Origin: a virus
DNA: 64,000 bases
Reading direction: 5' to 3' (one strand)
Virus record (IMG/VR): IMGVR_UViG_3300050821_002050
Location: 1-64,000 of that record
In this document: positions 1 to 64,000 of the stretch, piece after piece
How the letters are laid out: each line of letters starts with the position of its first letter
How positions within the stretch are numbered: the first letter of the stretch is position 1
Position numbers and translations under genes: made by a program
The notes under the pieces: model-generated
Database searches by the model: none
What the model saw: only the letters and a program-made list of their open reading frames with translations
Told to the model about the DNA's origin: nothing

Positions 1-2
1 AG

Positions 3-431
3 CAGTTTGAGCCACGCGCATGGTTTGACAAGGACGTGTGGTGCCGAATGATCGGCGACGTAGTGAAGATCGACACGCCTTTCATCAATAAGAAGGACAG
101 TAAGCGTTGTCAGCTCGCGCTGGTTCTGGACTGGAAGACCGGCAAGGTGATCGACGACCAAATCCAACTGATGCTGATGGCGCAGGCGCTGTTTTCGCAC
201 TACCCCGACCTGACCCATGTGCGCAGTGAGTTCGTGTGGCTCAAGGATGACAGCACCTCGCCCGAGCTGTTCACCCGACAGGAAGTAGCCGACCAGTGGG
301 TAGAGTTGATGCCTCGCGTCAAGGCGCTGCACCAAGCGCACCTCACACAGAACTATCCCCCCAAGCCGAGCGGCCTCTGCAAGAAGTACTGCCCGGTCAA
401 ATCATGTCCGTATTGGGGGAAGGGTGCGTAA
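3..431 (+). CDS. PD-(D/E)XK exonuclease, RecB/Cas4-like, 5' end missing
   Basis: The reading frame is open from the window edge, so the gene begins upstream; 142 residues are visible. The motif LVLDWKTGK followed by QIQLMLMAQALF matches the D...(D/E)XK-Q active site of RecB/Cas4-type nucleases. The C-terminus has a cysteine cluster (CKKYCPVKSC) like the one that holds an iron-sulphur cluster in Cas4/AddB-type enzymes. It is probably a 5'-3' or recombination exonuclease acting on phage DNA, in keeping with the helicase, exonuclease and primase genes downstream. Its stop TAA overlaps the next ATG (TAATG). The true start and N-terminal cysteine cannot be seen. The family call is good; the exact polarity is inferred. 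Confidence 0.75.
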   Translation, partial: QFEPRAWFDKDVWCRMIGDVVKIDTPFINKKDSKRCQLALVLDWKTGKVIDDQIQLMLMAQALFSHYPDLTHVRSEFVWLKDDSTSPELFTRQEVADQWVELMPRVKALHQAHLTQNYPPKPSGLCKKYCPVKSCPYWGKGA

Positions 432-712
432 TGCCACCGGGCCCACGACCAGCAGTAGCAGTAATCAAGCGTCACGCGATCGGAGAGCGTGGCTACGCGC
501 ATAGCTACCGGATGGACTACAGCTACTACGGTGTATGGGTAGAGACACCGAAGTGGCACCCGAGGCGCGTCATGTTCAAGCAGAACTGGCGACGCATGGT
601 CTATGGCGTCAACGTCTATCAGTACGACTATGCCAACGACATTGAGATGGCGATGTGGGGACTACGCCAGCAGGCAGGAGTGCCCGACACGGCAGAGTAT
701 GTGTTCGACTAG
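431..712 (+). CDS. Hypothetical protein, 93 aa
   Basis: The start is the ATG that overlaps the previous stop (TAATG). The frame is open further upstream, but that part only shadows the nuclease gene. The protein is basic and rich in Tyr and Trp (YSYYGVW, VYQYDYAND), with no motif I recognise. It lies in the tightly packed replication operon and is probably translationally coupled to the nuclease. Confidence 0.6.
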   Translation: MPPGPRPAVAVIKRHAIGERGYAHSYRMDYSYYGVWVETPKWHPRRVMFKQNWRRMVYGVNVYQYDYANDIEMAMWGLRQQAGVPDTAEYVFD

Positions 713-727
713 AAAAGGAGCAAAAGT

Positions 728-838
728 TTGACCCCGTTCATTCTCATCCTAGTCCTTGTTGTAGCCGCCCTCTTGATCCCGGCGAAATACGACCCCGCAA
801 TGCGCCTGAAGAAATGGAGCGAGCGCGATGACACTTGA
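728..838 (+). CDS. Small single-pass membrane peptide, 36 aa
   Basis: A TTG start lies about 10 nt after AGGAG (714-718). The peptide begins MTPF and then has one hydrophobic helix (ILILVLVVAALLIP) followed by a charged tail. The stop TGA at 836-838 overlaps the next gene, whose ATG is at 828. The good ribosome site, helix and overlap support a real gene. Function is unknown; small phage membrane peptides in early operons often act on host membrane proteins, but nothing here shows that. Confidence 0.6.
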   Translation: MTPFILILVLVVAALLIPAKYDPAMRLKKWSERDDT

Positions 839-1178
839 GCAAGCACTGCGGGAGGCCGCAGCGAAGGGCCTCACCCACGTAACGATGTGGCCGGTACCCA
901 GTCAGGATCGCAAGACGACCTACTGGTACGCCAGAGCCACGCCGTCGACAGCACACAGCTATGTGCAGACGCAGAACGTAGACCCGGTAGCCGCGCTGAC
1001 GGCTGTTCTTGAGAGCCTGCCGAAGGCTCCAAAGCGTGTCGCAAAAAAAGTTACGGCGACCGTAACCGATGAAGAGATCGTGGCGATCCAAGCGGAAACG
1101 CATGCCACCGAAGCTGAAGCGGAAGACAAACCCAAGGCTCGCAAAACAGGCGGCCTCAACCCGGAGTGGGGAATATGA
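828..1178 (+). CDS. Hypothetical protein, 116 aa
   Basis: The N-terminal 65 residues look folded (EQALREAAAKGLTHVTMWPV). They are followed by a charged, Ala/Glu/Lys-rich linker and a short end (LNPEWGI). The linker contains the peptide VTATVT encoded by a dispersed palindrome (1051-1065), in frame. It is coupled by ATGA overlap to the exonuclease that follows. No family recognised. Confidence 0.65.
   Translation: MTLEQALREAAAKGLTHVTMWPVPSQDRKTTYWYARATPSTAHSYVQTQNVDPVAALTAVLESLPKAPKRVAKKVTATVTDEEIVAIQAETHATEAEAEDKPKARKTGGLNPEWGI
1051..1065. repeat. Dispersed palindrome site 1
   Basis: TTACGG-CGA-CCGTAA with flanking G and C. It lies in frame (VTATVT) in the linker of the 116-aa protein. Confidence 0.9.
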
Positions 1179-1759
1179 CAGACGTAATGATTGACATCGA
1201 GACCCTCGCAACATCCCAGAACTCGCTCGTGCTTAGCATCGCTGCGGTCAAGTTCACGCTGTTCCATGAACGCCCGGCCTTCCACTCGGAAATCCTGATC
1301 ATCCCGAGCATGATCGACCAGATCATGCTGGGCCGACATGTGGACCCGAGCACGCAGGATTTCTGGGCCAAGCAGCCCCACGAAGTAAGCTCGCACTGGA
1401 AGGACCGCCAGCACGAGGCACTCAATAGGTGGGACACGATACAGAACCTGAGTGCGTTCTATGGGAACGCCGAGCAACGTGTCTGGGCGCACGGTATCTG
1501 CTTCGACATCAGCATCCTTGAGAACCTGTATGGCTCTAGCGCGGTGCCGTGGAAGTACAACAGGGTCTTGGATGCCCGCACCGTTGATCGCATTTGCCCG
1601 ACGCGGCGTACACCGACTGAGGATCAGGGATTAAACATTCTGGCCCTCAACGCCCACCACCCGATCGACGACTGCAAGCGCCAGATATGGTCGCTCTGGG
1701 CCAAGTGGCCTGACGCGCTTCCGAGCGTCACCGAGCTACCCGAAGAGAAGGCAGCGTAG
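1175..1759 (+). CDS. DnaQ-like 3'-5' exonuclease/exoribonuclease
   Basis: This is an RNase H-fold exonuclease of 194 aa that would remove nucleotides from 3' ends using two metal ions. ExoI is MIDIETLAT (Asp7, Glu9), ExoII is HGICFDISILENLY, and ExoIII lies near HHPIDDCKRQI, with the usual His and Asp spacing. The layout is closest to the short stand-alone exoribonuclease group rather than a polymerase proofreading domain. The start is the ATG at 1175 that overlaps the previous TGA; a GTG nine bases upstream is less likely. It sits among other nucleic-acid enzymes, where it may serve phage DNA repair or RNA turnover. Confidence 0.8.
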   Translation: MTDVMIDIETLATSQNSLVLSIAAVKFTLFHERPAFHSEILIIPSMIDQIMLGRHVDPSTQDFWAKQPHEVSSHWKDRQHEALNRWDTIQNLSAFYGNAEQRVWAHGICFDISILENLYGSSAVPWKYNRVLDARTVDRICPTRRTPTEDQGLNILALNAHHPIDDCKRQIWSLWAKWPDALPSVTELPEEKAA

Positions 1760-1773
1760 GGGAGGGATTTGAG

Positions 1774-2571
1774 ATGAAGATCGGTGGGATGGCGGTCGTG
1801 GCCGCTGGCGATGATATACCAGAAGGCCCGCTGCCGCACTTCGAATTGACCCGCGAGCTGTTCGAAGCTCTCGAATACCCCGAGGTAATGGCGACGTTAG
1901 AGGCACTCGACCAGTGCGGCGAGCTGAAACTTCCCTACGAGTTTCAGACTATACGGTTCAACGTGGAGGACTATGCGTGTGCTCCCGGTTGGGGGGGAGC
2001 CAAAGATAGGCTTCAGGATTGTTTCGTCACATGTCAGGTCGGACAAACCGTCATTTACACCAAGGAAACCACGGTCGTGCACATCTGTCCGGTCCTTACT
2101 GTGGAGGATCAACGGGCACCGGGTGGGGTGTTCACAGTCGACACGGACAAAAATTCGGTGTGGTTTGGTGGTCAGGAGTACGAGATAGAGGAAGCAAATC
2201 GGGAGACCGCCGGCAATTATCTTAAGTGGTCTACCTTAGTCACGCGGCTGCTACTCGCAGCGCTGGCGACGAAGAACGTGGTCAAACACACAGCCTTAAA
2301 CAAGCGTGCCTCGCGCGGAGTTGGTAGCGGCAAGCTTCGTGCTGCCGACGGTAAAATTCGTCTTAGCTTTACCCGCCTCGACGTACCAGTGGAGTTCGAA
2401 GCGGGGACCGGCAGGCGGACGAAATTCCATCTGCGACGGGGACACTACCACACCTATCATATCGGTCCCGGTCGCTCCGAGGCAGTGAAGAAGTTCGTGC
2501 AGGCAGTGCTAGTCAACCGCGATCTGCAGACTTGCGATGCCAAGGTGCCTATCTACGAGGTGACGGCATGA
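1774..2571 (+). CDS. Hypothetical protein, 265 aa
   Basis: The ATG follows GGGAGGG by a normal distance. The N-terminal half is acidic with several cysteines. The C-terminal half is basic, with a long Arg/Lys stretch (LNKRASRGVGSGKLR) and a His-rich motif (HLRRGHYHTYHIGPG). That His/Arg motif recurs in uncharacterised phage early proteins as far as I recall, but it gives no function. The gene ends in an ATGA overlap with the nuclease gene that follows. Nucleic-acid binding is possible from the basic half, but is only inference. Confidence 0.7.
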   Translation: MKIGGMAVVAAGDDIPEGPLPHFELTRELFEALEYPEVMATLEALDQCGELKLPYEFQTIRFNVEDYACAPGWGGAKDRLQDCFVTCQVGQTVIYTKETTVVHICPVLTVEDQRAPGGVFTVDTDKNSVWFGGQEYEIEEANRETAGNYLKWSTLVTRLLLAALATKNVVKHTALNKRASRGVGSGKLRAADGKIRLSFTRLDVPVEFEAGTGRRTKFHLRRGHYHTYHIGPGRSEAVKKFVQAVLVNRDLQTCDAKVPIYEVTA

Positions 2572-3188
2572 GCACTCCCGAGGGCAGGATCAAAAACGCG
2601 CTAAAGCGCCGGCTCGAAGAGTTCGGCGATGAGTGCTGGCGTTTCATGCCTGTGCAGACAGGCTTTGGAACGCCCGCTCTCGACTTCATTCTGTGTTTCC
2701 GGGGATGGTTCGTCACCGTTGAGACCAAAACTCCTACTGGAGCGATGACTGACCTTCAGAAGGAGACACGACGCCTGACCCTCGCCGCTGGCGGGTTCGT
2801 CTTTTGTGTCTACGACACCGATACTCTCGACGATTTCATCAACTTCATAAAGGAACTGGGGTTTATCCATGGACGACACGACAGCACACACGAACCGCTA
2901 CAACACTCCATCCCAATTCAAGCGCAAGACCCGAGGGAGCGTAAAAAACACCGCCGCGCCGAGCAGCAAGCTGAAAAGGCTGCAGATGCAGCTTGCGGGG
3001 ATAATGGCGCACCTCGAAAAAAATCCAAACGACAGCCTGTCAAAGACACGGGTGGCGACGATCCAGCAGGAGTTACGGCAACCGTAACTCACTGGTGCAA
3101 GTGCGGGCACATGGTGCAGCACCCCAAAATGGTCCGCAGTGTACCTTTTTGTCATACGTGCGGAGTAGCGATGTGGAGATTTCCATGA
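2568..3188 (+). CDS. VRR-NUC-like nuclease with C-terminal zinc ribbon
   Basis: Residues 1-100 resemble a VRR-NUC/Holliday-junction-resolvase-type nuclease: PEGRIKNALKRRL, then GTPALDFILCF, VTVETK, and Gln in DLQKETRRL. A basic, low-complexity linker follows. The last 35 residues (CKCG...CHTCG) look like a zinc ribbon. The linker carries VTATVT from a palindrome (3073-3087). The start is the ATG overlapping the previous TGA. An unusual feature is a second convincing gene nested in another frame at 2869-3087, exactly under the linker. The nuclease domain is well supported. Whether the ribbon is made as one chain with it depends on the reading frame staying open, which it does. Confidence 0.7.
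   Translation: MSTPEGRIKNALKRRLEEFGDECWRFMPVQTGFGTPALDFILCFRGWFVTVETKTPTGAMTDLQKETRRLTLAAGGFVFCVYDTDTLDDFINFIKELGFIHGRHDSTHEPLQHSIPIQAQDPRERKKHRRAEQQAEKAADAACGDNGAPRKKSKRQPVKDTGGDDPAGVTATVTHWCKCGHMVQHPKMVRSVPFCHTCGVAMWRFP
2869..3087 (+). CDS. Nested small helical protein, 72 aa
   Basis: This lies wholly inside the nuclease gene in a different frame. The composition is that of a real protein: a basic N-terminus and then a helical segment (KLKRLQMQLAGIMAHLEKN, then SLSKTRVATIQQEL) of a type common in phage early regions. The ATG (ccATGGACG) has AAGGAA and GGGG upstream. Its stop TAA is supplied by the right arm of the palindrome at 3073-3087. Function is unknown. Confidence 0.6.
   Translation: MDDTTAHTNRYNTPSQFKRKTRGSVKNTAAPSSKLKRLQMQLAGIMAHLEKNPNDSLSKTRVATIQQELRQP
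3073..3087. repeat. Dispersed palindrome site 2
   Basis: TTACGG-CAA-CCGTAA. It is in frame (VTATVT) in the nuclease, and its last three bases are the stop codon of the nested 72-aa gene. Confidence 0.9.
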
Positions 3189-3490
3189 CCTCACCCCAAG
3201 AAGATGACTGGGAACCGGAAGGCCCTCACTTCCACCTACATCCGAATGGCGACTTCACTTTTCAAAGTGAGAGCGGGGACCTCACGATTGAGGGCAAGTT
3301 CACCCCGCCTCTGATCGGGGGAGACGACTGGGCGAACAACGACGACAAGCTGACGATCCACATTAAGCAATCACAGCGGGACGATCAGGTGATTGAGATT
3401 GTGGGAGGCAGTCTGGAGATACCGGACTTTTTGCACTTTGTGAAAATGTTAGCGGCCAACATGGGCCTACGAGAGGAGAATTGGAAATGA
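3185..3490 (+). CDS. Hypothetical acidic protein, 101 aa
   Basis: The start is the ATG overlapping the nuclease stop. The protein is acidic and beta-rich (FHLHPNGDFTFQSESGDLTIEGKF), with a helical end. No family recognised. It ends in an ATGA overlap with the MazG-like gene. Confidence 0.65.
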   Translation: MTSPQEDDWEPEGPHFHLHPNGDFTFQSESGDLTIEGKFTPPLIGGDDWANNDDKLTIHIKQSQRDDQVIEIVGGSLEIPDFLHFVKMLAANMGLREENWK

Positions 3491-3840
3491 GCACAACTGA
3501 AGCCTACTTTGAGAAATTCGTGGACAGCCTGTTCGTGTCAAAGCGCGACGGGACCGAGGGCTACCTACACGCAGCAACCGGCCTATCCGGTGAGAGCGGC
3601 GAGGTGCTCGACCTGATCAAGAAGGTCTGGGTCTACGACCGACCACTCGATGTGGTCACCTACGACAAGCTGATCGAGGAGATGGGCGACACCCTGCACT
3701 ATCTGCAGATGTTGTGCATCAAGATGCGGTGCTCGATGGGTGACCTTCGTGATCACAACGTTGCCAAACTCCGAGCGAGGTACCCCGATGGCTTTTCGAA
3801 AGAAGCCGCAAACGCCCGCGCCGATAAGGCCGGTCAGTAA
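3487..3840 (+). CDS. MazG-like nucleotide pyrophosphohydrolase
   Basis: The all-alpha NTP pyrophosphatase signature is present: ESGEVLDLIKK and then EEMGDTLHYL, giving the ExxE...ExxD metal site. At 117 aa it is a single-domain enzyme. It would hydrolyse (d)NTPs to monophosphates, and in phages it is thought to tune nucleotide or alarmone pools. The chosen ATG at 3487 has GAGGAG upstream and overlaps the previous stop; the TTG at 3481 is less likely. Confidence 0.8.
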   Translation: MSTTEAYFEKFVDSLFVSKRDGTEGYLHAATGLSGESGEVLDLIKKVWVYDRPLDVVTYDKLIEEMGDTLHYLQMLCIKMRCSMGDLRDHNVAKLRARYPDGFSKEAANARADKAGQ

Positions 3841-4282
3841 CATGGATGACTACCCGGTCGATACCGAAGGGCTCGACGGTCAACTGGTAGAGTACAAGGA
3901 GGATGTGGGCCCTGCCCCCATTCCTCCGCCTACTGGACTGAGTGACGAAGACGATGCGCGAGCGTACCTCGCGCAACGCTTCAACGGGCTGTTCTGTCCC
4001 AACTGCGAGTACTACTGGAACAGGGAAGACACCCACAGCTTCAAGCACACGCCTGACAGTGAGATCGTCAATGTTTGCCCCGGTTCTGAGTGTCGGGCCA
4101 TGGGCATCCCGCTGCAGGAGTTCGGTCAGGAGAGGGCGTACCGCTACAAGTACGGTGGCATGGACACACCTTCGGAAGGCAGACGACACAACTACAACCG
4201 AATAAGGGAAATTAGTATGGACCCCGTTGATCTGGGTGCACTCATGGGAATGCCAGCGATAGGCAGGGTGCGTTCAAAATGA
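3788..4282 (+). CDS. Zinc-ribbon-like hypothetical protein, 164 aa
   Basis: The proposed start at 3788 (MAFRKKPQTP) has GCGAGG upstream and overlaps the MazG-like gene by 53 bp. An ATG at 3842, just after that gene ends, is an alternative. The centre has FCPNCEYYW and CPGSEC, spaced like a metal-binding cysteine pair. The N-terminus is proline-rich. It overlaps the helicase start by ATGA. Confidence 0.6.
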   Translation: MAFRKKPQTPAPIRPVSNMDDYPVDTEGLDGQLVEYKEDVGPAPIPPPTGLSDEDDARAYLAQRFNGLFCPNCEYYWNREDTHSFKHTPDSEIVNVCPGSECRAMGIPLQEFGQERAYRYKYGGMDTPSEGRRHNYNRIREISMDPVDLGALMGMPAIGRVRSK

Positions 4283-5868
4283 ACTGTATTCTATCTCAAG
4301 CGAACAAAGCAGTGCTCGTCCCGAGGGACGGGCGCTCGATCAACATGTTCCCCGGTGCGCCCGCGATGACCCATCGCAGCGACGATTATCTCGTCGTACC
4401 GTGGGACGTGCGGAACACGATGATGTTGCGCCATCTCGGTTACGGTGTCCGTAACCCGATGTTCCACGACTATGATTTCGGGAACTACAGCCCCTTCAAG
4501 GTGCAGAGGCGCACCATTGACATGCTGACGACCTGTCCTCGCGCATACGTGCTCAACGAGATGGGAACGGGCAAGACCAAGGCCACGTTGTGGGCTTGGG
4601 ACTATCTCAACAAAGAGAAACTCTGTGGCAAGCTACTCGTTGTGGCGACGCTTTCGACGCTGCGCTTTGTGTGGCAGGCGGAGGCGTTTCAAACTCTACC
4701 GGAAAGGACGGTCAAAGTACTCCATGGCTCAAAGAAAAGGCGATTGGAACTCCTTGAGGAAGACGCCGACATCTACATCATCAATCACGACGGGCTCCGT
4801 GTCATTCAAGAGGCTCTCAGTGTTCGTACTGATATTGACGTTTTGTGTCTCGATGAACTTGCTGTGTATCGGAATAATTCTGATCGAAGCAAGGCAATGC
4901 GTAAATTCGCCGAGCGGTTTAAGGTTGTCTGGGGCCTCACTGGACGGCCTATGCCTAATGAGCCGACGGATGTTTGGGGCCAAGCCAAGATCGTAACGCC
5001 CCACACTGTGCCGAAATTTTTTCGACAGGCACAGGAAATGTTGATGCTCAAGATCAACCAGTTCAAGTGGGTGCCGAAGGAGAACGCCCTTGAGAAGGCT
5101 GTAGCGATGTTGCAGCCGAATGTGCGTTTCTCCCTAGATGACGTGGTTGAGCTGCCTGATGTGATCTCCCGCGTCATCGACGTGGACCTGACTGACACAC
5201 AGGCTGAAATCTACAAGAAGCTCGCCAAGGAATTCAAAGCCGAGGTTGGTAACGGACAGGTGACGGCAGTGAATGCCGCCGTTGCCATGGGCAAATTATT
5301 GCAGGTGAGCGGTGGCTGGGTCTATGCCAAAGAACTAGGCGCGGTGCCGTGCTTCGATACGTGGAGAGAGACGATGCACCGGCACGAGCGGCTGGTGGAG
5401 CTGATCGAGGAAAATGAACGAAAGGTAATAGTCTACGTCCCCTACCGGCACGCAATCGACGGGCTCTCTAAAATTCTGGGCACGCCAGCACGCGATGGAG
5501 AAAAAGCAACAGGGGCCGGTATCGAACACGCGGTAGTTCACGGTGAGACGGCTGGACGCAGCGAAATCTTTAACGAATTTCAACACACGACCAAGTACAA
5601 GGTGTTGCTGGCGCATCCGAAATGCGTGGCACATGGATTAACGCTGACAGCGGCTGATACCATCATCTGGTATATGCCGACCACCTCCCTTGAAATCTAC
5701 GATCAAGCGAACGCGCGCATCACTCGCGTCGGTCAGAAGCACAAACAAAAAGTATTTCACCTGCAGTCAACCACCGTCGAAAAGAAAATCTACGCCATGC
5801 TGCAACGCAAGCAGAGGGTGCAAGAGGCACTTTTAAGTATGTTGGAAGACGCGATGGGTGACCTATGA
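4279..5868 (+). CDS. SNF2-family DNA helicase/translocase
   Basis: This is a superfamily 2 ATPase of 529 aa. Walker A is NEMGTGKTKA (around residues 93-102). The DExx box is the variant CLDELAVYRN (from Asp192). Motif III is LTGRPMPN, and the C-terminal RecA lobe has SLEIYDQANARITRVGQ (motif VI, about 470-486). It would translocate on double-stranded DNA, displacing proteins or remodelling forks. The SNF2 pattern GLTGRPMPNEPTDVW and the R-x-GQ motif make this call firm. An exact palindrome (4440-4454) lies near the N-terminus, here in a frame that reads GYGVRN. ATGA overlaps both neighbours. Confidence 0.85.
   Translation: MNCILSQANKAVLVPRDGRSINMFPGAPAMTHRSDDYLVVPWDVRNTMMLRHLGYGVRNPMFHDYDFGNYSPFKVQRRTIDMLTTCPRAYVLNEMGTGKTKATLWAWDYLNKEKLCGKLLVVATLSTLRFVWQAEAFQTLPERTVKVLHGSKKRRLELLEEDADIYIINHDGLRVIQEALSVRTDIDVLCLDELAVYRNNSDRSKAMRKFAERFKVVWGLTGRPMPNEPTDVWGQAKIVTPHTVPKFFRQAQEMLMLKINQFKWVPKENALEKAVAMLQPNVRFSLDDVVELPDVISRVIDVDLTDTQAEIYKKLAKEFKAEVGNGQVTAVNAAVAMGKLLQVSGGWVYAKELGAVPCFDTWRETMHRHERLVELIEENERKVIVYVPYRHAIDGLSKILGTPARDGEKATGAGIEHAVVHGETAGRSEIFNEFQHTTKYKVLLAHPKCVAHGLTLTAADTIIWYMPTTSLEIYDQANARITRVGQKHKQKVFHLQSTTVEKKIYAMLQRKQRVQEALLSMLEDAMGDL
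4440..4454. repeat. Dispersed palindrome site 3
   Basis: TTACGG-TGT-CCGTAA inside the helicase gene. It is read in a different frame from most coding copies (GYGVRN rather than VTATVT), so the DNA or RNA sequence, not the peptide, appears to be what is kept. Confidence 0.9.
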
Positions 5869-6281
5869 AGTGCCGAGGTAGCATTGAGAAGTGGATGGTG
5901 TTATGGTCGACATACAACAACCTTGACGGTCGACGCGAACACTTCGTATGGTACGACTGGAAGAACAGAGCGGGCGGGCTACTACTGTTCGATACGAAAA
6001 AAGCCTGTAAACATTGGATAACTGAGAACTACGGGTATATTGCCCGACGCGGCGATCTTAGAAATGAGCCACACTGCTGGCGAATGCCGCAAGCAGTCCG
6101 GGTTCGAGTAGACATAGGAGAAATCAGTGAACGTAGTTTCGCCCCAACCATCTGGAGCCCCCGAGGGCTCCCCATCGACACACGCCAACGTAGAACGGCT
6201 CGTTGGGCTGTATCTCGTCGTCAGAGAAGAGATCGAAAGGCTCAAGGAGAAACACAAAAAAGAGCTGGAAAAGGCCGTTGA
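5865..6281 (+). CDS. Hypothetical protein with overlapping 3' end, 138 aa
   Basis: It starts at the ATG overlapping the helicase stop. The first 85 residues look like a normal protein rich in Trp and Tyr (MVLWSTYNNLDG, HFVWYDWKNRAGGLLLF). The last 50 are Arg/Gln-rich and run out of frame over the next gene, which begins at 6127. The tail may be real but composition suggests it is tolerated rather than selected. Function unknown. Confidence 0.55.
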   Translation: MKCRGSIEKWMVLWSTYNNLDGRREHFVWYDWKNRAGGLLLFDTKKACKHWITENYGYIARRGDLRNEPHCWRMPQAVRVRVDIGEISERSFAPTIWSPRGLPIDTRQRRTARWAVSRRQRRDRKAQGETQKRAGKGR

Positions 6282-6576
6282 TCTTCAGAAAGAATTAACG
6301 GGTAAGATCACAGACTTCTTGTCCCAACACGGTGTTGACAGTGTGAAGACATCGGCGGGGACGGCATACTCGTCCGTCAAGTACAGTGCATCACTGGCAG
6401 ACCCCGAAGCCTTCATGAAGTATGTGATCAGCAATCAGAACTGGGACCTGCTGGACCGCAAAGCCAACGTCACGGCTTGCCGCGCGTTCGTCGACCAACA
6501 CAATACGCTCCCTCCCGGCGTGAACCTCTCTTCCATCGAGACCCTTGGGGTGCGCAGCCCCACGAGTAAAAAGTAA
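6127..6576 (+). CDS. Conserved phage early protein, coiled coil, 149 aa
   Basis: A GTG start with AGGAG at 6115-6119. Residues 25-60 form a charged coiled coil (REEIERLKEKHKKELEKA). The C-terminal half has the pattern VKTSAGTAYSSVKYSASLAD...WDLLDRKAN...LPPGVNLSS, which I recognise as a recurrent uncharacterised phage family found next to ssDNA-binding and recombination genes. Its stop codon TAA is part of a palindrome copy (6574-6588). Confidence 0.7.
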   Translation: MNVVSPQPSGAPEGSPSTHANVERLVGLYLVVREEIERLKEKHKKELEKAVDLQKELTGKITDFLSQHGVDSVKTSAGTAYSSVKYSASLADPEAFMKYVISNQNWDLLDRKANVTACRAFVDQHNTLPPGVNLSSIETLGVRSPTSKK

Positions 6577-6588
6577 CGGCCACCGTAA
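6574..6588. repeat. Dispersed palindrome site 4 (one mismatch)
   Basis: TAACGG-CCA-CCGTAA. The single deviation (T to A in the left arm) places a TAA that is the stop codon of the upstream gene. It lies 22 bp before the next ATG. Confidence 0.85.
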
Positions 6589-6610
6589 CCCCAACAAGGA
6601 ACCTCACACG

Positions 6611-7720
6611 ATGAGTAATCTTGAACTGTTTAACGCCGCCGCCTTCAAGGGCACTGCCCCATCGAAGGTATTCCACGACATCGACCCAAACTCCGAGAGC
6701 CTCGCCGATGGTATCGGCCAGAGCTACGGCATCCTTGGCTACAAGGGCAAAACATGGACGCTCCGCCTTCGTGGCGAGACCTTCCAGTTCAACCGACCGG
6801 ATGACGGCACTCCCGCTCCGTTCCTCGACGTGATCATCCTGCGTCAGCTTCCGGTGAAGTCCAAGTCGTACTACCCGGCTGGCTCGTATCAGGAGGGCAA
6901 CGTCGGTGTCCGACCGCTGTGCGCATCGCTGGACGGCGTCACGCCCGACGTTGAGATTGCCACGCCGCAGAACAATGCCTGCGTCACCTGCGCTCGCAAC
7001 GTGTTCAAGACGACCGCCGACGGTCGCAAGACCCGCGAATGCTCAGACTTCAAGCGTCTGGCTGTGCTGGTCCTCCCGAAGCTCACCATGCCGTTCTTCA
7101 ATGGCAAGGCGCTGATGGAGCCGGTGTTCCTGCGCGTGCCCCCGGCCTCGCTGAACGATCTGTCGCTGTTTGGCGATACGATGTCCCAGCAGGGTTTCCA
7201 CTACGCCACGTTCATCACGCGGATCGGGTTCAAGCCTGACAAGCCGCACCCTGTGATGTTCTTCAAGGCGATCTGTCCGCTGACGGACCAACAGGCTCCG
7301 ATGGTCAGGCAACTGCGCGACGACATGGCTTCGCACCGGATCACCGGAGAGGACATGCTCGCTCGACGACCGGGGCTTCCTGCGATCGCCGCCCCTGCGG
7401 CAGCAGCGCCGGTCCAGACAGCGCCGGTCCAGACAGCGCCCAACGTGGTGCAGATGCCCCCGCCGAACAAGCCGGCTGCCCCTGTGGCAACGGACGAGGG
7501 CTGGGGCGCGGCTGCGGCTCCGGTTACGGCCACCGTAACCGGCACACCGCCGACGGATGATGACGGGTGGGGTGGCACTGCCACCGCAGCTCCGGCAGCT
7601 CCGATTGAAACTTCAGTTGCTCCGCAGCACCAACAGCCCACAGCAGCGGTAAGCGACACCATGACCGAGGAAGCGGACGACGATCTCGAAGCCCGCGTAG
7701 GTGCCCTCCTTCAGCGGTAA
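6611..7720 (+). CDS. Probable ssDNA-binding protein with acidic tail, 369 aa
   Basis: The start is MSNLELFNAA at 6611. Residues 1-250 form a folded part with a cysteine group (CVTCARN, RECSDFKR) that may bind zinc. From about 260 a Pro/Ala linker follows, including an exact 15-bp tandem duplication (APVQT twice), a VTATVT palindrome insert and two DxGWG motifs. The tail is acidic (TEEADDDLEARVGALL). Globular core, disordered linker and acidic tip is the layout of phage and bacterial ssDNA-binding proteins. The position just before the primase-helicase fits. A 19-residue motif near the N-terminus (7-25) recurs in the primase-helicase. I cannot name the family, so the function is inferred. Confidence 0.5.
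   Translation: MSNLELFNAAAFKGTAPSKVFHDIDPNSESLADGIGQSYGILGYKGKTWTLRLRGETFQFNRPDDGTPAPFLDVIILRQLPVKSKSYYPAGSYQEGNVGVRPLCASLDGVTPDVEIATPQNNACVTCARNVFKTTADGRKTRECSDFKRLAVLVLPKLTMPFFNGKALMEPVFLRVPPASLNDLSLFGDTMSQQGFHYATFITRIGFKPDKPHPVMFFKAICPLTDQQAPMVRQLRDDMASHRITGEDMLARRPGLPAIAAPAAAAPVQTAPVQTAPNVVQMPPPNKPAAPVATDEGWGAAAAPVTATVTGTPPTDDDGWGGTATAAPAAPIETSVAPQHQQPTAAVSDTMTEEADDDLEARVGALLQR
7524..7538. repeat. Dispersed palindrome site 5
   Basis: TTACGG-CCA-CCGTAA, flanked GG and CC. It is in frame (VTATVT) in the disordered linker of the putative ssDNA-binding protein. Confidence 0.9.
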
Positions 7721-7725
7721 GTCTT

Positions 7726-10700
7726 ATGTCTGACCCAATCGTTGAGCGCTTCATGCGCGCCGTGTTGCCTTGGCCGGGGGAAGATGCCCCCGGCTGGGTC
7801 AACCTGCACTACGACTTCGTGCCGCAACCCGGTAAGAAGATGCTCAAGATTGTGCCCGGTTGGGCGTTCAAAACCATGGACGGCTTCCAGTCGATGGTAG
7901 CCTTCGGTTTGGCACGCCACACTGTCTACAGAAATTTTTGGCAGTGTATGTCTCTGCAGAAGGACAACGCTGGGCCGAACAAGACCGGCAAGAATTACAG
8001 GGCCCTTCGCAAGAAGGATAACGCGCTGTCGGTCAAGTCCCTCTGGCTCGACCTTGATCTCGACCCCGCCGACCCGAAGAAGTACCCGGACGAGGCGACC
8101 GCCATGAAGGCGATCCTCGTATTCTGTAAGAAGTACGCCCTGCCTGACCCTAGCTGCATCGTGCACTCGGGGAACGGCCTCCACATGTACTGGGCCAACG
8201 TAGCGGTGATGACCGTCGACGAGTGGAGGCCGCTCGCGGAGGGCTTCAAGGCACTGCTGCTGAAGGAAGGTATCAAGATCGACCCAGTGTGTACTGGTGA
8301 CGTGGCTAGGTTGATGCGTCTGCCAACGACCTTCAACAAGAAAGACCTTGCCGACCCAAAGCCAGTGGTACTGCTGACCAAGAATATTATCGAGCACGAT
8401 TTTTCCACCAAGCCATTTCAAGACCTGAAGCAATACGCAGTCATCGCGCCCCCTCCTGCTCCCAAGACCCAATCCGAGCATTTCGATGCCGCAGCCTTCA
8501 ATGGCGCGAAGCCGAGCCCGGTGTTCAAGGGGATCGACAACAACGACAAGTTATCGGCTGGGCTAGAGCGGCTGGTTCACCCCAAGCCCGTATTCGACCA
8601 GTGCCCTATGTACGACGAGGCGCTGAAGACTGGCGGCAACGGCTACAATCAGGGCCTGTGGATGCTGCAAATCCTCGGTACCACATTCATGGAGGGCGGA
8701 AATGACCTCGCACACGCGATCAGCAAAGGGGACGCGCGCTACACCCCGGACGGTACGGACCAGATGTTCAGTCGCAAGATGGCTGACAGAGACAGCTTCG
8801 GACTTGGATACCCATCATGCGCCACCTTTAAGGGCGCTGGCAGCAAGGCTTGCGAAGGGTGCCCGCTGCTCGCGAAGGGTAAGTCCCCGCTCAATCTAAG
8901 GCCATTTGTGCCGGTTACGGCCACCGTAACCTCCGCCACCCCGGCGCTCATCAATGGCACGGCTGACGACCCTGACGTATGGATGCCCTACGAAGAGGGC
9001 TTCGAGTTTAACGAGAACGGAGTGGTTTGTTCTGTGCATTCTCACACCGACAAAGAAGGCAACACGGATACATCGTCGATCCCGCTCTTTAAAGGATCGG
9101 TGCTGTCGGACTTTTGGATCAGTAAAGGTAGCCACCACGGTGAGGTGTGCCACTTCGTTTCATCTGCCGATAAGGGATGTCTGGTTCAAGTGGACCTACC
9201 TGTCGGCAATATTTTCGAACAGAGCTTTAAAAAATTTTTAGCTCTTGCCCGGGTGTTGCCAAATCCAAACGCACTGCCCAAAACAACGGAGACTTTTTTC
9301 GTGAGTGTCATAGAAAAATTGCGAGCAATCGCCGAAGCACAAACCGCCGTCCCATTTGGTTGGTACACCGAAAAAGGACAAATCAGAGGGTTCGCCTATG
9401 GTGGCAAGCTCTTCCTCGATGACAAGTCAGAACGGACGTGTGCCGGTGCTGACCCTGTCATCATGAAGAACTACCGTCCGCAGGGGAGCCTTGATCAATG
9501 GATGAAGGCGGCACGGTGTGTTACCGACCGTAAGCGCCCAGAACTCACAGTCATAATGCTCACGTCGTTCCTCTCGCCGCTGTTGCAGTTGGTAGGGCGA
9601 TCGACGATCCTCTTCTCGGCTTTTAGTCCTGACAGCGGTGGCGGTAAAACCTCTGCGTACAAGGCCGGGCTGAGCGTGTGGGGACATCCGACCCTGACGA
9701 AGGGAACGGAGAGCCAGACGAAGAACAACATCACGACGCAAATGAAGACTATCCGCAACCTTCCCTTCTACTGGGACGAGATCACGGACGACAAGTACCG
9801 GGAGATCGTGTGGAAAGTCATGCACGAGGCGGATGGTGGCAAAGAAAAGGGCCGTAACCTTGACGGCCAGCGCACACAAGACGCGGGGACGTGGATGCTG
9901 GCGATGCATTATGCCTCCAACCAGTCGCTTCTACAGTTCTTGCGTAAGCACAACCCCACAACCTCTGCATCGGCAAACCGGGTCTTGGAGTGGGAAGTCA
10001 AGAACATTAGTGGCGTACCGGGCGATCGCCCTCCGGGATGGATGCCGGATGCCGAGGCCACTACCCTTATGGACACCACCGAACGGAACTACGGTCTTAT
10101 GGGTCTCAAGTACGCCCGGTTTTTGGCGGACAATCACGAGCGCATCACGGCGGAATGTATCGCTAAGATCAACGAGGTGGAGGAAATCCTGCAGACCGGC
10201 AATGCCGAGCGCTACTGGATTTGCGGTGTCGGGCTTATGGTACAGGCGGCTAAGTACGCTCTGGAGTTGGGCCTTGATGTTAACCCAGCCGAGATCGAGG
10301 AGTTCATGTTCAAGGTCTATCGAGACAACTACAACTCCCGGGAGGAGTACTCCAGCGGTGGCGTCGTCGATCATAGCGAGGACGCTACTACTCGGTACCT
10401 CAAGAAACGCGAAGCGGAGGAGCGTGGAATTTGGTCCGATCATATAGCTCTCGGCAAGGGGAGAAGTGTGGCGAGACCGATGAACATCCTCAAGGGGCCG
10501 ACGCAGCCGAAGAACACACAGGGTGGCGTCGAGTTCCGGTTTGCGCTGGAGCAACAGATGCTCTTTATAGCACAACGGGACTTCACCGCGTGGCTGGAAA
10601 GCGAAAAATTATCGGAACCTGAAATCCGAAAAGGGCTCGCGAAGGTGTACGGCGACATTAAGGTGAAGAAGATCGCGCTGTTACGGGGATGGAAGCAGGA

Positions 10701-10845
10701 CGCAGGACGCGAGTATGTCCTACACATCCCGGTAAGGCCCGGTACCCCGCTGTGGGACTACATGGTGTCGGTATCGACGCAGGAAGAGCGTGCGCGGCTT
10801 GCGACCACTCTCCCCGTCGCGCTAGATGATGCCGATGCCGCTTGA
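7726..10845 (+). CDS. Primase-helicase, AEP-like and DUF927-like
   Basis: A 1039-aa replication protein. Residues 1-235 resemble an archaeo-eukaryotic-type primase/RepB-like domain: LWLDLDLDP gives the metal Asp residues, then VHSGNGLHMYW and DVARLMRLPTTFN. Residues 253-271 repeat the motif seen in the preceding protein. A cysteine motif (CATFKGAGSKACEGCPLL) is typical of phage primases. The C-terminal half is a DUF927/D5-like helicase with Walker A GGGKTSAY near 637 and Walker B FYWDEITDD near 680. The linker holds a VTATVT palindrome (8915-8929). It should prime and unwind DNA at the phage fork. It overlaps the next gene by 20 bp. Confidence 0.8.
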   Translation: MSDPIVERFMRAVLPWPGEDAPGWVNLHYDFVPQPGKKMLKIVPGWAFKTMDGFQSMVAFGLARHTVYRNFWQCMSLQKDNAGPNKTGKNYRALRKKDNALSVKSLWLDLDLDPADPKKYPDEATAMKAILVFCKKYALPDPSCIVHSGNGLHMYWANVAVMTVDEWRPLAEGFKALLLKEGIKIDPVCTGDVARLMRLPTTFNKKDLADPKPVVLLTKNIIEHDFSTKPFQDLKQYAVIAPPPAPKTQSEHFDAAAFNGAKPSPVFKGIDNNDKLSAGLERLVHPKPVFDQCPMYDEALKTGGNGYNQGLWMLQILGTTFMEGGNDLAHAISKGDARYTPDGTDQMFSRKMADRDSFGLGYPSCATFKGAGSKACEGCPLLAKGKSPLNLRPFVPVTATVTSATPALINGTADDPDVWMPYEEGFEFNENGVVCSVHSHTDKEGNTDTSSIPLFKGSVLSDFWISKGSHHGEVCHFVSSADKGCLVQVDLPVGNIFEQSFKKFLALARVLPNPNALPKTTETFFVSVIEKLRAIAEAQTAVPFGWYTEKGQIRGFAYGGKLFLDDKSERTCAGADPVIMKNYRPQGSLDQWMKAARCVTDRKRPELTVIMLTSFLSPLLQLVGRSTILFSAFSPDSGGGKTSAYKAGLSVWGHPTLTKGTESQTKNNITTQMKTIRNLPFYWDEITDDKYREIVWKVMHEADGGKEKGRNLDGQRTQDAGTWMLAMHYASNQSLLQFLRKHNPTTSASANRVLEWEVKNISGVPGDRPPGWMPDAEATTLMDTTERNYGLMGLKYARFLADNHERITAECIAKINEVEEILQTGNAERYWICGVGLMVQAAKYALELGLDVNPAEIEEFMFKVYRDNYNSREEYSSGGVVDHSEDATTRYLKKREAEERGIWSDHIALGKGRSVARPMNILKGPTQPKNTQGGVEFRFALEQQMLFIAQRDFTAWLESEKLSEPEIRKGLAKVYGDIKVKKIALLRGWKQDAGREYVLHIPVRPGTPLWDYMVSVSTQEERARLATTLPVALDDADAA
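8915..8929. repeat. Dispersed palindrome site 6
   Basis: TTACGG-CCA-CCGTAA, identical over 18 bp to site 5. It is in frame (PVTATVTSA) between the primase zinc motif and the helicase part. Confidence 0.9.
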
Positions 10846-11233
10846 CCTAGAGCGCCTCACCAAGCTCATGGCTATGACGACCAGTGACAAGGACCCCGAG
10901 GCCCTTGCCGCTGTTCGCATGGCCAACAAGATGCTGAGCGGTTTAAAGATGACGTGGGGGGATGTCCTCAAGGTAGTCCCGCCCGAAGTGAAGATGACGA
11001 TCTTCGCGCAGACACAACACGAGGCTAACTGGGATGAGCCCGCGTACCTCTCCGACAAGGTGCAGATCGACCTGATGTTCAAGTCGATCTACTCCGCGCC
11101 GAGGACCGGCGTCGAGGACTTCTGGCGGGTTGTCGATGGCATACACCAGAGCTACGTGACCCACGGCAGGCTCACTGCAGCCCAGTACAAGATCATCCGC
11201 CACTGCTACTCCCGAACCCTCAGACACGCATAG
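10826..11233 (+). CDS. Hypothetical protein, 135 aa (DUF2786-like N-terminus)
   Basis: The first 50 residues (LERLTKLMAMTTSDKDPEA, then MANKMLSGLKMTWGDVLK) look like a DUF2786-type helical domain. The rest is helical with no clear motif. It is the last gene of the left rightward block. Its 3' end overlaps, tail to tail, the leftward gene 11220-11447 by 14 bp, so the two transcription units converge with no room for a separate terminator. Confidence 0.65.
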   Translation: MMPMPLDLERLTKLMAMTTSDKDPEALAAVRMANKMLSGLKMTWGDVLKVVPPEVKMTIFAQTQHEANWDEPAYLSDKVQIDLMFKSIYSAPRTGVEDFWRVVDGIHQSYVTHGRLTAAQYKIIRHCYSRTLRHA

Positions 11234-11447
11234 CCCAGTAGGTGCCGAGCACCGCGCCACTTACGGCAGCCGTAAGTAGCCACGGCTCGCGGGTGTATTC
11301 GACGATTACGACGCCTCCGAGCGCGAACAAGACACCGCTGCTAAGGCAGGCGCGAAGGATTTTACCATCACCTACGGCCTTCGTGTACTTCGCCCAGACG
11401 TAGTCGTAGACCACGGTGACGGCGAAGATGAGGAGCCATTTTATCAT
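11220..11447 (-). CDS. Small membrane protein, 75 aa
   Basis: Two hydrophobic helices (MIKWLLIFAVTVVYDYVW; GVLFALGGVVIV) and a third weak one at the end. It is the last gene of the long leftward block and is coupled by ATGA to the gene before it. The sequence LTAAVS near the end is encoded by a palindrome (11261-11275). Function unknown. Confidence 0.6.
   Translation of the reverse strand: MIKWLLIFAVTVVYDYVWAKYTKAVGDGKILRACLSSGVLFALGGVVIVEYTREPWLLTAAVSGAVLGTYWAMRV
11261..11275. repeat. Dispersed palindrome site 7
   Basis: TTACGG-CAG-CCGTAA. It lies in frame (LTAAVS on the minus strand) and within 30 bp of the convergent end of the two transcription blocks. Confidence 0.9.
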
Positions 11448-11686
11448 GGCTTCTCGATCTCAGCGGCAGCCGTGGCTGGAGGTTCGGCCACACAGAGGCG
11501 CGCACCGTTGCTGAATGTGATGATGGTGTGAGTGTCGTCCTTGTCCGCCCGGGGGCTGATCGCCGGGCAGTCCCCATTCACGGCGCGTAGCACCGCGACG
11601 ACTTGGGCCTTTGCGACCTGTACCGGATAGCCATCTGGCTGCGTCAGGATCGCGAAGAGGGTGAGTAGGGGGACAAAGTACTTCAT
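11444..11686 (-). CDS. Small secreted or membrane-anchored protein, 80 aa
   Basis: It begins MKYFVPLLTLFAILT, a likely signal or anchor segment. A short polar domain with two cysteines and an Ala/Glu tail follows. The start at 11686 overlaps the stop of the HslV-like gene. No family recognised. Confidence 0.55.
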   Translation of the reverse strand: MKYFVPLLTLFAILTQPDGYPVQVAKAQVVAVLRAVNGDCPAISPRADKDDTHTIITFSNGARLCVAEPPATAAAEIEKP

Positions 11687-12156
11687 GGCTTCAACCTCAT
11701 CACATGGATGGGGCCGCGCGTGTTGATGTCGTGCTCTGCCGCGATCCTGACGGCGTCCCGGGCGCACAGGCCAGCGGCCATGGCTCCGATGGCATACTCG
11801 TTGCCAGAGCCACAGGCGGCGTATTTGCGGGTGATGGGGGTGAAGCCTACTTCGTCCTTGTAGTCGAGCGGGTCTTCGCGGCAGGTGATCTTGAAGACCT
11901 GTCCTGTCGGCAGGACGAGGATGCCCGCGAACTCACAACGCAACTCAAGGAGCGCCTTACGATACGGTAACCCTTTGGCTGATTTGATCTTGCCGAGGAA
12001 GTCAATCATCTCGCGGGCGTCGTTGTCGCCTGCTTGACCCAGTAGTCCGCCGCTAGGCAGGCGGACTATCTTCGTGAGCGCCGTCACCTGCTGGTCGCCG
12101 ATCGTCCAGCAACTGTCGCACGCCATTATCCCGGCCTTGTACGCTATGGTGGTCAT
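11683..12156 (-). CDS. HslV-like Ntn-hydrolase peptidase
   Basis: This protein of 157 aa matches the proteasome/HslV fold. It begins MTTIAYKAGIMACDS, giving Thr2 as the N-terminal nucleophile once Met is removed. It has TKIVRLPSG with the lysine equivalent to Lys33 of HslV, then GQAGDNDA, and a C-terminal CGSGNEYAIGAMAAGL segment. In bacteria HslV works with the ATPase HslU; no HslU-like gene is in the window, so it would either borrow host HslU or act alone. It is at the far end of the late operon, after the internal virion proteins. It is close to the normal HslV length and looks intact. Confidence 0.75.
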   Translation of the reverse strand: MTTIAYKAGIMACDSCWTIGDQQVTALTKIVRLPSGGLLGQAGDNDAREMIDFLGKIKSAKGLPYRKALLELRCEFAGILVLPTGQVFKITCREDPLDYKDEVGFTPITRKYAACGSGNEYAIGAMAAGLCARDAVRIAAEHDINTRGPIHVMRLKP

Positions 12157-12222
12157 TGGGGCCCCCTTCGCAGTGGCGACACAGGAACACGGGGATGCTC
12201 GTGTGTGCGCACTCGGCTACGT

Positions 12223-12471
12223 TCATTTGCGTGGCTTGATGGCTTTGAGCGACTTGTCGTTCTTGATGTTCGACTGCGGGTCGTGCGTGCCCTTCTTCGT
12301 GTAGTCCTGAGTGTTCTCAGGCCCGAGAAGACCTGTACCCATAGGGTGCATGTCGTCGTTCTCGTCTTTTGCGAAATTCTGGTGACGCTTGATCACGAGG
12401 CCACCGCACGCGGCGTCCATGTCCTGCGGATGTGATCCCTTGGCGTATATTTTGTTCGTCGGCTGTACCAT
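12223..12471 (-). CDS. Hypothetical protein, 82 aa
   Basis: Basic and polar, beginning MVQPTNKIYAKGSHPQDM, with a Lys-rich end. GGAG lies about 8 nt before the ATG. The composition resembles small head-associated or internal proteins of podoviruses, but no family is recognised. Confidence 0.55.
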   Translation of the reverse strand: MVQPTNKIYAKGSHPQDMDAACGGLVIKRHQNFAKDENDDMHPMGTGLLGPENTQDYTKKGTHDPQSNIKNDKSLKAIKPRK

Positions 12472-12518
12472 CGTCGTTCTCCATGTTGCTGCGATATGAG
12501 CAGGTAAATCTTAAGGAA

Positions 12519-15500
12519 TTACCAACCTTCGGTGGCCCGGTTTAGGATGTCTTCCCCGATGCCATAGCCGCCATGCTTTTCACGTAGACGGCTGTCCCGG
12601 GCATTAAGCTTCTGGGATTTCCGCTCCCAATTAGCGCCTGCGTCAGAGGGGTTTTTCACGTCGGCGGCTTGGTCCCGGATACCCTTGAGAGCGGCCTTGC
12701 CCACGCCTACCGGCCCCCCGGCATCCTCTGGGTTCTTCTTGTATGAGTTCGAGAGGGTGCCATAGGGGCTGACTGTGCCCCGCACCCAGTGCTCGGCCTC
12801 TTGCATACCTACCTTGAGCCCCGCACGGATACGTCCCTGCCTACCGCTATTTTCTCCGAAGGCGTCACTCACATCGCCGGGCTCGATGATGTTCTTGCCC
12901 CGGTAGTCGCGACCGCTAATTGCCTCGATCAGCGTGCTGATCAGCGGCGTCACAGTGAACGTGGACCGTAGCGCGCTCATGGGGTCTTCCTTACCCTGTG
13001 ACGCCCGGTAGAGATGGGACGGGATCGAGACGGGACCGCGCCGGGTCTGGGAGGCATCCTCATTGCCGGTGATGAACTGCGCGAGCTTGTCCATCATTGG
13101 GTAGATGGCGAACGTGAGGAAGCCCATTGCCAGCATCTTACCTGCCGCGTCGATGCGGTCGGCAGCGCTGCTCTTCGGATGGAAGGCATCCTTGATCATG
13201 TTCGCGTAGGCGTTCCACATGCCGTAGTGGTAGCGACCGAACGTGAACAGGTCGTTGCCACTCATCACCTTCGACAAGAAACGTCCAGCCTCACCGCTAC
13301 TCATGATGCGGTTGGGCACTTGGTAATTCGGGATGTCACGCTCAGCATGGATGATGGCTTGCTCCGTGGACATGCCCTTGCGCTCCAACTCCAGAATGCG
13401 CTGGGTCAGGAACACGTCGTTCGCGTGCCACATCATGCGTGAAGACCAATCATAAAATTTCTCGCCTAGTGCCTTCGGGTCGACGCCGATAATGTCGGCA
13501 ACGCGACGCCAGCCCACGCCCTTTGGCCCGTTGGCCATCTCTGTACCGACACGACTGGCGAGACCTTGTGCGAAGTTGCGGGTGTTGACGCCGGGATAGA
13601 TCAACCCCGCGCCGGAACGCATGAGACGTTTCTGTAGGTCATCTTGGTTCCAGACGGACTTGATCGCCTTCGCCCCGTCGACGATGAGCGAGTGCAATCC
13701 TGCCGGGGTGATGTTGTCCCAGCCGCGACCGACGAACCAGTGAGTGCCGACGTTGGCGATGTGCGCGGTCGGCATCCAGAACAGCAAGCGTGTGACGTTG
13801 TGGTTCAGGTTGCGCCACCAGTCATAAGTGTCGAAGCCTGACTTGGCGTAGCTGTCGAACACTTCCTTCATCTTCGGGTCCATGAAGATCGGCTTGCCGT
13901 CCGCGCCCTTCAGGTTGGGGAAGTCGGTCTGCTTCCAGCCCCGGTCGTTCGCGAGCTTGCCGTCGGTGGTGGACATCTTCCCGAACTCAGGCGAGTTGAT
14001 GATCTTGTTCAGGAGCTTCAGGTTGCGGAAGCGCTGCCCCATGAGCGAGTTGGTCAAGAATGCAGAGAGCGCCGCGTTGTGCTGGTACTTCAACATCGCT
14101 GGCGTGTTGCCGAGACCGCGTGCGTGCTTCTCCTTCTCGGAGGCCATGGCCTCGCGCATCGTGAAGGTCTGCTTCGCGCCGGTCTTCGGGTCGGTGTAGA
14201 CGTAGGGCTTGTTGGCCTCGAACTCGAACTTCGGGTCCCTGATCTTCTGGCTCTTGCCGTTGCGCCAGATGTTGTAGCCGTTGTCGCGCTCTTGGATGAT
14301 ATGACGGTGGCCCGATCTATCTTCCAGCGCGAAGTAGTTACGGTTGTTGGACATCGAGGCGGACACCGTGAGACCGTTATATTCGGGGCTCGTCGGGTCG
14401 TCCTTGTTCTTGAGGAGGTTGTACTCGCTCGTTTCACCGTCAGAGAGATGGGAGATATGGTCGTCAACGTCGCGCGCCGCGTTGTTAGGCGCGAAGATGT
14501 CCCCGCCTTCCTTGTAGAGCTTGTTCTCATCGAACACCTCCTTGAGGTGCTCGTTGTAGAGCCGCTGATCTTCGGCGGACAGGCTCTCAAGGTTGGTCTT
14601 GCCCTTCTGCTTGCCCGGCAGATCAACGTGAGCGCTGTCGGCGTCGCGAGCTTCGAAGATGCGCCGCTGTTGTGCGGTCTTCGATTTGGCGTCGGGCTCC
14701 TTGCTGTCGTGCCACATCGCATCGCTCGCTTGGAACAGCGCGGTGTTCGCAGCCTTGTTGGTCTGCTCGTTGGTGTGGAACATCTTCTGCAGGTCACGCA
14801 GCCATTTGCCGTGGTTGTTCAGCTCGTCCGCCGTCAGTGAGCGGGAATAGCTGCTGTCCCGGTGGGAGATATTCGCGCCCACCTTGCTGCCAGACCACTT
14901 GGAGTTCAGGAAGCGCTTCATCAGCGCCTTCACGTCGTGGCCGATCTGGTTGATGTTGAGCGACGCCTTCTCGTCGGTGCCGAACTCCTTCGCGAGGCGA
15001 GCCAGTTCGTTGGCCCTGCCGATGGCATTGCGCTTATCGTCGGCTGCCTGCGCCGCCTCGTACTTGGCCCGCTCCTCCGGGGTGACGTTCATCTTGGCGC
15101 GGAAGCGAGCTTCTTCGAGCGCTGCTGCACGCTCCTCGGCTTCTCTTGCCTTCTTGGACGACTTCAGCGCTTCATCTTCGCCCTCCTTGGTCACATCCTT
15201 GGTCTTCTTCGGACGCTCGGCATTGTCGGCCTTGTTCTTGATGGCCTTCTCGACCACGCCCTCCGCGATCGCCTCGGGGTCGACCTTGGTGTGCTCGAAG
15301 TCGCCTTCGGGGTAGTTCTTCGCCAGCCACTCCTTGTCGCGATTGCGCAAGGCATCATAGGGATCAGGACGTACCTCGGTGCCTTCTTTATAGTTCTGCC
15401 CAAGCCACTCTTTCTCCTCGCGCTCAAGGCGATCGTGGTAGGTCTCTTCAGTGTTGCCACGCTGCTCCATTGCCACCTTGGCTTCCGCCTTGTCGACGGC

Positions 15501-18137
15501 ATCGCTGCCGCGACCCTTGGCGTACTTCAGCCGGTCCTCGGCTTGCTTGGCCGCCCGGAACTCGTCGACTGCCTCTTCGGGGCCATGGCGGAGGATGCGT
15601 TCGTCCTCCCGGAATTTCTGGAGCTTCTCCTGTTTCGTCAGCGCTCGGCCAAGGGTGGGGTCGACTACCTTGCGCGAGGAGAGCAAGTTGCGCGCCTCAC
15701 GCGCCAACAGCCACTCGCGCGGCTTATGCGCTGGTACCCAGCCCTTCTCGGGGAAGCCATGGTGCGCGGCGCGCGCGAGGGTTTGCGCAGGCGTCTCTTT
15801 ATCAAGCTCGGCTTGTTCTCGATGCCCCTTCTCAAACCACTTCTTGACGGCCTCGTGCTTCTCAGCGTTCTTGGCCGCTGTCGCCACGGTGTTCGCCGTG
15901 ACCGGTTCGCCCTTTTCGTTCTTCAGGTCGCCGATCGGTACGCCGCCCTTGTTCTTACGAACGCGCTTGCCCTTGACGGCCTCCAGCGCGCTGTCGGGAG
16001 CGTTCCGCAGAGCCTCGGCCTTCTCGTGCTCGCCTGCAGCCTCGAACTTCTTGATGGCATCCTTGACGGCGGCGCGCTCCTTGACGGGCTTCGCAGGCGC
16101 GGCAGTCTCCGCCTCACGTTCAGCCTTCGCTTTCTTGAGTTGCTCTTGTTCGGCCCGCAGACGTGCGAGTTCCTCCGCGAGGTTCTCGTCCTCGGGGTTC
16201 GCTTTGGGGCCGCTCTTCTTGGGCTTCTCTTCGCCGACAAGCTCTTCCTTCGACGGATGGGAGCCACCGTCGTAGGTAGCGGGCTTCTCTTCTTTCGGTT
16301 CGACGAGCCCGCTTTTTTCCATCTCAGGGCGGATGGACTTCAACGGTAACGTAGAGCCCTTGTCGTACTTCGCGTCCCGCCATCCGGTCCCGGGCTCGTC
16401 ATCGACACGCGGGGCGTTCTCGGGCGATACCCCCTTCTGGAGGGCCCTCTTGCGCTTCAGCACCTCTCCTTCGTGCTGCATATTGAGCACGTTGCTCTTC
16501 TTAGACTTCGCGACCGCAGCTTCGGCTTTTGCCGGTTGGGCCGGTTGGGCCGGTTGGACCGGTAGGGTAGTTTGCTGCTCTGGCGCAGATTTTTTATTTG
16601 CGTTTTTCGATTTTGATTTCGCGGCTTCGCCCTTTCGAGCTTTATTTTTCTTCGCGTTCTCGAAGATGTTCGACGCGCCGGGCGAAGCAGGCCGCTCGGG
16701 CGTCACGACGCCGCGCTGCTCAAGGGTTTCTCGCGTCTTCCGCGCCGCCTCGGCCTCTTGCCGGGGGCCACTTACGGTGGCCGTAACCGGCTCGGTCGGG
16801 GGCAGGCCCTTTTCGGCGCGCAGTTTTGCGTTCTCGGCCTGCAACGCCTTGAGCGTGTCACCGATATTGGGTTCCTGCTTGGGCGTGAAAGCTGCTACCG
16901 GCTTGCTCGGGCGCACGTCCTCCTGTGTCGCCACGGCGTCGCCGGGCTTCGGGAAGCCGCCGTTGTCGTCCTCGGGCGGAGCCATGCGCTTGTTGCGCCC
17001 CTTCTTTCGGGGGACGCCAGCGTTGTCGTCGAGGTTGGCTCGGATGCCCGGATTGTTGGGATCAGCGGTTTTACTTGGGGCGTTCTGCTCGTTCGCCTGA
17101 TCCAGCGCGGCCTTTTGCGCCGGGTCTATGTCACCGGTCGTAACCTGCGAGTTGTCAGCCGGCGCACCTTTTTTCGTGCGGGTGGCGTCCGGTTTACCGG
17201 TCGCGGTGTTGCCCGCACTATCTGTGGGCTTGTTGTCATCCCGCGCGCCAACTGTCGCACCATCGGCATCAGGAGGAGTTTCGGGAAAGGCTGCCCCTTC
17301 AGTGTTGGTATCTTCAGCTTGGGTCTGCGTGGTCCCATCACCAACGTCTTCGTGCGCTTGCTCTGCGCCCGGGTTACGGGCCTCGCCGGGTCGGCCAGCA
17401 ACCTTGCCGACGCGCGCGGCGATGTTTTCACCGACGCGCTCACCAGCCTTGTTAATTGCTGTGCCAGCTCGATTGAAGCCCGGAGCGAAAGCACCGGCTG
17501 CGAACTGCAGTGCGAGGTCCCCGGCATCTTGGTCCTCCCCTTGGATGTAGTTGCCAATGGCTCCGACGGCGGACTGCACCGCACCTGCACCGCCGCGAGT
17601 AATCGCTTCGGCAACCGGTCGTCCGAACTTGTCGACGAGCGCGTTACCTGCTCCCTTGACGACGCTGCCCGGGCTCATGCCGATCATCTGACCGCCGATT
17701 TCACCCGCGAGCGAGGCGTAGTGGTGGGCCTTCTCGTTAGCCTGCATCTGCGCTTCGTCTTGATCGGCCCACTGTGGCGCGACCGCATGAAGCAGGTCGT
17801 GCTGTGCTTTCTCGGCAGCCGCCGAACCGGCAACGAAGCCGCCGAACCCAGCGGCCACCTGTGCGACTGGGCCAGCGGGCGTGGCCAACCCGGCACCGAC
17901 ACCTGCGCCTAGTGTACCAACTACGCCGGGGATCACGTTATGTGCGAACCTGCGCACGCCCGACATGAGCGCGCCTTCAGGCTCGGGGCCTTCGCCGTAT
18001 TCCTTTATGAAGTCCTGCGGGCTGAACTCTTTGATGAACCCCTGCGGGTCGAACTCGCGTGCGTTATCGTTCCCGCTGCTGGCTTGCGGGCCATGGTCTT
18101 CGATAAACTCTTGTGGGTCGAAATCATCGTCAGCCAT
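12519..18137 (-). CDS. Giant internal virion/ejection protein, 1872 aa
   Basis: The largest gene in the window. The N-terminus has three copies of an F-(D/S)-PQ-x-FI-(E/K)-(D/E) motif within 50 residues. A glycine/alanine-rich hydrophobic stretch follows (about 60-130), then about 900 residues of Lys/Glu/Ala coiled coil and disordered linker, including a 9-bp tandem repeat (PAQ). The C-terminal 500 residues are folded and similar in style to large polyvalent/internal proteins (SGNDLFTFGRYHYGMWNAYA, MGFLTFAIYPMMDKLAQF). Size, membrane-like segment and position suggest a T7 gp16-type protein injected with the DNA. The in-frame palindrome at 16772-16786 lies in the linker. No enzymatic motif was found. 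Confidence 0.6.
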   Translation of the reverse strand: MADDDFDPQEFIEDHGPQASSGNDNAREFDPQGFIKEFSPQDFIKEYGEGPEPEGALMSGVRRFAHNVIPGVVGTLGAGVGAGLATPAGPVAQVAAGFGGFVAGSAAAEKAQHDLLHAVAPQWADQDEAQMQANEKAHHYASLAGEIGGQMIGMSPGSVVKGAGNALVDKFGRPVAEAITRGGAGAVQSAVGAIGNYIQGEDQDAGDLALQFAAGAFAPGFNRAGTAINKAGERVGENIAARVGKVAGRPGEARNPGAEQAHEDVGDGTTQTQAEDTNTEGAAFPETPPDADGATVGARDDNKPTDSAGNTATGKPDATRTKKGAPADNSQVTTGDIDPAQKAALDQANEQNAPSKTADPNNPGIRANLDDNAGVPRKKGRNKRMAPPEDDNGGFPKPGDAVATQEDVRPSKPVAAFTPKQEPNIGDTLKALQAENAKLRAEKGLPPTEPVTATVSGPRQEAEAARKTRETLEQRGVVTPERPASPGASNIFENAKKNKARKGEAAKSKSKNANKKSAPEQQTTLPVQPAQPAQPAKAEAAVAKSKKSNVLNMQHEGEVLKRKRALQKGVSPENAPRVDDEPGTGWRDAKYDKGSTLPLKSIRPEMEKSGLVEPKEEKPATYDGGSHPSKEELVGEEKPKKSGPKANPEDENLAEELARLRAEQEQLKKAKAEREAETAAPAKPVKERAAVKDAIKKFEAAGEHEKAEALRNAPDSALEAVKGKRVRKNKGGVPIGDLKNEKGEPVTANTVATAAKNAEKHEAVKKWFEKGHREQAELDKETPAQTLARAAHHGFPEKGWVPAHKPREWLLAREARNLLSSRKVVDPTLGRALTKQEKLQKFREDERILRHGPEEAVDEFRAAKQAEDRLKYAKGRGSDAVDKAEAKVAMEQRGNTEETYHDRLEREEKEWLGQNYKEGTEVRPDPYDALRNRDKEWLAKNYPEGDFEHTKVDPEAIAEGVVEKAIKNKADNAERPKKTKDVTKEGEDEALKSSKKAREAEERAAALEEARFRAKMNVTPEERAKYEAAQAADDKRNAIGRANELARLAKEFGTDEKASLNINQIGHDVKALMKRFLNSKWSGSKVGANISHRDSSYSRSLTADELNNHGKWLRDLQKMFHTNEQTNKAANTALFQASDAMWHDSKEPDAKSKTAQQRRIFEARDADSAHVDLPGKQKGKTNLESLSAEDQRLYNEHLKEVFDENKLYKEGGDIFAPNNAARDVDDHISHLSDGETSEYNLLKNKDDPTSPEYNGLTVSASMSNNRNYFALEDRSGHRHIIQERDNGYNIWRNGKSQKIRDPKFEFEANKPYVYTDPKTGAKQTFTMREAMASEKEKHARGLGNTPAMLKYQHNAALSAFLTNSLMGQRFRNLKLLNKIINSPEFGKMSTTDGKLANDRGWKQTDFPNLKGADGKPIFMDPKMKEVFDSYAKSGFDTYDWWRNLNHNVTRLLFWMPTAHIANVGTHWFVGRGWDNITPAGLHSLIVDGAKAIKSVWNQDDLQKRLMRSGAGLIYPGVNTRNFAQGLASRVGTEMANGPKGVGWRRVADIIGVDPKALGEKFYDWSSRMMWHANDVFLTQRILELERKGMSTEQAIIHAERDIPNYQVPNRIMSSGEAGRFLSKVMSGNDLFTFGRYHYGMWNAYANMIKDAFHPKSSAADRIDAAGKMLAMGFLTFAIYPMMDKLAQFITGNEDASQTRRGPVSIPSHLYRASQGKEDPMSALRSTFTVTPLISTLIEAISGRDYRGKNIIEPGDVSDAFGENSGRQGRIRAGLKVGMQEAEHWVRGTVSPYGTLSNSYKKNPEDAGGPVGVGKAALKGIRDQAADVKNPSDAGANWERKSQKLNARDSRLREKHGGYGIGEDILNRATEGW
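16531..16563. repeat. 9-bp tandem repeat in ejection protein
   Basis: Three near-identical copies of a GGTTGGGCC-type unit. On the minus strand they encode PAQ-PAQ-PAK in a Pro/Ala/Lys-rich linker. This is low-complexity coding DNA, probably slippage-prone. Confidence 0.6.
16772..16786. repeat. Dispersed palindrome site 8
   Basis: TTACGG-TGG-CCGTAA; on the coding strand it reads EPVTATVSG in the disordered part of the giant internal protein. Confidence 0.9.
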
Positions 18138-20011
18138 TACTGGGCCTCAAGAATTTTTCGAACCGCTGCAGCATCCTTATGGTTGGGGTTGGCGTTCAGC
18201 CACGACTGTGCGCGCGCCCGTTTCGCCGGGTCCATCTTCTGTGCGCTCTGTGGCGTCGTAGGCGAGGAGGTGCGGGCCTGCGGGGTCGGAGCCTGCGGGG
18301 TCCCAGTGAACTGTTGATCCGCAGCGACGCGATACTTCTTCGCGATCTCGTTGTCCTCGTCGGTAAACCGCTGACCGGCAGCCATCTTGGCCTTGAGGTA
18401 GCCCAGCTCGCTCGTCTTGTCAGAGCGAGCGTCCTTGCGGGCTTCTTGGTCGTAGAGGAAATTGACGCGCGCCATCGCCGCGTCATGCTTCTGTTTGGTA
18501 GAGAACTCCCACTGCAGGGCCTTCTCATGGGCGATCCGCTCGTGCGACGCATCGGTCGCCGCTTTACCTTCGTTCTGAAGCCGCACTTTTTTCTCGGCGT
18601 TGACGCCCTCTAGGCGCTTACCTTCGAGCTTGTTCTTGCGCTCTTCGGCGGCGCTCTGCTCGTTCGCCATCCACTGCTGGCGGGCAGGCTCGGCGTTGAC
18701 GTTGCCCTTGCCGAACCGCAAGGTAGAACGTTCCTCTAGGTCAGAGCCGTAGGGGCTCTTCTGCTTGACCTTGCCGACGTAGTTGCCGTTCTTGTCGTGC
18801 GTGCCGGGGATCGGCGGTTGGTCACCGGGGCCAAGGCCGTGACGTGCGTTCTCGGTGTCGATCGCTTCGTCGCTCTTGAGATTGCCAGCGAACTCCATGT
18901 CGCGACCGGGATACTTGTCAAGGCTCTGCGCGTGCGGTCCCGAGTAGCGCTTCGGCTGATAGCCAGCGCCATCACGCAGGTTCTGCGCGTTGCTTTCTTC
19001 GTCGCTGGGACCCGCGCGACCCGGGATGGTGGAGCGATCCGGGTCTTTCTGCGGTGGCTTGGCGTCCTCCTCGTCGTCGTCAGCCTGATCTTGGGCCTTC
19101 AGCTTCGCTGCCGGGGACTGGGTCGGGGTCTGGGACTGTGGCGTGTCGCCGTCGCTCTGCATGCCAGCCTGCGCATTCGAAAGCCGCTGCAGCATCGCAG
19201 GCACGCCAGTGTTGAACACCTTGTCGAACTGGGCCTCGTTACCAACGTCGAGGACCTGTTTGAACTGCGGGATCGAGAGATTGTACTGCACGGTGTGCGT
19301 CGAGCCCGGCATCTGCACAACCGCGATCACGCCGTGATTGCCGTTCGGCGAGAAGATCACGTTCGACCCATCGGGCATGTGGTCCTGCGCCTTGTTCGCG
19401 GCGTCGATGGCCGCCTTCAGGTCGGGACGTTTCTCAGCGGACCCGTTGAGAGCCTGCAGCGCATAGGTGTTGTAGGTGCCCCAGAGGACGCGGTTGCCCT
19501 GCACCAGCGCCTTCCCGGCCTCAAGGCCATGCTTCATGACCGCGTCGTGGATGGCGTACACGCCAGTGTCGGCGGGCGTGTCACGGAGACCGCGCCGCGA
19601 CTGCGCATTGATCTTCTGGATCAGACCCGGATTGACCGCGCCCTCGCCCGCAAGCATCTTCTTGATGTTGTCTTGGCGTTGCTGGTCAGGACCGGCGTTG
19701 CCGAGTTGACCGTTCTGAGCGGGGGGCTGACCTTGCTGTTGAAGCGCCGCCTGCGCGGTGTCGTCGTCCTCGTCTTTGATCGCATTCGTGAAGCGGCCAC
19801 CCTGCTGGGCCACCTGCTGGTCAACGCCAGTGCTGTCGTCCTCGACGCCCTGACCTGAATTGACAACAGGCGCGGAGAGACCCTGCTCATCCTGCGGGTT
19901 GGGCGTGTTGATGGGCACGTTGGGGTTATGGCTCTCACCATCGTCAATGGCAGGAGGCGTGGGATCGTTCTGGGTGTCCGTCGGATCATAGTTGCCGTCA
20001 TCGAAAGCCAT
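18137..20011 (-). CDS. Internal virion protein, 624 aa
   Basis: The N-terminal 150 residues are acidic and disordered. A folded middle (GVYAIHDAVMKHGLEAGKA, then VLWGTYNTYALQALNG) is followed by another disordered region. A long charged helix (about 470-560) and a short helical end (RAQSWLNANPNHKDAAAVRKIL) complete it. The ATG at 20011 has GGAGG upstream; a GTG just before it is not needed. Lying between two other large, low-complexity late proteins, it is probably part of the ejected protein set. No enzymatic motif seen. Confidence 0.55.
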   Translation of the reverse strand: MAFDDGNYDPTDTQNDPTPPAIDDGESHNPNVPINTPNPQDEQGLSAPVVNSGQGVEDDSTGVDQQVAQQGGRFTNAIKDEDDDTAQAALQQQGQPPAQNGQLGNAGPDQQRQDNIKKMLAGEGAVNPGLIQKINAQSRRGLRDTPADTGVYAIHDAVMKHGLEAGKALVQGNRVLWGTYNTYALQALNGSAEKRPDLKAAIDAANKAQDHMPDGSNVIFSPNGNHGVIAVVQMPGSTHTVQYNLSIPQFKQVLDVGNEAQFDKVFNTGVPAMLQRLSNAQAGMQSDGDTPQSQTPTQSPAAKLKAQDQADDDEEDAKPPQKDPDRSTIPGRAGPSDEESNAQNLRDGAGYQPKRYSGPHAQSLDKYPGRDMEFAGNLKSDEAIDTENARHGLGPGDQPPIPGTHDKNGNYVGKVKQKSPYGSDLEERSTLRFGKGNVNAEPARQQWMANEQSAAEERKNKLEGKRLEGVNAEKKVRLQNEGKAATDASHERIAHEKALQWEFSTKQKHDAAMARVNFLYDQEARKDARSDKTSELGYLKAKMAAGQRFTDEDNEIAKKYRVAADQQFTGTPQAPTPQARTSSPTTPQSAQKMDPAKRARAQSWLNANPNHKDAAAVRKILEAQ

Positions 20012-20013
20012 CA

Positions 20014-20697
20014 CTAATCCTCCGTATCGGAGATCGCGCCGCCTTGCGCTTGTTTGTTCTCCGCAAGTGCGCGCGGCCCGTTCATCTGATGAATGCCAAG
20101 GTCGCGGCTCATCGGGTTGTTCAACTGGCTCGCCCCGTTATCGCCCGCATATTGGTCGTAGAGCCCGTAGGCTTTGCCTGCGAAGTTGTTGAGCGCGCCG
20201 CCGATCTTGAGCCCGAGAGGGCTGGTGGTCTGGTTGCGACGATCGTCGACGTTCGGTGACTGGTTCACGGTTGACCAATCGGGCCCGCCCGGTGCCACGC
20301 TTTCGTCGCGCTTGGTCGGGATGTTGCGACCCTCATCGCCCTCCGGGTAGTAGACGTTCGCGTCGCCTGTCCCCGTTGCGGGAGCCATGCCCGGGCTGTC
20401 GGGTGATCGCGGTTTGATGTCCAGCATCTGCTGTCCACCGCTCCCGTCAGCTCCGCCGCCGTCCGATAGACCGTGCTGCTGGTACATGTACTGCATGACC
20501 TGATCGACGCTGTTCAGCGCCTCAGACATATCGTTCTGTTCCGGTGTGCCATTGCTGTCGCCGCCGCCCGCCTTCGGATCAGCAGGGGCCGCAGACGCGC
20601 CATCGCTGTCGTCAGCGATCGCGCCACTGTCGGGTGCGCCGCCACCGCCCGTGTTGCTATCGTCCGTCGGGATCGCGCCCTCTTCATTGTCTGCCAT
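20014..20697 (-). CDS. Disordered acidic late protein, 227 aa
   Basis: Gly/Asp/Ser-rich throughout, with short helical pieces (SEALNSVDQVMQYMYQQHGL; NNFAGKAYGLYDQYAGD). Its stop abuts the start of the 624-aa gene (TAGTGATG). Probably a minor internal or tail-associated protein. Function inferred only from position. Confidence 0.5.
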   Translation of the reverse strand: MADNEEGAIPTDDSNTGGGGAPDSGAIADDSDGASAAPADPKAGGGDSNGTPEQNDMSEALNSVDQVMQYMYQQHGLSDGGGADGSGGQQMLDIKPRSPDSPGMAPATGTGDANVYYPEGDEGRNIPTKRDESVAPGGPDWSTVNQSPNVDDRRNQTTSPLGLKIGGALNNFAGKAYGLYDQYAGDNGASQLNNPMSRDLGIHQMNGPRALAENKQAQGGAISDTED

Positions 20698-20700
20698 GAC

Positions 20701-22125
20701 TTACCTCGTTGGAGCCGGTTTGGCCGGCGCGGAAGTCAGTCGCTTCTTGCGCGACTGGTCGATCAAATTCTGAAAAAATTCTTGGCCCTTCCACAGCGCC
20801 ACATCCTTCGGGATCACGAACTCGTCCGCGTTGAGATGGCCGGGAGCACCGCTCGGCATTCGCGTCGGCACGTCATCCGTGCGCGCGCCATGGCTCGGGC
20901 TCGCGCTTTGCGGCACATGACCGACGCCTGTGAACTGGCGTCCGCTGCTGTCGTAGTCGCCCACCCGGCCCCCGCGCGCCATATCGCCGCCGCCACTGTC
21001 GAAGCTCGACATATCGCCGCCGTTACCCTGATCGACACCAACGCCCGCGCCGTCGTTGTAGTCGCCGCCCGGGTCATTAGGGCTCGCACCCCCAGTCGGA
21101 GGCGGGTCGGTAAACCCTCCATCGCCACCGGGAGGTGTCGGCCATGCGCCGGGTTCTTCAATGGCACCGCTATCCGGTCCCTGCGGAATGTCGGTGCTTG
21201 AAGCGTCGGGTTGTGGTTGTCCACCGCCGCCACCCGAGAAGCTCTGCGAGCCAGCGCCGCTATGGTCAGGCATCCACGCCGGGCCACTCGACGAGCTGCC
21301 GGGGCCGCCGCTCCCGTCGCCGCCACCGCCGCCACCGCCGCTCTTCGAGCCGCTGTTGTTGCCACCGGACGAGGTGCTGGTGTTCTGACTGGTGCTTTGT
21401 GACTTGTTGGCCGAGAAGGGCAGCTTGGTCTGCATGCCGGTCGAGAGGAATTTGTCTGGGACGCCGTACAAGTTCGCGCCAGTGTTCGCGTTCGCAAGCT
21501 CGGCGTTGGACGCGCCAGTGTTCGCTTGGATCGCGGTGTTGTTGACGTTGGATATGGCAGCGGGGAGCTGCGCTCCCACCTGTACCGCTTGTCCGCGCAG
21601 GGCCTGACCGGTTTGGATGTCGGCCATACGCTGTTGGTTCTCCGCCCCCGCGATATTGGCGGAGTTCTGAATTTTCGCCGCTTCGTCGAGACCGGCGTAG
21701 CGACCATCAGAAGGATTGACACCGTAGGAGCGGAGGGCCTCTTCGCTTTGGTCAAGCGCAGACTTTCCAGCTTGGGCTTGAGTGGCACCCGCCATTCCCA
21801 TATCTGTGGCCATACGCGCAGGCGAGGCGTAGCTGTTTGCGTCAGCCACGAGTTGCGCGTTTTCAGGTGCGAAGAGGTTGTTGTACTGGTTCGTCAGGTT
21901 GGTCGACAGCCCGTTCATCTGAGATGACACGTTGAAAAAGTTGTCGACAGCCTGACTGGTAATGTTTGAGGTCTGATTGAACACGCTGCCAGCCCAGTCG
22001 TAGAGCTGGCTGGCATAGCCTTGAGCCTGCTGCGCGATCTGGTCGATGATGCTGTTCTCAGGCGTCTCAATCGGAAACGTAGAGGAGGTGCTCTGGGAGC
22101 TACCGCTGCTGCTGCTCATGGACAT
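20701..22125 (-). CDS. Internal virion protein, 474 aa
   Basis: A helical N-terminal half (residues 25-200: IIDQIAQQAQGYASQLYDW and so on) resembles T7 gp14-like or P22-type pilot proteins. A Gly/Ser/Asp/Pro-rich half follows, and the end is short and basic (VIPKDVALWKGQEFFQNLID). GAGG lies about 8 nt before the ATG. It is the first gene after promoter P22 (22154-22185) and may head a transcript for the three downstream internal proteins. Confidence 0.55.
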   Translation of the reverse strand: MSMSSSSGSSQSTSSTFPIETPENSIIDQIAQQAQGYASQLYDWAGSVFNQTSNITSQAVDNFFNVSSQMNGLSTNLTNQYNNLFAPENAQLVADANSYASPARMATDMGMAGATQAQAGKSALDQSEEALRSYGVNPSDGRYAGLDEAAKIQNSANIAGAENQQRMADIQTGQALRGQAVQVGAQLPAAISNVNNTAIQANTGASNAELANANTGANLYGVPDKFLSTGMQTKLPFSANKSQSTSQNTSTSSGGNNSGSKSGGGGGGGDGSGGPGSSSSGPAWMPDHSGAGSQSFSGGGGGQPQPDASSTDIPQGPDSGAIEEPGAWPTPPGGDGGFTDPPPTGGASPNDPGGDYNDGAGVGVDQGNGGDMSSFDSGGGDMARGGRVGDYDSSGRQFTGVGHVPQSASPSHGARTDDVPTRMPSGAPGHLNADEFVIPKDVALWKGQEFFQNLIDQSRKKRLTSAPAKPAPTR

Positions 22126-22153
22126 GGTTCGGGCCTCAAAAATACCTCCCCCA

Positions 22154-22185
22154 GCCCTATCACCGTGCCCTTAAGGGCAGGTTAA
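22154..22185 (-). promoter_or_regulatory. Late promoter P22 (CtrA-like box)
   Basis: On the minus strand TTAA-CCTGCCC-TTAA, then 11 nt, then TAGGGC. It lies 29 bp before the ATG of the 474-aa protein and right beside a dispersed palindrome. The second half-box sits in the 14-bp palindrome TGCCCTTAAGGGCA. Confidence 0.6.
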
Positions 22186-22190
22186 CCGGG

Positions 22191-22205
22191 TTACGGTGCC
22201 CGTAA
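22191..22205. repeat. Dispersed palindrome site 9
   Basis: TTACGG-TGC-CCGTAA. Intergenic, 3 bp beyond the stop of the 255-aa gene and 5 bp from the P22 box. Confidence 0.9.
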
Positions 22206-22208
22206 GTG

Positions 22209-22976
22209 TCAATGGAGGCTGACCTTGAGGGTCTTGATGTTGATTGTGGCAGCGAGGTTCGTCGACTGGCCGCTACCGCCATTTGCCGTGGCGAAGTCGA
22301 CCGCATGCTGGGGGGGACCGAGGTTACCAAGGCTGTAGTCGAGGAATTGATCCACCCACCCTTTGGAGCCGGTCACCTGAACCTGATCGGCAGTGTTACC
22401 CGAGGTGGACAGGACTGTCTTTTTCAGGTTGTCCTTCCACGTCGCTAGTCCAAAAATCATAGTCTTGACTTGAGACGCCGCGACGACGTTGAAGCTGATA
22501 TTCGACGTAAACTGCGAGAGATCGAACACCAAATAGCCGTCGATGTTGAAGAAGCAGGTGCCTCCGCCGCCGCCAGCCGGGCCTTGGGAGAACTGACCGT
22601 CTGTCACCATCTGGCCCAGCCACGCTGCAGAGCCCGCGTTTTTAGCGATTGTATCCGATGGAGTATGGCCCGCCCGCGCCGAGTTGGTGAAGCTAACCGC
22701 CTCCCGCTGCCATGCGTTAGTAGTGAGTGTCGCCGTGCCCGCGCCCGTTGGACCGTTGTTGATCGTAAAGGTCCCACCGGGAATAACGGGCTGTAACAGC
22801 GAGAACGGTGCACCTTGGATGTTCACGTCACTGAGGTTAAAGGTGAAGTTGAAAGGACCGTTTGGGTTGCCGACCCCGCCGTTGCTGGCGTACAGGATCG
22901 CGAACGGTCCACTGCCAAAGTGAACGTCGAGGATGGTAGAGAACAGGAAGTCTGGGGAGAAATCTACCTCGACCAT
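22209..22976 (-). CDS. Beta-rich structural protein, 255 aa
   Basis: The sequence alternates hydrophobic and Gly/Asn/Thr residues (NGPFNFTFNLSDVNIQG; VPGGTFTI-like), consistent with a beta-sandwich tail or fibre protein. The start MVEVDFSPDF at 22976 overlaps the previous gene by 13 bp; a GTG six bases upstream is possible. It follows the nozzle-like gene, so a tail-tip or adhesin role is plausible. Confidence 0.55.
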   Translation of the reverse strand: MVEVDFSPDFLFSTILDVHFGSGPFAILYASNGGVGNPNGPFNFTFNLSDVNIQGAPFSLLQPVIPGGTFTINNGPTGAGTATLTTNAWQREAVSFTNSARAGHTPSDTIAKNAGSAAWLGQMVTDGQFSQGPAGGGGGTCFFNIDGYLVFDLSQFTSNISFNVVAASQVKTMIFGLATWKDNLKKTVLSTSGNTADQVQVTGSKGWVDQFLDYSLGNLGPPQHAVDFATANGGSGQSTNLAATINIKTLKVSLH

Positions 22977-23353
22977 TTCCACTGTGCTCCGGTATTCTTG
23001 TCCGAGAAGACGAGCGCGTTGATCTGCTCAACATCCACCCAGTTCGGGCTGGTGTGATCGTTGTTTTGGAACACCCTGACCTTTTCCGTCACGCGGCTTA
23101 CTTCATTCCATTGCGGCTTCGGAGGCTTTTGCCCAGAGCTATTCGAGTTGGTGTTCAGTTGGTTGCCGAGCATCTTCAGCATCTGAAGGATTTGGTTGAT
23201 GATGCCCGCGATCTCGTTGTTGAACTGCTGCTGCGCTCCCGGCGAATTCGATGTAGGCGGCGAGACAGCACCGGGCAGCCCGGGAATATTCTTCGGGCCG
23301 GGTATTTGCGCCGCTGGTTTCGGCGGCAGATGACAGACGGGGTTCTGGCTCAT
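22964..23353 (-). CDS. Tail-associated protein, 129 aa
   Basis: A proline-rich N-terminus (HLPPKPAAQIPGPK), a helix with heptads (IAGIINQILQMLKMLGNQL), and a compact end (WNEVSRVTEKVRVFQNND). The mix of a trimeric-type helix and a small beta end suggests a needle or connector subunit. ATGA overlap with the nozzle-like gene. Confidence 0.5.
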   Translation of the reverse strand: MSQNPVCHLPPKPAAQIPGPKNIPGLPGAVSPPTSNSPGAQQQFNNEIAGIINQILQMLKMLGNQLNTNSNSSGQKPPKPQWNEVSRVTEKVRVFQNNDHTSPNWVDVEQINALVFSDKNTGAQWKWSR

Positions 23354-26100
23354 GTTTGCGCCATTGCTTTGACAGAGGTACCGATCTGGATGTTCGAGAT
23401 CGGCACGCGCGCCTCAACTTCGAACTGCCACGTTTCATTCTTGAAGCCTGACGGGATGCGGAGAAGCTCTTGGATGTTGCGGATTTCACGCTGCATCACG
23501 AGGTTACCGCCCGCGTAGACGCGGATGATCCCGTACTGCCCCGCTGCTAGGGCGTTCCACGATGGGTCGTTAAACGGCGCGGTGTTGCGCGTGGCGCTTT
23601 GCGCAGGTGTGCCCGGTGGGATGTCGAACCAGATACGCATGGCCGAGAAGTTCTTTTTGCTTCTTTGCTGGAAGAGTTTGCTCCTCCACTTGTATGTTTG
23701 CATAACCGGAGCCGGATCGCTGAAGTCGTAATAGTACACACCGGTACCTTGCATGACGAGACACACCGCAGACCAAGGATCGAGGCGAACGTTGTAAACG
23801 TCGAGTTGGTTTGGGCCAGTGAGCTTATTGAAGCCCAGACGATGTCCACCGGGCTGCGGCCATATCGAAAAGCTCTGAGCATCCGATGCATTAAGCTCGA
23901 TCGTGAAGCCCTGTTGCGCGACGCTGTTGTCCCCATTGCGAACCGTCCCCATTGAGAAGTAGCTCGACACGAGGAAGACAGAGCGCAGGTTCTTCTGCGG
24001 CGAATTCTGCTGCCATTTCTCGCGCGTGATCCAAAGCTCGGACGTGTTGGTCACGGAGCCGAACTGCGTGACGAGGATCAATCCGTTCGGCGAGGTGTAG
24101 TACACACCGTCGTTGTTGCCGAGGATCGACCCACGCGAGTGGCAGGGCTCACTGACTTGAATTTTCTGCGCCGTCATGGCCGCAGGAGAGGAGCCGCTGG
24201 CGATGTAGGGCGAGCCCGACGTACAGGCGACGACGCTGCTCCCTGTGACGCCAAGTCCCACGATGGGATACTCGGTGGTGAGCACATACGAGCCCGGCCA
24301 CGCATGGGGGCGGTAGGGCTCGCAGAACCAGATTTCGTTCGCGCGCCAGCCCACAATCATGCCGTTAGGCATCGAGACCATGCCTTGCAGGTCCTCCGGT
24401 GGAGGCGTCCACAACTGCGAGGCAAGCTGGGTGTTCGTCGCCACGAGATCGTCGGTGTTCGTGTCAACGTAGGTCGGCGTCGTGATCAGCAAGTCGCCGA
24501 ACGGCGCGTTGCCTACGGGGGTAACTTGGAAGTATGTGGTCGAACCACCGACGCCAGAAATAGTTCGATAAAGTCGTATTCCGACGAGATTTCGAGTAAT
24601 TCCGAGTTGGTCTGGAGGAGGTTGGAATAGCGATACCGTCCACGTGCCATTGCTCCAGCCCGTAACAATCGTCGCTGGCGAAGGCGGGCTCTCCTCGCCA
24701 TAAGCCGAGATGTACGTGTAGACATAGGCGCGCGCCTCCAACACGGACGACGAGGTTAGATCACCCCACAACTGCAGGTCAGGTTTGTTGATCGCGAGGT
24801 TGTTGATGACAGGCGGCGGCCCGTTCGTGAACGTCTGGTTCGAGACCACTCCGTTCAGGCCGGTGTTGTCGGCAAGCTGGATGCCGATGTTACTGTCGAA
24901 GATCATACCGATCCAGTACTGCGTGTTCATCAGCAGTCCGGGAGGATTGACGAACGCGGATAGCGCAGCGGTACCGGCAATGACGCCAGTCGTTATCTGG
25001 CCCGTTCCAACCAAGTTGGCCGGGGTACCATTGTTGTCGGAGTACACCACCGCAGCGTAGTTGCAGGTAGGGTTCGTGACCGTCGGCATGAACGAGACAT
25101 CGTTCAGGCTCGCCGCGCCAGTCGGAGTGATCGGGACCAAATAGATTTCATTGGCCCCGGGCGTGAAGCCGCCTGACGACAGCGAGTTCGGATAGCCTAG
25201 CTGAAGCGTGTCACCTCCGCCTGTAACGACAACACCCGGGGAGCATCCCGGTGCGGGTACTCCCAGCAGCCAAGCAGGCTGTCCTGCCTGCATTCTGGCG
25301 CGGGTGTTATAAGTCGGGGCGACGGATGGACTGGCGAAGTAAAATCGGTCGAAAAGGTCATCCACAACTGGGCTGCGCATGACATCTGTGTCAGGATCAG
25401 CGAACTCCACCCAAGTAGAAGCTCCTGTGATAGAAGCGTCAAAGGTGAGATTGGTGCCGCCTTGGAAGGTTGTGGTTGCGGCCCCGTTATAGGTCCACTT
25501 AAGGCGCGCTCCTCCTGTATTGTCTGCAACAAGCGTTGAGTTGTACGCAGCGCCAGTGGATGGCGCAAAGACTTCAACGCGATCAGGCCCCGTGGCGAGG
25601 ATGTTTTTCGTGACGGGTGAGGTTTGGTCAATAGCTGGGTTAGCAACGGTACCAATGCCATAGAGTGTTCCTTGGTTGACAGCGCTACCGTTGTCGATGG
25701 TGATAGCGCAAAAGAAATTGGTCGCAGTGAGCGCGGTGGTCGCACCGATCTGCACGTCGTAAGCTTGCGAGATCGCGTTGCGGAACGTGTAGACTTCCTC
25801 GCCCAGCGTAACCTGATCACCGTCCAAGGCGTTGGAGATGACCGTGACGATCGCGTTGGCGATATTCTGAGTGATGTTCGGCAGGCGGTACGCGAACTTC
25901 GAACCGCCGTTCTGGAATGCGTGAAGAAGCTTTGGCGTGCGCCAGCCGGCTAGTGCTCCCGAGAACAGATAGCCGTTCTGCGAGAGCACAGACTGCCCGT
26001 CGGGGATGAGGTGATCATCCCACGCCGGGAGCATTCCGCCGAACTGCTGGAGCTTAAATGCCTCGGCGGAGGTTTGCGTTCGTGGCGTTCCGGTTGGCAT
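23350..26100 (-). CDS. Tail nozzle-like protein, 916 aa
   Basis: A large beta-rich protein beginning MPTGTPRTQTSAEAFKLQ. The central segment RAYVYTYISAYGEESPPSPA and the later GMVSMPNGMIVGWRANEIWF are hallmarks of the podovirus stabilisation/nozzle (P22 gp10-like) family as I know it. It would assemble below the portal-adaptor ring and form the DNA exit channel. It is longer than P22 gp10 (about 470 aa), with extra beta domains in residues 100-430 that could be surface decorations. It lies upstream of the tail-tip proteins, which fits. Confidence 0.65.
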   Translation of the reverse strand: MPTGTPRTQTSAEAFKLQQFGGMLPAWDDHLIPDGQSVLSQNGYLFSGALAGWRTPKLLHAFQNGGSKFAYRLPNITQNIANAIVTVISNALDGDQVTLGEEVYTFRNAISQAYDVQIGATTALTATNFFCAITIDNGSAVNQGTLYGIGTVANPAIDQTSPVTKNILATGPDRVEVFAPSTGAAYNSTLVADNTGGARLKWTYNGAATTTFQGGTNLTFDASITGASTWVEFADPDTDVMRSPVVDDLFDRFYFASPSVAPTYNTRARMQAGQPAWLLGVPAPGCSPGVVVTGGGDTLQLGYPNSLSSGGFTPGANEIYLVPITPTGAASLNDVSFMPTVTNPTCNYAAVVYSDNNGTPANLVGTGQITTGVIAGTAALSAFVNPPGLLMNTQYWIGMIFDSNIGIQLADNTGLNGVVSNQTFTNGPPPVINNLAINKPDLQLWGDLTSSSVLEARAYVYTYISAYGEESPPSPATIVTGWSNGTWTVSLFQPPPDQLGITRNLVGIRLYRTISGVGGSTTYFQVTPVGNAPFGDLLITTPTYVDTNTDDLVATNTQLASQLWTPPPEDLQGMVSMPNGMIVGWRANEIWFCEPYRPHAWPGSYVLTTEYPIVGLGVTGSSVVACTSGSPYIASGSSPAAMTAQKIQVSEPCHSRGSILGNNDGVYYTSPNGLILVTQFGSVTNTSELWITREKWQQNSPQKNLRSVFLVSSYFSMGTVRNGDNSVAQQGFTIELNASDAQSFSIWPQPGGHRLGFNKLTGPNQLDVYNVRLDPWSAVCLVMQGTGVYYYDFSDPAPVMQTYKWRSKLFQQRSKKNFSAMRIWFDIPPGTPAQSATRNTAPFNDPSWNALAAGQYGIIRVYAGGNLVMQREIRNIQELLRIPSGFKNETWQFEVEARVPISNIQIGTSVKAMAQT

Positions 26101-26107
26101 CTAGCCC

Positions 26108-26680
26108 TCATGTATCAGCCCTGTACGTGCCCAATTTTCCGGTAATCGGGTCGGGCACGAGGTCGTTCGGACGATACACGGGGGTGGTAAAGCCTTCCTT
26201 AGCGGCCTCGGCGGCGGCATGAGCGGCCCGTAGACGCTGGGCTTCCTCAAGCTGGGCCTGTGCGCGCTGCTGGGTCTTGCGGCCAGCCTCAAGCTCCTCT
26301 TCGAGAGCCGACATCTGTCGCGCGGTGCGCGGCGGCGGCACGTACTCTCTCGGCTTGGCGGCCTCGGCCTGCCTCTTCATCTGGGCTTCCAACCCCTCGT
26401 AGCCCTGCGCGAGGGCCTCCTCAAGGAGCGCCGGTTTGGGCGGCGGAGGTTCGTTCTGTTGCTGCAGCAACTTGAGTTTGCGAGCGAGGTTCTGTTCTTC
26501 AGCCAGAGCCATTTGCTTGGCCGTCGGCCCTTGCGGAGCCTCCTCCTTCGCCGCGCTCTGATCCATTACTTCCTGCTGGGTCGGTGCCATTATCGTCTCC
26601 TTTTGCGCTGTGGGTTGCGCCGTGGTTGCGTCGTTCAAGTCCACCCTTTGAAAGGGGCGGTGACGGTGTTTCTTTGACAT
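26108..26680 (-). CDS. Helical Gln/Ala-rich late protein, 190 aa
   Basis: Long charged helices (AEEQNLARKLKLLQQQN; EEELEAGRKTQQRAQAQL) with a proline-rich centre. Two starts are possible. One is 26680 (MSKKHRHRPFQRVD). The other is 26590 (MAPTQQEV), preceded by a strong AAAAGGAG, giving 160 aa. The longer form is listed because its extra residues also look protein-like. Another frame is open across the same 5' region but is less convincing. Function unknown. Confidence 0.55.
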   Translation of the reverse strand: MSKKHRHRPFQRVDLNDATTAQPTAQKETIMAPTQQEVMDQSAAKEEAPQGPTAKQMALAEEQNLARKLKLLQQQNEPPPPKPALLEEALAQGYEGLEAQMKRQAEAAKPREYVPPPRTARQMSALEEELEAGRKTQQRAQAQLEEAQRLRAAHAAAEAAKEGFTTPVYRPNDLVPDPITGKLGTYRADT

Positions 26681-26752
26681 GTCTCTTCATCTCCATATCC
26701 TCGAATTGTTCGAAGATGGGTCGTGTTCGCGCCCATAGTCCAATCGGTAGGA

Positions 26753-26944
26753 TCATCGTCCGCGACTGTGGTTGGCCTTCATGCCCTGCAAGGCGAGGTT
26801 GGCCTGACGGCCAGTCTTGCCACCAGCACCCTTCTTCTTGTTGGCGAACTCTTTGGTGCTCATGCCGGCCTTCTTGGCTTTCGCCTTGAACTGGCCGTGC
26901 GAGTTGGAGAATGCCTTCTCCATCCAGTGCGGATCGTTGCTCAT
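26753..26944 (-). CDS. Small basic protein, 63 aa
   Basis: MEKAFSNSHGQFKAKAKKAG is a pattern I know from many small phage proteins in structural operons; it is very basic and ends KANHSRGR. It may be a DNA-binding or virion-packaged peptide. ATGA overlap with the gene before. Confidence 0.6.
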   Translation of the reverse strand: MSNDPHWMEKAFSNSHGQFKAKAKKAGMSTKEFANKKKGAGGKTGRQANLALQGMKANHSRGR

Positions 26945-27219
26945 ACCCGTTTGTCCTCTTCACATGAAGCGGTGATGGCGATACCCGGAACGGGCGCAAC
27001 GTCGGCGTTCTCACCCGCATCCTTTTCGAGCTTCGCGACGAACGTGGACCGCATAAGGTCCGCAAGTTCTTCGCGCTGGTCGCCGTATTCCTCACCCTTC
27101 AAGTACGCCTGACACTTGTCGAGCGTATCGAACGTGAGGATATGATTGACCTTGATGGGCTCGTCGATGACTGGCTCACCGGCAACGATGATGTATACGA
27201 GGGCTACGATCATCCACAT
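26941..27219 (-). CDS. Small secreted protein in lysis region, 92 aa
   Basis: An N-terminal hydrophobic segment (MWMIVALVYIIVAGEP) like a signal or anchor, then a soluble helical part with two cysteines. It follows the endolysin and holin-like genes, so a spanin role is possible. No lipobox or clear spanin signature is seen, so this is only a guess from context. Confidence 0.5.
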   Translation of the reverse strand: MWMIVALVYIIVAGEPVIDEPIKVNHILTFDTLDKCQAYLKGEEYGDQREELADLMRSTFVAKLEKDAGENADVAPVPGIAITASCEEDKRV

Positions 27220-27220
27220 C

Positions 27221-27646
27221 TTACTCTCCTGTTTTGTCCCGATTGAAGTACATGTGGCCCGCAGTCAGGACTGTCCCGGAGCCGAAGAGGCAGGTGATGA
27301 TGGTGGTAGCCCACGTCGCTACATCACCGTGTACGGCAGGCGTTGATCCCCACTGCAGAACATTGTCCCATACGATGACTTTCCATTCGTAGATGATCCA
27401 CGGGGTCGCGAAACCCACGACTAGGGCAGATAGGACCCACGATGCCCCGATCACTTTTAGGGCAGATACGCGCGCGTCCTCGGCCTTCGCGGAAGCAGAT
27501 ACAAGCGCCGTCGCCACGGAGACATCGCCGCCAATTCGGGCGGCGGTCAATTTCACCTTGCTGTTGAAGTACGTCGCCGTCAGCGACGTAACCATCGTCG
27601 AGATGCCGGGGATGCAATTGATGAAGGCGAGGATTGCTGCGATCAT
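27221..27646 (-). CDS. Membrane protein of the lysis cassette, 141 aa
   Basis: Three hydrophobic segments: at the N-terminus (MIAAILAFINCIPGI), around 65-90 (VIGASWVLSALVVGFATPWIIY) and around 110-130 (WATTIITCLFGSGTVLTAG). This could be a holin or a holin partner. ATGA overlap with the following 81-aa protein. Confidence 0.55.
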   Translation of the reverse strand: MIAAILAFINCIPGISTMVTSLTATYFNSKVKLTAARIGGDVSVATALVSASAKAEDARVSALKVIGASWVLSALVVGFATPWIIYEWKVIVWDNVLQWGSTPAVHGDVATWATTIITCLFGSGTVLTAGHMYFNRDKTGE

Positions 27647-27888
27647 TTGATCTTACCATCTGGTTCGTACTCCGCGTTGCGGCGACGGCCCATCTCAGTG
27701 ACGAGGTTCGAGAACACGAGCCAGAACGTCAGGTACTTCGGGTTGGCGAAGATCGGGGATAGGTCAGTTGCCTGCGCGGCAGCGAAGGCCGCGCCGATGA
27801 ACATGTTGATACGCGCCCACAAGATGGTCTCGGAGCCATGAAACGTGCCGTGCACGTAGTTGTACTTGTCACGGAGGAACTGGATCAT
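27643..27888 (-). CDS. Holin-like membrane protein, 81 aa
   Basis: Two moderately hydrophobic helices (INMFIGAAFAAAQAT; YLTFWLVFSNLVTEM) with a basic C-terminus (GRRRNAEY). It sits directly after the endolysin and overlaps it by ATGA. Size and layout suit a small holin, but no named family is recognised. Confidence 0.55.
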   Translation of the reverse strand: MIQFLRDKYNYVHGTFHGSETILWARINMFIGAAFAAAQATDLSPIFANPKYLTFWLVFSNLVTEMGRRRNAEYEPDGKIK

Positions 27889-28670
27889 AGGTGCACCAAA
27901 TTGTTGGCCGCGTCGGCTTTCTTCTCTTGGTAGATTTCATACGCGATACCACCAGCGATAATCGCGCCGACGGCTATTGCGGTGGGCACCCAGCCGTAAC
28001 CTAAGCTGTGGATAGCTGCCCCGGTGGCTACTGCGCCGCCCGTTGTGGTCTTGCCAGCGGTCTGGGGAACGTGCTTGGCTTTCGGCTGCACCACATGAGA
28101 CAGGTCCGGGCCATCAGGTGCGGGGTTCGGGTTGCCGGCTGCTATCCCCCCGGCGTAAGCCCGCAGATCGGCGACCCGACTTCCCCAGCCGTGACCGAAC
28201 TCGGCCCAAGCCGAGCCCCCTCGTATTGCATGCATGAACCGAAGCCGCTCGTCGCACATCTTGTCGACGAACTCCTTCGAATTGGTCGCCATCAGCTTGT
28301 CGACCAAAGCCTGATCCATGCCGCCCGCGCCCAAGGAGAGCAAAGCGCGGGCGACACGGATGGGTCGGGACACACCCGAGTTCACACCGTAGTCGAACAT
28401 GACAACGTCGATGCCTTTAGGTAGGTCATTGAAGCGGACACCGTTGGCGTATTTGACGGCGTAAATGGCTTCAGCTTCAGCCAAAGTCATGTTGCGGACA
28501 GCGGACGCCCATGCGGCCATCGAAGTCATCTTCTGACCGCGATGTTCTGCAAGGTCGTAGCAGGTGATGCCATACTTGGTGGGCCCGCCCGGGTCATTTT
28601 TATCCCAGCCAAAGCCGCCTTCGTACCGACCGATCATCCTGTCGACGAATGGCTTGTAATCCGCCAGCAT
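27885..28670 (-). CDS. Endolysin, GH108 muramidase with C-terminal membrane segment
   Basis: This is a glycoside hydrolase family 108 (ZliS-like) N-acetylmuramidase of 261 aa. The catalytic Glu is in YEGGFGWDKNDPGGPTKYG. It is followed by the family's helical second half (VMFDYGVNSGVSRPIRVARAL; FGHGWGSRVADLRAYA). It cleaves peptidoglycan at the end of infection. An extra C-terminal 70 residues hold a linker and a clear transmembrane helix (PTAIAVGAIIAGGIAYEI) with a basic tail. This would tether the enzyme to the inner membrane and is unlike the usual soluble enzyme. It is flanked by candidate holins. Confidence 0.85.
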   Translation of the reverse strand: MLADYKPFVDRMIGRYEGGFGWDKNDPGGPTKYGITCYDLAEHRGQKMTSMAAWASAVRNMTLAEAEAIYAVKYANGVRFNDLPKGIDVVMFDYGVNSGVSRPIRVARALLSLGAGGMDQALVDKLMATNSKEFVDKMCDERLRFMHAIRGGSAWAEFGHGWGSRVADLRAYAGGIAAGNPNPAPDGPDLSHVVQPKAKHVPQTAGKTTTGGAVATGAAIHSLGYGWVPTAIAVGAIIAGGIAYEIYQEKKADAANNLVHL

Positions 28671-28672
28671 CG

Positions 28673-28954
28673 TTATGCCTTCGGGGCTTCCGCACCATGA
28701 ACGGCCTCGGCTGCTGGCGCGGGCGCGGCAACCACGGCGGGCTTGGTGGCAGGGGCGATCTTGGCAACCACGTCAGCCGACGCGGCCTTCAAATCAGCCT
28801 TTGCCTTGCTCTCCACTGAGCCGAGCGCGGTGCGCAGGTCAGACGGAACGCCATTGGCGAAGTCCTTGATCTTCGTGCTGAACAGGACGCCAGCCACGAA
28901 AGCGGCGGTAACGGACACTAGGGTCACGTTGAAGTAAGCGAGAAACTCGGACAT
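28673..28954 (-). CDS. Membrane protein before endolysin, 93 aa
   Basis: One N-terminal transmembrane helix (VTLVSVTAAFVAGVLF) followed by an Ala/Pro/Lys-rich region. It stops 2 bp before the endolysin start. It may be a spanin-like or holin-regulating protein; the sequence gives no clear answer. Confidence 0.55.
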   Translation of the reverse strand: MSEFLAYFNVTLVSVTAAFVAGVLFSTKIKDFANGVPSDLRTALGSVESKAKADLKAASADVVAKIAPATKPAVVAAPAPAAEAVHGAEAPKA

Positions 28955-28966
28955 TGGTTTTCTCCG

Positions 28967-29266
28967 TTAGGGGGCGACGACGGTGAAGCCCATGGTGTCG
29001 ATCTTCACCTCGCTGCGAGTGTCCGAACTAGACACCTGAAGCGTAAACGTCTCGTTAACGGACCCCCCGGCCAGCGTGAAAGCCACACGATTATGTTCGG
29101 CAAGCAGGGTGATGGCCGAGATGACGATGTCGGTTACGGTCGCCGTAAGGTTGGTGATGGTGGGCACGCCAGTGAGGCTCACGCCCTCCTCCAGCCATCG
29201 CGTGTAGTCGATGGTGTATCGGGCAGTGCCGCCAGCGGTGTGAGCCTTCTGACCAAGGAGCGCCAT
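28967..29266 (-). CDS. Small beta-domain structural protein, 99 aa
   Basis: It matches the N-terminal domain of the 504-aa collagen-like protein: ARYTIDYTRWLEEG against IRYHIDCPWLTSDE, and a matching end (KIDTMGFTVV against RFDHVAFTIL). It is therefore a stand-alone paralogue of a fibre base or cap domain. A palindrome (29134-29148) lies in frame (NLTATVTD) at the same place as in the paralogue. Confidence 0.65.
   Translation of the reverse strand: MALLGQKAHTAGGTARYTIDYTRWLEEGVSLTGVPTITNLTATVTDIVISAITLLAEHNRVAFTLAGGSVNETFTLQVSSSDTRSEVKIDTMGFTVVAP
29134..29148. repeat. Dispersed palindrome site 10
   Basis: TTACGG-TCG-CCGTAA, in frame (LTATVTD on the minus strand) inside the 99-aa structural protein. 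Confidence 0.9.
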
Positions 29267-29268
29267 GC

Positions 29269-29610
29269 TTACACCACGTACTGCTCACCCTCGATGGTGA
29301 TGGTGAGGGAGGTGGCCGCGCTCGCGCCGCCGACGAGGAAGTCCGTAGAGAGCATTTTGAGGTTGCCGTACCAGTCATAGACCGAGTTCGCGGCCACGCT
29401 CTGGGCGTTGAAGAGTTCGGTGCCTGCCACGTTGCCGCCAGTACCACCGAGCCAGAGGGAGAACGTCACTGCGCCCGCCGTCTTGTTGACGACGTGGATG
29501 TGCTTGATGATGTCGTAAATCAGCGCCGAGCCCTGATTGTAGACGTTCGTGGTCAACGTATTCGTCAGCGCCAGTGGGCCTGCGGTACGTTTAATTGATG
29601 GGTTCGCCAT
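29269..29610 (-). CDS. Structural protein, 113 aa
   Basis: Beta-rich (VTFSLWLGGTGG; SLTITIEGEQYVV) with no enzyme motif. Phage proteins of this pattern are usually minor virion or fibre-associated subunits. The ATG follows AGGAGAAAG. It is the first gene after promoter P29. Confidence 0.6.
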   Translation of the reverse strand: MANPSIKRTAGPLALTNTLTTNVYNQGSALIYDIIKHIHVVNKTAGAVTFSLWLGGTGGNVAGTELFNAQSVAANSVYDWYGNLKMLSTDFLVGGASAATSLTITIEGEQYVV

Positions 29611-29628
29611 GACTTTCTCCTGCCTTTT

Positions 29629-29660
29629 TCCCTACCAGAAGGGCGTTAATGCTTCCTTAC
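29629..29660 (-). promoter_or_regulatory. Late promoter P29 (CtrA-like box, one mismatch)
   Basis: Minus strand GTAA-GGAAGCA-TTAA, 11 nt, TAGGGA. It overlaps the last codons of the 504-aa gene and lies about 20 bp before the next ATG. Confidence 0.5.
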
Positions 29661-31171
29661 GACCACAGTCCTTGGTTCGACTTGCTGTTGAGTTGGATAG
29701 GCCAACAGCGGAAGAAGGAGCCGGCAGCCATGGTTGGGGCAGCCCCGGGAGCGGCAGAGGCGGCTACCTGTGGGATAATCGTTCCGCCAGCATTCACGTT
29801 CATCACGCCCCTGAAGTAGATGACAGTGGTATTGAGCGTGGTGATCGCCGCCGTCATGACCAAGCTGGCTGCGAGCGAGCCCGATTGCGCCATCGAGGCC
29901 GCGTTGAGGGCCCCGGTACCGGTCTCTGAAAACGCCACGACCCGGCCATTCGTGAATGTCGCAGTACCACCAAGCAGGATGCCCCATGTATGCGAAGTCG
30001 TGCTGGTGTCCGTGATGATGTAGCAGCCTTCGAACTCATACTGAGTGTTTCCCTCAACGGTGAGCGCGCCGTTGGTGGTCCCGTTGAGCGCCTTCTGCGC
30101 GCCGAGCGCGTTGTTCATGGTGAAGAGTGATTGCAGAACCATCCAGCTTTCGCCGGGGATACTTCCTACTCCTTGTTGGTTTCCGAATGGCTGCATGGAG
30201 AGCCCAGCCATCGCACCGGCCAGCAGATTGTCATCAGGGATCGCAGGCGCTATGTCGTCGTAGACACTGAGCACAACGGGAGTTGACGCAGGGCCGCCTG
30301 CTCCCTGCGGTCCCTGCGGGCCAGTGTTGCCCGTCGCGCCAACCTGTCCTTGTGGGCCGGGGATGATGAAATCAGACTGCGCACCCGGCGCAATGTCTTC
30401 GTCAACGCTATACGCCAACGCACCCTGCGGGCCCGCAGCGCCGACCGCGCCAGTCGGGCCAGTGTTGCCTGTATTTCCCGTATTTCCTGTATTTCCCGTA
30501 TTTCCTGTGTTTCCGGTGCTGCCCGTCGGACCTTGTGGGCCCGGCGCGTAGCTGTCCGCACCGTCAGCGCCATCTACGCCATCGTTTCCCGGAGGGCCTT
30601 GATTGCCTGCTGGTCCTGCCGCACCTGTGCTTCCTGTTGGGCCCGTCGCGCCTGCTCCTGTCGGACCTGTTCCGCCGTTTGCCCCGTTGGTACCAGCAGC
30701 GCCCGTCGGGCCTGTAACACTCGCCCCCGCACTACCGGTGGGCCCGGTACTACCTGCCGAACCGGAAGGTCCCGTAGCTCCTGTATTTGAAGATGTGCCG
30801 TCATGTCCTGTCGTCCCTGCTGGTCCGGTCGGCCCTTGCAAACCGATGATTGATGTGATCGGGGCCGTAGGGCCAGTGACGCCGACGCCCGCATTGTTCA
30901 AGATCGTGAAGGCTACATGGTCAAATCGTATCTCGCCTCGCGTGGTGTTCTGTTGAAAGATCACGTTGAACATCTCGCCGACCGTGCTGTCGGCGACGTA
31001 GTAGTGGAAGCCTTCGTTGTCCCCGTCTACCGTGACACCGTCGACTACGGCATTGCCGTTGCTTACGGTGGCCGTAACCGTCGTCAACCGCTCGTCGCTC
31101 GTCAGCCACGGACAGTCGATGTGGTAGCGGATACGTTCGCCTACTTGCTGGGATTTGGTGTTGAGGAGCAT
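29657..31171 (-). CDS. Collagen-like fibre protein, 504 aa
   Basis: Residues 1-95 form a beta domain shared with the 99-aa protein. Residues 96-300 are Gly-X-Y repeats rich in GPT, GNT and GAT, interrupted by short non-collagen pieces (SVDEDIAPGAQSDF; SVYDDIAPAIPDDN). Residues 310-504 form a globular beta-rich end, likely a receptor-binding or trimerisation head. Collagen-like repeats in phages form trimeric fibres. Thr in the Y position is also the pattern that is O-glycosylated in the Bacillus exosporium protein BclA. Near 30471-30515 the DNA itself becomes a 9-bp tandem array. Confidence 0.8.
   Translation of the reverse strand: MLLNTKSQQVGERIRYHIDCPWLTSDERLTTVTATVSNGNAVVDGVTVDGDNEGFHYYVADSTVGEMFNVIFQQNTTRGEIRFDHVAFTILNNAGVGVTGPTAPITSIIGLQGPTGPAGTTGHDGTSSNTGATGPSGSAGSTGPTGSAGASVTGPTGAAGTNGANGGTGPTGAGATGPTGSTGAAGPAGNQGPPGNDGVDGADGADSYAPGPQGPTGSTGNTGNTGNTGNTGNTGNTGPTGAVGAAGPQGALAYSVDEDIAPGAQSDFIIPGPQGQVGATGNTGPQGPQGAGGPASTPVVLSVYDDIAPAIPDDNLLAGAMAGLSMQPFGNQQGVGSIPGESWMVLQSLFTMNNALGAQKALNGTTNGALTVEGNTQYEFEGCYIITDTSTTSHTWGILLGGTATFTNGRVVAFSETGTGALNAASMAQSGSLAASLVMTAAITTLNTTVIYFRGVMNVNAGGTIIPQVAASAAPGAAPTMAAGSFFRCWPIQLNSKSNQGLWS
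30471..30515. repeat. 9-bp tandem array in fibre gene
   Basis: Five 9-bp units of GTATTTCC(C/T) type, alternating C and T at the last base, the fifth diverged. On the minus strand they encode G-N-T repeats using GGA/AAT/AC(A/G) codons unlike the GGC/AAC/ACC of neighbouring repeats. Confidence 0.75.
31063..31077. repeat. Dispersed palindrome site 11
   Basis: TTACGG-TGG-CCGTAA; in frame (TVTATVSN on the minus strand) in the N-terminal domain of the 504-aa fibre. Confidence 0.9.
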
Positions 31172-31173
31172 CG

Positions 31174-31293
31174 TTATCTCCTCGCGGGTACAACGAACAC
31201 CTTGTCCTGTGCAGGGACGACGAATGCCATATCCTGTGCAGGGACGACGAACACCCTGTCCTGTGGCGGCACATGGAAGACGTTGTCGCTCAT
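31174..31293 (-). CDS. Small repeat protein, 39 aa
   Basis: An ATG start at 31293 follows the previous stop by 3 bp, and the TAA is 2 bp before the next ATG. The peptide is three and a half copies of a 10-residue unit, FVVPAQD plus variable residues (VPPQDRVFVVPAQDMAFVV). The DNA repeat is 30 bp. Similar tandem 'VPAQDR' peptides occur in phage structural operons as I recall, but the role is unknown. Confidence 0.65.
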   Translation of the reverse strand: MSDNVFHVPPQDRVFVVPAQDMAFVVPAQDKVFVVPARR

Positions 31294-31296
31294 GAC

Positions 31297-31908
31297 CTAC
31301 CCCACAATCGTTGCGCTAGAGATCGTCGGCAGGACAGGTCCGCTATCCCATGCGGTGAACCCAGTCGGAGGGGTTGACGGCGTTGGATTGAGTGTGGCGT
31401 GCGAGGTAGCCGTGGTGAGCCGCGCATACGGGAAGAGCGCCGCCGTGAGGGTGCCGATAGTCAGACCACCAATGTTCGCTCCCGGGTCAGCCGAGGCACC
31501 GCCGAACGTGCCGTTCCAGTTGCCACCGTTTACTCGAAACCAGAACTTGCCGTTCGTGAAGTCAATGCAGAGATCGACCGTGTTCGCACCACCGGTCAAA
31601 CCGGAGCCCATACCTTGACCACCAGTGCCGGGAGAGAACGCCGTGTTTGTCTGAATACAGATGATCTGGTTCGCTTGTCCGCCCGAGGCGAGGCCAAGCG
31701 TGTCGGCAAGAGAGCCGACGCCGACATAGTCGAGGTTGTCACCTGCGCCTTGAAGGTCGACGCTGGTGAACGAGATCATCCATTTGCCGGAAGACTTTCC
31801 AGTCGTTCCGCGCACACCGCCGTTGCTGGCGCTGTTGCCTGTAGCTATCAGATTGCCACCAGACAACGTGACGTTGGTGAGGTCCCCGGGGTTCCAAGTC
31901 GTCGACAT
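31297..31908 (-). CDS. SPRY-like virion protein, 203 aa
   Basis: The pattern GTTGKSSGKWMISFTSVD...VGVGSLADTLG...VDLCIDFTNGKFWFRVNGG...WNG follows the SPRY/B30.2 beta-sandwich known in phage tail proteins. It would bind a ligand, likely on the host surface or another fibre. It lies between two collagen-like fibre genes, supporting an adhesin role. Confidence 0.65.
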   Translation of the reverse strand: MSTTWNPGDLTNVTLSGGNLIATGNSASNGGVRGTTGKSSGKWMISFTSVDLQGAGDNLDYVGVGSLADTLGLASGGQANQIICIQTNTAFSPGTGGQGMGSGLTGGANTVDLCIDFTNGKFWFRVNGGNWNGTFGGASADPGANIGGLTIGTLTAALFPYARLTTATSHATLNPTPSTPPTGFTAWDSGPVLPTISSATIVG

Positions 31909-32691
31909 TTACGACCTCTGTACGTGTAGCGAGAGCGTGACCTTCTGGATCGTGGCCGCGCTATCGACGTTGAAGGCGAGGATGTCACCCGCGTTGACCG
32001 TCGTGGTCCAACCCGACAGCGTGCTGTCCTGTGCTTTCGCCGCAGAGCTGATAGTCGGCGGCGTAGACGAAGTGATCTTGTCCGCCGCGACCGGGTGAGT
32101 ACCCGGCGCGTAGTTCGCGTAGGTCGTCTTCCAGATGTTGACAACGACAGAGCCGGTTTGATCCGCAAGTAGTTCAGCTTGCGTGATGGTGCAGTTGAAC
32201 GGCACCTCGATCCACGACTTGAGGCCAGTGGTGATCGCCGATCCTTGACCGTCGATGACTACTTCGATGCCGAGGGTCTGCGCCGGGCCAGTGGGACCCG
32301 TGTTTCCCTGCAAACCAGTAGGCCCAGTAGGCCCAGTCGGACCACCGTTCGGGCCCGTCGAGCCTGTGTTGCCCGTCGACCCAGTCGGCCCCGTGTTTCC
32401 TTGCGTGCCTTGTGACCCCTGCAAGCCAGTAGGGCCGGTGTTGCCCGTCGGGCCCGGGTTCGAAGGACCAGTGAAACCTGTCTGACCGCGCGGCCCAGTT
32501 GGCCCCGTGTTGCCTGTGGGCCCAGTGCCGATCGGGCCCGTGGGGCCGGTGTTGCCAGTGAAGTTGCCTGCGCCAGTTGCGCCCGTGTTGCCAGTCGGCC
32601 CAGTCGGGCCACCAGAGGGGCCTGTCGGTCCTATAACGACGGCGACGGGTCGCGCGTAGACTGGTGCTGGAGCGTTTACTTGAACCGTCAT
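31909..32691 (-). CDS. Collagen-like fibre protein, 260 aa
   Basis: The start [14 protein letters not shown] is at 32691. About 110 residues of Gly-X-Y ([10 protein letters not shown] type, Thr-rich) are followed by a C-terminal globular beta domain ([19 protein letters not shown]...). That head resembles the ends of other phage fibres that bind surfaces. Probably trimeric. Confidence 0.75.
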
Positions 32692-32692
32692 C

Positions 32693-33082
32693 TTAGGTCT
32701 CCGATACACCTTGTTTGATGATCAACTTACCGAACATGAGCATCGTGCGGATCGAAGGGCTGGAGCCGTCGTACATGATCAAGTCGTACACGTACTCGCC
32801 AACCGGCAACGAAGCGTCGATCACCGACATCGGCACGTTGAATTGAATGATGCGGTTGATGGCATCGAGGACAACGATCTGGCCGGCGATCGACGTGAAC
32901 GTGGTGATCGCTACGGCGTCGTCGCGGCTCGCCTTGACTTCCATTCGGAAGTTCTGACCAGTCAGCACCCATGTATCGGTCGACAGACCGAACTGGATTG
33001 CGTCCTGCATCGTGACGTTGCTGTACTCGACGAGATCGACTTCGGATGCGGTCTCTACAGCTAGGAAATTGCCGATGGGCAT
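32693..33082 (-). CDS. Structural protein, 129 aa
   Basis: Beta-rich ([43 protein letters not shown]), similar in style to phage fibre-anchoring or BppU-like N-terminal domains that describe a quantity over a spatial layout. The ATGA overlap with the previous gene supports its start. Function inferred from position upstream of the fibres. Confidence 0.55.
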
Positions 33083-33765
33083 CAGAAGCTCCTCTCGTTG
33101 GCGCTACCGATTGCAGGCACACCGCTCTGCTGGCTCGTAGACCGGAACTGCTGCGGGAAGCGCCATGCAGTCCCGCCGCGCGTGTTCGCCTGCAGCGTGG
33201 CCGCTCGACCGCGCCCGATGGCGTCGCGGAAGCGCTTGAGGTGGTAGGCACCCTGCGTCTTGTCGGTGTAGCTCTTCTCGGGCTGGGTCATCATCCTGCC
33301 GAGGAGCCCATCGAGGAGGCCGGCGTGATGCACCGGCAGCAGCCAGTCAGGCGCATCCGGGATCATGTGCTTGTCGGTCGGGAGCTTCGTGTTGACGACT
33401 ACCGAGACGTTGAAGTAGCCCGTGGTGTTCGGGACGTTCTTGAACACGATGTTGGCGAAGTCAGAAGTCAACAGCGCGGGCGCACCTACTACGGCAGTGG
33501 CCGGATTGGTGTTGGGGCTGGGTACTTGCGAGCCCCAGTCGGCGACGCCAAGGAGCCGGATGATCTGGCCCTCACTGACGAATACCGGATAGACGCGGGT
33601 CGTGGTGTTGTAGGGGACCGTGATGTCCTGCGTCCACGCCGACGTGCCGCTGAGAAACTCGGAGAGCACATCGAAGAACTCAGCAGCGAGCCCCTTGTCG
33701 GACGCGCCGACAAGTTTCACTCGCGCTAGGTTCATCAGTTGATCCCAATCCTGCCTCTGGATCAT
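33082..33765 (-). CDS. Head-tail/structural protein, 227 aa
   Basis: MIQRQDWDQLMNLARVKL starts at 33765. A helical N-terminus, a beta middle and a helical end (GLLDGLLGRMMTQPEK) resemble uncharacterised podovirus head-tail proteins. Lying between the capsid and fibre genes, it is probably a connector component. Confidence 0.5.
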   Translation of the reverse strand: MIQRQDWDQLMNLARVKLVGASDKGLAAEFFDVLSEFLSGTSAWTQDITVPYNTTTRVYPVFVSEGQIIRLLGVADWGSQVPSPNTNPATAVVGAPALLTSDFANIVFKNVPNTTGYFNVSVVVNTKLPTDKHMIPDAPDWLLPVHHAGLLDGLLGRMMTQPEKSYTDKTQGAYHLKRFRDAIGRGRAATLQANTRGGTAWRFPQQFRSTSQQSGVPAIGSANERSF

Positions 33766-33766
33766 C

Positions 33767-34156
33767 TTAGCCTCCCTGCGCGGCGGCAGCGGCGACACCG
33801 ATGGTGCCAATGAGCATGTTCGTGAAAATCTTCATGAAGGTAGCGGAGCGCTCGTCTTGGATGTCTTCCTGATCGCGCTCCAGTGCGTGCGCGCACAGTC
33901 CGTGCAAGAACGCGAGACGGAAGGGCTCCTCGATGTCGAGCAACGTGCCGTCGTTGGCTTGGAAGCTGGGGACGCCGCCCTTGGCGAAGCGACTGAACAC
34001 GAACAGGTCGGGGCGCAGGCGACGGCCTTCGAGGAGGGCCACATTCATCGCGATGACAAGACTTCCGTCGTCATAGCGGTACGGCGCGATGGTGTCCTGT
34101 AGGAGCGTCCTCGCGTCGGTGATGTAGTCCGTGATCGTCAGGAGCGCCGTGGACAT
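33767..34156 (-). CDS. Head-tail adaptor-like protein (DUF6682-like), 129 aa
   Basis: The pattern ITDARTLLQDTIAPYRYDDGSLVIAMNVAL...GRRLRPDLF is one I associate with a small podovirus family next to capsid genes, probably the portal-proximal adaptor ring. It is mostly helical. The stop lies 1 bp before the next ATG. Confidence 0.55.
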   Translation of the reverse strand: MSTALLTITDYITDARTLLQDTIAPYRYDDGSLVIAMNVALLEGRRLRPDLFVFSRFAKGGVPSFQANDGTLLDIEEPFRLAFLHGLCAHALERDQEDIQDERSATFMKIFTNMLIGTIGVAAAAAQGG

Positions 34157-34159
34157 GAC

Positions 34160-34576
34160 TTAGTCCTCGCCGAGAATGTCGACCGTGAGCGTGGTGTTGC
34201 CTGCGTAGGTGCCGGTGGACACGACCTTCGCGCGCCACAACCGCCCGACGAGACCGTCGTTCTTCGTGTTCGCGGCGAGGGTTCCGTCGGTCGCTGCAAC
34301 GGGGACCACTGCAGTCTGACGATTGACGTTTCCGACTTCGCGGAGTGAGGCGACTGCGAAGTCGAACTCCATCACGTCGCACCACGTCACGCCTTGGTCG
34401 AACGAGGTCTGGATGTAGACCTTGCAGGTGGTGCCGCCCGACCCGTAGACGAAGTTCGCCTGCGCGGCCATGTTGAGCGGCAGCTTCTGACCGTTCGCTT
34501 TCACGTCGAACGTCTGAGAGAGAAGGGTCGCCGCAGCCGTGATTACCGTCGCGGGGAGTAGGGAAGTGACAGCCAT
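34160..34576 (-). CDS. Structural protein after capsid, 138 aa
   Basis: MAVTSLLPATVITAAAT starts at 34576 with GGAGG upstream. A beta-rich small domain (TTCKVYIQTSFDQGVTWCDVMEFDFA). Being the first gene after the capsid and under P34, a head-decoration or stabilising role is plausible but unproven. Confidence 0.55.
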   Translation of the reverse strand: MAVTSLLPATVITAAATLLSQTFDVKANGQKLPLNMAAQANFVYGSGGTTCKVYIQTSFDQGVTWCDVMEFDFAVASLREVGNVNRQTAVVPVAATDGTLAANTKNDGLVGRLWRAKVVSTGTYAGNTTLTVDILGED

Positions 34577-34593
34577 GGAAACCTCCAAAAAAT

Positions 34594-34625
34594 AAGGGCC
34601 CCAGAGAATTACCTCGGGGGCCCTT
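34594..34625 (-). terminator. Intrinsic terminator after capsid gene
   Basis: On the minus strand AAGGGCCCC pairs with GGGGCCCTT (9 bp), followed by a T-rich run (TATTTTTT). The -10 of promoter P34 is in the loop, so transcripts from the capsid gene should end here while those started at P34 lack the 5' arm. Confidence 0.75.
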
Positions 34626-34638
34626 AAGAGTTGGTTTA
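34606..34638 (-). promoter_or_regulatory. Late promoter P34 (CtrA-like box, one mismatch)
   Basis: Minus strand TAAA-CCAACTC-TTAA, 12 nt, TAATTC. It is interlaced with the terminator at 34594-34625 and lies 30 bp before the ATG of the 138-aa gene. Confidence 0.5.
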
Positions 34639-34645
34639 CGTCCGA

Positions 34646-35656
34646 TTAGGAGTTCGGCGTGACCTGCGCCTGCACGAGCGCTTTTCCGTCAACGACCTGA
34701 TAGCCGTAAACTTGTAGACCACGCAGGATTTGACCGAAGGTCAGCTCCGATCGAAGGGTCTCTACCTTCGAAATTTGCGACGCGAACGTAAGTCCATGCG
34801 CGTGGCCCGCGAAGATCGGCCATTCACCAGCGTTGAAGTTCGTGCTGTCCGTCGAGTTGTTGGGCAGCAGGTTGCTGATGTAGATGGTGAAGCGATCGAC
34901 CATGCCGAGACGCCCGTTGCGGAGCATCGAGACGCTGTCGCCGCTCAAGTAAGCCTGACGGAGTTCGGACTGCTTGATCATCCTCCCCGCCCAGCTCGGC
35001 ATCACGACCCATCTTCCCACCTCGGGAATATTCTGTTCGTCGAGCACTTGGCCCATACGCATCAGAACATCGAGGAGTTCGATGTCGCCCACGCCCGGGT
35101 TCTTCGACACGACCGAGAGAGGCGTGCCCTTGACACCGAGGTTGACGTTGCCGGTGATGACGCCCGCTGCCGTACCACGGTTCGCGGAGACCATCTGGTT
35201 GACAATGCCGTCGAGCACATCGCTGTCGACGGTGATCTTCAACTGCTGTGCGGCGTCGTCGGACCACATGGACAAGATGTTGAGATCGCTCTGGATTTCC
35301 ATCACGTCGTCGAGGACGAGAGAGAAATATTTGCCGTTGCCGATGAACAACTCGACCGTGCCACCCGTCGGGCGGTCAAGGTTGAGCAGACCGTCCGAAG
35401 AATAGTTTCGGATGGTGATGGTCGGCTTGGTACGGATTTTCACGCGGTCGCCGTGGTTGCGAATTTCGCCCTCGTAGTCCGTGTTCGAGATCGCAGCGAG
35501 CACAGTCGAGGCGTAGAACTTCTCAACCAGCTTGCCACTCCAGATTTCCGGAATGAAGCCAGTGGACTGCAGTGAGTTGGGCGAGCTACCTACGGGATAG
35601 ATCGCGGGAGTAGAGCCCGACGTTGCGCCGGGAAAACCTGCACTAGGAATGGACAT
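34646..35656 (-). CDS. Major capsid protein
   Basis: 336 aa. The sequence has the features of T7-like/HK97-fold coat proteins: a Ser/Gly/Pro-rich N-terminus, SGKLVEKFYASTVLAAISNTDYEG, VKIRTKPTITIRNY, IFAGHAHGLTFASQISKVET and a C-terminus VYGYQVVDGKALVQAQV. It follows the scaffold gene, as in podoviruses. It would form the icosahedral shell. A hairpin (35665-35693) spans its ribosome site, and a strong terminator ends its message, so expression is set apart from neighbours. Confidence 0.85.
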   Translation of the reverse strand: MSIPSAGFPGATSGSTPAIYPVGSSPNSLQSTGFIPEIWSGKLVEKFYASTVLAAISNTDYEGEIRNHGDRVKIRTKPTITIRNYSSDGLLNLDRPTGGTVELFIGNGKYFSLVLDDVMEIQSDLNILSMWSDDAAQQLKITVDSDVLDGIVNQMVSANRGTAAGVITGNVNLGVKGTPLSVVSKNPGVGDIELLDVLMRMGQVLDEQNIPEVGRWVVMPSWAGRMIKQSELRQAYLSGDSVSMLRNGRLGMVDRFTIYISNLLPNNSTDSTNFNAGEWPIFAGHAHGLTFASQISKVETLRSELTFGQILRGLQVYGYQVVDGKALVQAQVTPNS

Positions 35657-35664
35657 GGAAGCGT

Positions 35665-35693
35665 CCCCCTCAAGTTGGAATGGATGGAGGGGG
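35665..35693 (-). promoter_or_regulatory. Hairpin over the capsid ribosome-binding site
   Basis: CCCCCTC (35665-35671) pairs with GAGGGGG (35687-35693) around a 15-nt loop. On the minus-strand message the arm at 35671-35665 holds the GAGG that serves the capsid ATG. Confidence 0.5.
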
Positions 35694-35737
35694 CCGCTTT
35701 CAATTCATGTCAGAGCATGCGTGTGAGAGCCCCCGGT

Positions 35738-36868
35738 TTACCGGATGCGCCCTTCTCGCTGTGCCGCTGAGAGATCAGCTTGGATGGCGTCGTACTCAGC
35801 CTTGCGACCGTCGTAGTAGCCCTTCCTACTATCCTCATAGAACTTCGAGATTTGAGCGCGTGTGTAGATCGGCTTCTCACTGGGCACCGCGCTTTCGCCC
35901 GATGCCGGTTTGGCCCTGCCGGGGGCTGCGAGCGTCTCAAGAGCTACAGCGGGACTTCGAGGAGCGGCGAGGGGAGCCTGCTGTTCGGTCTGCTGTGTCT
36001 GAGCCGTCTGGCCCGTGGCGTGTGCTTCCCGAAGGAAGTCGTGGAAGAACTGCAACACGAGCGGGGCATCAGCGCCGTCGACAGCCGCGTTCAACATGTC
36101 GTTTCGTATCTGACGTGTGTAAATATTCGGTAAACGGAGCCACGTCTTGAAACGAGTGTCCCTGTTGATCTGTCGCCACTGCGGAAGCTTGCCGTCGAGG
36201 TACGCGAACAACTCGCGCTTCGCGGTGCTTTTTACTTGCTGTGTAAGGCGTTGGTTCTCGTCGTGGAGGCGTTGCAATTCAGGTTGCACAGCCTCACGTC
36301 CTGCACGCCTAGCGAGATCAATAAGCTCGTCGCCGTAGTCCTGCCGGTCCTGATCCGTAATCAACTTTTCGTGATCGGGAGGGGTATTTTGCATGTAGCC
36401 TGTCCGAGTTGGACTGGCCGTGGGCATGCCCTGATTGAAGGCTGCCAACTGATTTTGGACGTGCTGCAGCTCAGCCCCGAGCTGCGCCATCTGGGTCTCC
36501 ATGGACCCGATCGTCACTTTTTGAGCGTTGAACCGACCCTGCATCGAGAGAAATCGGTGCCGCCAATCCTCGGCGGAGACGTTCTCATCACCCGGTTTTA
36601 GGGCCTCTGGCGGGGGTGTTTGAGCCGTTTGCGGGGGTGTTTTGGGCTCTTGCGGGGGTGTTTGGGCCGTTTGCGGAGCTTGCGGGGGAGTTTCAGCCGG
36701 GGGCGAGGCCGGAGCCGCCTCGACTGGGGTTGGTTTGGCATAGAGCCGCTTGTGGAGTTCATCCGCCTCCTTGCCCCGTGCGGTGACGCTGTCGGGGATA
36801 CGGACATTCGGATCGACGGGGATACCTTTGGTGTTGTCAAGGGGTTGGAGTGCTGCAGCAGTTGACAT
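35738..36868 (-). CDS. Scaffolding protein
   Basis: 376 aa, largely helical and disordered. It has a Pro/Thr/Gln-rich N-terminus with repeated TPPQ, a coiled coil (about 125-160), more helices, and a basic C-terminal hook (KAEYDAIQADLSAAQREGRIR). Position just upstream of the capsid gene and composition match podovirus scaffolds, which guide shell assembly and then leave. The 36610-36690 DNA is a repeat-rich Pro/Thr stretch. Confidence 0.7.
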   Translation of the reverse strand: MSTAAALQPLDNTKGIPVDPNVRIPDSVTARGKEADELHKRLYAKPTPVEAAPASPPAETPPQAPQTAQTPPQEPKTPPQTAQTPPPEALKPGDENVSAEDWRHRFLSMQGRFNAQKVTIGSMETQMAQLGAELQHVQNQLAAFNQGMPTASPTRTGYMQNTPPDHEKLITDQDRQDYGDELIDLARRAGREAVQPELQRLHDENQRLTQQVKSTAKRELFAYLDGKLPQWRQINRDTRFKTWLRLPNIYTRQIRNDMLNAAVDGADAPLVLQFFHDFLREAHATGQTAQTQQTEQQAPLAAPRSPAVALETLAAPGRAKPASGESAVPSEKPIYTRAQISKFYEDSRKGYYDGRKAEYDAIQADLSAAQREGRIR

Positions 36869-36894
36869 GGTAACTCCTTATGAACGCAGGCGTT

Positions 36895-37134
36895 TTACGG
36901 CTGTGGGTTCGGTTGTTTTGGGGGGTTGCGGCACTCCCGGAAGGTCTTCAGCAGGTGCAGGAATGCCTGTGCTTTGCCCTGCTGGACGAGGATGGTGTTC
37001 TGTTCTGCTTGGGTTACGGCCACCGTAACTTCGGTCGCGTAGGCGTCGAAAAACTGAACGAACGCATCCCATTCCTTGGGGGCGGCGTTCGCTAAGTTTC
37101 GGGAAAGCTGGGATAAAATCTGGGTGCTATTCAC
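36895..37134 (-). CDS. T7-like podovirus head-region protein, 79 aa
   Basis: The pattern LSQLSRNLANAAPKEWDAFVQFFDAY...ILVQQGKAQAFLHLLKTF is a small helical family seen near capsid genes of T7-like phages. The GTG at 37134 overlaps the previous TGA. A TTG at 37155 is the alternative. A palindrome (37014-37028) lies in frame (EVTVAVTQ). Confidence 0.6.
   Translation of the reverse strand: MNSTQILSQLSRNLANAAPKEWDAFVQFFDAYATEVTVAVTQAEQNTILVQQGKAQAFLHLLKTFRECRNPPKQPNPQP
37014..37028. repeat. Dispersed palindrome site 12
   Basis: TTACGG-CCA-CCGTAA; on the minus coding strand it reads VTVAVT, inside a helical protein rather than a linker. Confidence 0.9.
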
Positions 37135-37346
37135 GCGATTGCGTTTCCGGTCCAATCCCCGGAGCCAAGCCCATCAGGCTCGGGTGCGGGCTGGGCCATT
37201 GGGGTTGCCTTGCCGTATGACTGGAAATCGGGCTGCGAGGAGCCGCCGCTGGCGGCACCGGGGAGCATGCGCTGCGAAGACCCCTTGTTCGGGGACTTGA
37301 CAAGCGATCCGCCCTTCGTGAGCGGGGTCATGTGTTTCTTGAACAT
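37131..37346 (-). CDS. Small head-region protein, 71 aa
   Basis: MTPLTKGGSLVKSPNKGSSQ and FQSYGKATPMAQP recur in small late proteins of podoviruses. Polar, Gly/Ser/Pro-rich, no hydrophobic segment. The stop TGA overlaps the next start GTG. Confidence 0.6.
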   Translation of the reverse strand: MFKKHMTPLTKGGSLVKSPNKGSSQRMLPGAASGGSSQPDFQSYGKATPMAQPAPEPDGLGSGDWTGNAIA

Positions 37347-37573
37347 CAGATGCCTCCAAGTCGGCCCGGCCCATACGGGGAGGGCGACGGTTGCGCGCCG
37401 GCCATCGGCATCGCCGATGGTGCGGACTTTCCGTAGTCGCGGGTGCTCTTCGTGATCGAAGACACGCGCGGCTTGCGCGCTGCTCCAGACGGACCATCAG
37501 CCGAGACCGACCCCGGGTTGGGGACGGTCTTCGGCGCAACGGTCTGCATCGGTTTGATGGTGGCTTTGAACAT
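37346..37573 (-). CDS. Small head-region protein, 75 aa
   Basis: Begins MFKATIKPMQTVAPKTV, like its neighbour in composition (Lys/Pro/Ser-rich). The start overlaps the previous stop. Function unknown. Confidence 0.55.
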   Translation of the reverse strand: MFKATIKPMQTVAPKTVPNPGSVSADGPSGAARKPRVSSITKSTRDYGKSAPSAMPMAGAQPSPSPYGPGRLGGI

Positions 37574-37842
37574 TACCGTGCTCCGGTAATGCCCGCCGTC
37601 GCGGAGACCGCGCCCTGATAGCCGAACATCTTGCCGCTTCCGCCTTTGGCGAACTTGTCGCCCGTACCTGCGCTGTCATCACCCTGATCGGTGTTGCCAG
37701 CAGTCTTGACGCCTGCAGCTTCCTGCGGCGCAGTGACAGTACGGTCGCCCTTGCCGAACATCGGGGTCTTGCCCCCCTTGGCAAAGTCAGCATTCTTTTC
37801 GGTGTGCTTCTGGAAGCCGCCGTTGAGAGAATTCTTGGACAT
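37573..37842 (-). CDS. Small head-region protein with FAKGG repeats, 89 aa
   Basis: Two copies of the motif FAKGG(K/S)-x-x-MFG (KTPMFGKGD; GKMFGYQGA), a pattern known in small podovirus late proteins. The ATG at 37842 has GGAG eight bases upstream. It is the first gene after terminator and promoter at 37855-37920. Confidence 0.6.
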   Translation of the reverse strand: MSKNSLNGGFQKHTEKNADFAKGGKTPMFGKGDRTVTAPQEAAGVKTAGNTDQGDDSAGTGDKFAKGGSGKMFGYQGAVSATAGITGAR

Positions 37843-37854
37843 GGTTGTCTCCAT

Positions 37855-37886
37855 AAAAAAATCGGGACGGCGTGAGCCATCCCGAG
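37855..37886 (-). terminator. Intrinsic terminator after glycan cassette
   Basis: On the minus strand CTCGGGATGG pairs with a CCGTCCCGA-containing arm, then T7. It closes the transcript from the glycan genes. Promoter P37 overlaps the 5' arm. Confidence 0.75.
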
Positions 37887-37888
37887 GA

Positions 37889-37920
37889 GAGTTACCTGAT
37901 GGGGGTTAAGGAGCCCTTAA
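37889..37920 (-). promoter_or_regulatory. Late promoter P37 (CtrA-like box)
   Basis: Minus strand TTAA-GGGCTCC-TTAA, 11 nt, TAACTC. The box shares TTAAGGGC...TTAACC with the opposite-strand reading of P22. Predicted start falls in the 5' arm of the adjacent terminator. Confidence 0.6.
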
Positions 37921-37924
37921 TCGG

Positions 37925-38491
37925 CTATCTGATGCCTACGATGAGACATTCTGGCTTCACCGACGAGCACGCGGCAACGCTATCGAAGCCACGTAGGTGG
38001 TCGAAGATACCGTGGTCTACTGACCCGTTCGGCATCTTGTAGGGACACACGTCTTCCATGAAGTAGTAGCCGCCCGGGATCAGCCAGTTTACCAGTTGGT
38101 TGGCCAACTGGATTTGTGGCGCGGGGTCATGGACTGCATCGTCGATGATCACATCGAAGGGCTGGCCCCCGAACCCTAGTAGAGCGTTGTGCAGAGCGTC
38201 TTGCGAATAGGCGTCACATAGGGCAGTACGGATGCGGCGCTGATCGTTGAAGATAAAGGTACCGTCGTTGTCGATGCCAAAAATCTCAGCATTCGGGAAA
38301 TAGTCCCGCCACACGAATAGACTTGCCCCCACGACATTGTTAGGAATGTCCCGGTGACCGCAGATGCCGATCTCCAGCACCCGACGGACGTGGAAGCGGC
38401 TTCGTTCAAGACACTGCTCGTAGTAGGGCGTGTACCCCCAGATGCCTTTGTCAGTGCCGTACTGCACGAATAGTTTCTCTAGCAGGCTCAT
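37925..38491 (-). CDS. Sugar O-methyltransferase-like SAM enzyme
   Basis: 188 aa with a class I methyltransferase core: VLEIGICGHRD (motif I), IFGIDND (motif II acidic residue), PFDVIIDDAVHDP, and LIPGGYYFMEDV. LFVQYGTDKGIWGYTPYYEQ and SLFVWRDYFPNA are typical of the demethylmacrocin/sugar O-methyltransferase group. It would transfer a methyl group to a sugar hydroxyl. The start overlaps the stop of the glycosyltransferase-like gene, so it belongs to the glycan cassette. Substrate unknown. Confidence 0.7.
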   Translation of the reverse strand: MSLLEKLFVQYGTDKGIWGYTPYYEQCLERSRFHVRRVLEIGICGHRDIPNNVVGASLFVWRDYFPNAEIFGIDNDGTFIFNDQRRIRTALCDAYSQDALHNALLGFGGQPFDVIIDDAVHDPAPQIQLANQLVNWLIPGGYYFMEDVCPYKMPNGSVDHGIFDHLRGFDSVAACSSVKPECLIVGIR

Positions 38492-39147
38492 TGTTTCAAC
38501 TCCAGATTTGTGAAGAGGCTCACGTCATGGTCAGCCTTGTACCAATGGATGGGCAACTTCGGGTAAGCGTGCTCTACCCGGGCCCACGTGTTGACTTCCC
38601 ACTCGACAGACTTAGTCTTCGAGACGTGCTGGCGGGCGGCAATGCGCACATGGAAATCAAATGTGTCGACGTATTTGCGAGGTACCGCAACTACCGAGCC
38701 GCAAAAACGCCAATTGACTTCCGCAGCTTCGACGACCCTCTTGTCCCAGCACCCGGGAATATAGATGGCCTTGTCATCGACCTTCTCCATGAACTCGTAG
38801 ATCGCTTGGTTGCTGACGCCCGGCAGATGAAAAATGCCGTAGTCCACCCATACAAGGATGTCGGCTTCCGGGTCTTCATCGGCAGCCTGCACGAGCCAAG
38901 TGGTTTTCTGGTGGTTGACGGCGTGGTACGCAAGCGTGTTCTTGGCGGGATTGTCGCCCTGACTTGCACGCGGCGTGAAGGGGAGCTTGTTGATGTACTT
39001 GTTCATCCACAGGTCGGGGAGAGTGTTGTAAAAACACTTCTTACGCACAGGGACCCCGCCGAGCTTCTCGCCGAGGGCTCCGTACTCCTCGGGACCGCGA
39101 GGATGGTTTGGGATCGGCACATAGGCCGTGACTAACTTAGCTCTCAT
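38488..39147 (-). CDS. Glycosyltransferase-like protein, 219 aa
   Basis: Starts LVTAYVPIPNHPRGPEEYGALG. The middle (DILVWVDYGIFHLPGVS) and the rest resemble small glycosyltransferases of the HtrL/YibB-like type with an acidic motif after a beta strand. The match is weak, so the call leans on the neighbours: an undoubted GT2 enzyme upstream and a sugar methyltransferase downstream. It overlaps the GT2 gene by 11 bp. Confidence 0.45.
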   Translation of the reverse strand: MRAKLVTAYVPIPNHPRGPEEYGALGEKLGGVPVRKKCFYNTLPDLWMNKYINKLPFTPRASQGDNPAKNTLAYHAVNHQKTTWLVQAADEDPEADILVWVDYGIFHLPGVSNQAIYEFMEKVDDKAIYIPGCWDKRVVEAAEVNWRFCGSVVAVPRKYVDTFDFHVRIAARQHVSKTKSVEWEVNTWARVEHAYPKLPIHWYKADHDVSLFTNLELKQ

Positions 39148-41161
39148 AAAATTTCCAAATCATCTGTGCCACTTCCTCAACCTTCACAGTGCCCAGATGG
39201 GCTTCGGCATCGCGTATGCCGTATGAGAGGATCAGATCGTCGCCGTTGGGGTGATACGCGAGACCAGCGCAGAACTCGATCTGCTTGTCCAAGAAGACGA
39301 ACGGCAGACTGAGACGGCGAAGTTCAAAGTCGTGGTTGAGCCACGCGAAGCGGTGCCAGTAGGTGCGCTTGCCGTTGCACGGATCAACCGACGCTTCGTG
39401 CACGACCATTAGCCAGCCACTACGGAACGGGATCGCTTGTGAGCCGCCGCTGATGTCGCCGACGCGCACTTTGGCTTCGTGCTTCTCGATGATGACTTCA
39501 TCCCCATCAAGAAAACCGGGGCGGGACTTAGTCTGCGCGATCTTGTCGAGCCGATAGACGTAGGAGTTGAGACCTTGGATAGGCATCCAGTTCTTCTCGA
39601 CCGCGTGCTGATCGGTCATGCTCCGGGCGTTGACCACACGCCAGCGGAAGCCATCGCGGATCAACCGTCCTTCCCACTGTTGACAGGTCCCGGTGGCGCA
39701 CTGCTCGCGAACACAGGCGTTAAACCATAACTCGTTCGCGTGGGACTGGAGGCGGATGTCTTCGAGACCTGTAACCATCTCCCACACAGGCTCCCGCACC
39801 CAGTCCACCTCCCGGCAGGCCACCACTGACAGTCCGTCGTCCAACTCGGCGATGAAGTTACGGGTGTCGATCGGGGCATCGTGACACTCCTTCGGGCCGA
39901 TCATGTAGCGACCGTGCTCGTCGATCTTGTAGTTGACCGTGCGAATGTTGCAGAGGATTTCCCCCTCGTGGATCACAACCGACGGGTTCATTGCCGTGTA
40001 TCCGACAGGCGGGGTGAACTCGATCTTCTTGTCAGAAAATGATGGGCAATATTCTGACAGCGGTTTGAGGAACCACCAGAGGTTCGAGCGACAGGACCAG
40101 CGATCGGCATCATTGAGCGTTGGATCGAGCGACAGGTCATCGGTCATCTGGAACGCAGCGTTGCGCTCCTTGTCGTCGTAGTAGCCCGCGACCGCATACT
40201 CGTAGCGGAGCCCGTGGGCGTAGACGTAGTCGTTTACGAAGAGGAGATCATTGGGCCGTGGGATATTCATACCGTGCTTGGCGAACATGAGCGCGAGAGC
40301 TGTCGGTCCAGTCTCGCGGTAGTGCCGAGCAAGCTCATAGAGCGGCTCGGCGCGTCGTGGTCTGAACTGGTAAGCATCCAACATACCGGTGACGAAGCCA
40401 GATATGTCCTTCAGCTCCCGCAGCGACTTGGCGCGGAACATCTTGGACTGATGAACTTCTTCGTCCCAGCCGTCCGCAGCGATGTGCTTGTCGTAGGCGG
40501 CGACGGCTTTCTCGTGCTGGCCTGCCTCGTGGTAGGTGTTGCCGAGGTAGAACATGTACCGCGAATTATGTGGCTCGTCGATCAGGCCCTGTTCCAGCAG
40601 GCGCGCGTCGCGCTCGTATTTGCCGGGTCGGTTCGCACCGTCGCCGTGGTCGGCGAAGTAGATGTCGGCAGCGTCGATACTGCCATTACACTCCAAGTCA
40701 ATGTACTCGTGTGTGACGCCGACGTAGGGCTCGTCCTTGCCGACCTGAAGGTTAATCAACCTACGATTGAAGTAGGAGATCGCTCCGCCCTTCTGGGTCA
40801 TGTTGTACGACACAGCACGCGCGTTCAGATCGAAGAACGGCTTCTCGTTATTGACGACAAGCTCCATGTCCGCGTCCATCAGGAGCGCGAACTGGCACCA
40901 CGCCATGTCCTTGTTGAACTCTTTAGCGAGCTTGAAGGCGTCGTTGCGCGCCTGCGAGTAGTTGACGAACTCGCCCTCGGCGATGACGTAGTGCACGCGG
41001 TACTGCTGGCACATTCGCTCGATGACTTCCTTGGTGTCATCGGTCGAGCCGGTGTCGAGTATCGCGACGGCTTTGACGTGGGGGAGAACAGAACGAAGGG
41101 CACGCCCAATGCGCGCACCTTCATTCTTGACGATCATGTTCAAACACAGAGATGGTTTCAT
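39137..41161 (-). CDS. GT2 glycosyltransferase fused to a GH130-like propeller
   Basis: 674 aa. Residues 1-200 are a family 2 glycosyltransferase: CLNMIVKNEGARIGRALRS, ILDTGSTDDT, and FALLMDADMEL (DxD-type). Residues 200-330 look like tetratricopeptide helices (YMFYLGNTYHEAGQHEKAVA). Residues 380-674 have the blades of a five-bladed beta-propeller like GH130 phosphorylases/mannosidases (MNPSVVIHEGEILCNIR; GLEDIRLQ; EKNWMPI; LAYHPNGDDLILSYG). The start MKPSLCLNM is at 41161. It probably builds a glycan on a virion protein, the fibres next door being obvious candidates. Whether the propeller is active is unknown. Confidence 0.7.
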   Translation of the reverse strand: MKPSLCLNMIVKNEGARIGRALRSVLPHVKAVAILDTGSTDDTKEVIERMCQQYRVHYVIAEGEFVNYSQARNDAFKLAKEFNKDMAWCQFALLMDADMELVVNNEKPFFDLNARAVSYNMTQKGGAISYFNRRLINLQVGKDEPYVGVTHEYIDLECNGSIDAADIYFADHGDGANRPGKYERDARLLEQGLIDEPHNSRYMFYLGNTYHEAGQHEKAVAAYDKHIAADGWDEEVHQSKMFRAKSLRELKDISGFVTGMLDAYQFRPRRAEPLYELARHYRETGPTALALMFAKHGMNIPRPNDLLFVNDYVYAHGLRYEYAVAGYYDDKERNAAFQMTDDLSLDPTLNDADRWSCRSNLWWFLKPLSEYCPSFSDKKIEFTPPVGYTAMNPSVVIHEGEILCNIRTVNYKIDEHGRYMIGPKECHDAPIDTRNFIAELDDGLSVVACREVDWVREPVWEMVTGLEDIRLQSHANELWFNACVREQCATGTCQQWEGRLIRDGFRWRVVNARSMTDQHAVEKNWMPIQGLNSYVYRLDKIAQTKSRPGFLDGDEVIIEKHEAKVRVGDISGGSQAIPFRSGWLMVVHEASVDPCNGKRTYWHRFAWLNHDFELRRLSLPFVFLDKQIEFCAGLAYHPNGDDLILSYGIRDAEAHLGTVKVEEVAQMIWKFYES

Positions 41162-41196
41162 GTCACACCGAGTTGGGGATCGGGGGGACTGGAGGG

Positions 41197-41817
41197 TTAG
41201 CCTTTGAACCCTCCAGTGGAGATTTTGAGTTTGCCGACACCGGTCTGACCACCGGGGTTCCAAACTGCACCGGCAAAGCCGGGGTCTTGCGTGGGCGGAA
41301 ACCAGACCGTGGTCGTGTTGAGCGGCCCGTATGCACCGGAGAACTGCGACCGTGCACCAGTCGCGCCGGTCGGGCCGGTTGCGCCAGTGTTGGACGTGTT
41401 TCCGGTATTGCCGGTGTTGCCCGTGCTCGACCCGACGCCGCCAGTTGCGCCAGTAGGTCCGGTGATGCCAGTCGTCGCGCCGTTCTGCGTGACGGACGGC
41501 GTCGGACCAACCGGACCAAGCGGACCCTGCGGCCCAGATGCTCCGGTGTTGCCGACAAGCGCCACGTTGGCCGGGCCCTGCGGGCTTGAACCCGTCGGAC
41601 CAGTCGGGCCAGTCGAGCTGGCACCAGTGGCGAGCGGACCTTGCGGGCCCGTCGGTCCCCGGAAGCCGGGGATGTTCTTGAAGTTGATCAGGTCAACTAC
41701 TTCCTTGAGGACAGCCGGGATGCGGTTGTCATCATAGTTCTGCTTGACCCTCGTCTTGTTGTCTGGATCAGGAGTGATCGGGACCCCAAGGACGTTGACA
41801 CCAACTGGGTTCGTCAT
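41197..41817 (-). CDS. Collagen-like fibre protein, 206 aa
   Basis: An N-terminal helix ([16 protein letters not shown]) that could nucleate trimers, then Gly-X-Y repeats ([20 protein letters not shown]) and a small C-terminal cap ([20 protein letters not shown]). The same head and cap occur in the next gene, so the two are duplicates. Thr-rich Y positions could be glycosylated by the downstream cassette. Confidence 0.75.
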
Positions 41818-41829
41818 CTGTCTCTCCTA

Positions 41830-42351
41830 TTAGCCAGCAGAGACAGTGAGGACGCCCGCGTTGTTCCAGACCTGCCCGTTCGCGTGCGGATCGGAAGTCG
41901 GCGGCACGATGATCACGCCTACCGTTCCACTCGGCCCAGTCGGCCCAGTTGCGCCGGTTTGACCCTGTGCGCCGGTAGGTCCAGTGACGCCGACGCCAGT
42001 CGGTCCTGTGTTGCCAGTAGGTCCAGTAGCACCAGACCCCTGCGGCCCAGTCGCGCCGACAGGACCCTGCGGCCCAGTAGCACCGAAGCCGGTCGGGCCA
42101 GTGGCTCCAGTAGCACCTGCTGCACCGACAGAACCAACGGGACCTTGCGTACCAACCGACGGGCCAGTCGCCCCAGTTGCGCCGCTCGGGCCAGTGTTGC
42201 CAGTTGCGCCAGTAGCTGCGCCAGTCGCCCCGGTGTTGCCGGTGACGCCCGTCGGGCCGCCTACAGAACCAGAGTTGATTACGTCAACCACCTGCTTGAG
42301 GATGTTCCCCAGCATGTTGCGGTCGTAGTTGCGGCTCGAAAGAATTGTCAT
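41830..42351 (-). CDS. Collagen-like fibre protein, 173 aa
   Basis: The helix [16 protein letters not shown] is followed by about 100 residues of Gly-X-Y (GATGPTG types) and a cap ([19 protein letters not shown]). It shares both ends with the 206-aa gene. It is first under promoter P42. Confidence 0.75.
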
Positions 42352-42404
42352 GGTAGTCCCCTGTCAGCGAGAGCTGGCCTCGGCAGAAGCCGAACGTGCA
42401 TCGA

Positions 42405-42436
42405 GGACTAGGGGATAAACGTTAGGAACACGTTAA
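42405..42436 (-). promoter_or_regulatory. Late promoter P42 (CtrA-like box, one mismatch)
   Basis: Minus strand TTAA-CGTGTTC-CTAA, 11 nt, TAGTCC. It lies 53 bp upstream of the 173-aa fibre gene, with a TCGGC-TTCT-GCCGA hairpin between. Confidence 0.5.
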
Positions 42437-42449
42437 GGCGGTGTAAGAA

Positions 42450-44759
42450 TTAGCCGACGCCACCCGTCACCGCGTGCTGTCCGCCTGCCGGCTGATTTCC
42501 GACAAGATGCGTCTGCGGCCCCATTGACTGAGACAGAGGCGCAGCTTGGTTGCCCTGCGCGGCGGCGGCGCGCTGCGCGGTACCGTCGTTCGGATGCTGC
42601 TCTCCGCCCGGACTTACGGGGGCCGTAACTCCTTGCGGATTGTGAGGATCGACGCCCTCGTGCACAGGCGGCCCCTCGGGGACGCCGACCTTGGCTGCGA
42701 TGCCGCCCGCCGAGAGATCGGTCGCGATGCGCTTGGCACCAGCGGCCACACCCTCGTCGATTGACTTCTGCAGCATCTGCATGACCTGACCGCCCTGCTG
42801 CTGCGCCTGCTGCGCCTTCTCCATCTGCTCGATCTGATCCTCGTCGGGGACAATGTCCTCGCCGGGCATGCCGAGAGTGGTCGAGACGGAGCGCAACACG
42901 TTCGCGCGGCCCTTGAGCCCCATGATGTGCTGATCGGTCGGGTTGTTCGTGTGCTGCAGGAACTCCAACTGGCGCTGACGCAGCGTCTCGCGCTGGATCG
43001 CCACATTGACGCCCTGCACCGTGAGCTTCTCTTCGCCAGTGAGAAGGCCAGACGTGTCAGTCAGCAGGATCAAGTCCTGCAACTGCATCATCGAGCCTTC
43101 GATCACATCACGATCAATGTTCGCACTCACCGTCTGGAGTATTTTGGAAGCATTGCCCATCAGCATCGCAAGCCCCGATGCTGTCCTTCCAGCACCACCA
43201 GAAGCCTGACCACCGACATATTTTGGGATCGCGCTTACGTCGTCCGCGATCTCCACCAACTCCTTGTAGACCTGCATCAAAACTTGCGCGTTGCTTGTCG
43301 GCATGAAGAAGGTGATCGGCTGCTTCGTCCCGCCCGTCATCGGGTCGTTCTTCGTGTGCCATCGCTTCCATGGATACAAGTCCTCCCCATTCTCGCCTTC
43401 AGCGAGCATGTCGTCATTGATCACGACTTGGGGGCCAGAAGCTATGCTAATATTGTTGATCAGCGACCGGAGCGTTGCGTTGGCGCTTTCCTGCAGGTCC
43501 GCCAACAAATCTGTCAAGCCATTTCCGACAGGTGTCCCCGGAACTTTTTCAAATGAGGTGATGAAATAAGGATGCCGTTGCCGGGGTGATGGGCTTAGGT
43601 GGCACTTAATCACATGTGCCCCAATCACCCAGATTTGCACATGATAATCGCGAAGCTCATCCTCTATCACCATTCCATAGTCCTGCAAGAGGCGACCCTG
43701 CACGTTGCCATTGAACTCCATCATACTGATCATGCCGCTTCTATTCCAAGCGGGGTTCTCGCGACTTTCGAGGACGGAGCGTTCTGCGTCGGTGGTGTCC
43801 CAGTTGTCGTAGAGGCCACCGCGACCATACTCGTCGAGGACCGCCCTGATCTCGTCACTATTATAGCCCGGCAAGTCGAGCAAGTCGTTCAGCTCCGCGC
43901 GCGTAACGCGAAGCTTTTCAATCGTGTTAGCATTTTCGATGTCAGATACCCCGGGGGTAAACCAGAGATCAAACGGCGAGACGCGGTTCCATGTCAATTT
44001 GGGAACCTGCTGAATTGTGGGGGCACCCCCGCCTTTAGGCCAGATGACAGTGGGGATGATTTTGACTACAGGCCCCTTCACACAGGCGAAGGGGAAGATG
44101 GGCAAGTCGACTAGAAACTCAGCAAGAGCGTGGTAGTACCCGCCCTCGTTCAGCATATCCTGAATTTTTGCCTCACTGTCGCGAGCCTGTTTGTTCGCCT
44201 TGCGCTTCGCTGCGTCCTCGGCCTGCTCTATGAGGTTGCGTTTCCGATCGCCCAAATCGCTGGGACTTGGTGGCTGGCCTGTCGTCTGGGCGACCATCTG
44301 CGCTTCCTGCTGGATAAGCTGATCTATCCGCTGCAGGATGTCATCGGGCACTGGTGGGTTTTTGGGTGGCTCTAGCGACCACGGAACGTCCTGTCCCAAG
44401 TAGATGTCGCGCAGGAGCGAGGAGGCGGCGCGACACTTCTGTGCGATCAGGCGCGCGTAGACCGTCGAGCCGCCCCACCTCGTTACTTCAGCGAGCTTGG
44501 TAGGGTCGTACTGGCCGTTGAACGATCGCATGGCGGCGAGCATTCTATTTGACCAGCCCGCTACCGTGTTACGGTGGTTTCGAAAAATCTCGAACTGGGA
44601 TTTCACGTACCCTGCAAGCTGCGGGTACTGCGGCTGCCCCATAGCATTAGCCGCCTGCTGCGCCTGCGCTTTTTGCGTGGCAGCGGCGTCGAGTTGGGCT
44701 TCCAGTGCGGCGGGGGAAGTAAACTGGATGACGCCGTTTTGTCCAAGCTGATCGGCCAT
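42450..44759 (-). CDS. Portal protein
   Basis: 769 aa. The core (RWGGSTVYARLIAQKCRAASSL; PFDLWFTPG; EFNGNVQG; GNGLTDLLADLQESANATLR) and the long Gln-rich helical C-terminus match large P22-like portal proteins. It forms the twelve-subunit ring through which DNA is packaged and ejected, next to terminase. The Gln-rich tail (about 670-760) may form an internal barrel. A palindrome (42614-42628) near the C-terminus reads VTAPVS. Confidence 0.8.
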   Translation of the reverse strand: MADQLGQNGVIQFTSPAALEAQLDAAATQKAQAQQAANAMGQPQYPQLAGYVKSQFEIFRNHRNTVAGWSNRMLAAMRSFNGQYDPTKLAEVTRWGGSTVYARLIAQKCRAASSLLRDIYLGQDVPWSLEPPKNPPVPDDILQRIDQLIQQEAQMVAQTTGQPPSPSDLGDRKRNLIEQAEDAAKRKANKQARDSEAKIQDMLNEGGYYHALAEFLVDLPIFPFACVKGPVVKIIPTVIWPKGGGAPTIQQVPKLTWNRVSPFDLWFTPGVSDIENANTIEKLRVTRAELNDLLDLPGYNSDEIRAVLDEYGRGGLYDNWDTTDAERSVLESRENPAWNRSGMISMMEFNGNVQGRLLQDYGMVIEDELRDYHVQIWVIGAHVIKCHLSPSPRQRHPYFITSFEKVPGTPVGNGLTDLLADLQESANATLRSLINNISIASGPQVVINDDMLAEGENGEDLYPWKRWHTKNDPMTGGTKQPITFFMPTSNAQVLMQVYKELVEIADDVSAIPKYVGGQASGGAGRTASGLAMLMGNASKILQTVSANIDRDVIEGSMMQLQDLILLTDTSGLLTGEEKLTVQGVNVAIQRETLRQRQLEFLQHTNNPTDQHIMGLKGRANVLRSVSTTLGMPGEDIVPDEDQIEQMEKAQQAQQQGGQVMQMLQKSIDEGVAAGAKRIATDLSAGGIAAKVGVPEGPPVHEGVDPHNPQGVTAPVSPGGEQHPNDGTAQRAAAAQGNQAAPLSQSMGPQTHLVGNQPAGGQHAVTGGVG
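42614..42628. repeat. Dispersed palindrome site 13
   Basis: TTACGG-GGG-CCGTAA; in frame as GVTAPVSPG in the disordered C-terminal part of the portal protein. Confidence 0.9.
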
Positions 44760-44761
44760 GA

Positions 44762-44791
44762 GTTATACTCGAAAATCATTCTGAGTATAAC
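44762..44791. repeat. Inverted repeat beside portal start
   Basis: GTTATACTC and GAGTATAAC form a perfect 9-bp inverted repeat around 12 bp, ending 3 bp from the portal ATG. It could be an operator or an RNA hairpin. TATACT on the minus strand is a fair -10. Confidence 0.6.
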
Positions 44792-44809
44792 CACCTGCCA
44801 CGACAGCTC

Positions 44810-44842
44810 TTAAAACTCGATTAACGAACGAAATCTTAGGGG
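44810..44842 (+). promoter_or_regulatory. Late promoter P44 (CtrA-like box)
   Basis: TTAA-AACTCGA-TTAAC, 12 nt, TAGGGG on the plus strand, aimed at the rightward membrane gene at 44878. The same box is palindromic in its halves and could also serve the leftward portal gene. Confidence 0.6.
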
Positions 44843-44856
44843 TTGCGGAGTGAGAT

Positions 44857-44879
44857 ATGGTCGACAGGAGTTCGACCAT
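44857..44879 (+). promoter_or_regulatory. Hairpin sequestering the start of 44878-45141
   Basis: ATGGTCGA (44857-44864) pairs with TCGACCAT (44872-44879). The 7-nt loop holds AGGAG, and the 3' arm contains the A and T of the ATG at 44878. Confidence 0.6.
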
Positions 44880-45141
44880 GGACACGCAGTATCACCTCTG
44901 GGTTTGGGGCAACGTCACCTCGACCGTAGCCGTCATCGGATCGCTGTTCGGGTACGTCCCAGCGATCGCGGGCCTTGTCGCATTGCTCTGGTATTTCATC
45001 CAGATTTACGAGAGCCGAACAGCACAACGTTGGATGGCCAATCGCCGGGCAAAGCAGATCGCGCGTCTAAAGGCAAAGATAATTCTGCTCGAAGCTGCAC
45101 AGCTAGTTGAGCCTGTGTTTCCGCCCGACGACGCAGGCTAG
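44878..45141 (+). CDS. Rightward membrane protein in late block, holin-like, 87 aa
   Basis: The only confident plus-strand gene within the 40-kb leftward block. It begins MDTQYHLWVWGNVTST, has hydrophobic helices (VAVIGSLFGYVPAIAGLVALLWYF), then a basic coiled tail (RAKQIARLKAKIILLEAAQL). AGGAG is 7 nt before the ATG. Size, topology and place next to terminase recall small podovirus holins. It overlaps the end of TerL by 4 bp tail to tail. Its own promoter and RBS hairpin suggest timing is separately controlled. Confidence 0.65.
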   Translation: MDTQYHLWVWGNVTSTVAVIGSLFGYVPAIAGLVALLWYFIQIYESRTAQRWMANRRAKQIARLKAKIILLEAAQLVEPVFPPDDAG

Positions 45142-46592
45142 GTCCAACCCAGCGGGGAAACTGGAGCACGACGCTTGGCTTTGGGCCTAATGCGCCGAGT
45201 GATTTCAGGAACAATTCCACCGTGGACGCACAGAGCAAGATACTGCAGGTCATCGGCAACATGAGAAAATCCATCGCGGTCGTCCTTCTCGGGTTTCGTC
45301 CTCATTGCACCATCTTTTTTCTTTGTGAACCGGTAGCCGCCAGCCATCGCACGACACAGGTGCGGACAGCCCTCCCGCGAGATCATCAGTGACGGGCCAC
45401 CGTTCGTCTGACGCTGCAGGAGGGCTTCCACCGCACGGAGGCGCGGTTCTATGTCATTGGTCGGGGCAGGGAAACAAGGAACACCGAAGCGCGTCATGGC
45501 GTCGATGCAGCTCTCCTCTGCAATCGACCCCTTCGCGACGCCGCTCGGGTCACCTACTGCGGCGACCCTGTAGCCAATGAATTTGTTCGAATAGAGGATC
45601 GGCTTGAGGTTTTGCATGACGTGCTTCTCAAGACCGACGTTCGTCGCAGGTACTTCCTTGTGGACCAGAAGCCGGCCCATGTGATCCATCTGCGCGATCA
45701 GTGACCACGGGTTACGGCCAAAATCTTGCCCAATGAGAAGCGGGTACCCGGGTATAAGGAGCGTAGAAGCGACAATGTGGAAATCCGACCGGAACGTGTT
45801 CTTAAAGACCGCAGCTCCCGACGGGTCATCACCATATTGAGCGTAAACGTATCGACGGACCCAGTCGCTGTCCTCGCCGTACATTTCCACAAGACGTTCA
45901 TAATATCGTCGCCCCTGCTTGATGCGGTCTGGATGGTTGAGGGGGAGCTTTTTTGTCGCGGTGGTTTGGACGAGGTGGTTGAGGTTTTCGGCATCGACCG
46001 ACATTCCTGATGGTTGTTTGAAGATCAGCACATCCATCGGTGGGTTTTCCATGAGGGTGTGCCATGGGGTCATCTCAGTTGGGAAGTTGGTGTCCGCGAT
46101 CCAACCGTGCCACGTCGGTTGACCGCGATCGCCTGATGGATAGCGGCCCAGACGCCCTGAGAGCGGCGCGAGCACGTCGTAGTCCATCTCGATGCACTCC
46201 GAGAGCCAAGCTCCCGTTAGCTGCATAGAAAGGAGACGAGCTTGATCTTCAGCGTTTTCCAAAGGGATAAAAATCCATTCCGACTTAACATCGCCGAACT
46301 CCAGATGGTACGTGTTCTCCGACACCTTCCACGCGCCAAGGCCCTCCAGCCACTGCTGGCAGTCCTTCAAGACCGTGTCCTTCAACTGCTTCAGGGTCTG
46401 TCGGACCACCGCGAAGCGAGTGTAGCGATAACCGTCCGCAGCCTTCTCCTGTGAGAGGGCCCGCACGAGCAACTCGATGATGCAGCCAACCGTCTTGCCC
46501 GAACCAACCGGCCCGGCCATTAAGCGACCAAACGCCGCACTGCTCCGCATGAAGAGCGCGATGGTTGGTGGGGCGACGAAGTTGAGGGACAT
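45138..46592 (-). CDS. terL: Terminase large subunit
   Basis: 484 aa. Walker A GPVGSGKT is near residues 27-34; a coupling/Walker B segment is around LTGAWLSECIEM. The nuclease domain has IGQDFGRNPWS, GDPSG and DDRDGFSHVADDLQYL, giving the acidic metal-binding residues. It pumps DNA into the head and cuts it. Its start overlaps the previous stop. The composition matches its neighbours, with no sign of transfer. Confidence 0.85.
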   Translation of the reverse strand: MSLNFVAPPTIALFMRSSAAFGRLMAGPVGSGKTVGCIIELLVRALSQEKAADGYRYTRFAVVRQTLKQLKDTVLKDCQQWLEGLGAWKVSENTYHLEFGDVKSEWIFIPLENAEDQARLLSMQLTGAWLSECIEMDYDVLAPLSGRLGRYPSGDRGQPTWHGWIADTNFPTEMTPWHTLMENPPMDVLIFKQPSGMSVDAENLNHLVQTTATKKLPLNHPDRIKQGRRYYERLVEMYGEDSDWVRRYVYAQYGDDPSGAAVFKNTFRSDFHIVASTLLIPGYPLLIGQDFGRNPWSLIAQMDHMGRLLVHKEVPATNVGLEKHVMQNLKPILYSNKFIGYRVAAVGDPSGVAKGSIAEESCIDAMTRFGVPCFPAPTNDIEPRLRAVEALLQRQTNGGPSLMISREGCPHLCRAMAGGYRFTKKKDGAMRTKPEKDDRDGFSHVADDLQYLALCVHGGIVPEITRRIRPKAKRRAPVSPLGWT

Positions 46593-47728
46593 CAGGCAGC
46601 ATTCCTACTGTCAGCGAAGTCCTGCCATGACACCCACGGCTTGGCCTCGGTGAGGGGCTTGAGTTGGCTCTCTAGGTAGACTTGCCAGTGGGCTGTGATG
46701 CCGTGGGTCGGATGCGTAAACCAAAGTGCCTGCGATGGGCGGCTATAGGGTGCGCGCAAGACCAAGTGCGCGAACTCGTCGTAGCCTTTGAGTGAGTTAT
46801 TGACGATAAGGCCCGGTAGAGTGAGGTACTGGTGCCAATGTCCGATGAGTAGCGTATCGAAATCTCGACCAATCTGAGCCTCAGAACGATGCGTCTTAAG
46901 AGTGCCCCGCATGATCGGGCCCAGAGCGCCGATAATACCGTCACCACCTTTAGTACCAAGACTGTCGCCATGAGTAAGCAGATAACGGTGGCCAAAAAGA
47001 TTGAAAGCGCAATCTGCAGTTTCGGGTATCGCAAAGCGAACATGGTCGGTCCTCCTGAAGTGTCTCGCGACGCCGCAGTAGACATTCCACTCGTGGCTCG
47101 TGAAAACCCTCTCCTTGCATTGCATTTTCTTGGTGCTGCGACCGTGGTTGCCCACGACGCACGGCACGAACACTTTTCCGAAACTTGACGCCATCGTCTC
47201 GATGCCGCCGCAGATCAGGTCGATCAGGTCCTCGATGGCTTGCTGGGTCGTCCTGTCGTTTGACTTCACAAGCTCTTCGTGAATATCGCCACCCAGCATG
47301 TCACCGCCCAGTGCCACAACACAGCCCGGATAGGCCGCCTTGGCCTTCCCCATGTGGTTGAATGCAAGGTCGACGGTGGTGGTGACGAGACGCTCGATGC
47401 GTCGTTTGGCGACACCTTTGTCGAAGGTGTTGATCCCGGGCATTCGGACGACTTCGCCGTAGTGCCAGTCAGACCAGATCGTAGCCGGTACGCCGCGAGT
47501 GCCGCTTCCGCCCGCTCGTTTAAGCCAAGTCGGGGGGTCGGGGTCGTGGGCTGCGATTTTGTAGATGTTTTCCCGGATGGTCCTTGCGTCATCGCGCTCC
47601 CCCTGCAACTGCTCGATGTTCTTTTTCTGCGCAAGGAGGAGCTTATTCTTCTCCCGAAGTAGGGCCATGGCGTCGCCGAGCTGCTTCTGCAGATCGGCAG
47701 TTTGTCTGTCTGGTGGGCCGCTTGGCAT
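46592..47728 (-). CDS. Metallophosphoesterase
   Basis: 378 aa. A coiled coil (residues 10-50: LQKQLGDAMALLREKNKLLL) precedes a calcineurin-like phosphoesterase: WSDWHYGE, ALGGDMLGGDIHEE, VVGNHGR, THGDS, and IGHWHQY give the D-x-H, GD, GNH and GH metal motifs in order. Such enzymes cut phosphodiesters in DNA, RNA or small molecules. Lying between the terminase subunits is unusual and suggests a role in packaging or DNA end processing. The ATG at 47728 has AGGAG; a TTG at 47749 is less likely. Confidence 0.75.
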   Translation of the reverse strand: MPSGPPDRQTADLQKQLGDAMALLREKNKLLLAQKKNIEQLQGERDDARTIRENIYKIAAHDPDPPTWLKRAGGSGTRGVPATIWSDWHYGEVVRMPGINTFDKGVAKRRIERLVTTTVDLAFNHMGKAKAAYPGCVVALGGDMLGGDIHEELVKSNDRTTQQAIEDLIDLICGGIETMASSFGKVFVPCVVGNHGRSTKKMQCKERVFTSHEWNVYCGVARHFRRTDHVRFAIPETADCAFNLFGHRYLLTHGDSLGTKGGDGIIGALGPIMRGTLKTHRSEAQIGRDFDTLLIGHWHQYLTLPGLIVNNSLKGYDEFAHLVLRAPYSRPSQALWFTHPTHGITAHWQVYLESQLKPLTEAKPWVSWQDFADSRNAA

Positions 47729-47972
47729 CGTATCGTCTCCTGCGCTCAATACCTTTTAAAGTCTGACTATTACGAAAGTCTTTCTCTCGCCCCTTGGGGC
47801 TCTGGCCGTACCGTCGTAGCCGCTCACGAGACTTCGGGGTCCCGCCGTACCGGCGTAACGTCTCGTACCGTTTCGGTGAGTGGTTGTATTTCCAGACTGC
47901 TCGCTGTCGCCCGGGCTGCCTGCGGGCTTTGCAATCGGTCAGGAGCTTTTGCAGGTGCAGTCGGCGCGTCAC
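47643..47972 (-). CDS. Overlapping ORF with 13-residue repeats, candidate
   Basis: In a frame different from both neighbours, residues encoded at about 47894-47700 form four to five copies of a 13-residue unit (RRYGGTPKSRERL, RRYGQSPKGREKD, FRNSQTLKGIERR). This matches a repeat type seen in phage and bacterial basic proteins. It spans the end of the TerS-like gene, the gap and the start of the phosphoesterase. A GTG at 47972 is a possible start but has no good ribosome site. The repeats argue for present or past coding in this frame. Confidence 0.3.
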   Translation of the reverse strand: MTRRLHLQKLLTDCKARRQPGRQRAVWKYNHSPKRYETLRRYGGTPKSRERLRRYGQSPKGREKDFRNSQTLKGIERRRRYDAKRPTRQTNCRSAEAARRRHGPTSGEE

Positions 47973-48600
47973 CTGCCGCGAGCGCAACCTTCTGACCTCC
48001 GCCGAGGTCAATATTAATAACGAACCGCTCTCCAAGAGGAGCGCCGCTGTTTTCTCGCTCACCGACACCTGCGAGCTTTGCAAAAAGTTTAGCAGTCTCG
48101 GTGACGCCGGGGAGCCCTTCCCCACGGTTCTGCATTCGAGCACCCAGCGTGGGTAGACTGTCTTCCAAGATCGCTGCAGCCGCCACCGCCACCCGTTCTT
48201 TAGTCGAAAGTGGACTGTGCCATTCGATGCACGCAGCTTCGAGAGCGTTTTTGTAGACGGTGTTCTGTGTCGACAGGTAGTCGTACTGGACTTGCGTGAG
48301 CCCGAACTCTGAGAGGATGGCATGGGTCTCCTTGATGTCCATCGCGATCGCGCGAGCGAGCTTCGCCAGCGTGACCATGTCGATAGGAGGAAGGTTCACG
48401 AGCGCCTTCGTCGCGTCGGAGATTTGCGTCGGCGTCCCCTCGGGTTCACTTACGGTTGCCGTAAGTTCGTCACCACCGGTCGCGTTGGCGCAAACGTGCG
48501 GCTCCGGTGGCTGCACGCTCCCGGTGATGACTGGTGCGACGTAGACGTTGCCCGCGAGCACGTCGTCGAAGCCTGTGTCGATGTCTTCCTCATCACTCAC
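47824..48600 (-). CDS. Probable terminase small subunit, 258 aa
   Basis: A disordered N-terminus holding a palindrome-encoded LTATVSEPEG, then a helical middle: TLAKLARAIAMDIKETHAIL, LTQVQYDYLSTQN, YKNALEAACIEWHSPLSTKERVAVAAAAILEDSLPTLG. The helix-turn-helix-like order and position two genes upstream of TerL fit a DNA-recognition subunit. No certain family match. Confidence 0.55.
   Translation of the reverse strand: MSDEEDIDTGFDDVLAGNVYVAPVITGSVQPPEPHVCANATGGDELTATVSEPEGTPTQISDATKALVNLPPIDMVTLAKLARAIAMDIKETHAILSEFGLTQVQYDYLSTQNTVYKNALEAACIEWHSPLSTKERVAVAAAAILEDSLPTLGARMQNRGEGLPGVTETAKLFAKLAGVGERENSGAPLGERFVINIDLGGGQKVALAAGDAPTAPAKAPDRLQSPQAARATASSLEIQPLTETVRDVTPVRRDPEVS
48450..48464. repeat. 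Dispersed palindrome site 14
   Basis: TTACGG-TTG-CCGTAA; in frame (LTATVSEP on the minus strand) in the disordered N-terminus of the TerS-like protein. Confidence 0.9.
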
Positions 48601-48962
48601 GAAATTTTGTCCTTACTAGTCGGACACTGCTTCAGGTCTTTGATGACAGCACTCACGACGCCCTGCTGTGCCTCGATCATTTGCTTCATCTGGTTGTAGG
48701 TCACGTCGAACGCTTGCTCGTTCAGCTCGCCGTTGTGGTAGCAAGTGTGAACGGAGTTCAGCATCCACATCTTGGAGCACTGCGCGTAGAGGATCAGCGC
48801 CTGTGTCAGCGCGCCACTGAAGTACTCGCGCGTGGCTTTGCGGTCGTAGAGATCGTAGATCGTCTGGATCGCGCCCTGTTGTATCTCTTCGATGTTGTCA
48901 GTGCGTACTGGACGGTTCAACAACCGGTTGATTTCGTCTTCATCGAGGATTGGGTCGCTCAT
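48597..48962 (-). CDS. Hypothetical helical protein, 121 aa
   Basis: All-helical by composition (IEEIQQGAIQTIYDLYD; FDVTYNQMKQMIEAQQGV), ATGA overlaps on both sides. It may be a small terminase-region or packaging protein. No family recognised. Confidence 0.6.
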   Translation of the reverse strand: MSDPILDEDEINRLLNRPVRTDNIEEIQQGAIQTIYDLYDRKATREYFSGALTQALILYAQCSKMWMLNSVHTCYHNGELNEQAFDVTYNQMKQMIEAQQGVVSAVIKDLKQCPTSKDKIS

Positions 48963-49537
48963 ACCTCGGCCTCCGCCCAGTGCGTGAGGATGTGAATGGC
49001 CTTCTCACGATCAAGTAGAGGGATGCGATAGCCTCGTCCCCACACCGTTTTGATCGTAATTTCGTGGGTTTTTAGCTTTTTTCGCAGGTGGCAGATGATT
49101 ACGTCGACCATCTTGGGGTCGGTGGGGGGCCGGTTCTCTCCGGGCCTCATTTGCTCGATGACGAGGTGAAGTTGGGCCTTCATTACCTCGTTACGCTTCA
49201 GTAACACTCCGAGGATTGCAGCTTCTAGGCGAGTGCACCGAAAACATCTGGCGCATGCCATCTGCAGTGCTTCGTCGCTCTCCAATGCAGTGCCATTGAA
49301 TGCTGCACGCTGACCGCGTGTGCTTCCGAGAGGCCAATCATTTTTGGGGAGTTCGACGATGGTACCGCGCTGGACCGCGTCTTTGAGTATTTCGTACACT
49401 TCTTCCGAGGGCAACCGCACACTTCGGGCGATTGCCCTTACTGGTATGCCCTCGTCGGCCATCCTGACTGCTGTTTGGTCGACGATTGGATCGCGCTGTG
49501 GTTCCTCGAACGGAACCGTTTCCGCTTCTGAGTTCAT
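48959..49537 (-). CDS. CtrA-like DNA-binding regulator lacking a receiver domain
   Basis: 192 aa. Residues 125-175 form an OmpR/PhoB-type winged helix: DPKMVDVIICHLRKKL and IKTVWGRGYRI closely follow the CtrA pattern (KIIDVFICKLRKKL, IETVWGRGYVL) as I know it. The N-terminal 80 residues are not a phosphorylatable receiver; they look like another helix-turn-helix (VRMADEGIPVRAIARSVRL, SEEVYEILKDAVQRG). A CxxC pair (CARCFRC) lies between. CtrA binds TTAA-N7-TTAA, and that box is repeated at late promoters here, so this protein is a natural activator or modulator of phage late genes. Start supported by context; no strong ribosome site. Confidence 0.75.
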   Translation of the reverse strand: MNSEAETVPFEEPQRDPIVDQTAVRMADEGIPVRAIARSVRLPSEEVYEILKDAVQRGTIVELPKNDWPLGSTRGQRAAFNGTALESDEALQMACARCFRCTRLEAAILGVLLKRNEVMKAQLHLVIEQMRPGENRPPTDPKMVDVIICHLRKKLKTHEITIKTVWGRGYRIPLLDREKAIHILTHWAEAEV

Positions 49538-49588
49538 GTGCCCCGCCCTTTATTCCCGCAAGTGCCGTTGTGATGCGATCAAATTTTG

Positions 49589-49617
49589 TTGCACGCATAA
49601 GGAAGGGAACTTCAAAT
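49589..49617 (+). promoter_or_regulatory. Possible plus-strand promoter, weak
   Basis: TTGCAC, 17 bp, TCAAAT. It lies in the 318-bp gap upstream of the CtrA-like gene and would drive a short RNA ending at the terminator at 49818-49853. A single match of this quality is not strong. Confidence 0.2.
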
Positions 49618-49744
49618 GTCCGTCAAGAAAAAAACGTAAAGAATTCACGAACACAAAGTTAAGACATGGAGCTGTCGCAATTTTGCAATTGTCTTTTTTC
49701 TTGCGTGTGCTTTTTCAACACACATCGTTCCGTTTGTGAGAGGT

Positions 49745-49853
49745 GGGGCTCCACATCAGCACCCCCAACGGTGAGCAACAGCGGATGATCGCTCTTAAGC
49801 TCAATGTGATGGGAGCCCCGGCGTGGTTTGTGCCACGCCGGAACTTTATTTTT
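49745..49853 (+). ncRNA. Candidate structured RNA with alternative hairpins
   Basis: GGGGCTCC (49745-49752) can pair with GGAGCCCC (49812-49819). This competes with the terminator stem CCGGCGTGG/CCACGCCGG (49818-49826 and 49833-49841), because bases 49818-49819 are shared. There is no plus-strand gene nearby, so the RNA would be short and antisense to the leader of the CtrA-like gene. The rest of the gap (49538-49744) shows only AT-rich sequence and short inverted repeats. Confidence 0.35.
49818..49853 (+). terminator. Intrinsic terminator, rightward
   Basis: A perfect 9-bp GC-rich stem with a 6-nt loop followed by AACTTTATTTTTG. The T-run is on the plus strand only, so it stops rightward transcription, ending 3 bp from the stop of the leftward gene 49856-50134. 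Confidence 0.65.
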
Positions 49854-49855
49854 GA

Positions 49856-50134
49856 TTAAGGCCCAGTAGCGCCGGTTGCCGCAGCAGCGGGCGGAGCTTC
49901 TGCCGTCTTGACAGCGGCATCGAGCGAGGACAGCGACGCGGTGACGGCGTCGACGGTGGCCTGATTGGCCGCATCGGCCCCAGCAACGGGGACAAGTGCG
50001 ATCAGACCCTTGACATCGGCGGAGAGGGCCGCGACTGCGGCCTGTAGTGCAGCGAAGTTGAGCGACATTTCATGCATCCTTTTTTCTAGCGCGTGCAGGC
50101 GACGCACCTCTGGTGACCAAAAAGCTTCCAACAT
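49856..50134 (-). CDS. Small Ala-rich helical protein, 92 aa
   Basis: MLEAFWSPEVRRLHAL starts at 50134, 3-5 nt after AGGAGGTGAGG. The second half (FAALQAAVAALSADVKGLIALV; ATVDAVTASLSSLDAAV) is an Ala-rich coiled coil of the kind seen in phage small proteins. An internal ATG at 50068 (MSLNFAAL) with AAGGA upstream may yield a short form. Function unknown. Confidence 0.6.
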   Translation of the reverse strand: MLEAFWSPEVRRLHALEKRMHEMSLNFAALQAAVAALSADVKGLIALVPVAGADAANQATVDAVTASLSSLDAAVKTAEAPPAAAATGATGP

Positions 50135-50176
50135 CCTCACCTCCTGCTGCGGTGCTGATCTTCTACCCGAGACTGG

Positions 50177-50473
50177 TTAAGCCGCGATGTAGGTCGGAAT
50201 AGGTAGTGACCCACCATTCGACGGAGGTGGGCCCACGAACGGTTTCGCAGCGTCGATAGCAAGGAGCATGCGCGTCCATTTCGCCAGTAGCTCCTCGAAG
50301 TCGACCTTGCTGGCCGAGACATGGAACCGGTCGAAGGCTTCTTGGGCTTCGTCGACACGGTTTCGAAGTACATCCCTATACGACGGGAGCGTGCAGCATC
50401 GAGCGATCTCTCGCGCTTCTCTGAATACATTCTTGTCTCCCGAGATTGATGTCGTGCGCCCCCGGATTTTCAT
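50177..50473 (-). CDS. Hypothetical protein, 98 aa
   Basis: MKIRGRTTSISGDKNVF starts at 50473 by overlap with the preceding 34-aa gene. Helical and charged (YRDVLRNRVDEAQEAFDRFHVSA). No family recognised. Confidence 0.55.
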   Translation of the reverse strand: MKIRGRTTSISGDKNVFREAREIARCCTLPSYRDVLRNRVDEAQEAFDRFHVSASKVDFEELLAKWTRMLLAIDAAKPFVGPPPSNGGSLPIPTYIAA

Positions 50474-50574
50474 CGCGAGTACCCCTTTGCGATGATGTAG
50501 AGCGCGGTAACGACGAGTACGCCCCCCACACCGATGAACGTCATGGCGAGGCAAAAGTCCATCCACTCACTCAT
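50470..50574 (-). CDS. Membrane peptide, 34 aa
   Basis: MSEWMDFCLAMTFIGVGG continues as VLVVTALYIIAKGYSR, one transmembrane helix. Both ends overlap neighbours by ATGA, which is strong evidence for a gene this small. Function unknown. Confidence 0.55.
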   Translation of the reverse strand: MSEWMDFCLAMTFIGVGGVLVVTALYIIAKGYSR

Positions 50575-50720
50575 TTTCCATCTCTTTTCTTTTTCCACCA
50601 AGCGGACCTTCTCCGCTTGCGTTCCTCGGCAGCCGCGTCGATCGCGACGGCGATGGCGAGGATAATCGCCCCGACGATCAGCATACCTGCGGCCTCAAGG
50701 AGGGGAAGCTTCTCAAACAT
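50571..50720 (-). CDS. Membrane peptide, 49 aa
   Basis: One helix (GMLIVGAIILAIAVAIDAA) followed by a strongly basic tail (EERKRRRSAWWKKKRDGK). Overlaps the neighbouring genes on both sides. The topology, a helix with a positive cytoplasmic tail, is that of many phage antiholin or membrane-anchor peptides. Confidence 0.55.
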   Translation of the reverse strand: MFEKLPLLEAAGMLIVGAIILAIAVAIDAAAEERKRRRSAWWKKKRDGK

Positions 50721-50826
50721 AGGGCACCAGCCAGTAGGAGGTGCTGGTATTGTTCTTGTAGTCGACGATGTAGCCGATCACGAGCCGCATCACGCCGTCG
50801 ATCTCACTCTCGTAGGTGAAGATCAT
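50713..50826 (-). CDS. Small protein, 37 aa
   Basis: MIFTYESEIDGVMRLVIG continues as YIVDYKNNTSTSYWLVPYV. ATGA overlap with the previous gene and 8-bp overlap with the next. No membrane helix; beta-rich by composition. Confidence 0.5.
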   Translation of the reverse strand: MIFTYESEIDGVMRLVIGYIVDYKNNTSTSYWLVPYV

Positions 50827-51020
50827 CACTGCCCCTCCAGATAGAGTTCGGCGCGCACCGCCGCGTCCTTGGCTTCGAGGAGCTTGCGCAGCGCCACCGA
50901 GCGCTCCGGGTTCCTCGGCAGCGACATGACGATCGTGGCGAGCGCCGCGAACGGCTGGCTCACCTTCTGCAGGCGCTCCGGGAGATGGGAGTAGGAGAAG
51001 AACTGCATGATCGGCTCCAT
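50826..51020 (-). CDS. Conserved small phage protein, 64 aa
   Basis: MQFFSYSHLPERLQKVSQPF continues as AALATIVMSLPRNPERSVALRK. This is a family I recognise from many tailed phages ('HLPxxLQxVSxPF...LPRNPERxVALRKLLEAKD'), always small and of unknown function. Start at 51020 by ATGA overlap. Confidence 0.7.
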   Translation of the reverse strand: MEPIMQFFSYSHLPERLQKVSQPFAALATIVMSLPRNPERSVALRKLLEAKDAAVRAELYLEGQ

Positions 51021-51250
51021 CACGCCCTCCCTTTGAGGACGTAACCCGAGCCGAACGCGCACTTGAAGCCGGCTACCCGCCACTCGTCACTTGAATATGG
51101 GCCGTTGGCTTTCCACTGGGCGAGGCCGATTTGCGCGAGGGGGCACGCGGACATGGGAAGGTCGCTGAACGCTACTTCCTCGTGGCACGCTTGGAAGGAG
51201 TTCCCGTCCACCGTCACTAGGTGGCACAGGACTGCAATTATGGTCAGCAT
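51020..51250 (-). CDS. Small secreted protein, 76 aa
   Basis: Begins MLTIIAVLCHLVTVDGNSF, a signal-like start. A cysteine-containing domain follows (CHEEVAFSDLPMSACPLAQI; GFKCAFGSGYVLKGRA), suggesting disulphides outside the cytoplasm. Similar small Cys-rich secreted proteins occur in alphaproteobacterial phages as I recall. The upstream gene overlaps it by 164 bp in another frame. Confidence 0.6.
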   Translation of the reverse strand: MLTIIAVLCHLVTVDGNSFQACHEEVAFSDLPMSACPLAQIGLAQWKANGPYSSDEWRVAGFKCAFGSGYVLKGRA

Positions 51251-51512
51251 CTCGTATCTCCGACGGTGGCACGGTTGGGGGGTATGCCACCGCAGAGACA
51301 ACCCAGAGGGGTGTGAAGAAGTAGTCCTCGTTATCGAGAGGAGGGATCGGGGTGCTTCCGCTGTTGACGAGAATAGGGGGGCTATTCTCGTCATTTGACG
51401 CGGAGAATGGTGGCCGTACATCCGGGCCAACCGGTCTCGTCAAAAGCACAACGATCCCGATGACCAGCGCGATGCCGATCAGGAAGGGGTAGTTCTGCCT
51501 TAACCACGCCAT
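51087..51512 (-). CDS. Membrane-anchored protein with long overlapping end, 141 aa
   Basis: MAWLRQNYPFLIGIALVIG with one N-terminal helix, then a Pro/Ser-rich stretch (FFTPLWVVSAVAYPP). The last 55 residues lie over the start of the next gene and are Arg/Pro-rich, probably a tolerated run-on. GGAG precedes the ATG. It is the first gene after promoters P51a and P51b. Confidence 0.5.
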   Translation of the reverse strand: MAWLRQNYPFLIGIALVIGIVVLLTRPVGPDVRPPFSASNDENSPPILVNSGSTPIPPLDNEDYFFTPLWVVSAVAYPPTVPPSEIRDADHNCSPVPPSDGGRELLPSVPRGSSVQRPSHVRVPPRANRPRPVESQRPIFK

Positions 51513-51553
51513 GAAATTCTCCGCTGGGGTGCGAAGTTCAGCTTGCGAAAGTC

Positions 51554-51568
51554 TTAAGAAAGCGTTAA
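51554..51568 (-). promoter_or_regulatory. CtrA-like box P51a
   Basis: Perfect TTAA-GAAAGCG-TTAA, 41 bp from the ATG of the 141-aa membrane gene. No TAR element sits at the usual 11-12 bp. Confidence 0.45.
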
Positions 51569-51751
51569 GAGCGTTCGTTGGCGGCCACTAAGGACCGTCG
51601 CTGGTCGGGGTAAGCCTGCGTGCCACCACCATACCCACCAACCGACCCAGAGCTACATGCCTTGCCGGGCATATGGTTCTCGGGTCCCGCACCACCACTT
51701 TCTTACCGTCCTACCGTCCCAGAGACCTCTCTGGCGGCGGCTTTCGGCGTT

Positions 51752-51786
51752 GCGATATGATGTTCAATTCCTTAATGAAACGTTAA
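51752..51786 (-). promoter_or_regulatory. CtrA-like box P51b with possible -10
   Basis: Perfect TTAA-CGTTTCA-TTAA on the minus strand, with TATCGC 14 nt further. It lies in the 331-bp gap 51513-51843, which otherwise shows no gene. Confidence 0.5.
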
Positions 51787-51843
51787 TATCGGTTTTTTCC
51801 CCCTACATATTTCCAACCCGGGTCGCGCGCGCGGCCATAGGAG

Positions 51844-51891
51844 GAGCCCGGCCAAGGTAGGGCGGGGATACCGCCTTACCCTGCCGGGCTC
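51844..51891. terminator. Strong hairpin after 51907-52164
   Basis: GAGCCCGGC and GCCGGGCTC form a 9-bp stem, with an inner imperfect stem (GGGCGG/CCGCC). It starts 16 bp past the stop of the leftward gene. No T-run follows on either strand, so termination would be weak or factor-dependent. Confidence 0.45.
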
Positions 51892-51906
51892 ATTCCCAGA
51901 CTAGGC

Positions 51907-52164
51907 TTAGCTCTTGGCTTTTCGAGCTACTTTGTCTTCGTTCGCCTTGATGAAGGCTTCCACCTTCCCTGCCTTGATGAAGTCGATGATCCGCTCCCAC
52001 TGCGAAGCGTACAGGGAAAGCGGCCAGCGACCGCCGTGGTACATGCAAACCGTTCCCTTTTGGCCGAGCTTCAGGGTTACGGCAGTCTCATTCTCTGCCT
52101 TCATCTTGGCATTCTCGGCAGTCAAACGAGCGATTTCAGCTTCCATTGCTTTCAGGTCAGCCAT
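51907..52164 (-). CDS. Small coiled-coil protein, 85 aa
   Basis: A coiled coil (LKAMEAEIARLTAENAKMKA) leads into a compact domain (LKLGQKGTVCMYHGGRWPLS, WERIIDFIKAGKVEAFI) that recurs in small phage proteins. It is the first leftward gene after the control region, with a leader rich in GGCCGG repeats (52195-52230). Function unknown. Confidence 0.65.
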   Translation of the reverse strand: MADLKAMEAEIARLTAENAKMKAENETAVTLKLGQKGTVCMYHGGRWPLSLYASQWERIIDFIKAGKVEAFIKANEDKVARKAKS

Positions 52165-52194
52165 TTGGTTTCAAGCTCCAGTTGAGGTCAAAAC

Positions 52195-52230
52195 CGGCCG
52201 GAAAACTTGGCCGGCAATCTGGCCGGATCG
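52195..52230 (-). promoter_or_regulatory. GGCCGG-repeat leader
   Basis: Four CCGG-containing copies of CCGGCC/GGCCGG within 36 bp upstream of the leftward gene. They can form alternative hairpins in its message. Confidence 0.35.
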
Positions 52231-52306
52231 GGCAAACACGGCATGGCCTACTCCCTGAACCACGGTCCTACAGTACCGCTGGGAATGTCGGTGCTAAGTC
52301 GAGCGC

Positions 52307-52327
52307 ACGGTAGAACGGTAGTACCGT
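52307..52327. repeat. ACGGTA half-site cluster
   Basis: ACGGTA-GA-ACGGTA-G-TACCGT: a direct pair and an inverted pair (52315-52327), in the control region. The half-site resembles the inner part of the dispersed palindrome. Confidence 0.55.
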
Positions 52328-52353
52328 AGAGGTGCGCTATGCGTTTTTTGCAT

Positions 52354-52384
52354 GACATTTGACGGCCATTTGGCGTGTCATTTG
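52354..52384. repeat. Iteron-like pair
   Basis: GACATTTG (52354-52361) and GTCATTTG (52377-52384), with CCATTTGG between. Same family as the triplets below. Confidence 0.5.
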
Positions 52385-52411
52385 GAACTCTCGACAAGCC
52401 ATTGATACTAT

Positions 52412-52426
52412 TACGGTTTTACCGTA
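52412..52426. repeat. Inverted repeat TACGGT-TTT-ACCGTA
   Basis: A perfect 15-bp inverted repeat in the control region, with the same length and spacer as the dispersed palindrome but its arms shifted by one base. Confidence 0.6.
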
Positions 52427-52435
52427 TCACCGTTT

Positions 52436-52459
52436 CAAATGTCCAAATGTCCAAATGTT
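52436..52459. repeat. Iteron-like tandem triplet
   Basis: Three head-to-tail 8-bp units CAAATGTC, CAAATGTC, CAAATGTT. Confidence 0.7.
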
Positions 52460-52560
52460 TTTGATACCCCGACACCCTGTGACCGTGGAAGGTGGTACCT
52501 CTACTATTTTGCCTCTTGCACGGTACGACGGTCGCACAGGAGCTGCAGCAGGGAAAATTT

Positions 52561-52660
52561 CTCAGTAACTGTCTAAATGATTGATAATATTATATTTTAT
52601 GGGATCGTAGCGTTTTTCAATGGTATTTTAGTAGAGATACCAATTGAGGTGGATATTCCG
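52561..52660. other. AT-rich core of candidate origin
   Basis: About 65-70% A+T, including ATAATATTATATTTTAT, in a GC-rich genome. It lies between oppositely oriented iteron-like triplets. The whole gap 52165-52876 holds no convincing gene. Confidence 0.5.
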
Positions 52661-52686
52661 TCAGAACCGGGGGGGGACTATCTCAG

Positions 52687-52709
52687 GACATTTGGCATTT
52701 GGACATTTA
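52687..52709. repeat. Iteron-like triplet, inverted
   Basis: GACATTTG, GCATTTG, GACATTTA: the reverse complement of the triplet at 52436-52459 on the other side of the AT-rich core. Confidence 0.65.
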
Positions 52710-52876
52710 GCGCTCGATCCCACCCTGTCATGCACTGACGGTATGCGCCGCGAGGCCGCATGCTGCGCGTCAAATCTGCCCATCCGATCGCACTGAGGCG
52801 CGGCGGCCCGATCCGGCCAAGGTCGGCGCGCGCCGCCATTGTGGCTGCAACGTGCCTTCATTGGAGCTAGACGGAA

Positions 52877-53134
52877 ATGACATCCTTCACTCGGAAGTTG
52901 CATGTGAGGAACCCAAAGGCTGCAGCATTGATCGAGCAGTCTCAACAGTTCGAACACCGTCTGATCTACGGTAAGAACACGCAATTGGCCGCGTTCACGC
53001 CAGCGTGGAACCCAGTGTCCAAGACGTTCGGTAAGCGTACCCTGCCACCTTCGGCAGCTCATGCCTGCAGAGAGCGTTGCGGCCATCCTGCCTGCAAACA
53101 GGGCTGTGTCCTGTTCGTCCAACAAGGAGCCTAG
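52877..53134 (+). CDS. Hypothetical early protein, 85 aa
   Basis: First rightward gene after the control region. ACGGA lies just before the ATG. Basic, with three cysteines and a His near the C-terminus (CRERCGHPACKQGC), which could bind zinc. A GC-rich hairpin (about 52804-52838) precedes it. Confidence 0.5.
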   Translation: MTSFTRKLHVRNPKAAALIEQSQQFEHRLIYGKNTQLAAFTPAWNPVSKTFGKRTLPPSAAHACRERCGHPACKQGCVLFVQQGA

Positions 53135-53141
53135 TACCACC

Positions 53142-53333
53142 ATGCACATCATGACATCTCGTGGCTGGAAGCCACTTTGGCAGAGGTCTGACGTTGAAGC
53201 TCAGCCCGAAGCCCCACCAGTCTACCGTCTCAAACTACCCTCTCGCGAATGCCTTGCTTTTATCGCTGAAGGCGAGAAGGCACATCACGACTGGGTCGAG
53301 CGCCGCAAGGCGATGCAGGAGGATGGACAATGA
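53142..53333 (+). CDS. Hypothetical early protein, 63 aa
   Basis: The ATG at 53142 follows AAGGAG by 12 nt, a long spacing that recurs in this block. Contains RGWKPLWQRSDVEA and a basic helical end. ATGA overlap with the next gene. Function unknown. Confidence 0.5.
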   Translation: MHIMTSRGWKPLWQRSDVEAQPEAPPVYRLKLPSRECLAFIAEGEKAHHDWVERRKAMQEDGQ

Positions 53334-53527
53334 GCAAATCCCATCGCACTGCCGGCCTTGATCAACTCGGCCCAAAGCACGCCTACAAGACGCCCACCTT
53401 CCACAACTTCTACAAACACTGGCCCAAGGCGGGAATGTCGATCGCGTCCAGAGCAGCGCTGAGCACGCGGAACCGCAAGGTCAAGGTCACTCTGCCCTGC
53501 CTCAAGATACTGGAGACAATGAAATGA
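53330..53527 (+). CDS. Hypothetical basic early protein, 65 aa
   Basis: Very basic (MSKSHRTAG; STRNRKVKVTL). The start overlaps the previous stop and its stop overlaps the next start. No family recognised. Confidence 0.55.
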   Translation: MSKSHRTAGLDQLGPKHAYKTPTFHNFYKHWPKAGMSIASRAALSTRNRKVKVTLPCLKILETMK

Positions 53528-53745
53528 GCTACAACGCAGCAAAGCGCGCACAGATGTTGATTGCTCTGTGCGAAACCATCCTCGAAGCAGTCGGGGAATG
53601 CCCGGACGGAGCGCCATCAGGGTCAGTCTATGCCGCCTTGATGGGGTTCGGGCTCAGCCTCGAAAGCTACCAAATGCTGATCAACACGCTCGTTGCAGCG
53701 AAGAAGATCAGGGTCGCGAACAACCTCTTGTTCGCTGTTCACTGA
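53524..53745 (+). CDS. Winged-helix-like early protein, 73 aa
   Basis: Helical with a final strand pair: AKRAQMLIALCETILEAV, SGSVYAALMGFGLSLESYQ, LINTLVAAKKIRVANNLL. The order of helices resembles a small winged helix-turn-helix. A terminator follows directly. Confidence 0.55.
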   Translation: MSYNAAKRAQMLIALCETILEAVGECPDGAPSGSVYAALMGFGLSLESYQMLINTLVAAKKIRVANNLLFAVH

Positions 53746-53759
53746 AACGGTCACACGGT

Positions 53760-53786
53760 AAAGGGGGCGGGAAATCGCCCCTTTTT
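53760..53786 (+). terminator. Intrinsic terminator after first early genes
   Basis: AAAGGGGGCG, loop GGAAAT, CGCCCCTTTTT. Stem of six G-C pairs with flanking A-T pairs and a T5 run, 15 bp after the 73-aa gene. Confidence 0.8.
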
Positions 53787-53792
53787 CCACGC

Positions 53793-53807
53793 TTACGGTC
53801 GCCGTAA
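53793..53807. repeat. Dispersed palindrome site 15
   Basis: TTACGG-TCG-CCGTAA; intergenic, 7 bp after the terminator and 8 bp before AAGGAG. Confidence 0.9.
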
Positions 53808-53828
53808 CCCGAGCAAGGAGCCCCACCA

Positions 53829-53840
53829 TGAAACGCTAAT
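53829..53840 (+). other. Three-codon micro-ORF (ATG AAA CGC TAA)
   Basis: A good AAGGAG (53815-53820) is followed by an ATG and then a stop after three codons. It may be the remnant of a gene removed by deletion or a leader peptide. The 113 bp from here to the next gene hold nothing clear. Confidence 0.4.
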
Positions 53841-53953
53841 AGAGCTTGACATCCCCTATCCCTGACACGGCGTCTGTGCGCGCCTCAACGCACAGTTCAA
53901 TTGGCAGGCAGCTTAGAGCGCCGCCCACGGTACTACCAAGACGGAGACGACCA

Positions 53954-54076
53954 ATGGCCAAGCCTATCTCAGGAGTGAAGCCTAACTGCTGGAACAAGCA
54001 TTTCTCGAAATGGATGAAGCGCAGGTTCTGGAAGCGACACCGCAAGCAAGCCAAGTCAGCAAAGGAGACCGAATGA
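53954..54076 (+). CDS. Very basic small protein, 40 aa
   Basis: MAKPISGVKPNCWNKHFSKW continues with MKRRFWKRHRKQAKSAK. GGAG lies 7 nt before the ATG. Over a third Lys/Arg, so nucleic-acid or membrane binding is likely. ATGA overlap with the next gene. Confidence 0.6.
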   Translation: MAKPISGVKPNCWNKHFSKWMKRRFWKRHRKQAKSAKETE

Positions 54077-54306
54077 CCGAACCAAAGGGACCACGGCCAT
54101 ACCACCGAGGCAGGAAGTACATCTTCGTTTCGACAGCGAGGGGCGGACCATTCTTCGTCCCTGCACCTAGTGAGGGAGAGCGATCGCTAAACACCGGTGC
54201 TAAGGCGCGAAGCCTCACTGCAAGGAGGGCCTTCGATCAGCTCAGCGATCAAGCGTTCGAAGCCAGCTTTCAGCATTGGCTCAAGCACGAGAGGCACCTC
54301 TCATGA
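54073..54306 (+). CDS. Hypothetical early protein, 77 aa
   Basis: MTEPKGPRPYHRGRKYIFVS, then TARRAFDQLSDQAFEASFQHW. The start overlaps the previous TGA. A basic beta segment and a helical end. Function unknown. Confidence 0.55.
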   Translation: MTEPKGPRPYHRGRKYIFVSTARGGPFFVPAPSEGERSLNTGAKARSLTARRAFDQLSDQAFEASFQHWLKHERHLS

Positions 54307-54488
54307 TGAGCCTGTTTATCGCTATACGCACCATGGTGCTCTCGTTATACCATGGCAAGTTTGGCATCGCTTTCGCGATAGCCGCGTACCTGTGTGCTCG
54401 CACTGAGCACCCGTTCTGGACAGGAGTGTGTATCAGCCTGTCCATCGCCTGCATCCCCATTGTCGTACCAGCAAAGGAGAAAGCATGA
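54303..54488 (+). CDS. Early membrane protein, 61 aa
   Basis: Two transmembrane helices (FGIAFAIAAYLCA; FWTGVCISLSIACIPIVV). The ATGATG start overlaps the previous stop. Small two-helix proteins in early blocks are often membrane modifiers; function unknown. Confidence 0.6.
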   Translation: MMSLFIAIRTMVLSLYHGKFGIAFAIAAYLCARTEHPFWTGVCISLSIACIPIVVPAKEKA

Positions 54489-54700
54489 TCGAGAACCATT
54501 ACCAACTGAACATCGCCTACATGGGCATGCACTACGCTCGGGTCAAATTCCCGTCGTGGTGCACGCAAAGCGATGCCCAGATGAAGGCCAAGCAAATCGC
54601 CGATGCAATGAAGACTTCATTTGGCACACCGCTCAATTGGAGCTTTCGGCTGACCTTTGTCGAGTGCGTCGGCCACGAGATCGAAGTGGAGGGCGTATGA
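54485..54700 (+). CDS. Hypothetical early protein, 71 aa
   Basis: MIENHYQLNIAYMGMHYARV followed by SDAQMKAKQIADAMKTSF and a beta end. Mixed alpha-beta fold by composition. ATGA overlaps with both neighbours. Confidence 0.6.
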   Translation: MIENHYQLNIAYMGMHYARVKFPSWCTQSDAQMKAKQIADAMKTSFGTPLNWSFRLTFVECVGHEIEVEGV

Positions 54701-55161
54701 GCGATAAATCCGACAGTTTCCTGAAGGTGCTGAAGCACATGGAGCGTTTGACGCTCCGTGAGCTACGGCATATGCGAACGTGGGTCGACGCTCGTATCGA
54801 GAGCGAGTGTGGCAAGGCTGCCGTCGAGTTCCACAAGAAATTGCAAGAGCACAACCGTCTCAGGAATGAGCTGCCTAGTTGGGTGGACATCATGTCTGAG
54901 CGTCTGGCTAAGACAGACATTGGCCGTGAGACGCTGGCTCGCGTGCAGCGCAAGTATGGCGAGAAGCCCGAGGGCTTCCAATACAAGGACGATGCCGTCA
55001 CGCACGAGGGCAAGGAGTACACCACTCCGCTCTGGTACGACGATACGAGAGCGAGGAAGGCAGTGGCTGATGCCATGCTCTCTGGCAAGGCCAAACCCTA
55101 CAAGCTCAAGAAGGTGCCTGAGTTCGCAAAGAGCAAGAAGGTGCGAGGTAAGCGCAAATGA
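54697..55161 (+). CDS. Hypothetical early protein, 154 aa
   Basis: A helical N-terminus (LTLRELRHMRTWVDARIESE), a segment GRETLARVQRKYGEKPEGFQ, then PLWYDDTRARKAVADAML and a Lys-rich tail. The order of an oligomerising helix, linker and small basic domain recalls H-NS-like proteins in shape only. I would not name it. ATGA on both sides. Confidence 0.6.
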   Translation: MSDKSDSFLKVLKHMERLTLRELRHMRTWVDARIESECGKAAVEFHKKLQEHNRLRNELPSWVDIMSERLAKTDIGRETLARVQRKYGEKPEGFQYKDDAVTHEGKEYTTPLWYDDTRARKAVADAMLSGKAKPYKLKKVPEFAKSKKVRGKRK

Positions 55162-55361
55162 TGAAACGTCTCACCCGCGAGGATGCAAGGCGCATCGTCA
55201 GCAAGGCACAGCGCGCGCTCCACTTCGAGCGCGTCGCTGAGCGTCATCCATTGGCGTGGAGCTTCTTCCCCACGCTCGACATCAGCGAGTACGGCACCTA
55301 CGACCCCGCATTCGAAGCGTGGTTCAACAAAGAGCAGAACGAAGGGAGGGATCGACAATGA
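55158..55361 (+). CDS. Hypothetical early protein, 67 aa
   Basis: TREDARRIVSKAQRALHFER, then LDISEYGTYDPAFEAWFNKE. Helical and charged. ATGA overlaps both neighbours. Confidence 0.55.
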   Translation: MMKRLTREDARRIVSKAQRALHFERVAERHPLAWSFFPTLDISEYGTYDPAFEAWFNKEQNEGRDRQ

Positions 55362-55708
55362 ACCAGCGTGAAACCGACTTGATGCATCGTGCCGGTCTCG
55401 TGATCCAAGAGTTTCTCGCTGCCGATGTGTGGCAGGGTGATACTCCGCCCGAGGAAGCGATGAAGCTTGTCAGCGAGATGAGTTTCGCGGTTACGGCAGC
55501 CGTAAGCGAACAGCTTACAATCACGCCTTTCGAAGCCAACGCGCTCCTATACGCATTGGATGAGCACGTTTGCACTGATCGGCTTACTGGGCGCGTTCCT
55601 AAAGGTATAGGGGCGCACACTTGTCTGACGCGCAAACAGTGGCAGGACCTACGTGACAGGCTCATGGCCTATCACGATCATCCTCCTTCGCGCGGCGCTT
55701 CCAAATGA
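55358..55708 (+). CDS. Hypothetical early protein, 116 aa
   Basis: MNQRETDLMHRAGLVIQEF, then a palindrome-encoded AVTAAVSEQ within a helical stretch, and FEANALLYALDEHVCTD. The palindrome here encodes part of an apparently folded helix. Function unknown. Confidence 0.55.
   Translation: MNQRETDLMHRAGLVIQEFLAADVWQGDTPPEEAMKLVSEMSFAVTAAVSEQLTITPFEANALLYALDEHVCTDRLTGRVPKGIGAHTCLTRKQWQDLRDRLMAYHDHPPSRGASK
55491..55505. repeat. Dispersed palindrome site 16
   Basis: TTACGG-CAG-CCGTAA; in frame (AVTAAVSE) in the 116-aa early protein. Confidence 0.9.
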
Positions 55709-55814
55709 GCTTTTCGCGCCTAAGCTGTTCGGCATATGCGCGATGTTGCGCGAGTTTTAGGAGATGTTCACGACGGGCCACGACCTCGTCATCTTCGTGG
55801 TTCGGGTCAAACAT
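55662..55814 (-). CDS. Candidate antisense small protein, 50 aa
   Basis: On the minus strand of an otherwise empty 180-bp gap. MFDPNHEDDEVVARREHLLK continues as LAQHRAYAEQLRREKLIWK, a charged helix with protein-like composition. No clear ribosome site; overlaps the 3' end of the rightward neighbour by 47 bp. Alternatively it is chance in GC-rich DNA. Confidence 0.35.
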   Translation of the reverse strand: MFDPNHEDDEVVARREHLLKLAQHRAYAEQLRREKLIWKRRAKEDDRDRP

Positions 55815-55888
55815 ATCGAGGCCCTAGCACGGTATCACGGTCGACAGGTGGTCAATATTGATCACAAAACAGAGAAAGGAGCAGTACC

Positions 55889-56290
55889 ATGGGAAGTTTC
55901 TTCAACCAGATGGACAGGAAATACAAAGCGGAGTGGCTCAAAGCGCTGCGCTCTGGCGAGTACCAGCAGGCACGAGGCAAGCTCTACGATGGCACAGGCT
56001 ATTGTTGCCTCGGAGTGCTCTGCAAGGTGGCAGGCTCGAAGTTCGTGATCACCAACCCGGACGATGTGAGACACGAGAGCGACTATCCGGTGTACGAGCC
56101 CACCAAACTCGGCAACGACCAACCCGGCGATGCAGAGAGCCTCAACGACCACGGCTTGCAGATGTTCGGCTTCGATACTGAAGTGCAGGACATGCTTGCA
56201 GCCAAGAACGATGGCAATCCTGCAGCAACGCCACCCAAGCCGATGCAGTCCTTCGCTGAGATCGCTGACTGGATCGAGGAGAACCTATGA
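55889..56290 (+). CDS. Conserved phage protein with YCCLGVLC motif, 133 aa
   Basis: KAEWLKALRSGEYQQARGKL and GTGYCCLGVLCKVAG are hallmarks of a family widespread in phages, with a Cys-rich core and C-terminal helix (FAEIADWIEENL). Function of the family is not established to my knowledge. AAAGGAG precedes the ATG. Confidence 0.7.
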   Translation: MGSFFNQMDRKYKAEWLKALRSGEYQQARGKLYDGTGYCCLGVLCKVAGSKFVITNPDDVRHESDYPVYEPTKLGNDQPGDAESLNDHGLQMFGFDTEVQDMLAAKNDGNPAATPPKPMQSFAEIADWIEENL

Positions 56291-56502
56291 GCACCACACA
56301 CTTAATTGCGATCGACGCTGATCGCCTCACCGAGATCGAGGCTGATCCTGTTCAGTTCGTCGCGATCCTCATGATTGCCTGCAGGCTCTCGAACCCGGGT
56401 GAGGCTGTTCGAGATGCGCTGCGTTCCTTCGGCACAGTCCATCTCACGTCGAGCATGGACTTCCGTCGTGCCATCGAAGAAGCGTGGAGGGCATACACAT
56501 GA
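56287..56502 (+). CDS. Hypothetical early protein, 71 aa
   Basis: Begins LIAIDADRLTEIEADPVQFV; helical end (FRRAIEEAWRAYT). ATGA overlap with the previous gene and next gene. No family recognised. Confidence 0.55.
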   Translation: MSTTHLIAIDADRLTEIEADPVQFVAILMIACRLSNPGEAVRDALRSFGTVHLTSSMDFRRAIEEAWRAYT

Positions 56503-56681
56503 GCCGCTTGCGAGAATGCCCTTGTGGGTCGGGCGAGTTTCCCACACCGCAACACGACGGCCACGGCATCTTCATGTGCTACACCTGTTCAGAGTGTGAG
56601 CGTGAGAAGATGAGTGGCTGGCGCTCTGACATTCACGAGCGCTACGAGTGCGACGAGCCAATCGACGCGGAGGACTACTGA
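56499..56681 (+). CDS. Zinc-ribbon-like early protein, 60 aa
   Basis: MSRLRECPCGSGEFPTPQHD with CxC, then CYTCSECE. The pattern CPCGSGEFPxxQxDxxGIF...YTCxxCE is common in small phage proteins, most likely a zinc ribbon. Start by ATGA overlap. Confidence 0.65.
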   Translation: MSRLRECPCGSGEFPTPQHDGHGIFMCYTCSECEREKMSGWRSDIHERYECDEPIDAEDY

Positions 56682-57052
56682 TGGGATGGGGTCAGAAGAA
56701 CGCACGGTTCTACGGTACGCTGCGCGGCCAGACCAATAACATGGTTGGCCGGTGTGGCGATCGTGGTGGCATGCTCATCACTGCACAGAGCCACTCAGGC
56801 GACATCCGCATCCAGACGTATGTCAGCAGTATCGAAAACGAGGATTGTGTGCGCATTGTCGCTTGCGCCCACACGACGAAGGCAACGGATGGTCACGGTG
56901 GTGGTCATTCGGTGGTCCTCTATGACGGTCCCATCAATCGACTGCTGAAGGAAAACAAGGACCTGCTGCACCTATTGGCAGAGGACGCATTCAGAAAGGA
57001 GTGTGACTATGACGGAGCATTATGCAGTGCAGGCGGCGAATATCATCGCTGA
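56681..57052 (+). CDS. Hypothetical early protein, 123 aa
   Basis: A TGATG start overlap. Contains GQKNARFYGTLRG and a His/Gly segment (TKATDGHGGGHSVVLYDGP). Mixed beta. Its 3' end overlaps the next gene by 44 bp. Confidence 0.55.
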   Translation: MGWGQKNARFYGTLRGQTNNMVGRCGDRGGMLITAQSHSGDIRIQTYVSSIENEDCVRIVACAHTTKATDGHGGGHSVVLYDGPINRLLKENKDLLHLLAEDAFRKECDYDGALCSAGGEYHR

Positions 57053-57194
57053 CGGCATCAAGCAGGCTGGCGAAGGTCTCGAAAGCGAGATGGGGAAGCA
57101 AGGCCGCATCGACTATACCCACGAGCTAGAGCAGATCGCAGCGGCTTTGTACCAAGTGGCCGAGGCTATCAGCAAGCTTGCAGACAAGGAGTAG
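57009..57194 (+). CDS. Small helical protein, 61 aa
   Basis: MTEHYAVQAANIIADGIKQA, then YTHELEQIAAALYQVAEAIS: two amphipathic helices. AAAGGAG lies 8 nt before the ATG at 57009. Confidence 0.6.
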   Translation: MTEHYAVQAANIIADGIKQAGEGLESEMGKQGRIDYTHELEQIAAALYQVAEAISKLADKE

Positions 57195-57197
57195 CAC

Positions 57198-57611
57198 ATG
57201 AACCGGAAGCAACGCGAGTTCAAGCGCATGCTTAAGGCACGCGAAGCACAGGCGAACGAAGTAGGTCGCGGTGGCTTCGCTGCAGCGAGACGACGTAGGC
57301 AAATGCTGAAAGGCAGCCTCAAGCCTGAGAACGGCTTGGTCAAGGAATACGCATGTGACAACCATCTGTGCCAGAACACCGTCAAGGTACCTGGCCTGTG
57401 TTCCACATGCGTTGTGATGACTGTGGCTAACACCATCGACCATAGAGAGGAGCAGATCGGTTTCAAGGAGCCCTTGGAGAAAGACATCCTGTCTTACTGC
57501 AGGGAAGCAGCGAAGGAGCTAGAGCTAGAAGACGACTATCCTCGCCAGTCCGACGAGGACTACGAGGCACGACGAGGCAATCGCGACGACCAATGGAAGG
57601 AGCTAGAATGA
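57198..57611 (+). CDS. Zinc-finger-like early protein, 137 aa
   Basis: A basic N-terminus (REFKRMLKAREAQANE; AARRRRQML), a four-cysteine motif (CDNHLCQNTVKVPGLCSTC), and an acidic C-terminus (EDDYPRQSDEDYEARRGN). The Cys spacing suggests a treble-clef-like zinc site. ATGA overlap with the next gene. Nucleic-acid binding is likely but unproven. Confidence 0.6.
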   Translation: MNRKQREFKRMLKAREAQANEVGRGGFAAARRRRQMLKGSLKPENGLVKEYACDNHLCQNTVKVPGLCSTCVVMTVANTIDHREEQIGFKEPLEKDILSYCREAAKELELEDDYPRQSDEDYEARRGNRDDQWKELE

Positions 57612-58000
57612 TCATCACCAACTGGACTGAGATGATGTGGCACGAGTGGGCCACTGCGACGCATACGCTACTCCACCTTCGAGGTAGAGACCAATGGTCT
57701 GTGCTTTGGAACGAACAGCTTGACAGACGCATTGACCAAGTGTTGCGTATGTACGGCGTGGAGAACATCAATCTTGATGCGTGGGAGAAGGAGCTAATGC
57801 ATGGACTTCGACTATCCCAAGGTTCGGGCACTAACGATCTGCATCGAATGCAGACAGACGAAGCGGTCAGGTCAACTGATTTGTCATCATTGTCATACGA
57901 GGCAGAAGCGGACGCCGCACCATGGTGGAGGCGATTACGACACGTGCTTGGAAGCTACCTTCGATCTTATCGAAGCGGGCACACTGCTAGTCACTCGTGA
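57608..58000 (+). CDS. Early protein with long overlapping end, 130 aa
   Basis: The first 65 residues (MIITNWTEMMWHEWATATHT; WNEQLDRRIDQVLRMYGVEN) look normal. The remaining 65 overlap the next gene (from 57801) in another frame. Start by ATGA overlap. Function unknown. Confidence 0.5.
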   Translation: MIITNWTEMMWHEWATATHTLLHLRGRDQWSVLWNEQLDRRIDQVLRMYGVENINLDAWEKELMHGLRLSQGSGTNDLHRMQTDEAVRSTDLSSLSYEAEADAAPWWRRLRHVLGSYLRSYRSGHTASHS

Positions 58001-58022
58001 GGGTAAAATTGTCCTTGGATAA
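57801..58022 (+). CDS. Zinc-ribbon-like early protein, 73 aa
   Basis: RALTICIECRQTKRSGQLIC is followed by HHCHTRQK, giving two Cys pairs of a zinc ribbon, then EATFDLIEAGTLLVTREG. AAGGAG precedes the ATG. Real despite lying over the tail of the previous gene. Confidence 0.65.
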   Translation: MDFDYPKVRALTICIECRQTKRSGQLICHHCHTRQKRTPHHGGGDYDTCLEATFDLIEAGTLLVTREGKIVLG

Positions 58023-58395
58023 TGTAGAACGTACCGTAAAGAAGCTGCGCCCCGAGTGGGCGCAGCTAATGGCTAACCTTGTCCTGCGAGGTTGGATCAT
58101 CAAGCCTGTGGAAGGGCAGATAGGTCAGTACATCCATGGTACCGATGCATGGACGGCGCACCTAGAGTGCGACACCTTGGAGAAGTTGCAGATAGCGACG
58201 ATCCACAAAGACAGATTTGGACTGCGGATGTACTCCGCACCCAGCCTGCTAGTTCTGCTTGAGCAGATGGTAGACGTGCTCGCAGAGTTTCAGGCAATAG
58301 AATTGGCGGATTTGCCCGACGCGGCAGAAGCGCCAAAACCGCCCGTCACTGACGGTCACCGTAACCGCAAACGAAAGGAGCAGTACCTACCATGA
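58009..58395 (+). CDS. Hypothetical early protein, 128 aa
   Basis: The TTG at 58009 (LSLDNVERTVKKL) has GAGGG five bases upstream; a GTG at 57997 is the alternative. Helical and beta mixed (EWAQLMANLVLRGWIIKPVE; TIHKDRFGLRMYSAPSLLVL). Its C-terminus runs through a palindrome copy and ends in ATGA overlap with the next gene. Confidence 0.55.
   Translation: MSLDNVERTVKKLRPEWAQLMANLVLRGWIIKPVEGQIGQYIHGTDAWTAHLECDTLEKLQIATIHKDRFGLRMYSAPSLLVLLEQMVDVLAEFQAIELADLPDAAEAPKPPVTDGHRNRKRKEQYLP
58350..58364. repeat. Dispersed palindrome site 17 (one mismatch)
   Basis: TGACGG-TCA-CCGTAA; in coding DNA, in the frame that reads DGHRN, 11 bp before the AAAGGAG of the next gene. Confidence 0.8.
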
Positions 58396-59072
58396 GCACC
58401 CCACCAACCCCAAACACCATCACGTTTGAAGAAGTGATGGAAGTAGCCGACTTGCTCGGCAGTCAACACGGTCAGAGCAAAGACGTGTTGATCAAGTCTC
58501 TTCTGAAGTGTTGTGAGGCTGCCTATCATGGGGCTCTCACCACTCAGAAGAACAAGCACGGTAAAGACCGTGACGATGCCTCGATGTATGCGGAGCGCTA
58601 CTTCAAGGCCCGCAACGAGAACGTGATCTTCGATCCGAAGGCTGACAATCAGCAGAAGCTGGCTTGCACCATTCGGACGGCGGTCAAGCTGGGTTCCTCG
58701 CCTAAGTTCGGCAATGGTGAGCCCATCGCTACTGTCAATCAGCTCATGAGCCTCTTCCAGAAGGAGAAGGCCGCTACCAAGGGCAAGGTTGACAGCGCTG
58801 ACAACGTCTTCCTGAAGTTCGCTCGTGCTCAGCTTGCTCACGACATCATGTACGAAGGTGATGAGCTGAAGCAGTTCCTCTACAAGAAGGAAAAGCAGGA
58901 GCCGACGCTCGAAGAGTACCTCGAAAACACCGCCAAGAAGCTCGACAAGCTGATCACTGGCGATGCACCCGGTAACCTGCAGAGCAAGTCCAAGAACGTG
59001 ATGGACGCGCGCCATGCGTTGCGTCAGGAGCTGGCTGCGATTGCCCGTGCCAAGTCCAAGGGTGGCGTGTGA
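58392..59072 (+). CDS. Hypothetical early protein, 226 aa
   Basis: Strong AAAGGAG and ATGA overlap. Helical throughout (FEEVMEVADLLGSQHGQSKD; LACTIRTAVKLGSS; TLEEYLENTAKKLDKLIT), ending in a basic helix (RQELAAIARAKSKGG). It immediately precedes the MoxR/VWA pair and may be their substrate or partner. No family recognised. Confidence 0.6.
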   Translation: MSTPPTPNTITFEEVMEVADLLGSQHGQSKDVLIKSLLKCCEAAYHGALTTQKNKHGKDRDDASMYAERYFKARNENVIFDPKADNQQKLACTIRTAVKLGSSPKFGNGEPIATVNQLMSLFQKEKAATKGKVDSADNVFLKFARAQLAHDIMYEGDELKQFLYKKEKQEPTLEEYLENTAKKLDKLITGDAPGNLQSKSKNVMDARHALRQELAAIARAKSKGGV

Positions 59073-59188
59073 TGAGAAGCACCCGCACCCGTAGGCTCAA
59101 ACGCAGACATAAAACCCAACTCGCTGCAATCGAGCGACGACAGAGCATCATCAAGTCTCTGTATCGCCTGTACTACAGCGGGCGCTGA
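59072..59188 (+). CDS. Very basic small protein, 38 aa
   Basis: MRSTRTRRLKRRHKTQLAAI continues with ERRQSIIKSLYRLYYSGR. TGATG overlap with the gene before. About a third Arg/Lys. Confidence 0.6.
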   Translation: MRSTRTRRLKRRHKTQLAAIERRQSIIKSLYRLYYSGR

Positions 59189-59189
59189 T

Positions 59190-59284
59190 AGCAGGCAGGC
59201 CCGCGCTGGAGGTAGCTGGTACCTATCTCCTTCTGCGACTGCCTGCTGGGCGACATGGTGGTCTAGCTCCCTGCCATGTCGCCC
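59190..59284 (+). ncRNA. Tandem strong hairpins before MoxR gene
   Basis: AGCAGGCAG/CTGCCTGCT (59190-59198 and 59239-59247) encloses a smaller stem (GGAG...CTCC). The next base starts an 11-bp perfect stem, GGGCGACATGG/CCATGTCGCCC (59248-59284). There is no T-run. It may be a processing site, 5' mRNA stabiliser or structured leader of the ATPase gene. Confidence 0.45.
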
Positions 59285-59333
59285 ACTTCTCTTCACGGAG
59301 CATCTGTAACCCAACGAAAGGAGACTATCACCC

Positions 59334-60494
59334 ATGGGAATGAGCATTATCGAGGCGAAGAAGCAGACACGAGCGCTTCTCAGAGCAGGCAACGCCGCGC
59401 TCTGGTCGAGTGGCTCGGGGCTGGGCAAGTCCTCTGTGGCCTACCAACTGTTCGAAGAGATCAGGGACGAAGGCGCAAAGAAGGGCGAAGCTTGGGGCTT
59501 TCTGACTTTCTTCGCCGCAACCCAGCAGCCAACCGACATGGTTGGCGTCCAGTTCAAGGGAGAGCGTACCTATCAGTACGCTGATCCGGTGTCTGGCGAA
59601 CTCAAGGAACGCACGATCACTATCTCTGATCCTGCATTGCCCGTCTGGATGATGTCCAGCGAAGGCAAGCCGGCGTTCATGTACGACAAATGCTTCCTGT
59701 TGATCGACGAATACGGTCAGGGCGAACTTGATACCAAACGAAGCATCGCGGAGGTGTTCCTCAACGGTGGCGTCAATCCGTGGTACCTACCTGCTGGTAG
59801 CGTGCGTCTCGCCTGCACCAATCAGGGAGCACGGTATGGCGTGAGCAAAGACTTCGACTTCGCGATTTCACGGCGTTTCCAATTGGAGATCGTCGGAGAC
59901 CTCGATGTGTCCATGACCTACATGGACAAGCCCTACTGGCATCAGGGCAGGCAATGGGTCACGCTGCCGGTCACGAAGCTCTGGGCCAAGCAGCACCCCG
60001 AAACGCTCTTCGAAGAAGAGCCGAAGGTGCAGGGACCGTGGTGCAATCCTCGCCAGCTTATGGCTGTGGATCGCTTCATCCAATCCTCGTGGGAAATCTC
60101 TAACGACCAAGAGATCACCTCTGAGATGACTTCGGTCATCGCAGGCGGGATCGGCATGCCCGCGACGGAGAGCCTGTTGGGTCATTTCCAGTTCTTGCTG
60201 GAGCTTCCTCAGTACGAGGAAGTTATCAAGGACCCGCAGGGTACGCCCGTTCCTACCAAGGCTGACCTGATGATGCTGATGGCCTACCAACTCGCTGCCT
60301 TTACCAAGGTCGAAGACCTTGCGCCGGTCATCGAGTACATTCAGCGTCTTCCCAAGGATATGGGCGTGACGTATGTTACCAGTCTACTTCGACGCGACTA
60401 CCGTGGTCTGATCAATAGCCCGCCGATGCAGGCATGGATCAGCAAGAACGCTGCGCTGGTGTCGATCATCTCGGCATTGGCTCAGACCAACTGA
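59334..60494 (+). CDS. MoxR-type AAA+ ATPase
   Basis: 386 aa. Walker A GSGLGKSS (near residue 27), Walker B CFLLIDEYGQ (near 120), sensor 1 ACTNQGAR, and the C-terminal lid helices. The short distance from the N-terminus to Walker A and the helix inserts fit the MoxR/RavA clade. MoxR ATPases work with von Willebrand A proteins to remodel or activate client proteins. The 437-aa gene two positions on is such a partner. AAAGGAG is 11 nt before the ATG; a second ATG follows two codons later. Confidence 0.75.
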   Translation: MGMSIIEAKKQTRALLRAGNAALWSSGSGLGKSSVAYQLFEEIRDEGAKKGEAWGFLTFFAATQQPTDMVGVQFKGERTYQYADPVSGELKERTITISDPALPVWMMSSEGKPAFMYDKCFLLIDEYGQGELDTKRSIAEVFLNGGVNPWYLPAGSVRLACTNQGARYGVSKDFDFAISRRFQLEIVGDLDVSMTYMDKPYWHQGRQWVTLPVTKLWAKQHPETLFEEEPKVQGPWCNPRQLMAVDRFIQSSWEISNDQEITSEMTSVIAGGIGMPATESLLGHFQFLLELPQYEEVIKDPQGTPVPTKADLMMLMAYQLAAFTKVEDLAPVIEYIQRLPKDMGVTYVTSLLRRDYRGLINSPPMQAWISKNAALVSIISALAQTN

Positions 60495-60496
60495 GT

Positions 60497-60580
60497 TAGT
60501 CTGCAGGGACCTGATTTAGCAATGTCAGTAGCAGACTAGGCATGTGAGTGGCGGGGTGTTCGACCCAACAACCCCGCCAC
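60497..60580 (+). ncRNA. Tandem hairpins before 60611-60910
   Basis: TAGTCTGC/GCAGACTA (60497-60504 and 60531-60538) with an inner CTGA/TCAG; then GTGGCGGGGT.../...ACCCCGCCAC (60548-60580). A dispersed palindrome follows at once. There is no T-run, so termination is uncertain. Confidence 0.45.
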
Positions 60581-60595
60581 TTACGGCCACCGTAA
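60581..60595. repeat. Dispersed palindrome site 18
   Basis: TTACGG-CCA-CCGTAA; intergenic, 3 bp before AAAGGAG of the next gene. Confidence 0.9.
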
Positions 60596-60610
60596 CCGAA
60601 AGGAGCAAAC

Positions 60611-60910
60611 ATGGGCCAACGTACATTCACAATCGAGTTGAAGGTCGACTACGCTGACCGCAACAAGGACGAAGAGATCAAGAAAGCCTGTATCGCTGCA
60701 GGTGTGCATCTCTTTGCTACCGCACAGTTACTGTCGGACATTCCCCGTACCACCGACATCGCTGTTTACACCGACGACAATTTCATTCCTCGCAAGCAAA
60801 TACTTGCGCAAGAGGACATCATTCGCACGGGCAATGCTGCCCTACCGAGCACCCAAGAGGCGGATGGGAACTCGGCTGAAGACTTGGCCGCCGTGATAGG
60901 AGACCTATGA
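60611..60910 (+). CDS. Hypothetical protein between MoxR and VWA genes, 99 aa
   Basis: TFTIELKVDYADRNKDEEIK, then KACIAAGVHLFATAQLL and an acidic end (EDLAAVIGDL). An alpha-beta layout. Coupled by ATGA to the VWA gene. Its place suggests a third component of that system. Confidence 0.6.
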   Translation: MGQRTFTIELKVDYADRNKDEEIKKACIAAGVHLFATAQLLSDIPRTTDIAVYTDDNFIPRKQILAQEDIIRTGNAALPSTQEADGNSAEDLAAVIGDL

Positions 60911-62220
60911 CCCCAATGCCAGTCAATCCGGCGTTGCAGCAGGGTAGTACTACCGTTCTCGGAAGCGAGATCGAGGAGATACTCCCCTGTGGGCTAACGC
61001 CAGCACAGAAGAAGGAATGGCAGGGCACCATGAGCTTGATGCTCTGGACGTGCCCCGGCTTCCGTCATCTGTTCTACAAGCTTCTGAACAACAACGACGG
61101 TGAATATGGCTGCGTTCCTACGCAGTCAGTGCCCGTCGCTGCCACCGATCAGAAGAACATCATGATCAACCCCGGTCCCTTCTTCCATAACTACACGATG
61201 AAGGAGCGGGTGTTCATCATGGGGCACGAAGTGGTGCACAACATCTACAACGACGTGGACTTCCTGCGTCGCTGCGCAATCTCTGGCACGGTGCCAATGT
61301 CGGACGGTACGACGCTGCCGTTCCACGAGAGTACCATGCAGAAGAGCATGGACTTCCGCATCAATGCGCTGTTGAGAGACAGCAACATTGGTAGCGTCCC
61401 CAAGGACGCACACATCGACGATACCATCGCAAAAGCAAACGATGGCGTGGTCGATGTTTACAAGCGTGTCTATGAGGATGAGGAACAGGGTGGTCCCAAG
61501 ACTGGCCCGCGTGGCAATCCGGGTGGCTTCGACCTGATCCTCAAACCCAGTACCTCGACGCCCAACAAGAACGCTCCCAACCCGCAGCAGTGGGCAGTGG
61601 AGATCAAGAAAGCCCAGATGCTCGAAGCCATGAAGGCACAGGGCAGAGGGAAGGGCGCATTGCTGCAGATGTTCGAGGATGTGCTGAACCCGGTAGTTCC
61701 GTGGACAGACCATATCCGAGGCATCTTCAACAAGAAGGTAGGCTCTGGATCATTCAACTGGAAGCGGCCTAATCGCCGGGCGATCCTGCAGGACATCTTC
61801 CTGCCTTCGAAGAGCGGCAACGGTGCAGGCTGGGTGGCGTGTTGGGGCGATAGCTCTGGCTCTGTCATCGCACTGGTCAACAAGTACCTGCCCGAACTGA
61901 AGGGCATCCTTGAAGACTGCCAGCCCCGTCGTCTCACGATCGTGTGGTGCGACGACGGCGTACAGCGTGTCGATGAGCTGGAAGAACCCGGCGACATCGA
62001 GATTATCAAGGGCGAGGGTGCTCCGGGTGGAGGCGGGACTAGCGTTGAGCCTGTCTTCGACTGGATCAAGCAGCAGCAAGGCGAACTACCCGAGGTGTTC
62101 ATCGCGTTCACCGATGGGTATGTCGACTTCGTTGATCCCCCGCCGATACCCAACATCATTTGGTGCATGACCACGGATGTGGTAGCTCCCTATGGTGAAA
62201 CAGTGAGGATCAACACATGA
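60907..62220 (+). CDS. VWA-like metallopeptidase-domain protein (DUF2201-like)
   Basis: 437 aa. The N-terminal half has a zincin-like motif, FIMGHEVVHNIYND (HExxH), in a DUF2201-like domain. The C-terminal half is a von Willebrand A-like fold with a MIDAS-type DSSGS (GDSSGSVIALV), then IVWCDDGVQ and FIAFTDGYVDF. The gene pairs with the MoxR-type ATPase at 59334. In bacteria such pairs act as chaperones or metal-centre activators (RavA-ViaA, CbbQ-CbbO, NorQ-NorD). The phage client is unknown. Confidence 0.7.
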   Translation: MTPMPVNPALQQGSTTVLGSEIEEILPCGLTPAQKKEWQGTMSLMLWTCPGFRHLFYKLLNNNDGEYGCVPTQSVPVAATDQKNIMINPGPFFHNYTMKERVFIMGHEVVHNIYNDVDFLRRCAISGTVPMSDGTTLPFHESTMQKSMDFRINALLRDSNIGSVPKDAHIDDTIAKANDGVVDVYKRVYEDEEQGGPKTGPRGNPGGFDLILKPSTSTPNKNAPNPQQWAVEIKKAQMLEAMKAQGRGKGALLQMFEDVLNPVVPWTDHIRGIFNKKVGSGSFNWKRPNRRAILQDIFLPSKSGNGAGWVACWGDSSGSVIALVNKYLPELKGILEDCQPRRLTIVWCDDGVQRVDELEEPGDIEIIKGEGAPGGGGTSVEPVFDWIKQQQGELPEVFIAFTDGYVDFVDPPPIPNIIWCMTTDVVAPYGETVRINT

Positions 62221-62324
62221 AGAAGACTACCAAACGTACTCTTCCGCCGCGCTCGAAGGCGCATAACCTCGCCATCAGCAAGGCGCTGCGGAAGTTCCAT
62301 CGAAAGAAGAACAAGAAACGCTGA
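62217..62324 (+). CDS. Very basic small protein, 35 aa
   Basis: MKKTTKRTLPPRSKAHNLAI ending KFHRKKNKKR. ATGA overlap with the VWA gene. Highly basic and probably nucleic-acid binding, like its counterpart at 59072. Confidence 0.6.
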   Translation: MKKTTKRTLPPRSKAHNLAISKALRKFHRKKNKKR

Positions 62325-62333
62325 TTAAGTTCA

Positions 62334-62387
62334 CGCTCCCGCAACGCTACAGAGAGCGATGCAAGTCCAATGCGGTGGACGGACTTG
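62334..62387 (+). ncRNA. Tandem hairpins before 62486-62659
   Basis: CGCTC/GAGCG (62334-62358) and CAAGTCC/GGACTTG (62362-62387), both short-looped. Together with 62388-62454, which shows nothing clear, they fill the spacer before a palindrome. Confidence 0.4.
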
Positions 62388-62454
62388 TTTCAAGTGAGAT
62401 GCGACAGTAACGCGACACCCGGGAAGTCAGAAGCTCACGAGGCCCGGCATTTAC

Positions 62455-62469
62455 TTACGGCAACCGTAA
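62455..62469. repeat. Dispersed palindrome site 19
   Basis: TTACGG-CAA-CCGTAA; intergenic, 3 bp before AAAGGAG of the next gene. Confidence 0.9.
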
Positions 62470-62485
62470 CCGAAAGGAGCTGAAC

Positions 62486-62659
62486 ATGCCTAAACGCAAA
62501 AAGCACGCGACCGACGAACTAGCGGCGCAAATTTCCCATGCCCTTGACAGCCTCGTGGAGGATGGCGAACTCATCACGGACGGTAAAGGCAACTACCGCT
62601 TTCCCGGCAGCACCCACAACGTAATCACCCCGCCCGATGACGAAGAGGAAAGGAGCTAA
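62486..62659 (+). CDS. Small early protein, 57 aa
   Basis: AAAGGAG before the ATG. MPKRKKHATDELAAQISHAL, then VEDGELITDGKGNYRFPG: a helix followed by a wing-like hairpin, resembling a mini winged helix. Acidic end. Function unknown. Confidence 0.55.
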   Translation: MPKRKKHATDELAAQISHALDSLVEDGELITDGKGNYRFPGSTHNVITPPDDEEERS

Positions 62660-62661
62660 CC

Positions 62662-62832
62662 GTGCCAGAACCACAATGGGAACCAAACGTAAAGTACGTG
62701 TGCAATGCCGCTATCTACGCGGCGATCCACAACGAGCTTACTGAGAACGGACAGCAGGCTCGTGTCATCCAGATCGACGGCAACGAGATCGTCTTCGAAG
62801 TCCAACCACGAAAGGAGGTGTACCTTGGCTAG
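62662..62832 (+). CDS. Small early protein, 56 aa
   Basis: A GTG start at 62662 follows AAAGGAG that lies at the end of the previous gene. MPEPQWEPNVKYVCNAAIYA and RVIQIDGNEIVFEVQP. Helix plus beta. Overlaps the next gene by 8 bp. Confidence 0.55.
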   Translation: MPEPQWEPNVKYVCNAAIYAAIHNELTENGQQARVIQIDGNEIVFEVQPRKEVYLG

Positions 62833-63538
62833 AGGCGGAGAATGGAGCGGATGCCCATTGGGCAACAGTGAGATGGAGAGCGCGATCAGCTTCATCCACC
62901 AGAAGCAGAAGACCGCAGTAACCTTACTCACCGAATATAAGTTCAGTCGGTATAAGACCATCGAGATGCTCTTCTCGCCGGATACGATCGCGAAAGCGAC
63001 CGCTGCGAACGGCATCGTCAAACCGGACTACATGAGCAAGAACTACGAGCTGAACGGCGTCTGTCAGTTCATGGGCAACCTCGGCATCTCCTACATGGGC
63101 TGCAAGTGCCTGCCCATCAGAGCACACAAGCTGGAGCTACAGCAGAACGTCACTCCGCTCCTCCTATACCTCAAGGAGGTCGAGAAAGTTTACCTGCAAT
63201 ATGAAGAGGTTAAGGGTGTCCTGCGCTGGCTTAATAAAAACGCAACCATTGGCGGGATACGGTACTACTGGCCGTCGATCATGAAAGTTGCCCCCAAGGA
63301 CAGCGTCTTCGCCAACATGGAAACCGCCCCCAAGCGTTTCGACACACCGTCAATGCTGCACGAGTGGATGACTGCGCTTCGCAATAGTGCAGTCACTGTC
63401 GCGAGCATGACACTGCAGCCCTCCGACGCTGAGCCCAGACCATTCACCGAGATGTCGGTTAGCTGCTACAAAAGAAAAGTAGTTGTGAGTGCTTCACAAC
63501 TACACTATGAAACAGACAGCATGTCCTTCAACGTGTGA
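62825..63538 (+). CDS. Hypothetical protein next to DNA polymerase, 237 aa
   Basis: A TTG start with a strong AAGGAGGTG upstream. Beginning ARGGEWSGCPLGNSEMESAI, it has helical and mixed parts (LLLYLKEVEKVYLQYEEVKG; IRYYWPSIMKVAPKDS). No family recognised. Being just before the polymerase suggests a replication accessory role. Confidence 0.6.
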   Translation: MARGGEWSGCPLGNSEMESAISFIHQKQKTAVTLLTEYKFSRYKTIEMLFSPDTIAKATAANGIVKPDYMSKNYELNGVCQFMGNLGISYMGCKCLPIRAHKLELQQNVTPLLLYLKEVEKVYLQYEEVKGVLRWLNKNATIGGIRYYWPSIMKVAPKDSVFANMETAPKRFDTPSMLHEWMTALRNSAVTVASMTLQPSDAEPRPFTEMSVSCYKRKVVVSASQLHYETDSMSFNV

Positions 63539-63542
63539 GCCA

Positions 63543-64000
63543 ATGACTTTACTGCCACCATCTCAGAACCTGTTGATCTTCGACTGCGAGACGTACTTCG
63601 ACAAGGAGTACTCTCTCAGCAAGATGCCAACTCCAAACTACATTTTGGACGACAAGTTCGAACTACAGATGGTGGCAGTGAAGCTCAACAATACCCCACA
63701 CCAGATCATCCCCGGTCCAGACTTCCCAGCCTACCTCGCCAACATCGACCCCAAAGTTACGACCACCGTAAGTTTCAACTCCCCCTTCGATAATTCGATC
63801 TTGTTCTGGCGCTACAATTGGCTGCCTCACCGAATGGTCGACGCGATGGGAATGGCCAGAGCCCTCTGGCAACACGACCTCCCCGATCTTCGCCTCTCTT
63901 CCGTCGCCCAATATCTAGGGCTCCCCCCCAAGGGCAACGCCTTGGTGGCAGTCATGGGCATGAGGTACGACGAAATCCGCGCTGGCGGCCTCTGGGACAC
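63543..64000 (+). CDS. DNA polymerase, exonuclease domain, 3' end missing
   Basis: The frame stays open to the window edge; 152 codons are visible. LLIFDCETYFDKEYSLSKMP gives the ExoI motif with Asp14 and Glu16, and FNSPFDNSILFW fits ExoII. This is the N-terminal proofreading domain of a family A-type phage DNA polymerase. No strong ribosome site precedes the ATG. A palindrome copy (63757-63771) lies in frame as VTTTVS. The polymerase domain lies beyond the window. Confidence 0.75.
   Translation, partial: MTLLPPSQNLLIFDCETYFDKEYSLSKMPTPNYILDDKFELQMVAVKLNNTPHQIIPGPDFPAYLANIDPKVTTTVSFNSPFDNSILFWRYNWLPHRMVDAMGMARALWQHDLPDLRLSSVAQYLGLPPKGNALVAVMGMRYDEIRAGGLWD
63757..63771. repeat. Dispersed palindrome site 20 (one mismatch)
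   Basis: TTACGA-CCA-CCGTAA; in frame as KVTTTVSF in the polymerase exonuclease domain. Confidence 0.85.

Follow-up and report, generated by a model that had tools for sequence, protein, structure and literature searches.

A candidate iteron replication origin and its proposed PrimPol-Rep initiator in an environmental phage family

Rep proteins of SaPIs read iterons through their C-terminal domain, apparently as two hexamers, and SaPI origins adjoin rep; these points come from PMC7581432, which cites Ubeda 2007 for the iteron origin of SaPIbov1 Rep. The same source describes binding of direct repeats of a putative origin by the isolated C-terminal domain of Cch2. Two further proteins are described in PMC4234260: the alpha protein of phage P4 (ori/crr), a single polypeptide that recognizes repeats through a winged helix and also carries out unwinding and priming, and ORF904 of pRN1, which joins an archaeo-eukaryotic PrimPol, a helicase, and a C-terminal winged helix.

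Here we analyze a gene-free gap in an environmental phage genome that is very probably an iteron replication origin, with a PrimPol-Rep fusion encoded by the phage itself as the likely reader of the repeats; it lies in a divergent regulatory hub with operator-like ACGGTNNN repeats. Like SaPIbov1 Rep (8tch), the proposed initiator has a DUF927-type AAA+ helicase, a C-terminal winged-helix domain, and short repeats as candidate binding sites; unlike SaPIbov1 Rep, it carries a PrimPol fused to its helicase, its gene lies far from the origin, and the setting is a phage genome of roughly 68 kb and not a satellite island. By both sequence and fold, the helicase of SCCmec Cch (5dgk) belongs to the same family. 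Cch2 differs in having a helicase of the Primase_Cterm/D5_N type, and with both Cch and Cch2 the primase is a separate protein. The combination of repeat binding, unwinding, and priming proposed here is that of P4 alpha; however, the P4 primase is of the Toprim type and that of the phage of the archaeo-eukaryotic type, and the helicase families differ. ORF904 has the same three-part make-up as the phage protein, but the origin of pRN1 is a stem-loop lacking iterons, and the ORF904 helicase belongs to SF3.

Repeats and AT-rich DNA in a divergent gap

The phage record is 68,625 bp long, and the window (the whole stretch of DNA analyzed, 64,000 nt) covers its bases 1-64000. Minus-strand genes, including those for portal, terminase, and glycosyltransferase, extend from about 51.9 kb down to 12 kb; plus-strand genes extend from 52.9 kb to the record end and then from base 1 to about 11 kb. 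A 669-aa protein encoded in the tail of the record reads as family-A polymerase-like. Contigs of two relatives end inside genes (G015 within the primase-helicase, G036 within the terminase), and hence circular or circularly permuted maps fit. No DNA-level match to this phage was found among GenBank phages; protein comparisons place it closest, among cultured phages, to Rhizobium phage RHph_TM3_14A and its kin. Searches for Rfam families and tRNA returned none, and no origin for this phage group is described in the literature searched, which was that available without subscription.

The original prediction had placed a candidate origin in a gene-free gap between divergent blocks. Such a gap is indeed present, bounded by an ORF at 51907-52164 on the minus strand and another at 52877-53134 on the plus strand. 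The former encodes an 85-aa protein with the motif KG..S.Y..G..P...Y..QW, and a similar protein is encoded beside the gap in G036. We found nine GACATTTGG-like units in the gap, all of one 8-mer family (at most one mismatch), arranged as three clusters of three (Table 1). In 300 dinucleotide-preserving shuffles of the gap, nine units were never reached (0/300; mean 3.5, maximum 6 for any 8-mer family). At least nine sites of the family also occur in five other 712-bp windows of the genome; all five begin within the structural-gene block (21-42 kb), a region in which relatives carry coding repeats.

Table 1. Positions, on the record, of the gap, its repeats, and the genes discussed
Feature	Position	Strand	Remarks
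Gene-free gap, candidate origin and regulatory hub	52165-52876		712 bp; same gap in nine relatives
Iteron cluster 1: GACATTTGA (52354), GCCATTTGG (52365), GTCATTTGG (52377)	52354-52385	+	spacing 11 and 12 bp
Iteron cluster 2: CAAATGTC CAAATGTC CAAATGTT as the plus strand reads	52435-52459	-	units at 52435, 52443, 52451; 8-bp tandem period
Iteron cluster 3: GACATTTGG (52687), GGCATTTGG (52694), GACATTTAG (52702)	52687-52710	+	opposite orientation to cluster 2
AT-rich candidate unwinding element	52558-52657		71% A+T; top 100-bp window of the 64 kb
Motif 2 array ACGGTAGA ACGGTAGT ACCGTAG	52307-52329	+	positional counterpart of AAGGTACTACCTTGATACCTT in L004, L005
Motif 2 array ACGGTTTTACCGTATCACCGT	52413-52433	-	continues in 8-bp register into iteron cluster 2
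Motif 2 pair ACGGTACGACGGT	52520-52532	+	
Motif 2 pair outside gap	51263-51275	+	
Motif 2 pair outside gap	51705-51717	-	
Motif 2 pair	53747-53759	+	directly past the stop of ORF 53524-53745
Motif 2 pair, early region	55829-55841	+	
Motif 2 pair, early region	56704-56716	+	
PrimPol-DUF927 helicase-winged helix protein, 1039 aa, proposed initiator	7726-10845	+	
Its helicase part, about residues 440-850, DUF927, Walker A/B	9043-10275	+	co-varies with iteron word
Its C-terminal domain, residues 840-1039	10243-10842	+	part matching the C-terminal domains of SaPI Rep and Cch: model residues 42-178, about 881-1017
Regulator, 192 aa, N-terminal helix-turn-helix-like part and OmpR-type winged helix	48959-49537	-	near terminase in all relatives

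Tandem units predicted at 52436-52459 and an inverted triplet at 52687-52709 correspond to clusters 2 and 3, each with three units in the orientations listed. At 52354-52384 a pair had been proposed; the repeats are there, but they number three. The predicted AT-rich stretch is likewise flanked by repeats, lying between clusters 2 and 3, and is the most AT-rich in the window. Clustered short repeats beside an AT-rich element, by which an iteron origin is recognized, are thus found together in the gap. A turn of GC skew at the gap had been named beforehand as a check; the cumulative skew of this genome does not turn there. Turns are mixed among the relatives, and GC skew is uninformative for placing the origin.

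A second repeat family, overlooked in the original prediction, occurs both in and out of the gap. This motif 2 is ACGGTNNN in 8-bp register, and it is dispersed through the early region. ACGGTNNNACGGT pairs occur 11 times in the genome (51263, 51705, 52307, 52421, 52520, 53747, 55829, 56704, 67807, 14365, and 31029), compared with none for the reversed pattern used as a control; those at 14365 and 31029 are probably coding chance. Relatives use AAGGTNNNACCTT in place of ACGGTNNNACGGT. G001 and G002 have AAGGTACTACCTTGATACCTT at the corresponding gap edge, so that the 8-bp design is kept and the word differs. Because motif 2 is dispersed, unlike the GACATTT units, which in this genome are confined to the gap, it is operator-like and probably represents transcription operators of some regulator. 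The gap would then also be a regulatory hub and, since operators of the dispersed type lie in it, not solely an origin.

Relatives were gathered by scans with the terminase and with the tandem word. In this genome (G000) and in nine of nine colinear relatives (G001, G002, G010, G011, G012, G013, G014, G015, and G018), a single gap contains both the best repeat cluster in non-coding DNA and the most AT-rich 100 bp of the genome. This common layout supports the predicted reading as an iteron origin. The words differ: GACATTT is used by G000, G001, G010, G011, and G018, as well as by fragments L029 and L096, while G013 has GGACACTTA, G014 GGCATTT, G002 TAATTGGTC, G012 TAGTCAAA, and G015 CAGCTAATA. 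Varying words in one place, each repeated within its own genome, may be the trace of a binding site changing in step with the protein that reads it. Two more distant phages carry other sets: AATGGTGGGGA arrays in G020, with four repeats on each side of an AT core in mirror orientation, and AGCATTTC repeats in G036. In the cultured relative RHph_TM3_14A, a gap nearby (19.35-20.1 kb) is AT-rich and contains repeats, but no clear iteron arrays were found in it. In the comparison of distant phages, the relatives of L029 are contigs without a primase or without the gap.

The AT-rich centre of G013, G020, G022, G024, L029, L090, and L094 (more weakly, G015) contains GTTTATGTTTTGTTC, which is missing from most GACATTT phages. 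It resembles, with one change, an alphaproteobacterial LexA box (GTTC-N7-GTTC).

The primase-helicase and its co-variation with the iteron word

The original prediction suggested the primase-helicase as a partner of the repeats and recognized no initiator with a known iteron-binding domain. The suggested partner gained support. The N-terminal half of the 1039-aa protein is a PrimPol by its D.D and SG.G.H.YW motifs and by a fold match to 6zp9; the protein also has a cysteine cluster. Its second half contains Walker A and B motifs in a DUF927 AAA+ domain, which marks the Rep/Cch family. Profile searches matched Cch with an E value of 5.6e-15 (5dgk) and, with 7.6e-13, the SaPI protein 8tch, the PDB title of which names an initiation-of-replication protein. 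A full-length structure model was poor (pLDDT 62), and the C-terminal domain was therefore modelled separately; the model of the last 200 residues reached pLDDT 83. Its best match was SaPIbov1 Rep (8tch 452-561; Z 8.4, rmsd 3.1, 102 residues), followed by the pCW3 oriT-binding protein (Z 7.3) and the C-terminal domain of Cch (5dgk; Z 6.8, 92 residues), with unrelated rows at Z about 4. The model thus predicts a C-terminal winged-helix DNA-binding domain, the other mark of the family, and one that matches that of SaPI Rep. An origin adjoining the helicase gene, also found in that family, is not seen here, as gap and gene are about 23 kb apart on a circular map. Nor does the protein have the Toprim primase and particular helicase of the P4 alpha family, its primase having the PrimPol (AEP) fold of 6zp9 and its helicase being of the DUF927 type. 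We conclude that the 1039-aa primase-helicase is most likely the initiator for the gap. Its homologue in RHph_TM3_14A (MN988472, 42227-45379) is annotated as 'putative integrase'.

Co-variation was scored by labelling the five GACATTT genomes against the five others, labels chosen after the iterons had been seen, in 60-column windows along 23 conserved proteins (564 windows). Perfect separation was obtained in 5 of the 564, all within residues 681-924 of the primase-helicase, against values of 0.36-0.74 for windows in the first 430 residues of that protein. As a whole protein, the portal protein scored similarly to the primase-helicase. In a tree of the helicase/C-terminal half, the GACATTT phages group together (100/100 support, branch 0.92), and the primase half is unresolved. 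C-terminal identity is 36-92% among GACATTT phages and 17-29% to the others, a split that the primase half does not have; the outsider ranking highest is G013, the word of which is one change from GACATTT. Backbone trees often put G002 among the GACATTT phages, and the iteron grouping is rejected by the OmpR-type regulator (p 0.021) and by a 437-aa protein (p 0.006). Judged from these sequences, the helicase/winged-helix half appears to follow the iteron type across ten phages, whereas the primase half and the OmpR-type regulator do not, with one or two independent swaps (mainly G002) behind the pattern. G019 shares its C-half with G002 on a contig without the gap, and AATTGGTC-like iterons are predicted for it.

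A more far-reaching reading, which we consider rather doubtful, is that the iteron word and the helicase/winged-helix half form a matched lock and key, being swapped or drifting together independently of the primase half and of the remaining genome, and that the same-register operators beside the iterons act as an either-or switch linking initiation with transcription.

Other readings of the repeats

It is improbable that the repeats are transcription operators only, through which a regulator would switch divergent promoters, early and late, the AT-rich stretch being promoter DNA. Such a view would fit the position of the gap as a divergent promoter hub, a weak sigma-70-like match at 52559-52588, and the scatter of motif 2, which is dispersed as operators are; the GACATTT units, however, keep to the gap. 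Short-unit arrays are also typical of ribbon-helix-helix operators, and two units lie between genes of this type in L030. The best regulator (48959-49537) argues against the operator view, as its recognition-helix region is identical in phages with different iterons and its tree, as noted above, rejects the iteron grouping; the protein that does co-vary is a helicase of an initiator family. On the same two grounds this regulator was rejected as reader of the iterons, although it is a possible reader of motif 2. A ribbon-helix-helix reader, hinted at by L030, was also dismissed, since no protein of that type was found to go with the arrays of these phages. The L030 units are two copies of CAAATGTC (4021-4036) between ParD-like and NikA-like genes.

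Repeats in non-coding gaps occur at packaging and partition sites too, yet a pac site or centromere, bound by the small terminase or a ParB-like protein, is very improbable here, as differences in iteron word across the phages are not mirrored in the terminase large subunit (AUC 0.68) and no partition protein was found in the families scanned, which covered part of the ORFs.

Proposed initiation and similar arrays elsewhere

If the gap is an iteron origin, replication would start there as follows. The C-terminal winged-helix domain of the 1039-aa protein would bind the GACATTTGG-type iterons, and helicase rings would assemble on either side of the AT-rich stretch. This stretch would melt, with outward unwinding after it, and the N-terminal PrimPol would prime at the gap for the family-A DNA polymerase of the phage. 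The ACGGTNNN operators in the gap would set divergent transcription. Several observations count against this proposal: the initiator gene lies at the distance given above if the map is circular, the GC skew of this genome does not turn at the gap, clear iteron arrays were not found in RHph_TM3_14A, the co-variation has the small number of swaps, the late choice of labels, and the portal score described above, and the unrelated phages L020 and L021 have the iteron word without the C-terminal domain. No homology to that domain was found for proteins of L020, L021, L030, and L046.

The analysis names a likely origin and initiator for an environmental phage family in which about 400 terminase relatives occur. 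Ten phages, which together offer at least six different iteron words and winged-helix domains that can be aligned, form a natural data set on how this initiator family reads its repeats, and the same set can be used to test how initiators and origins come to switch partners.

Bacterial genomes with three tandem units were set aside, being mostly unrelated Bacteroidota 8-bp satellites; in L034-L036, L038, L043, and L044 these are long, intergenic, and of the TTGGACAT/TTGGACTT type. In the unrelated phage L020 (3676-3865), the same word, as CAAATGTCC, occurs in opposed pairs. A second repeat, CCAGAAGT, accompanies them; AT-rich DNA lies alongside, and an NrS-1-like PrimPol-helicase gene adjoins. 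The site is possibly a convergent origin. Four tandem CAAATGTC units lie upstream of genes in L021 (542-573), an unrelated phage contig, and in L046 (6806-6841), a Halomonas genome.
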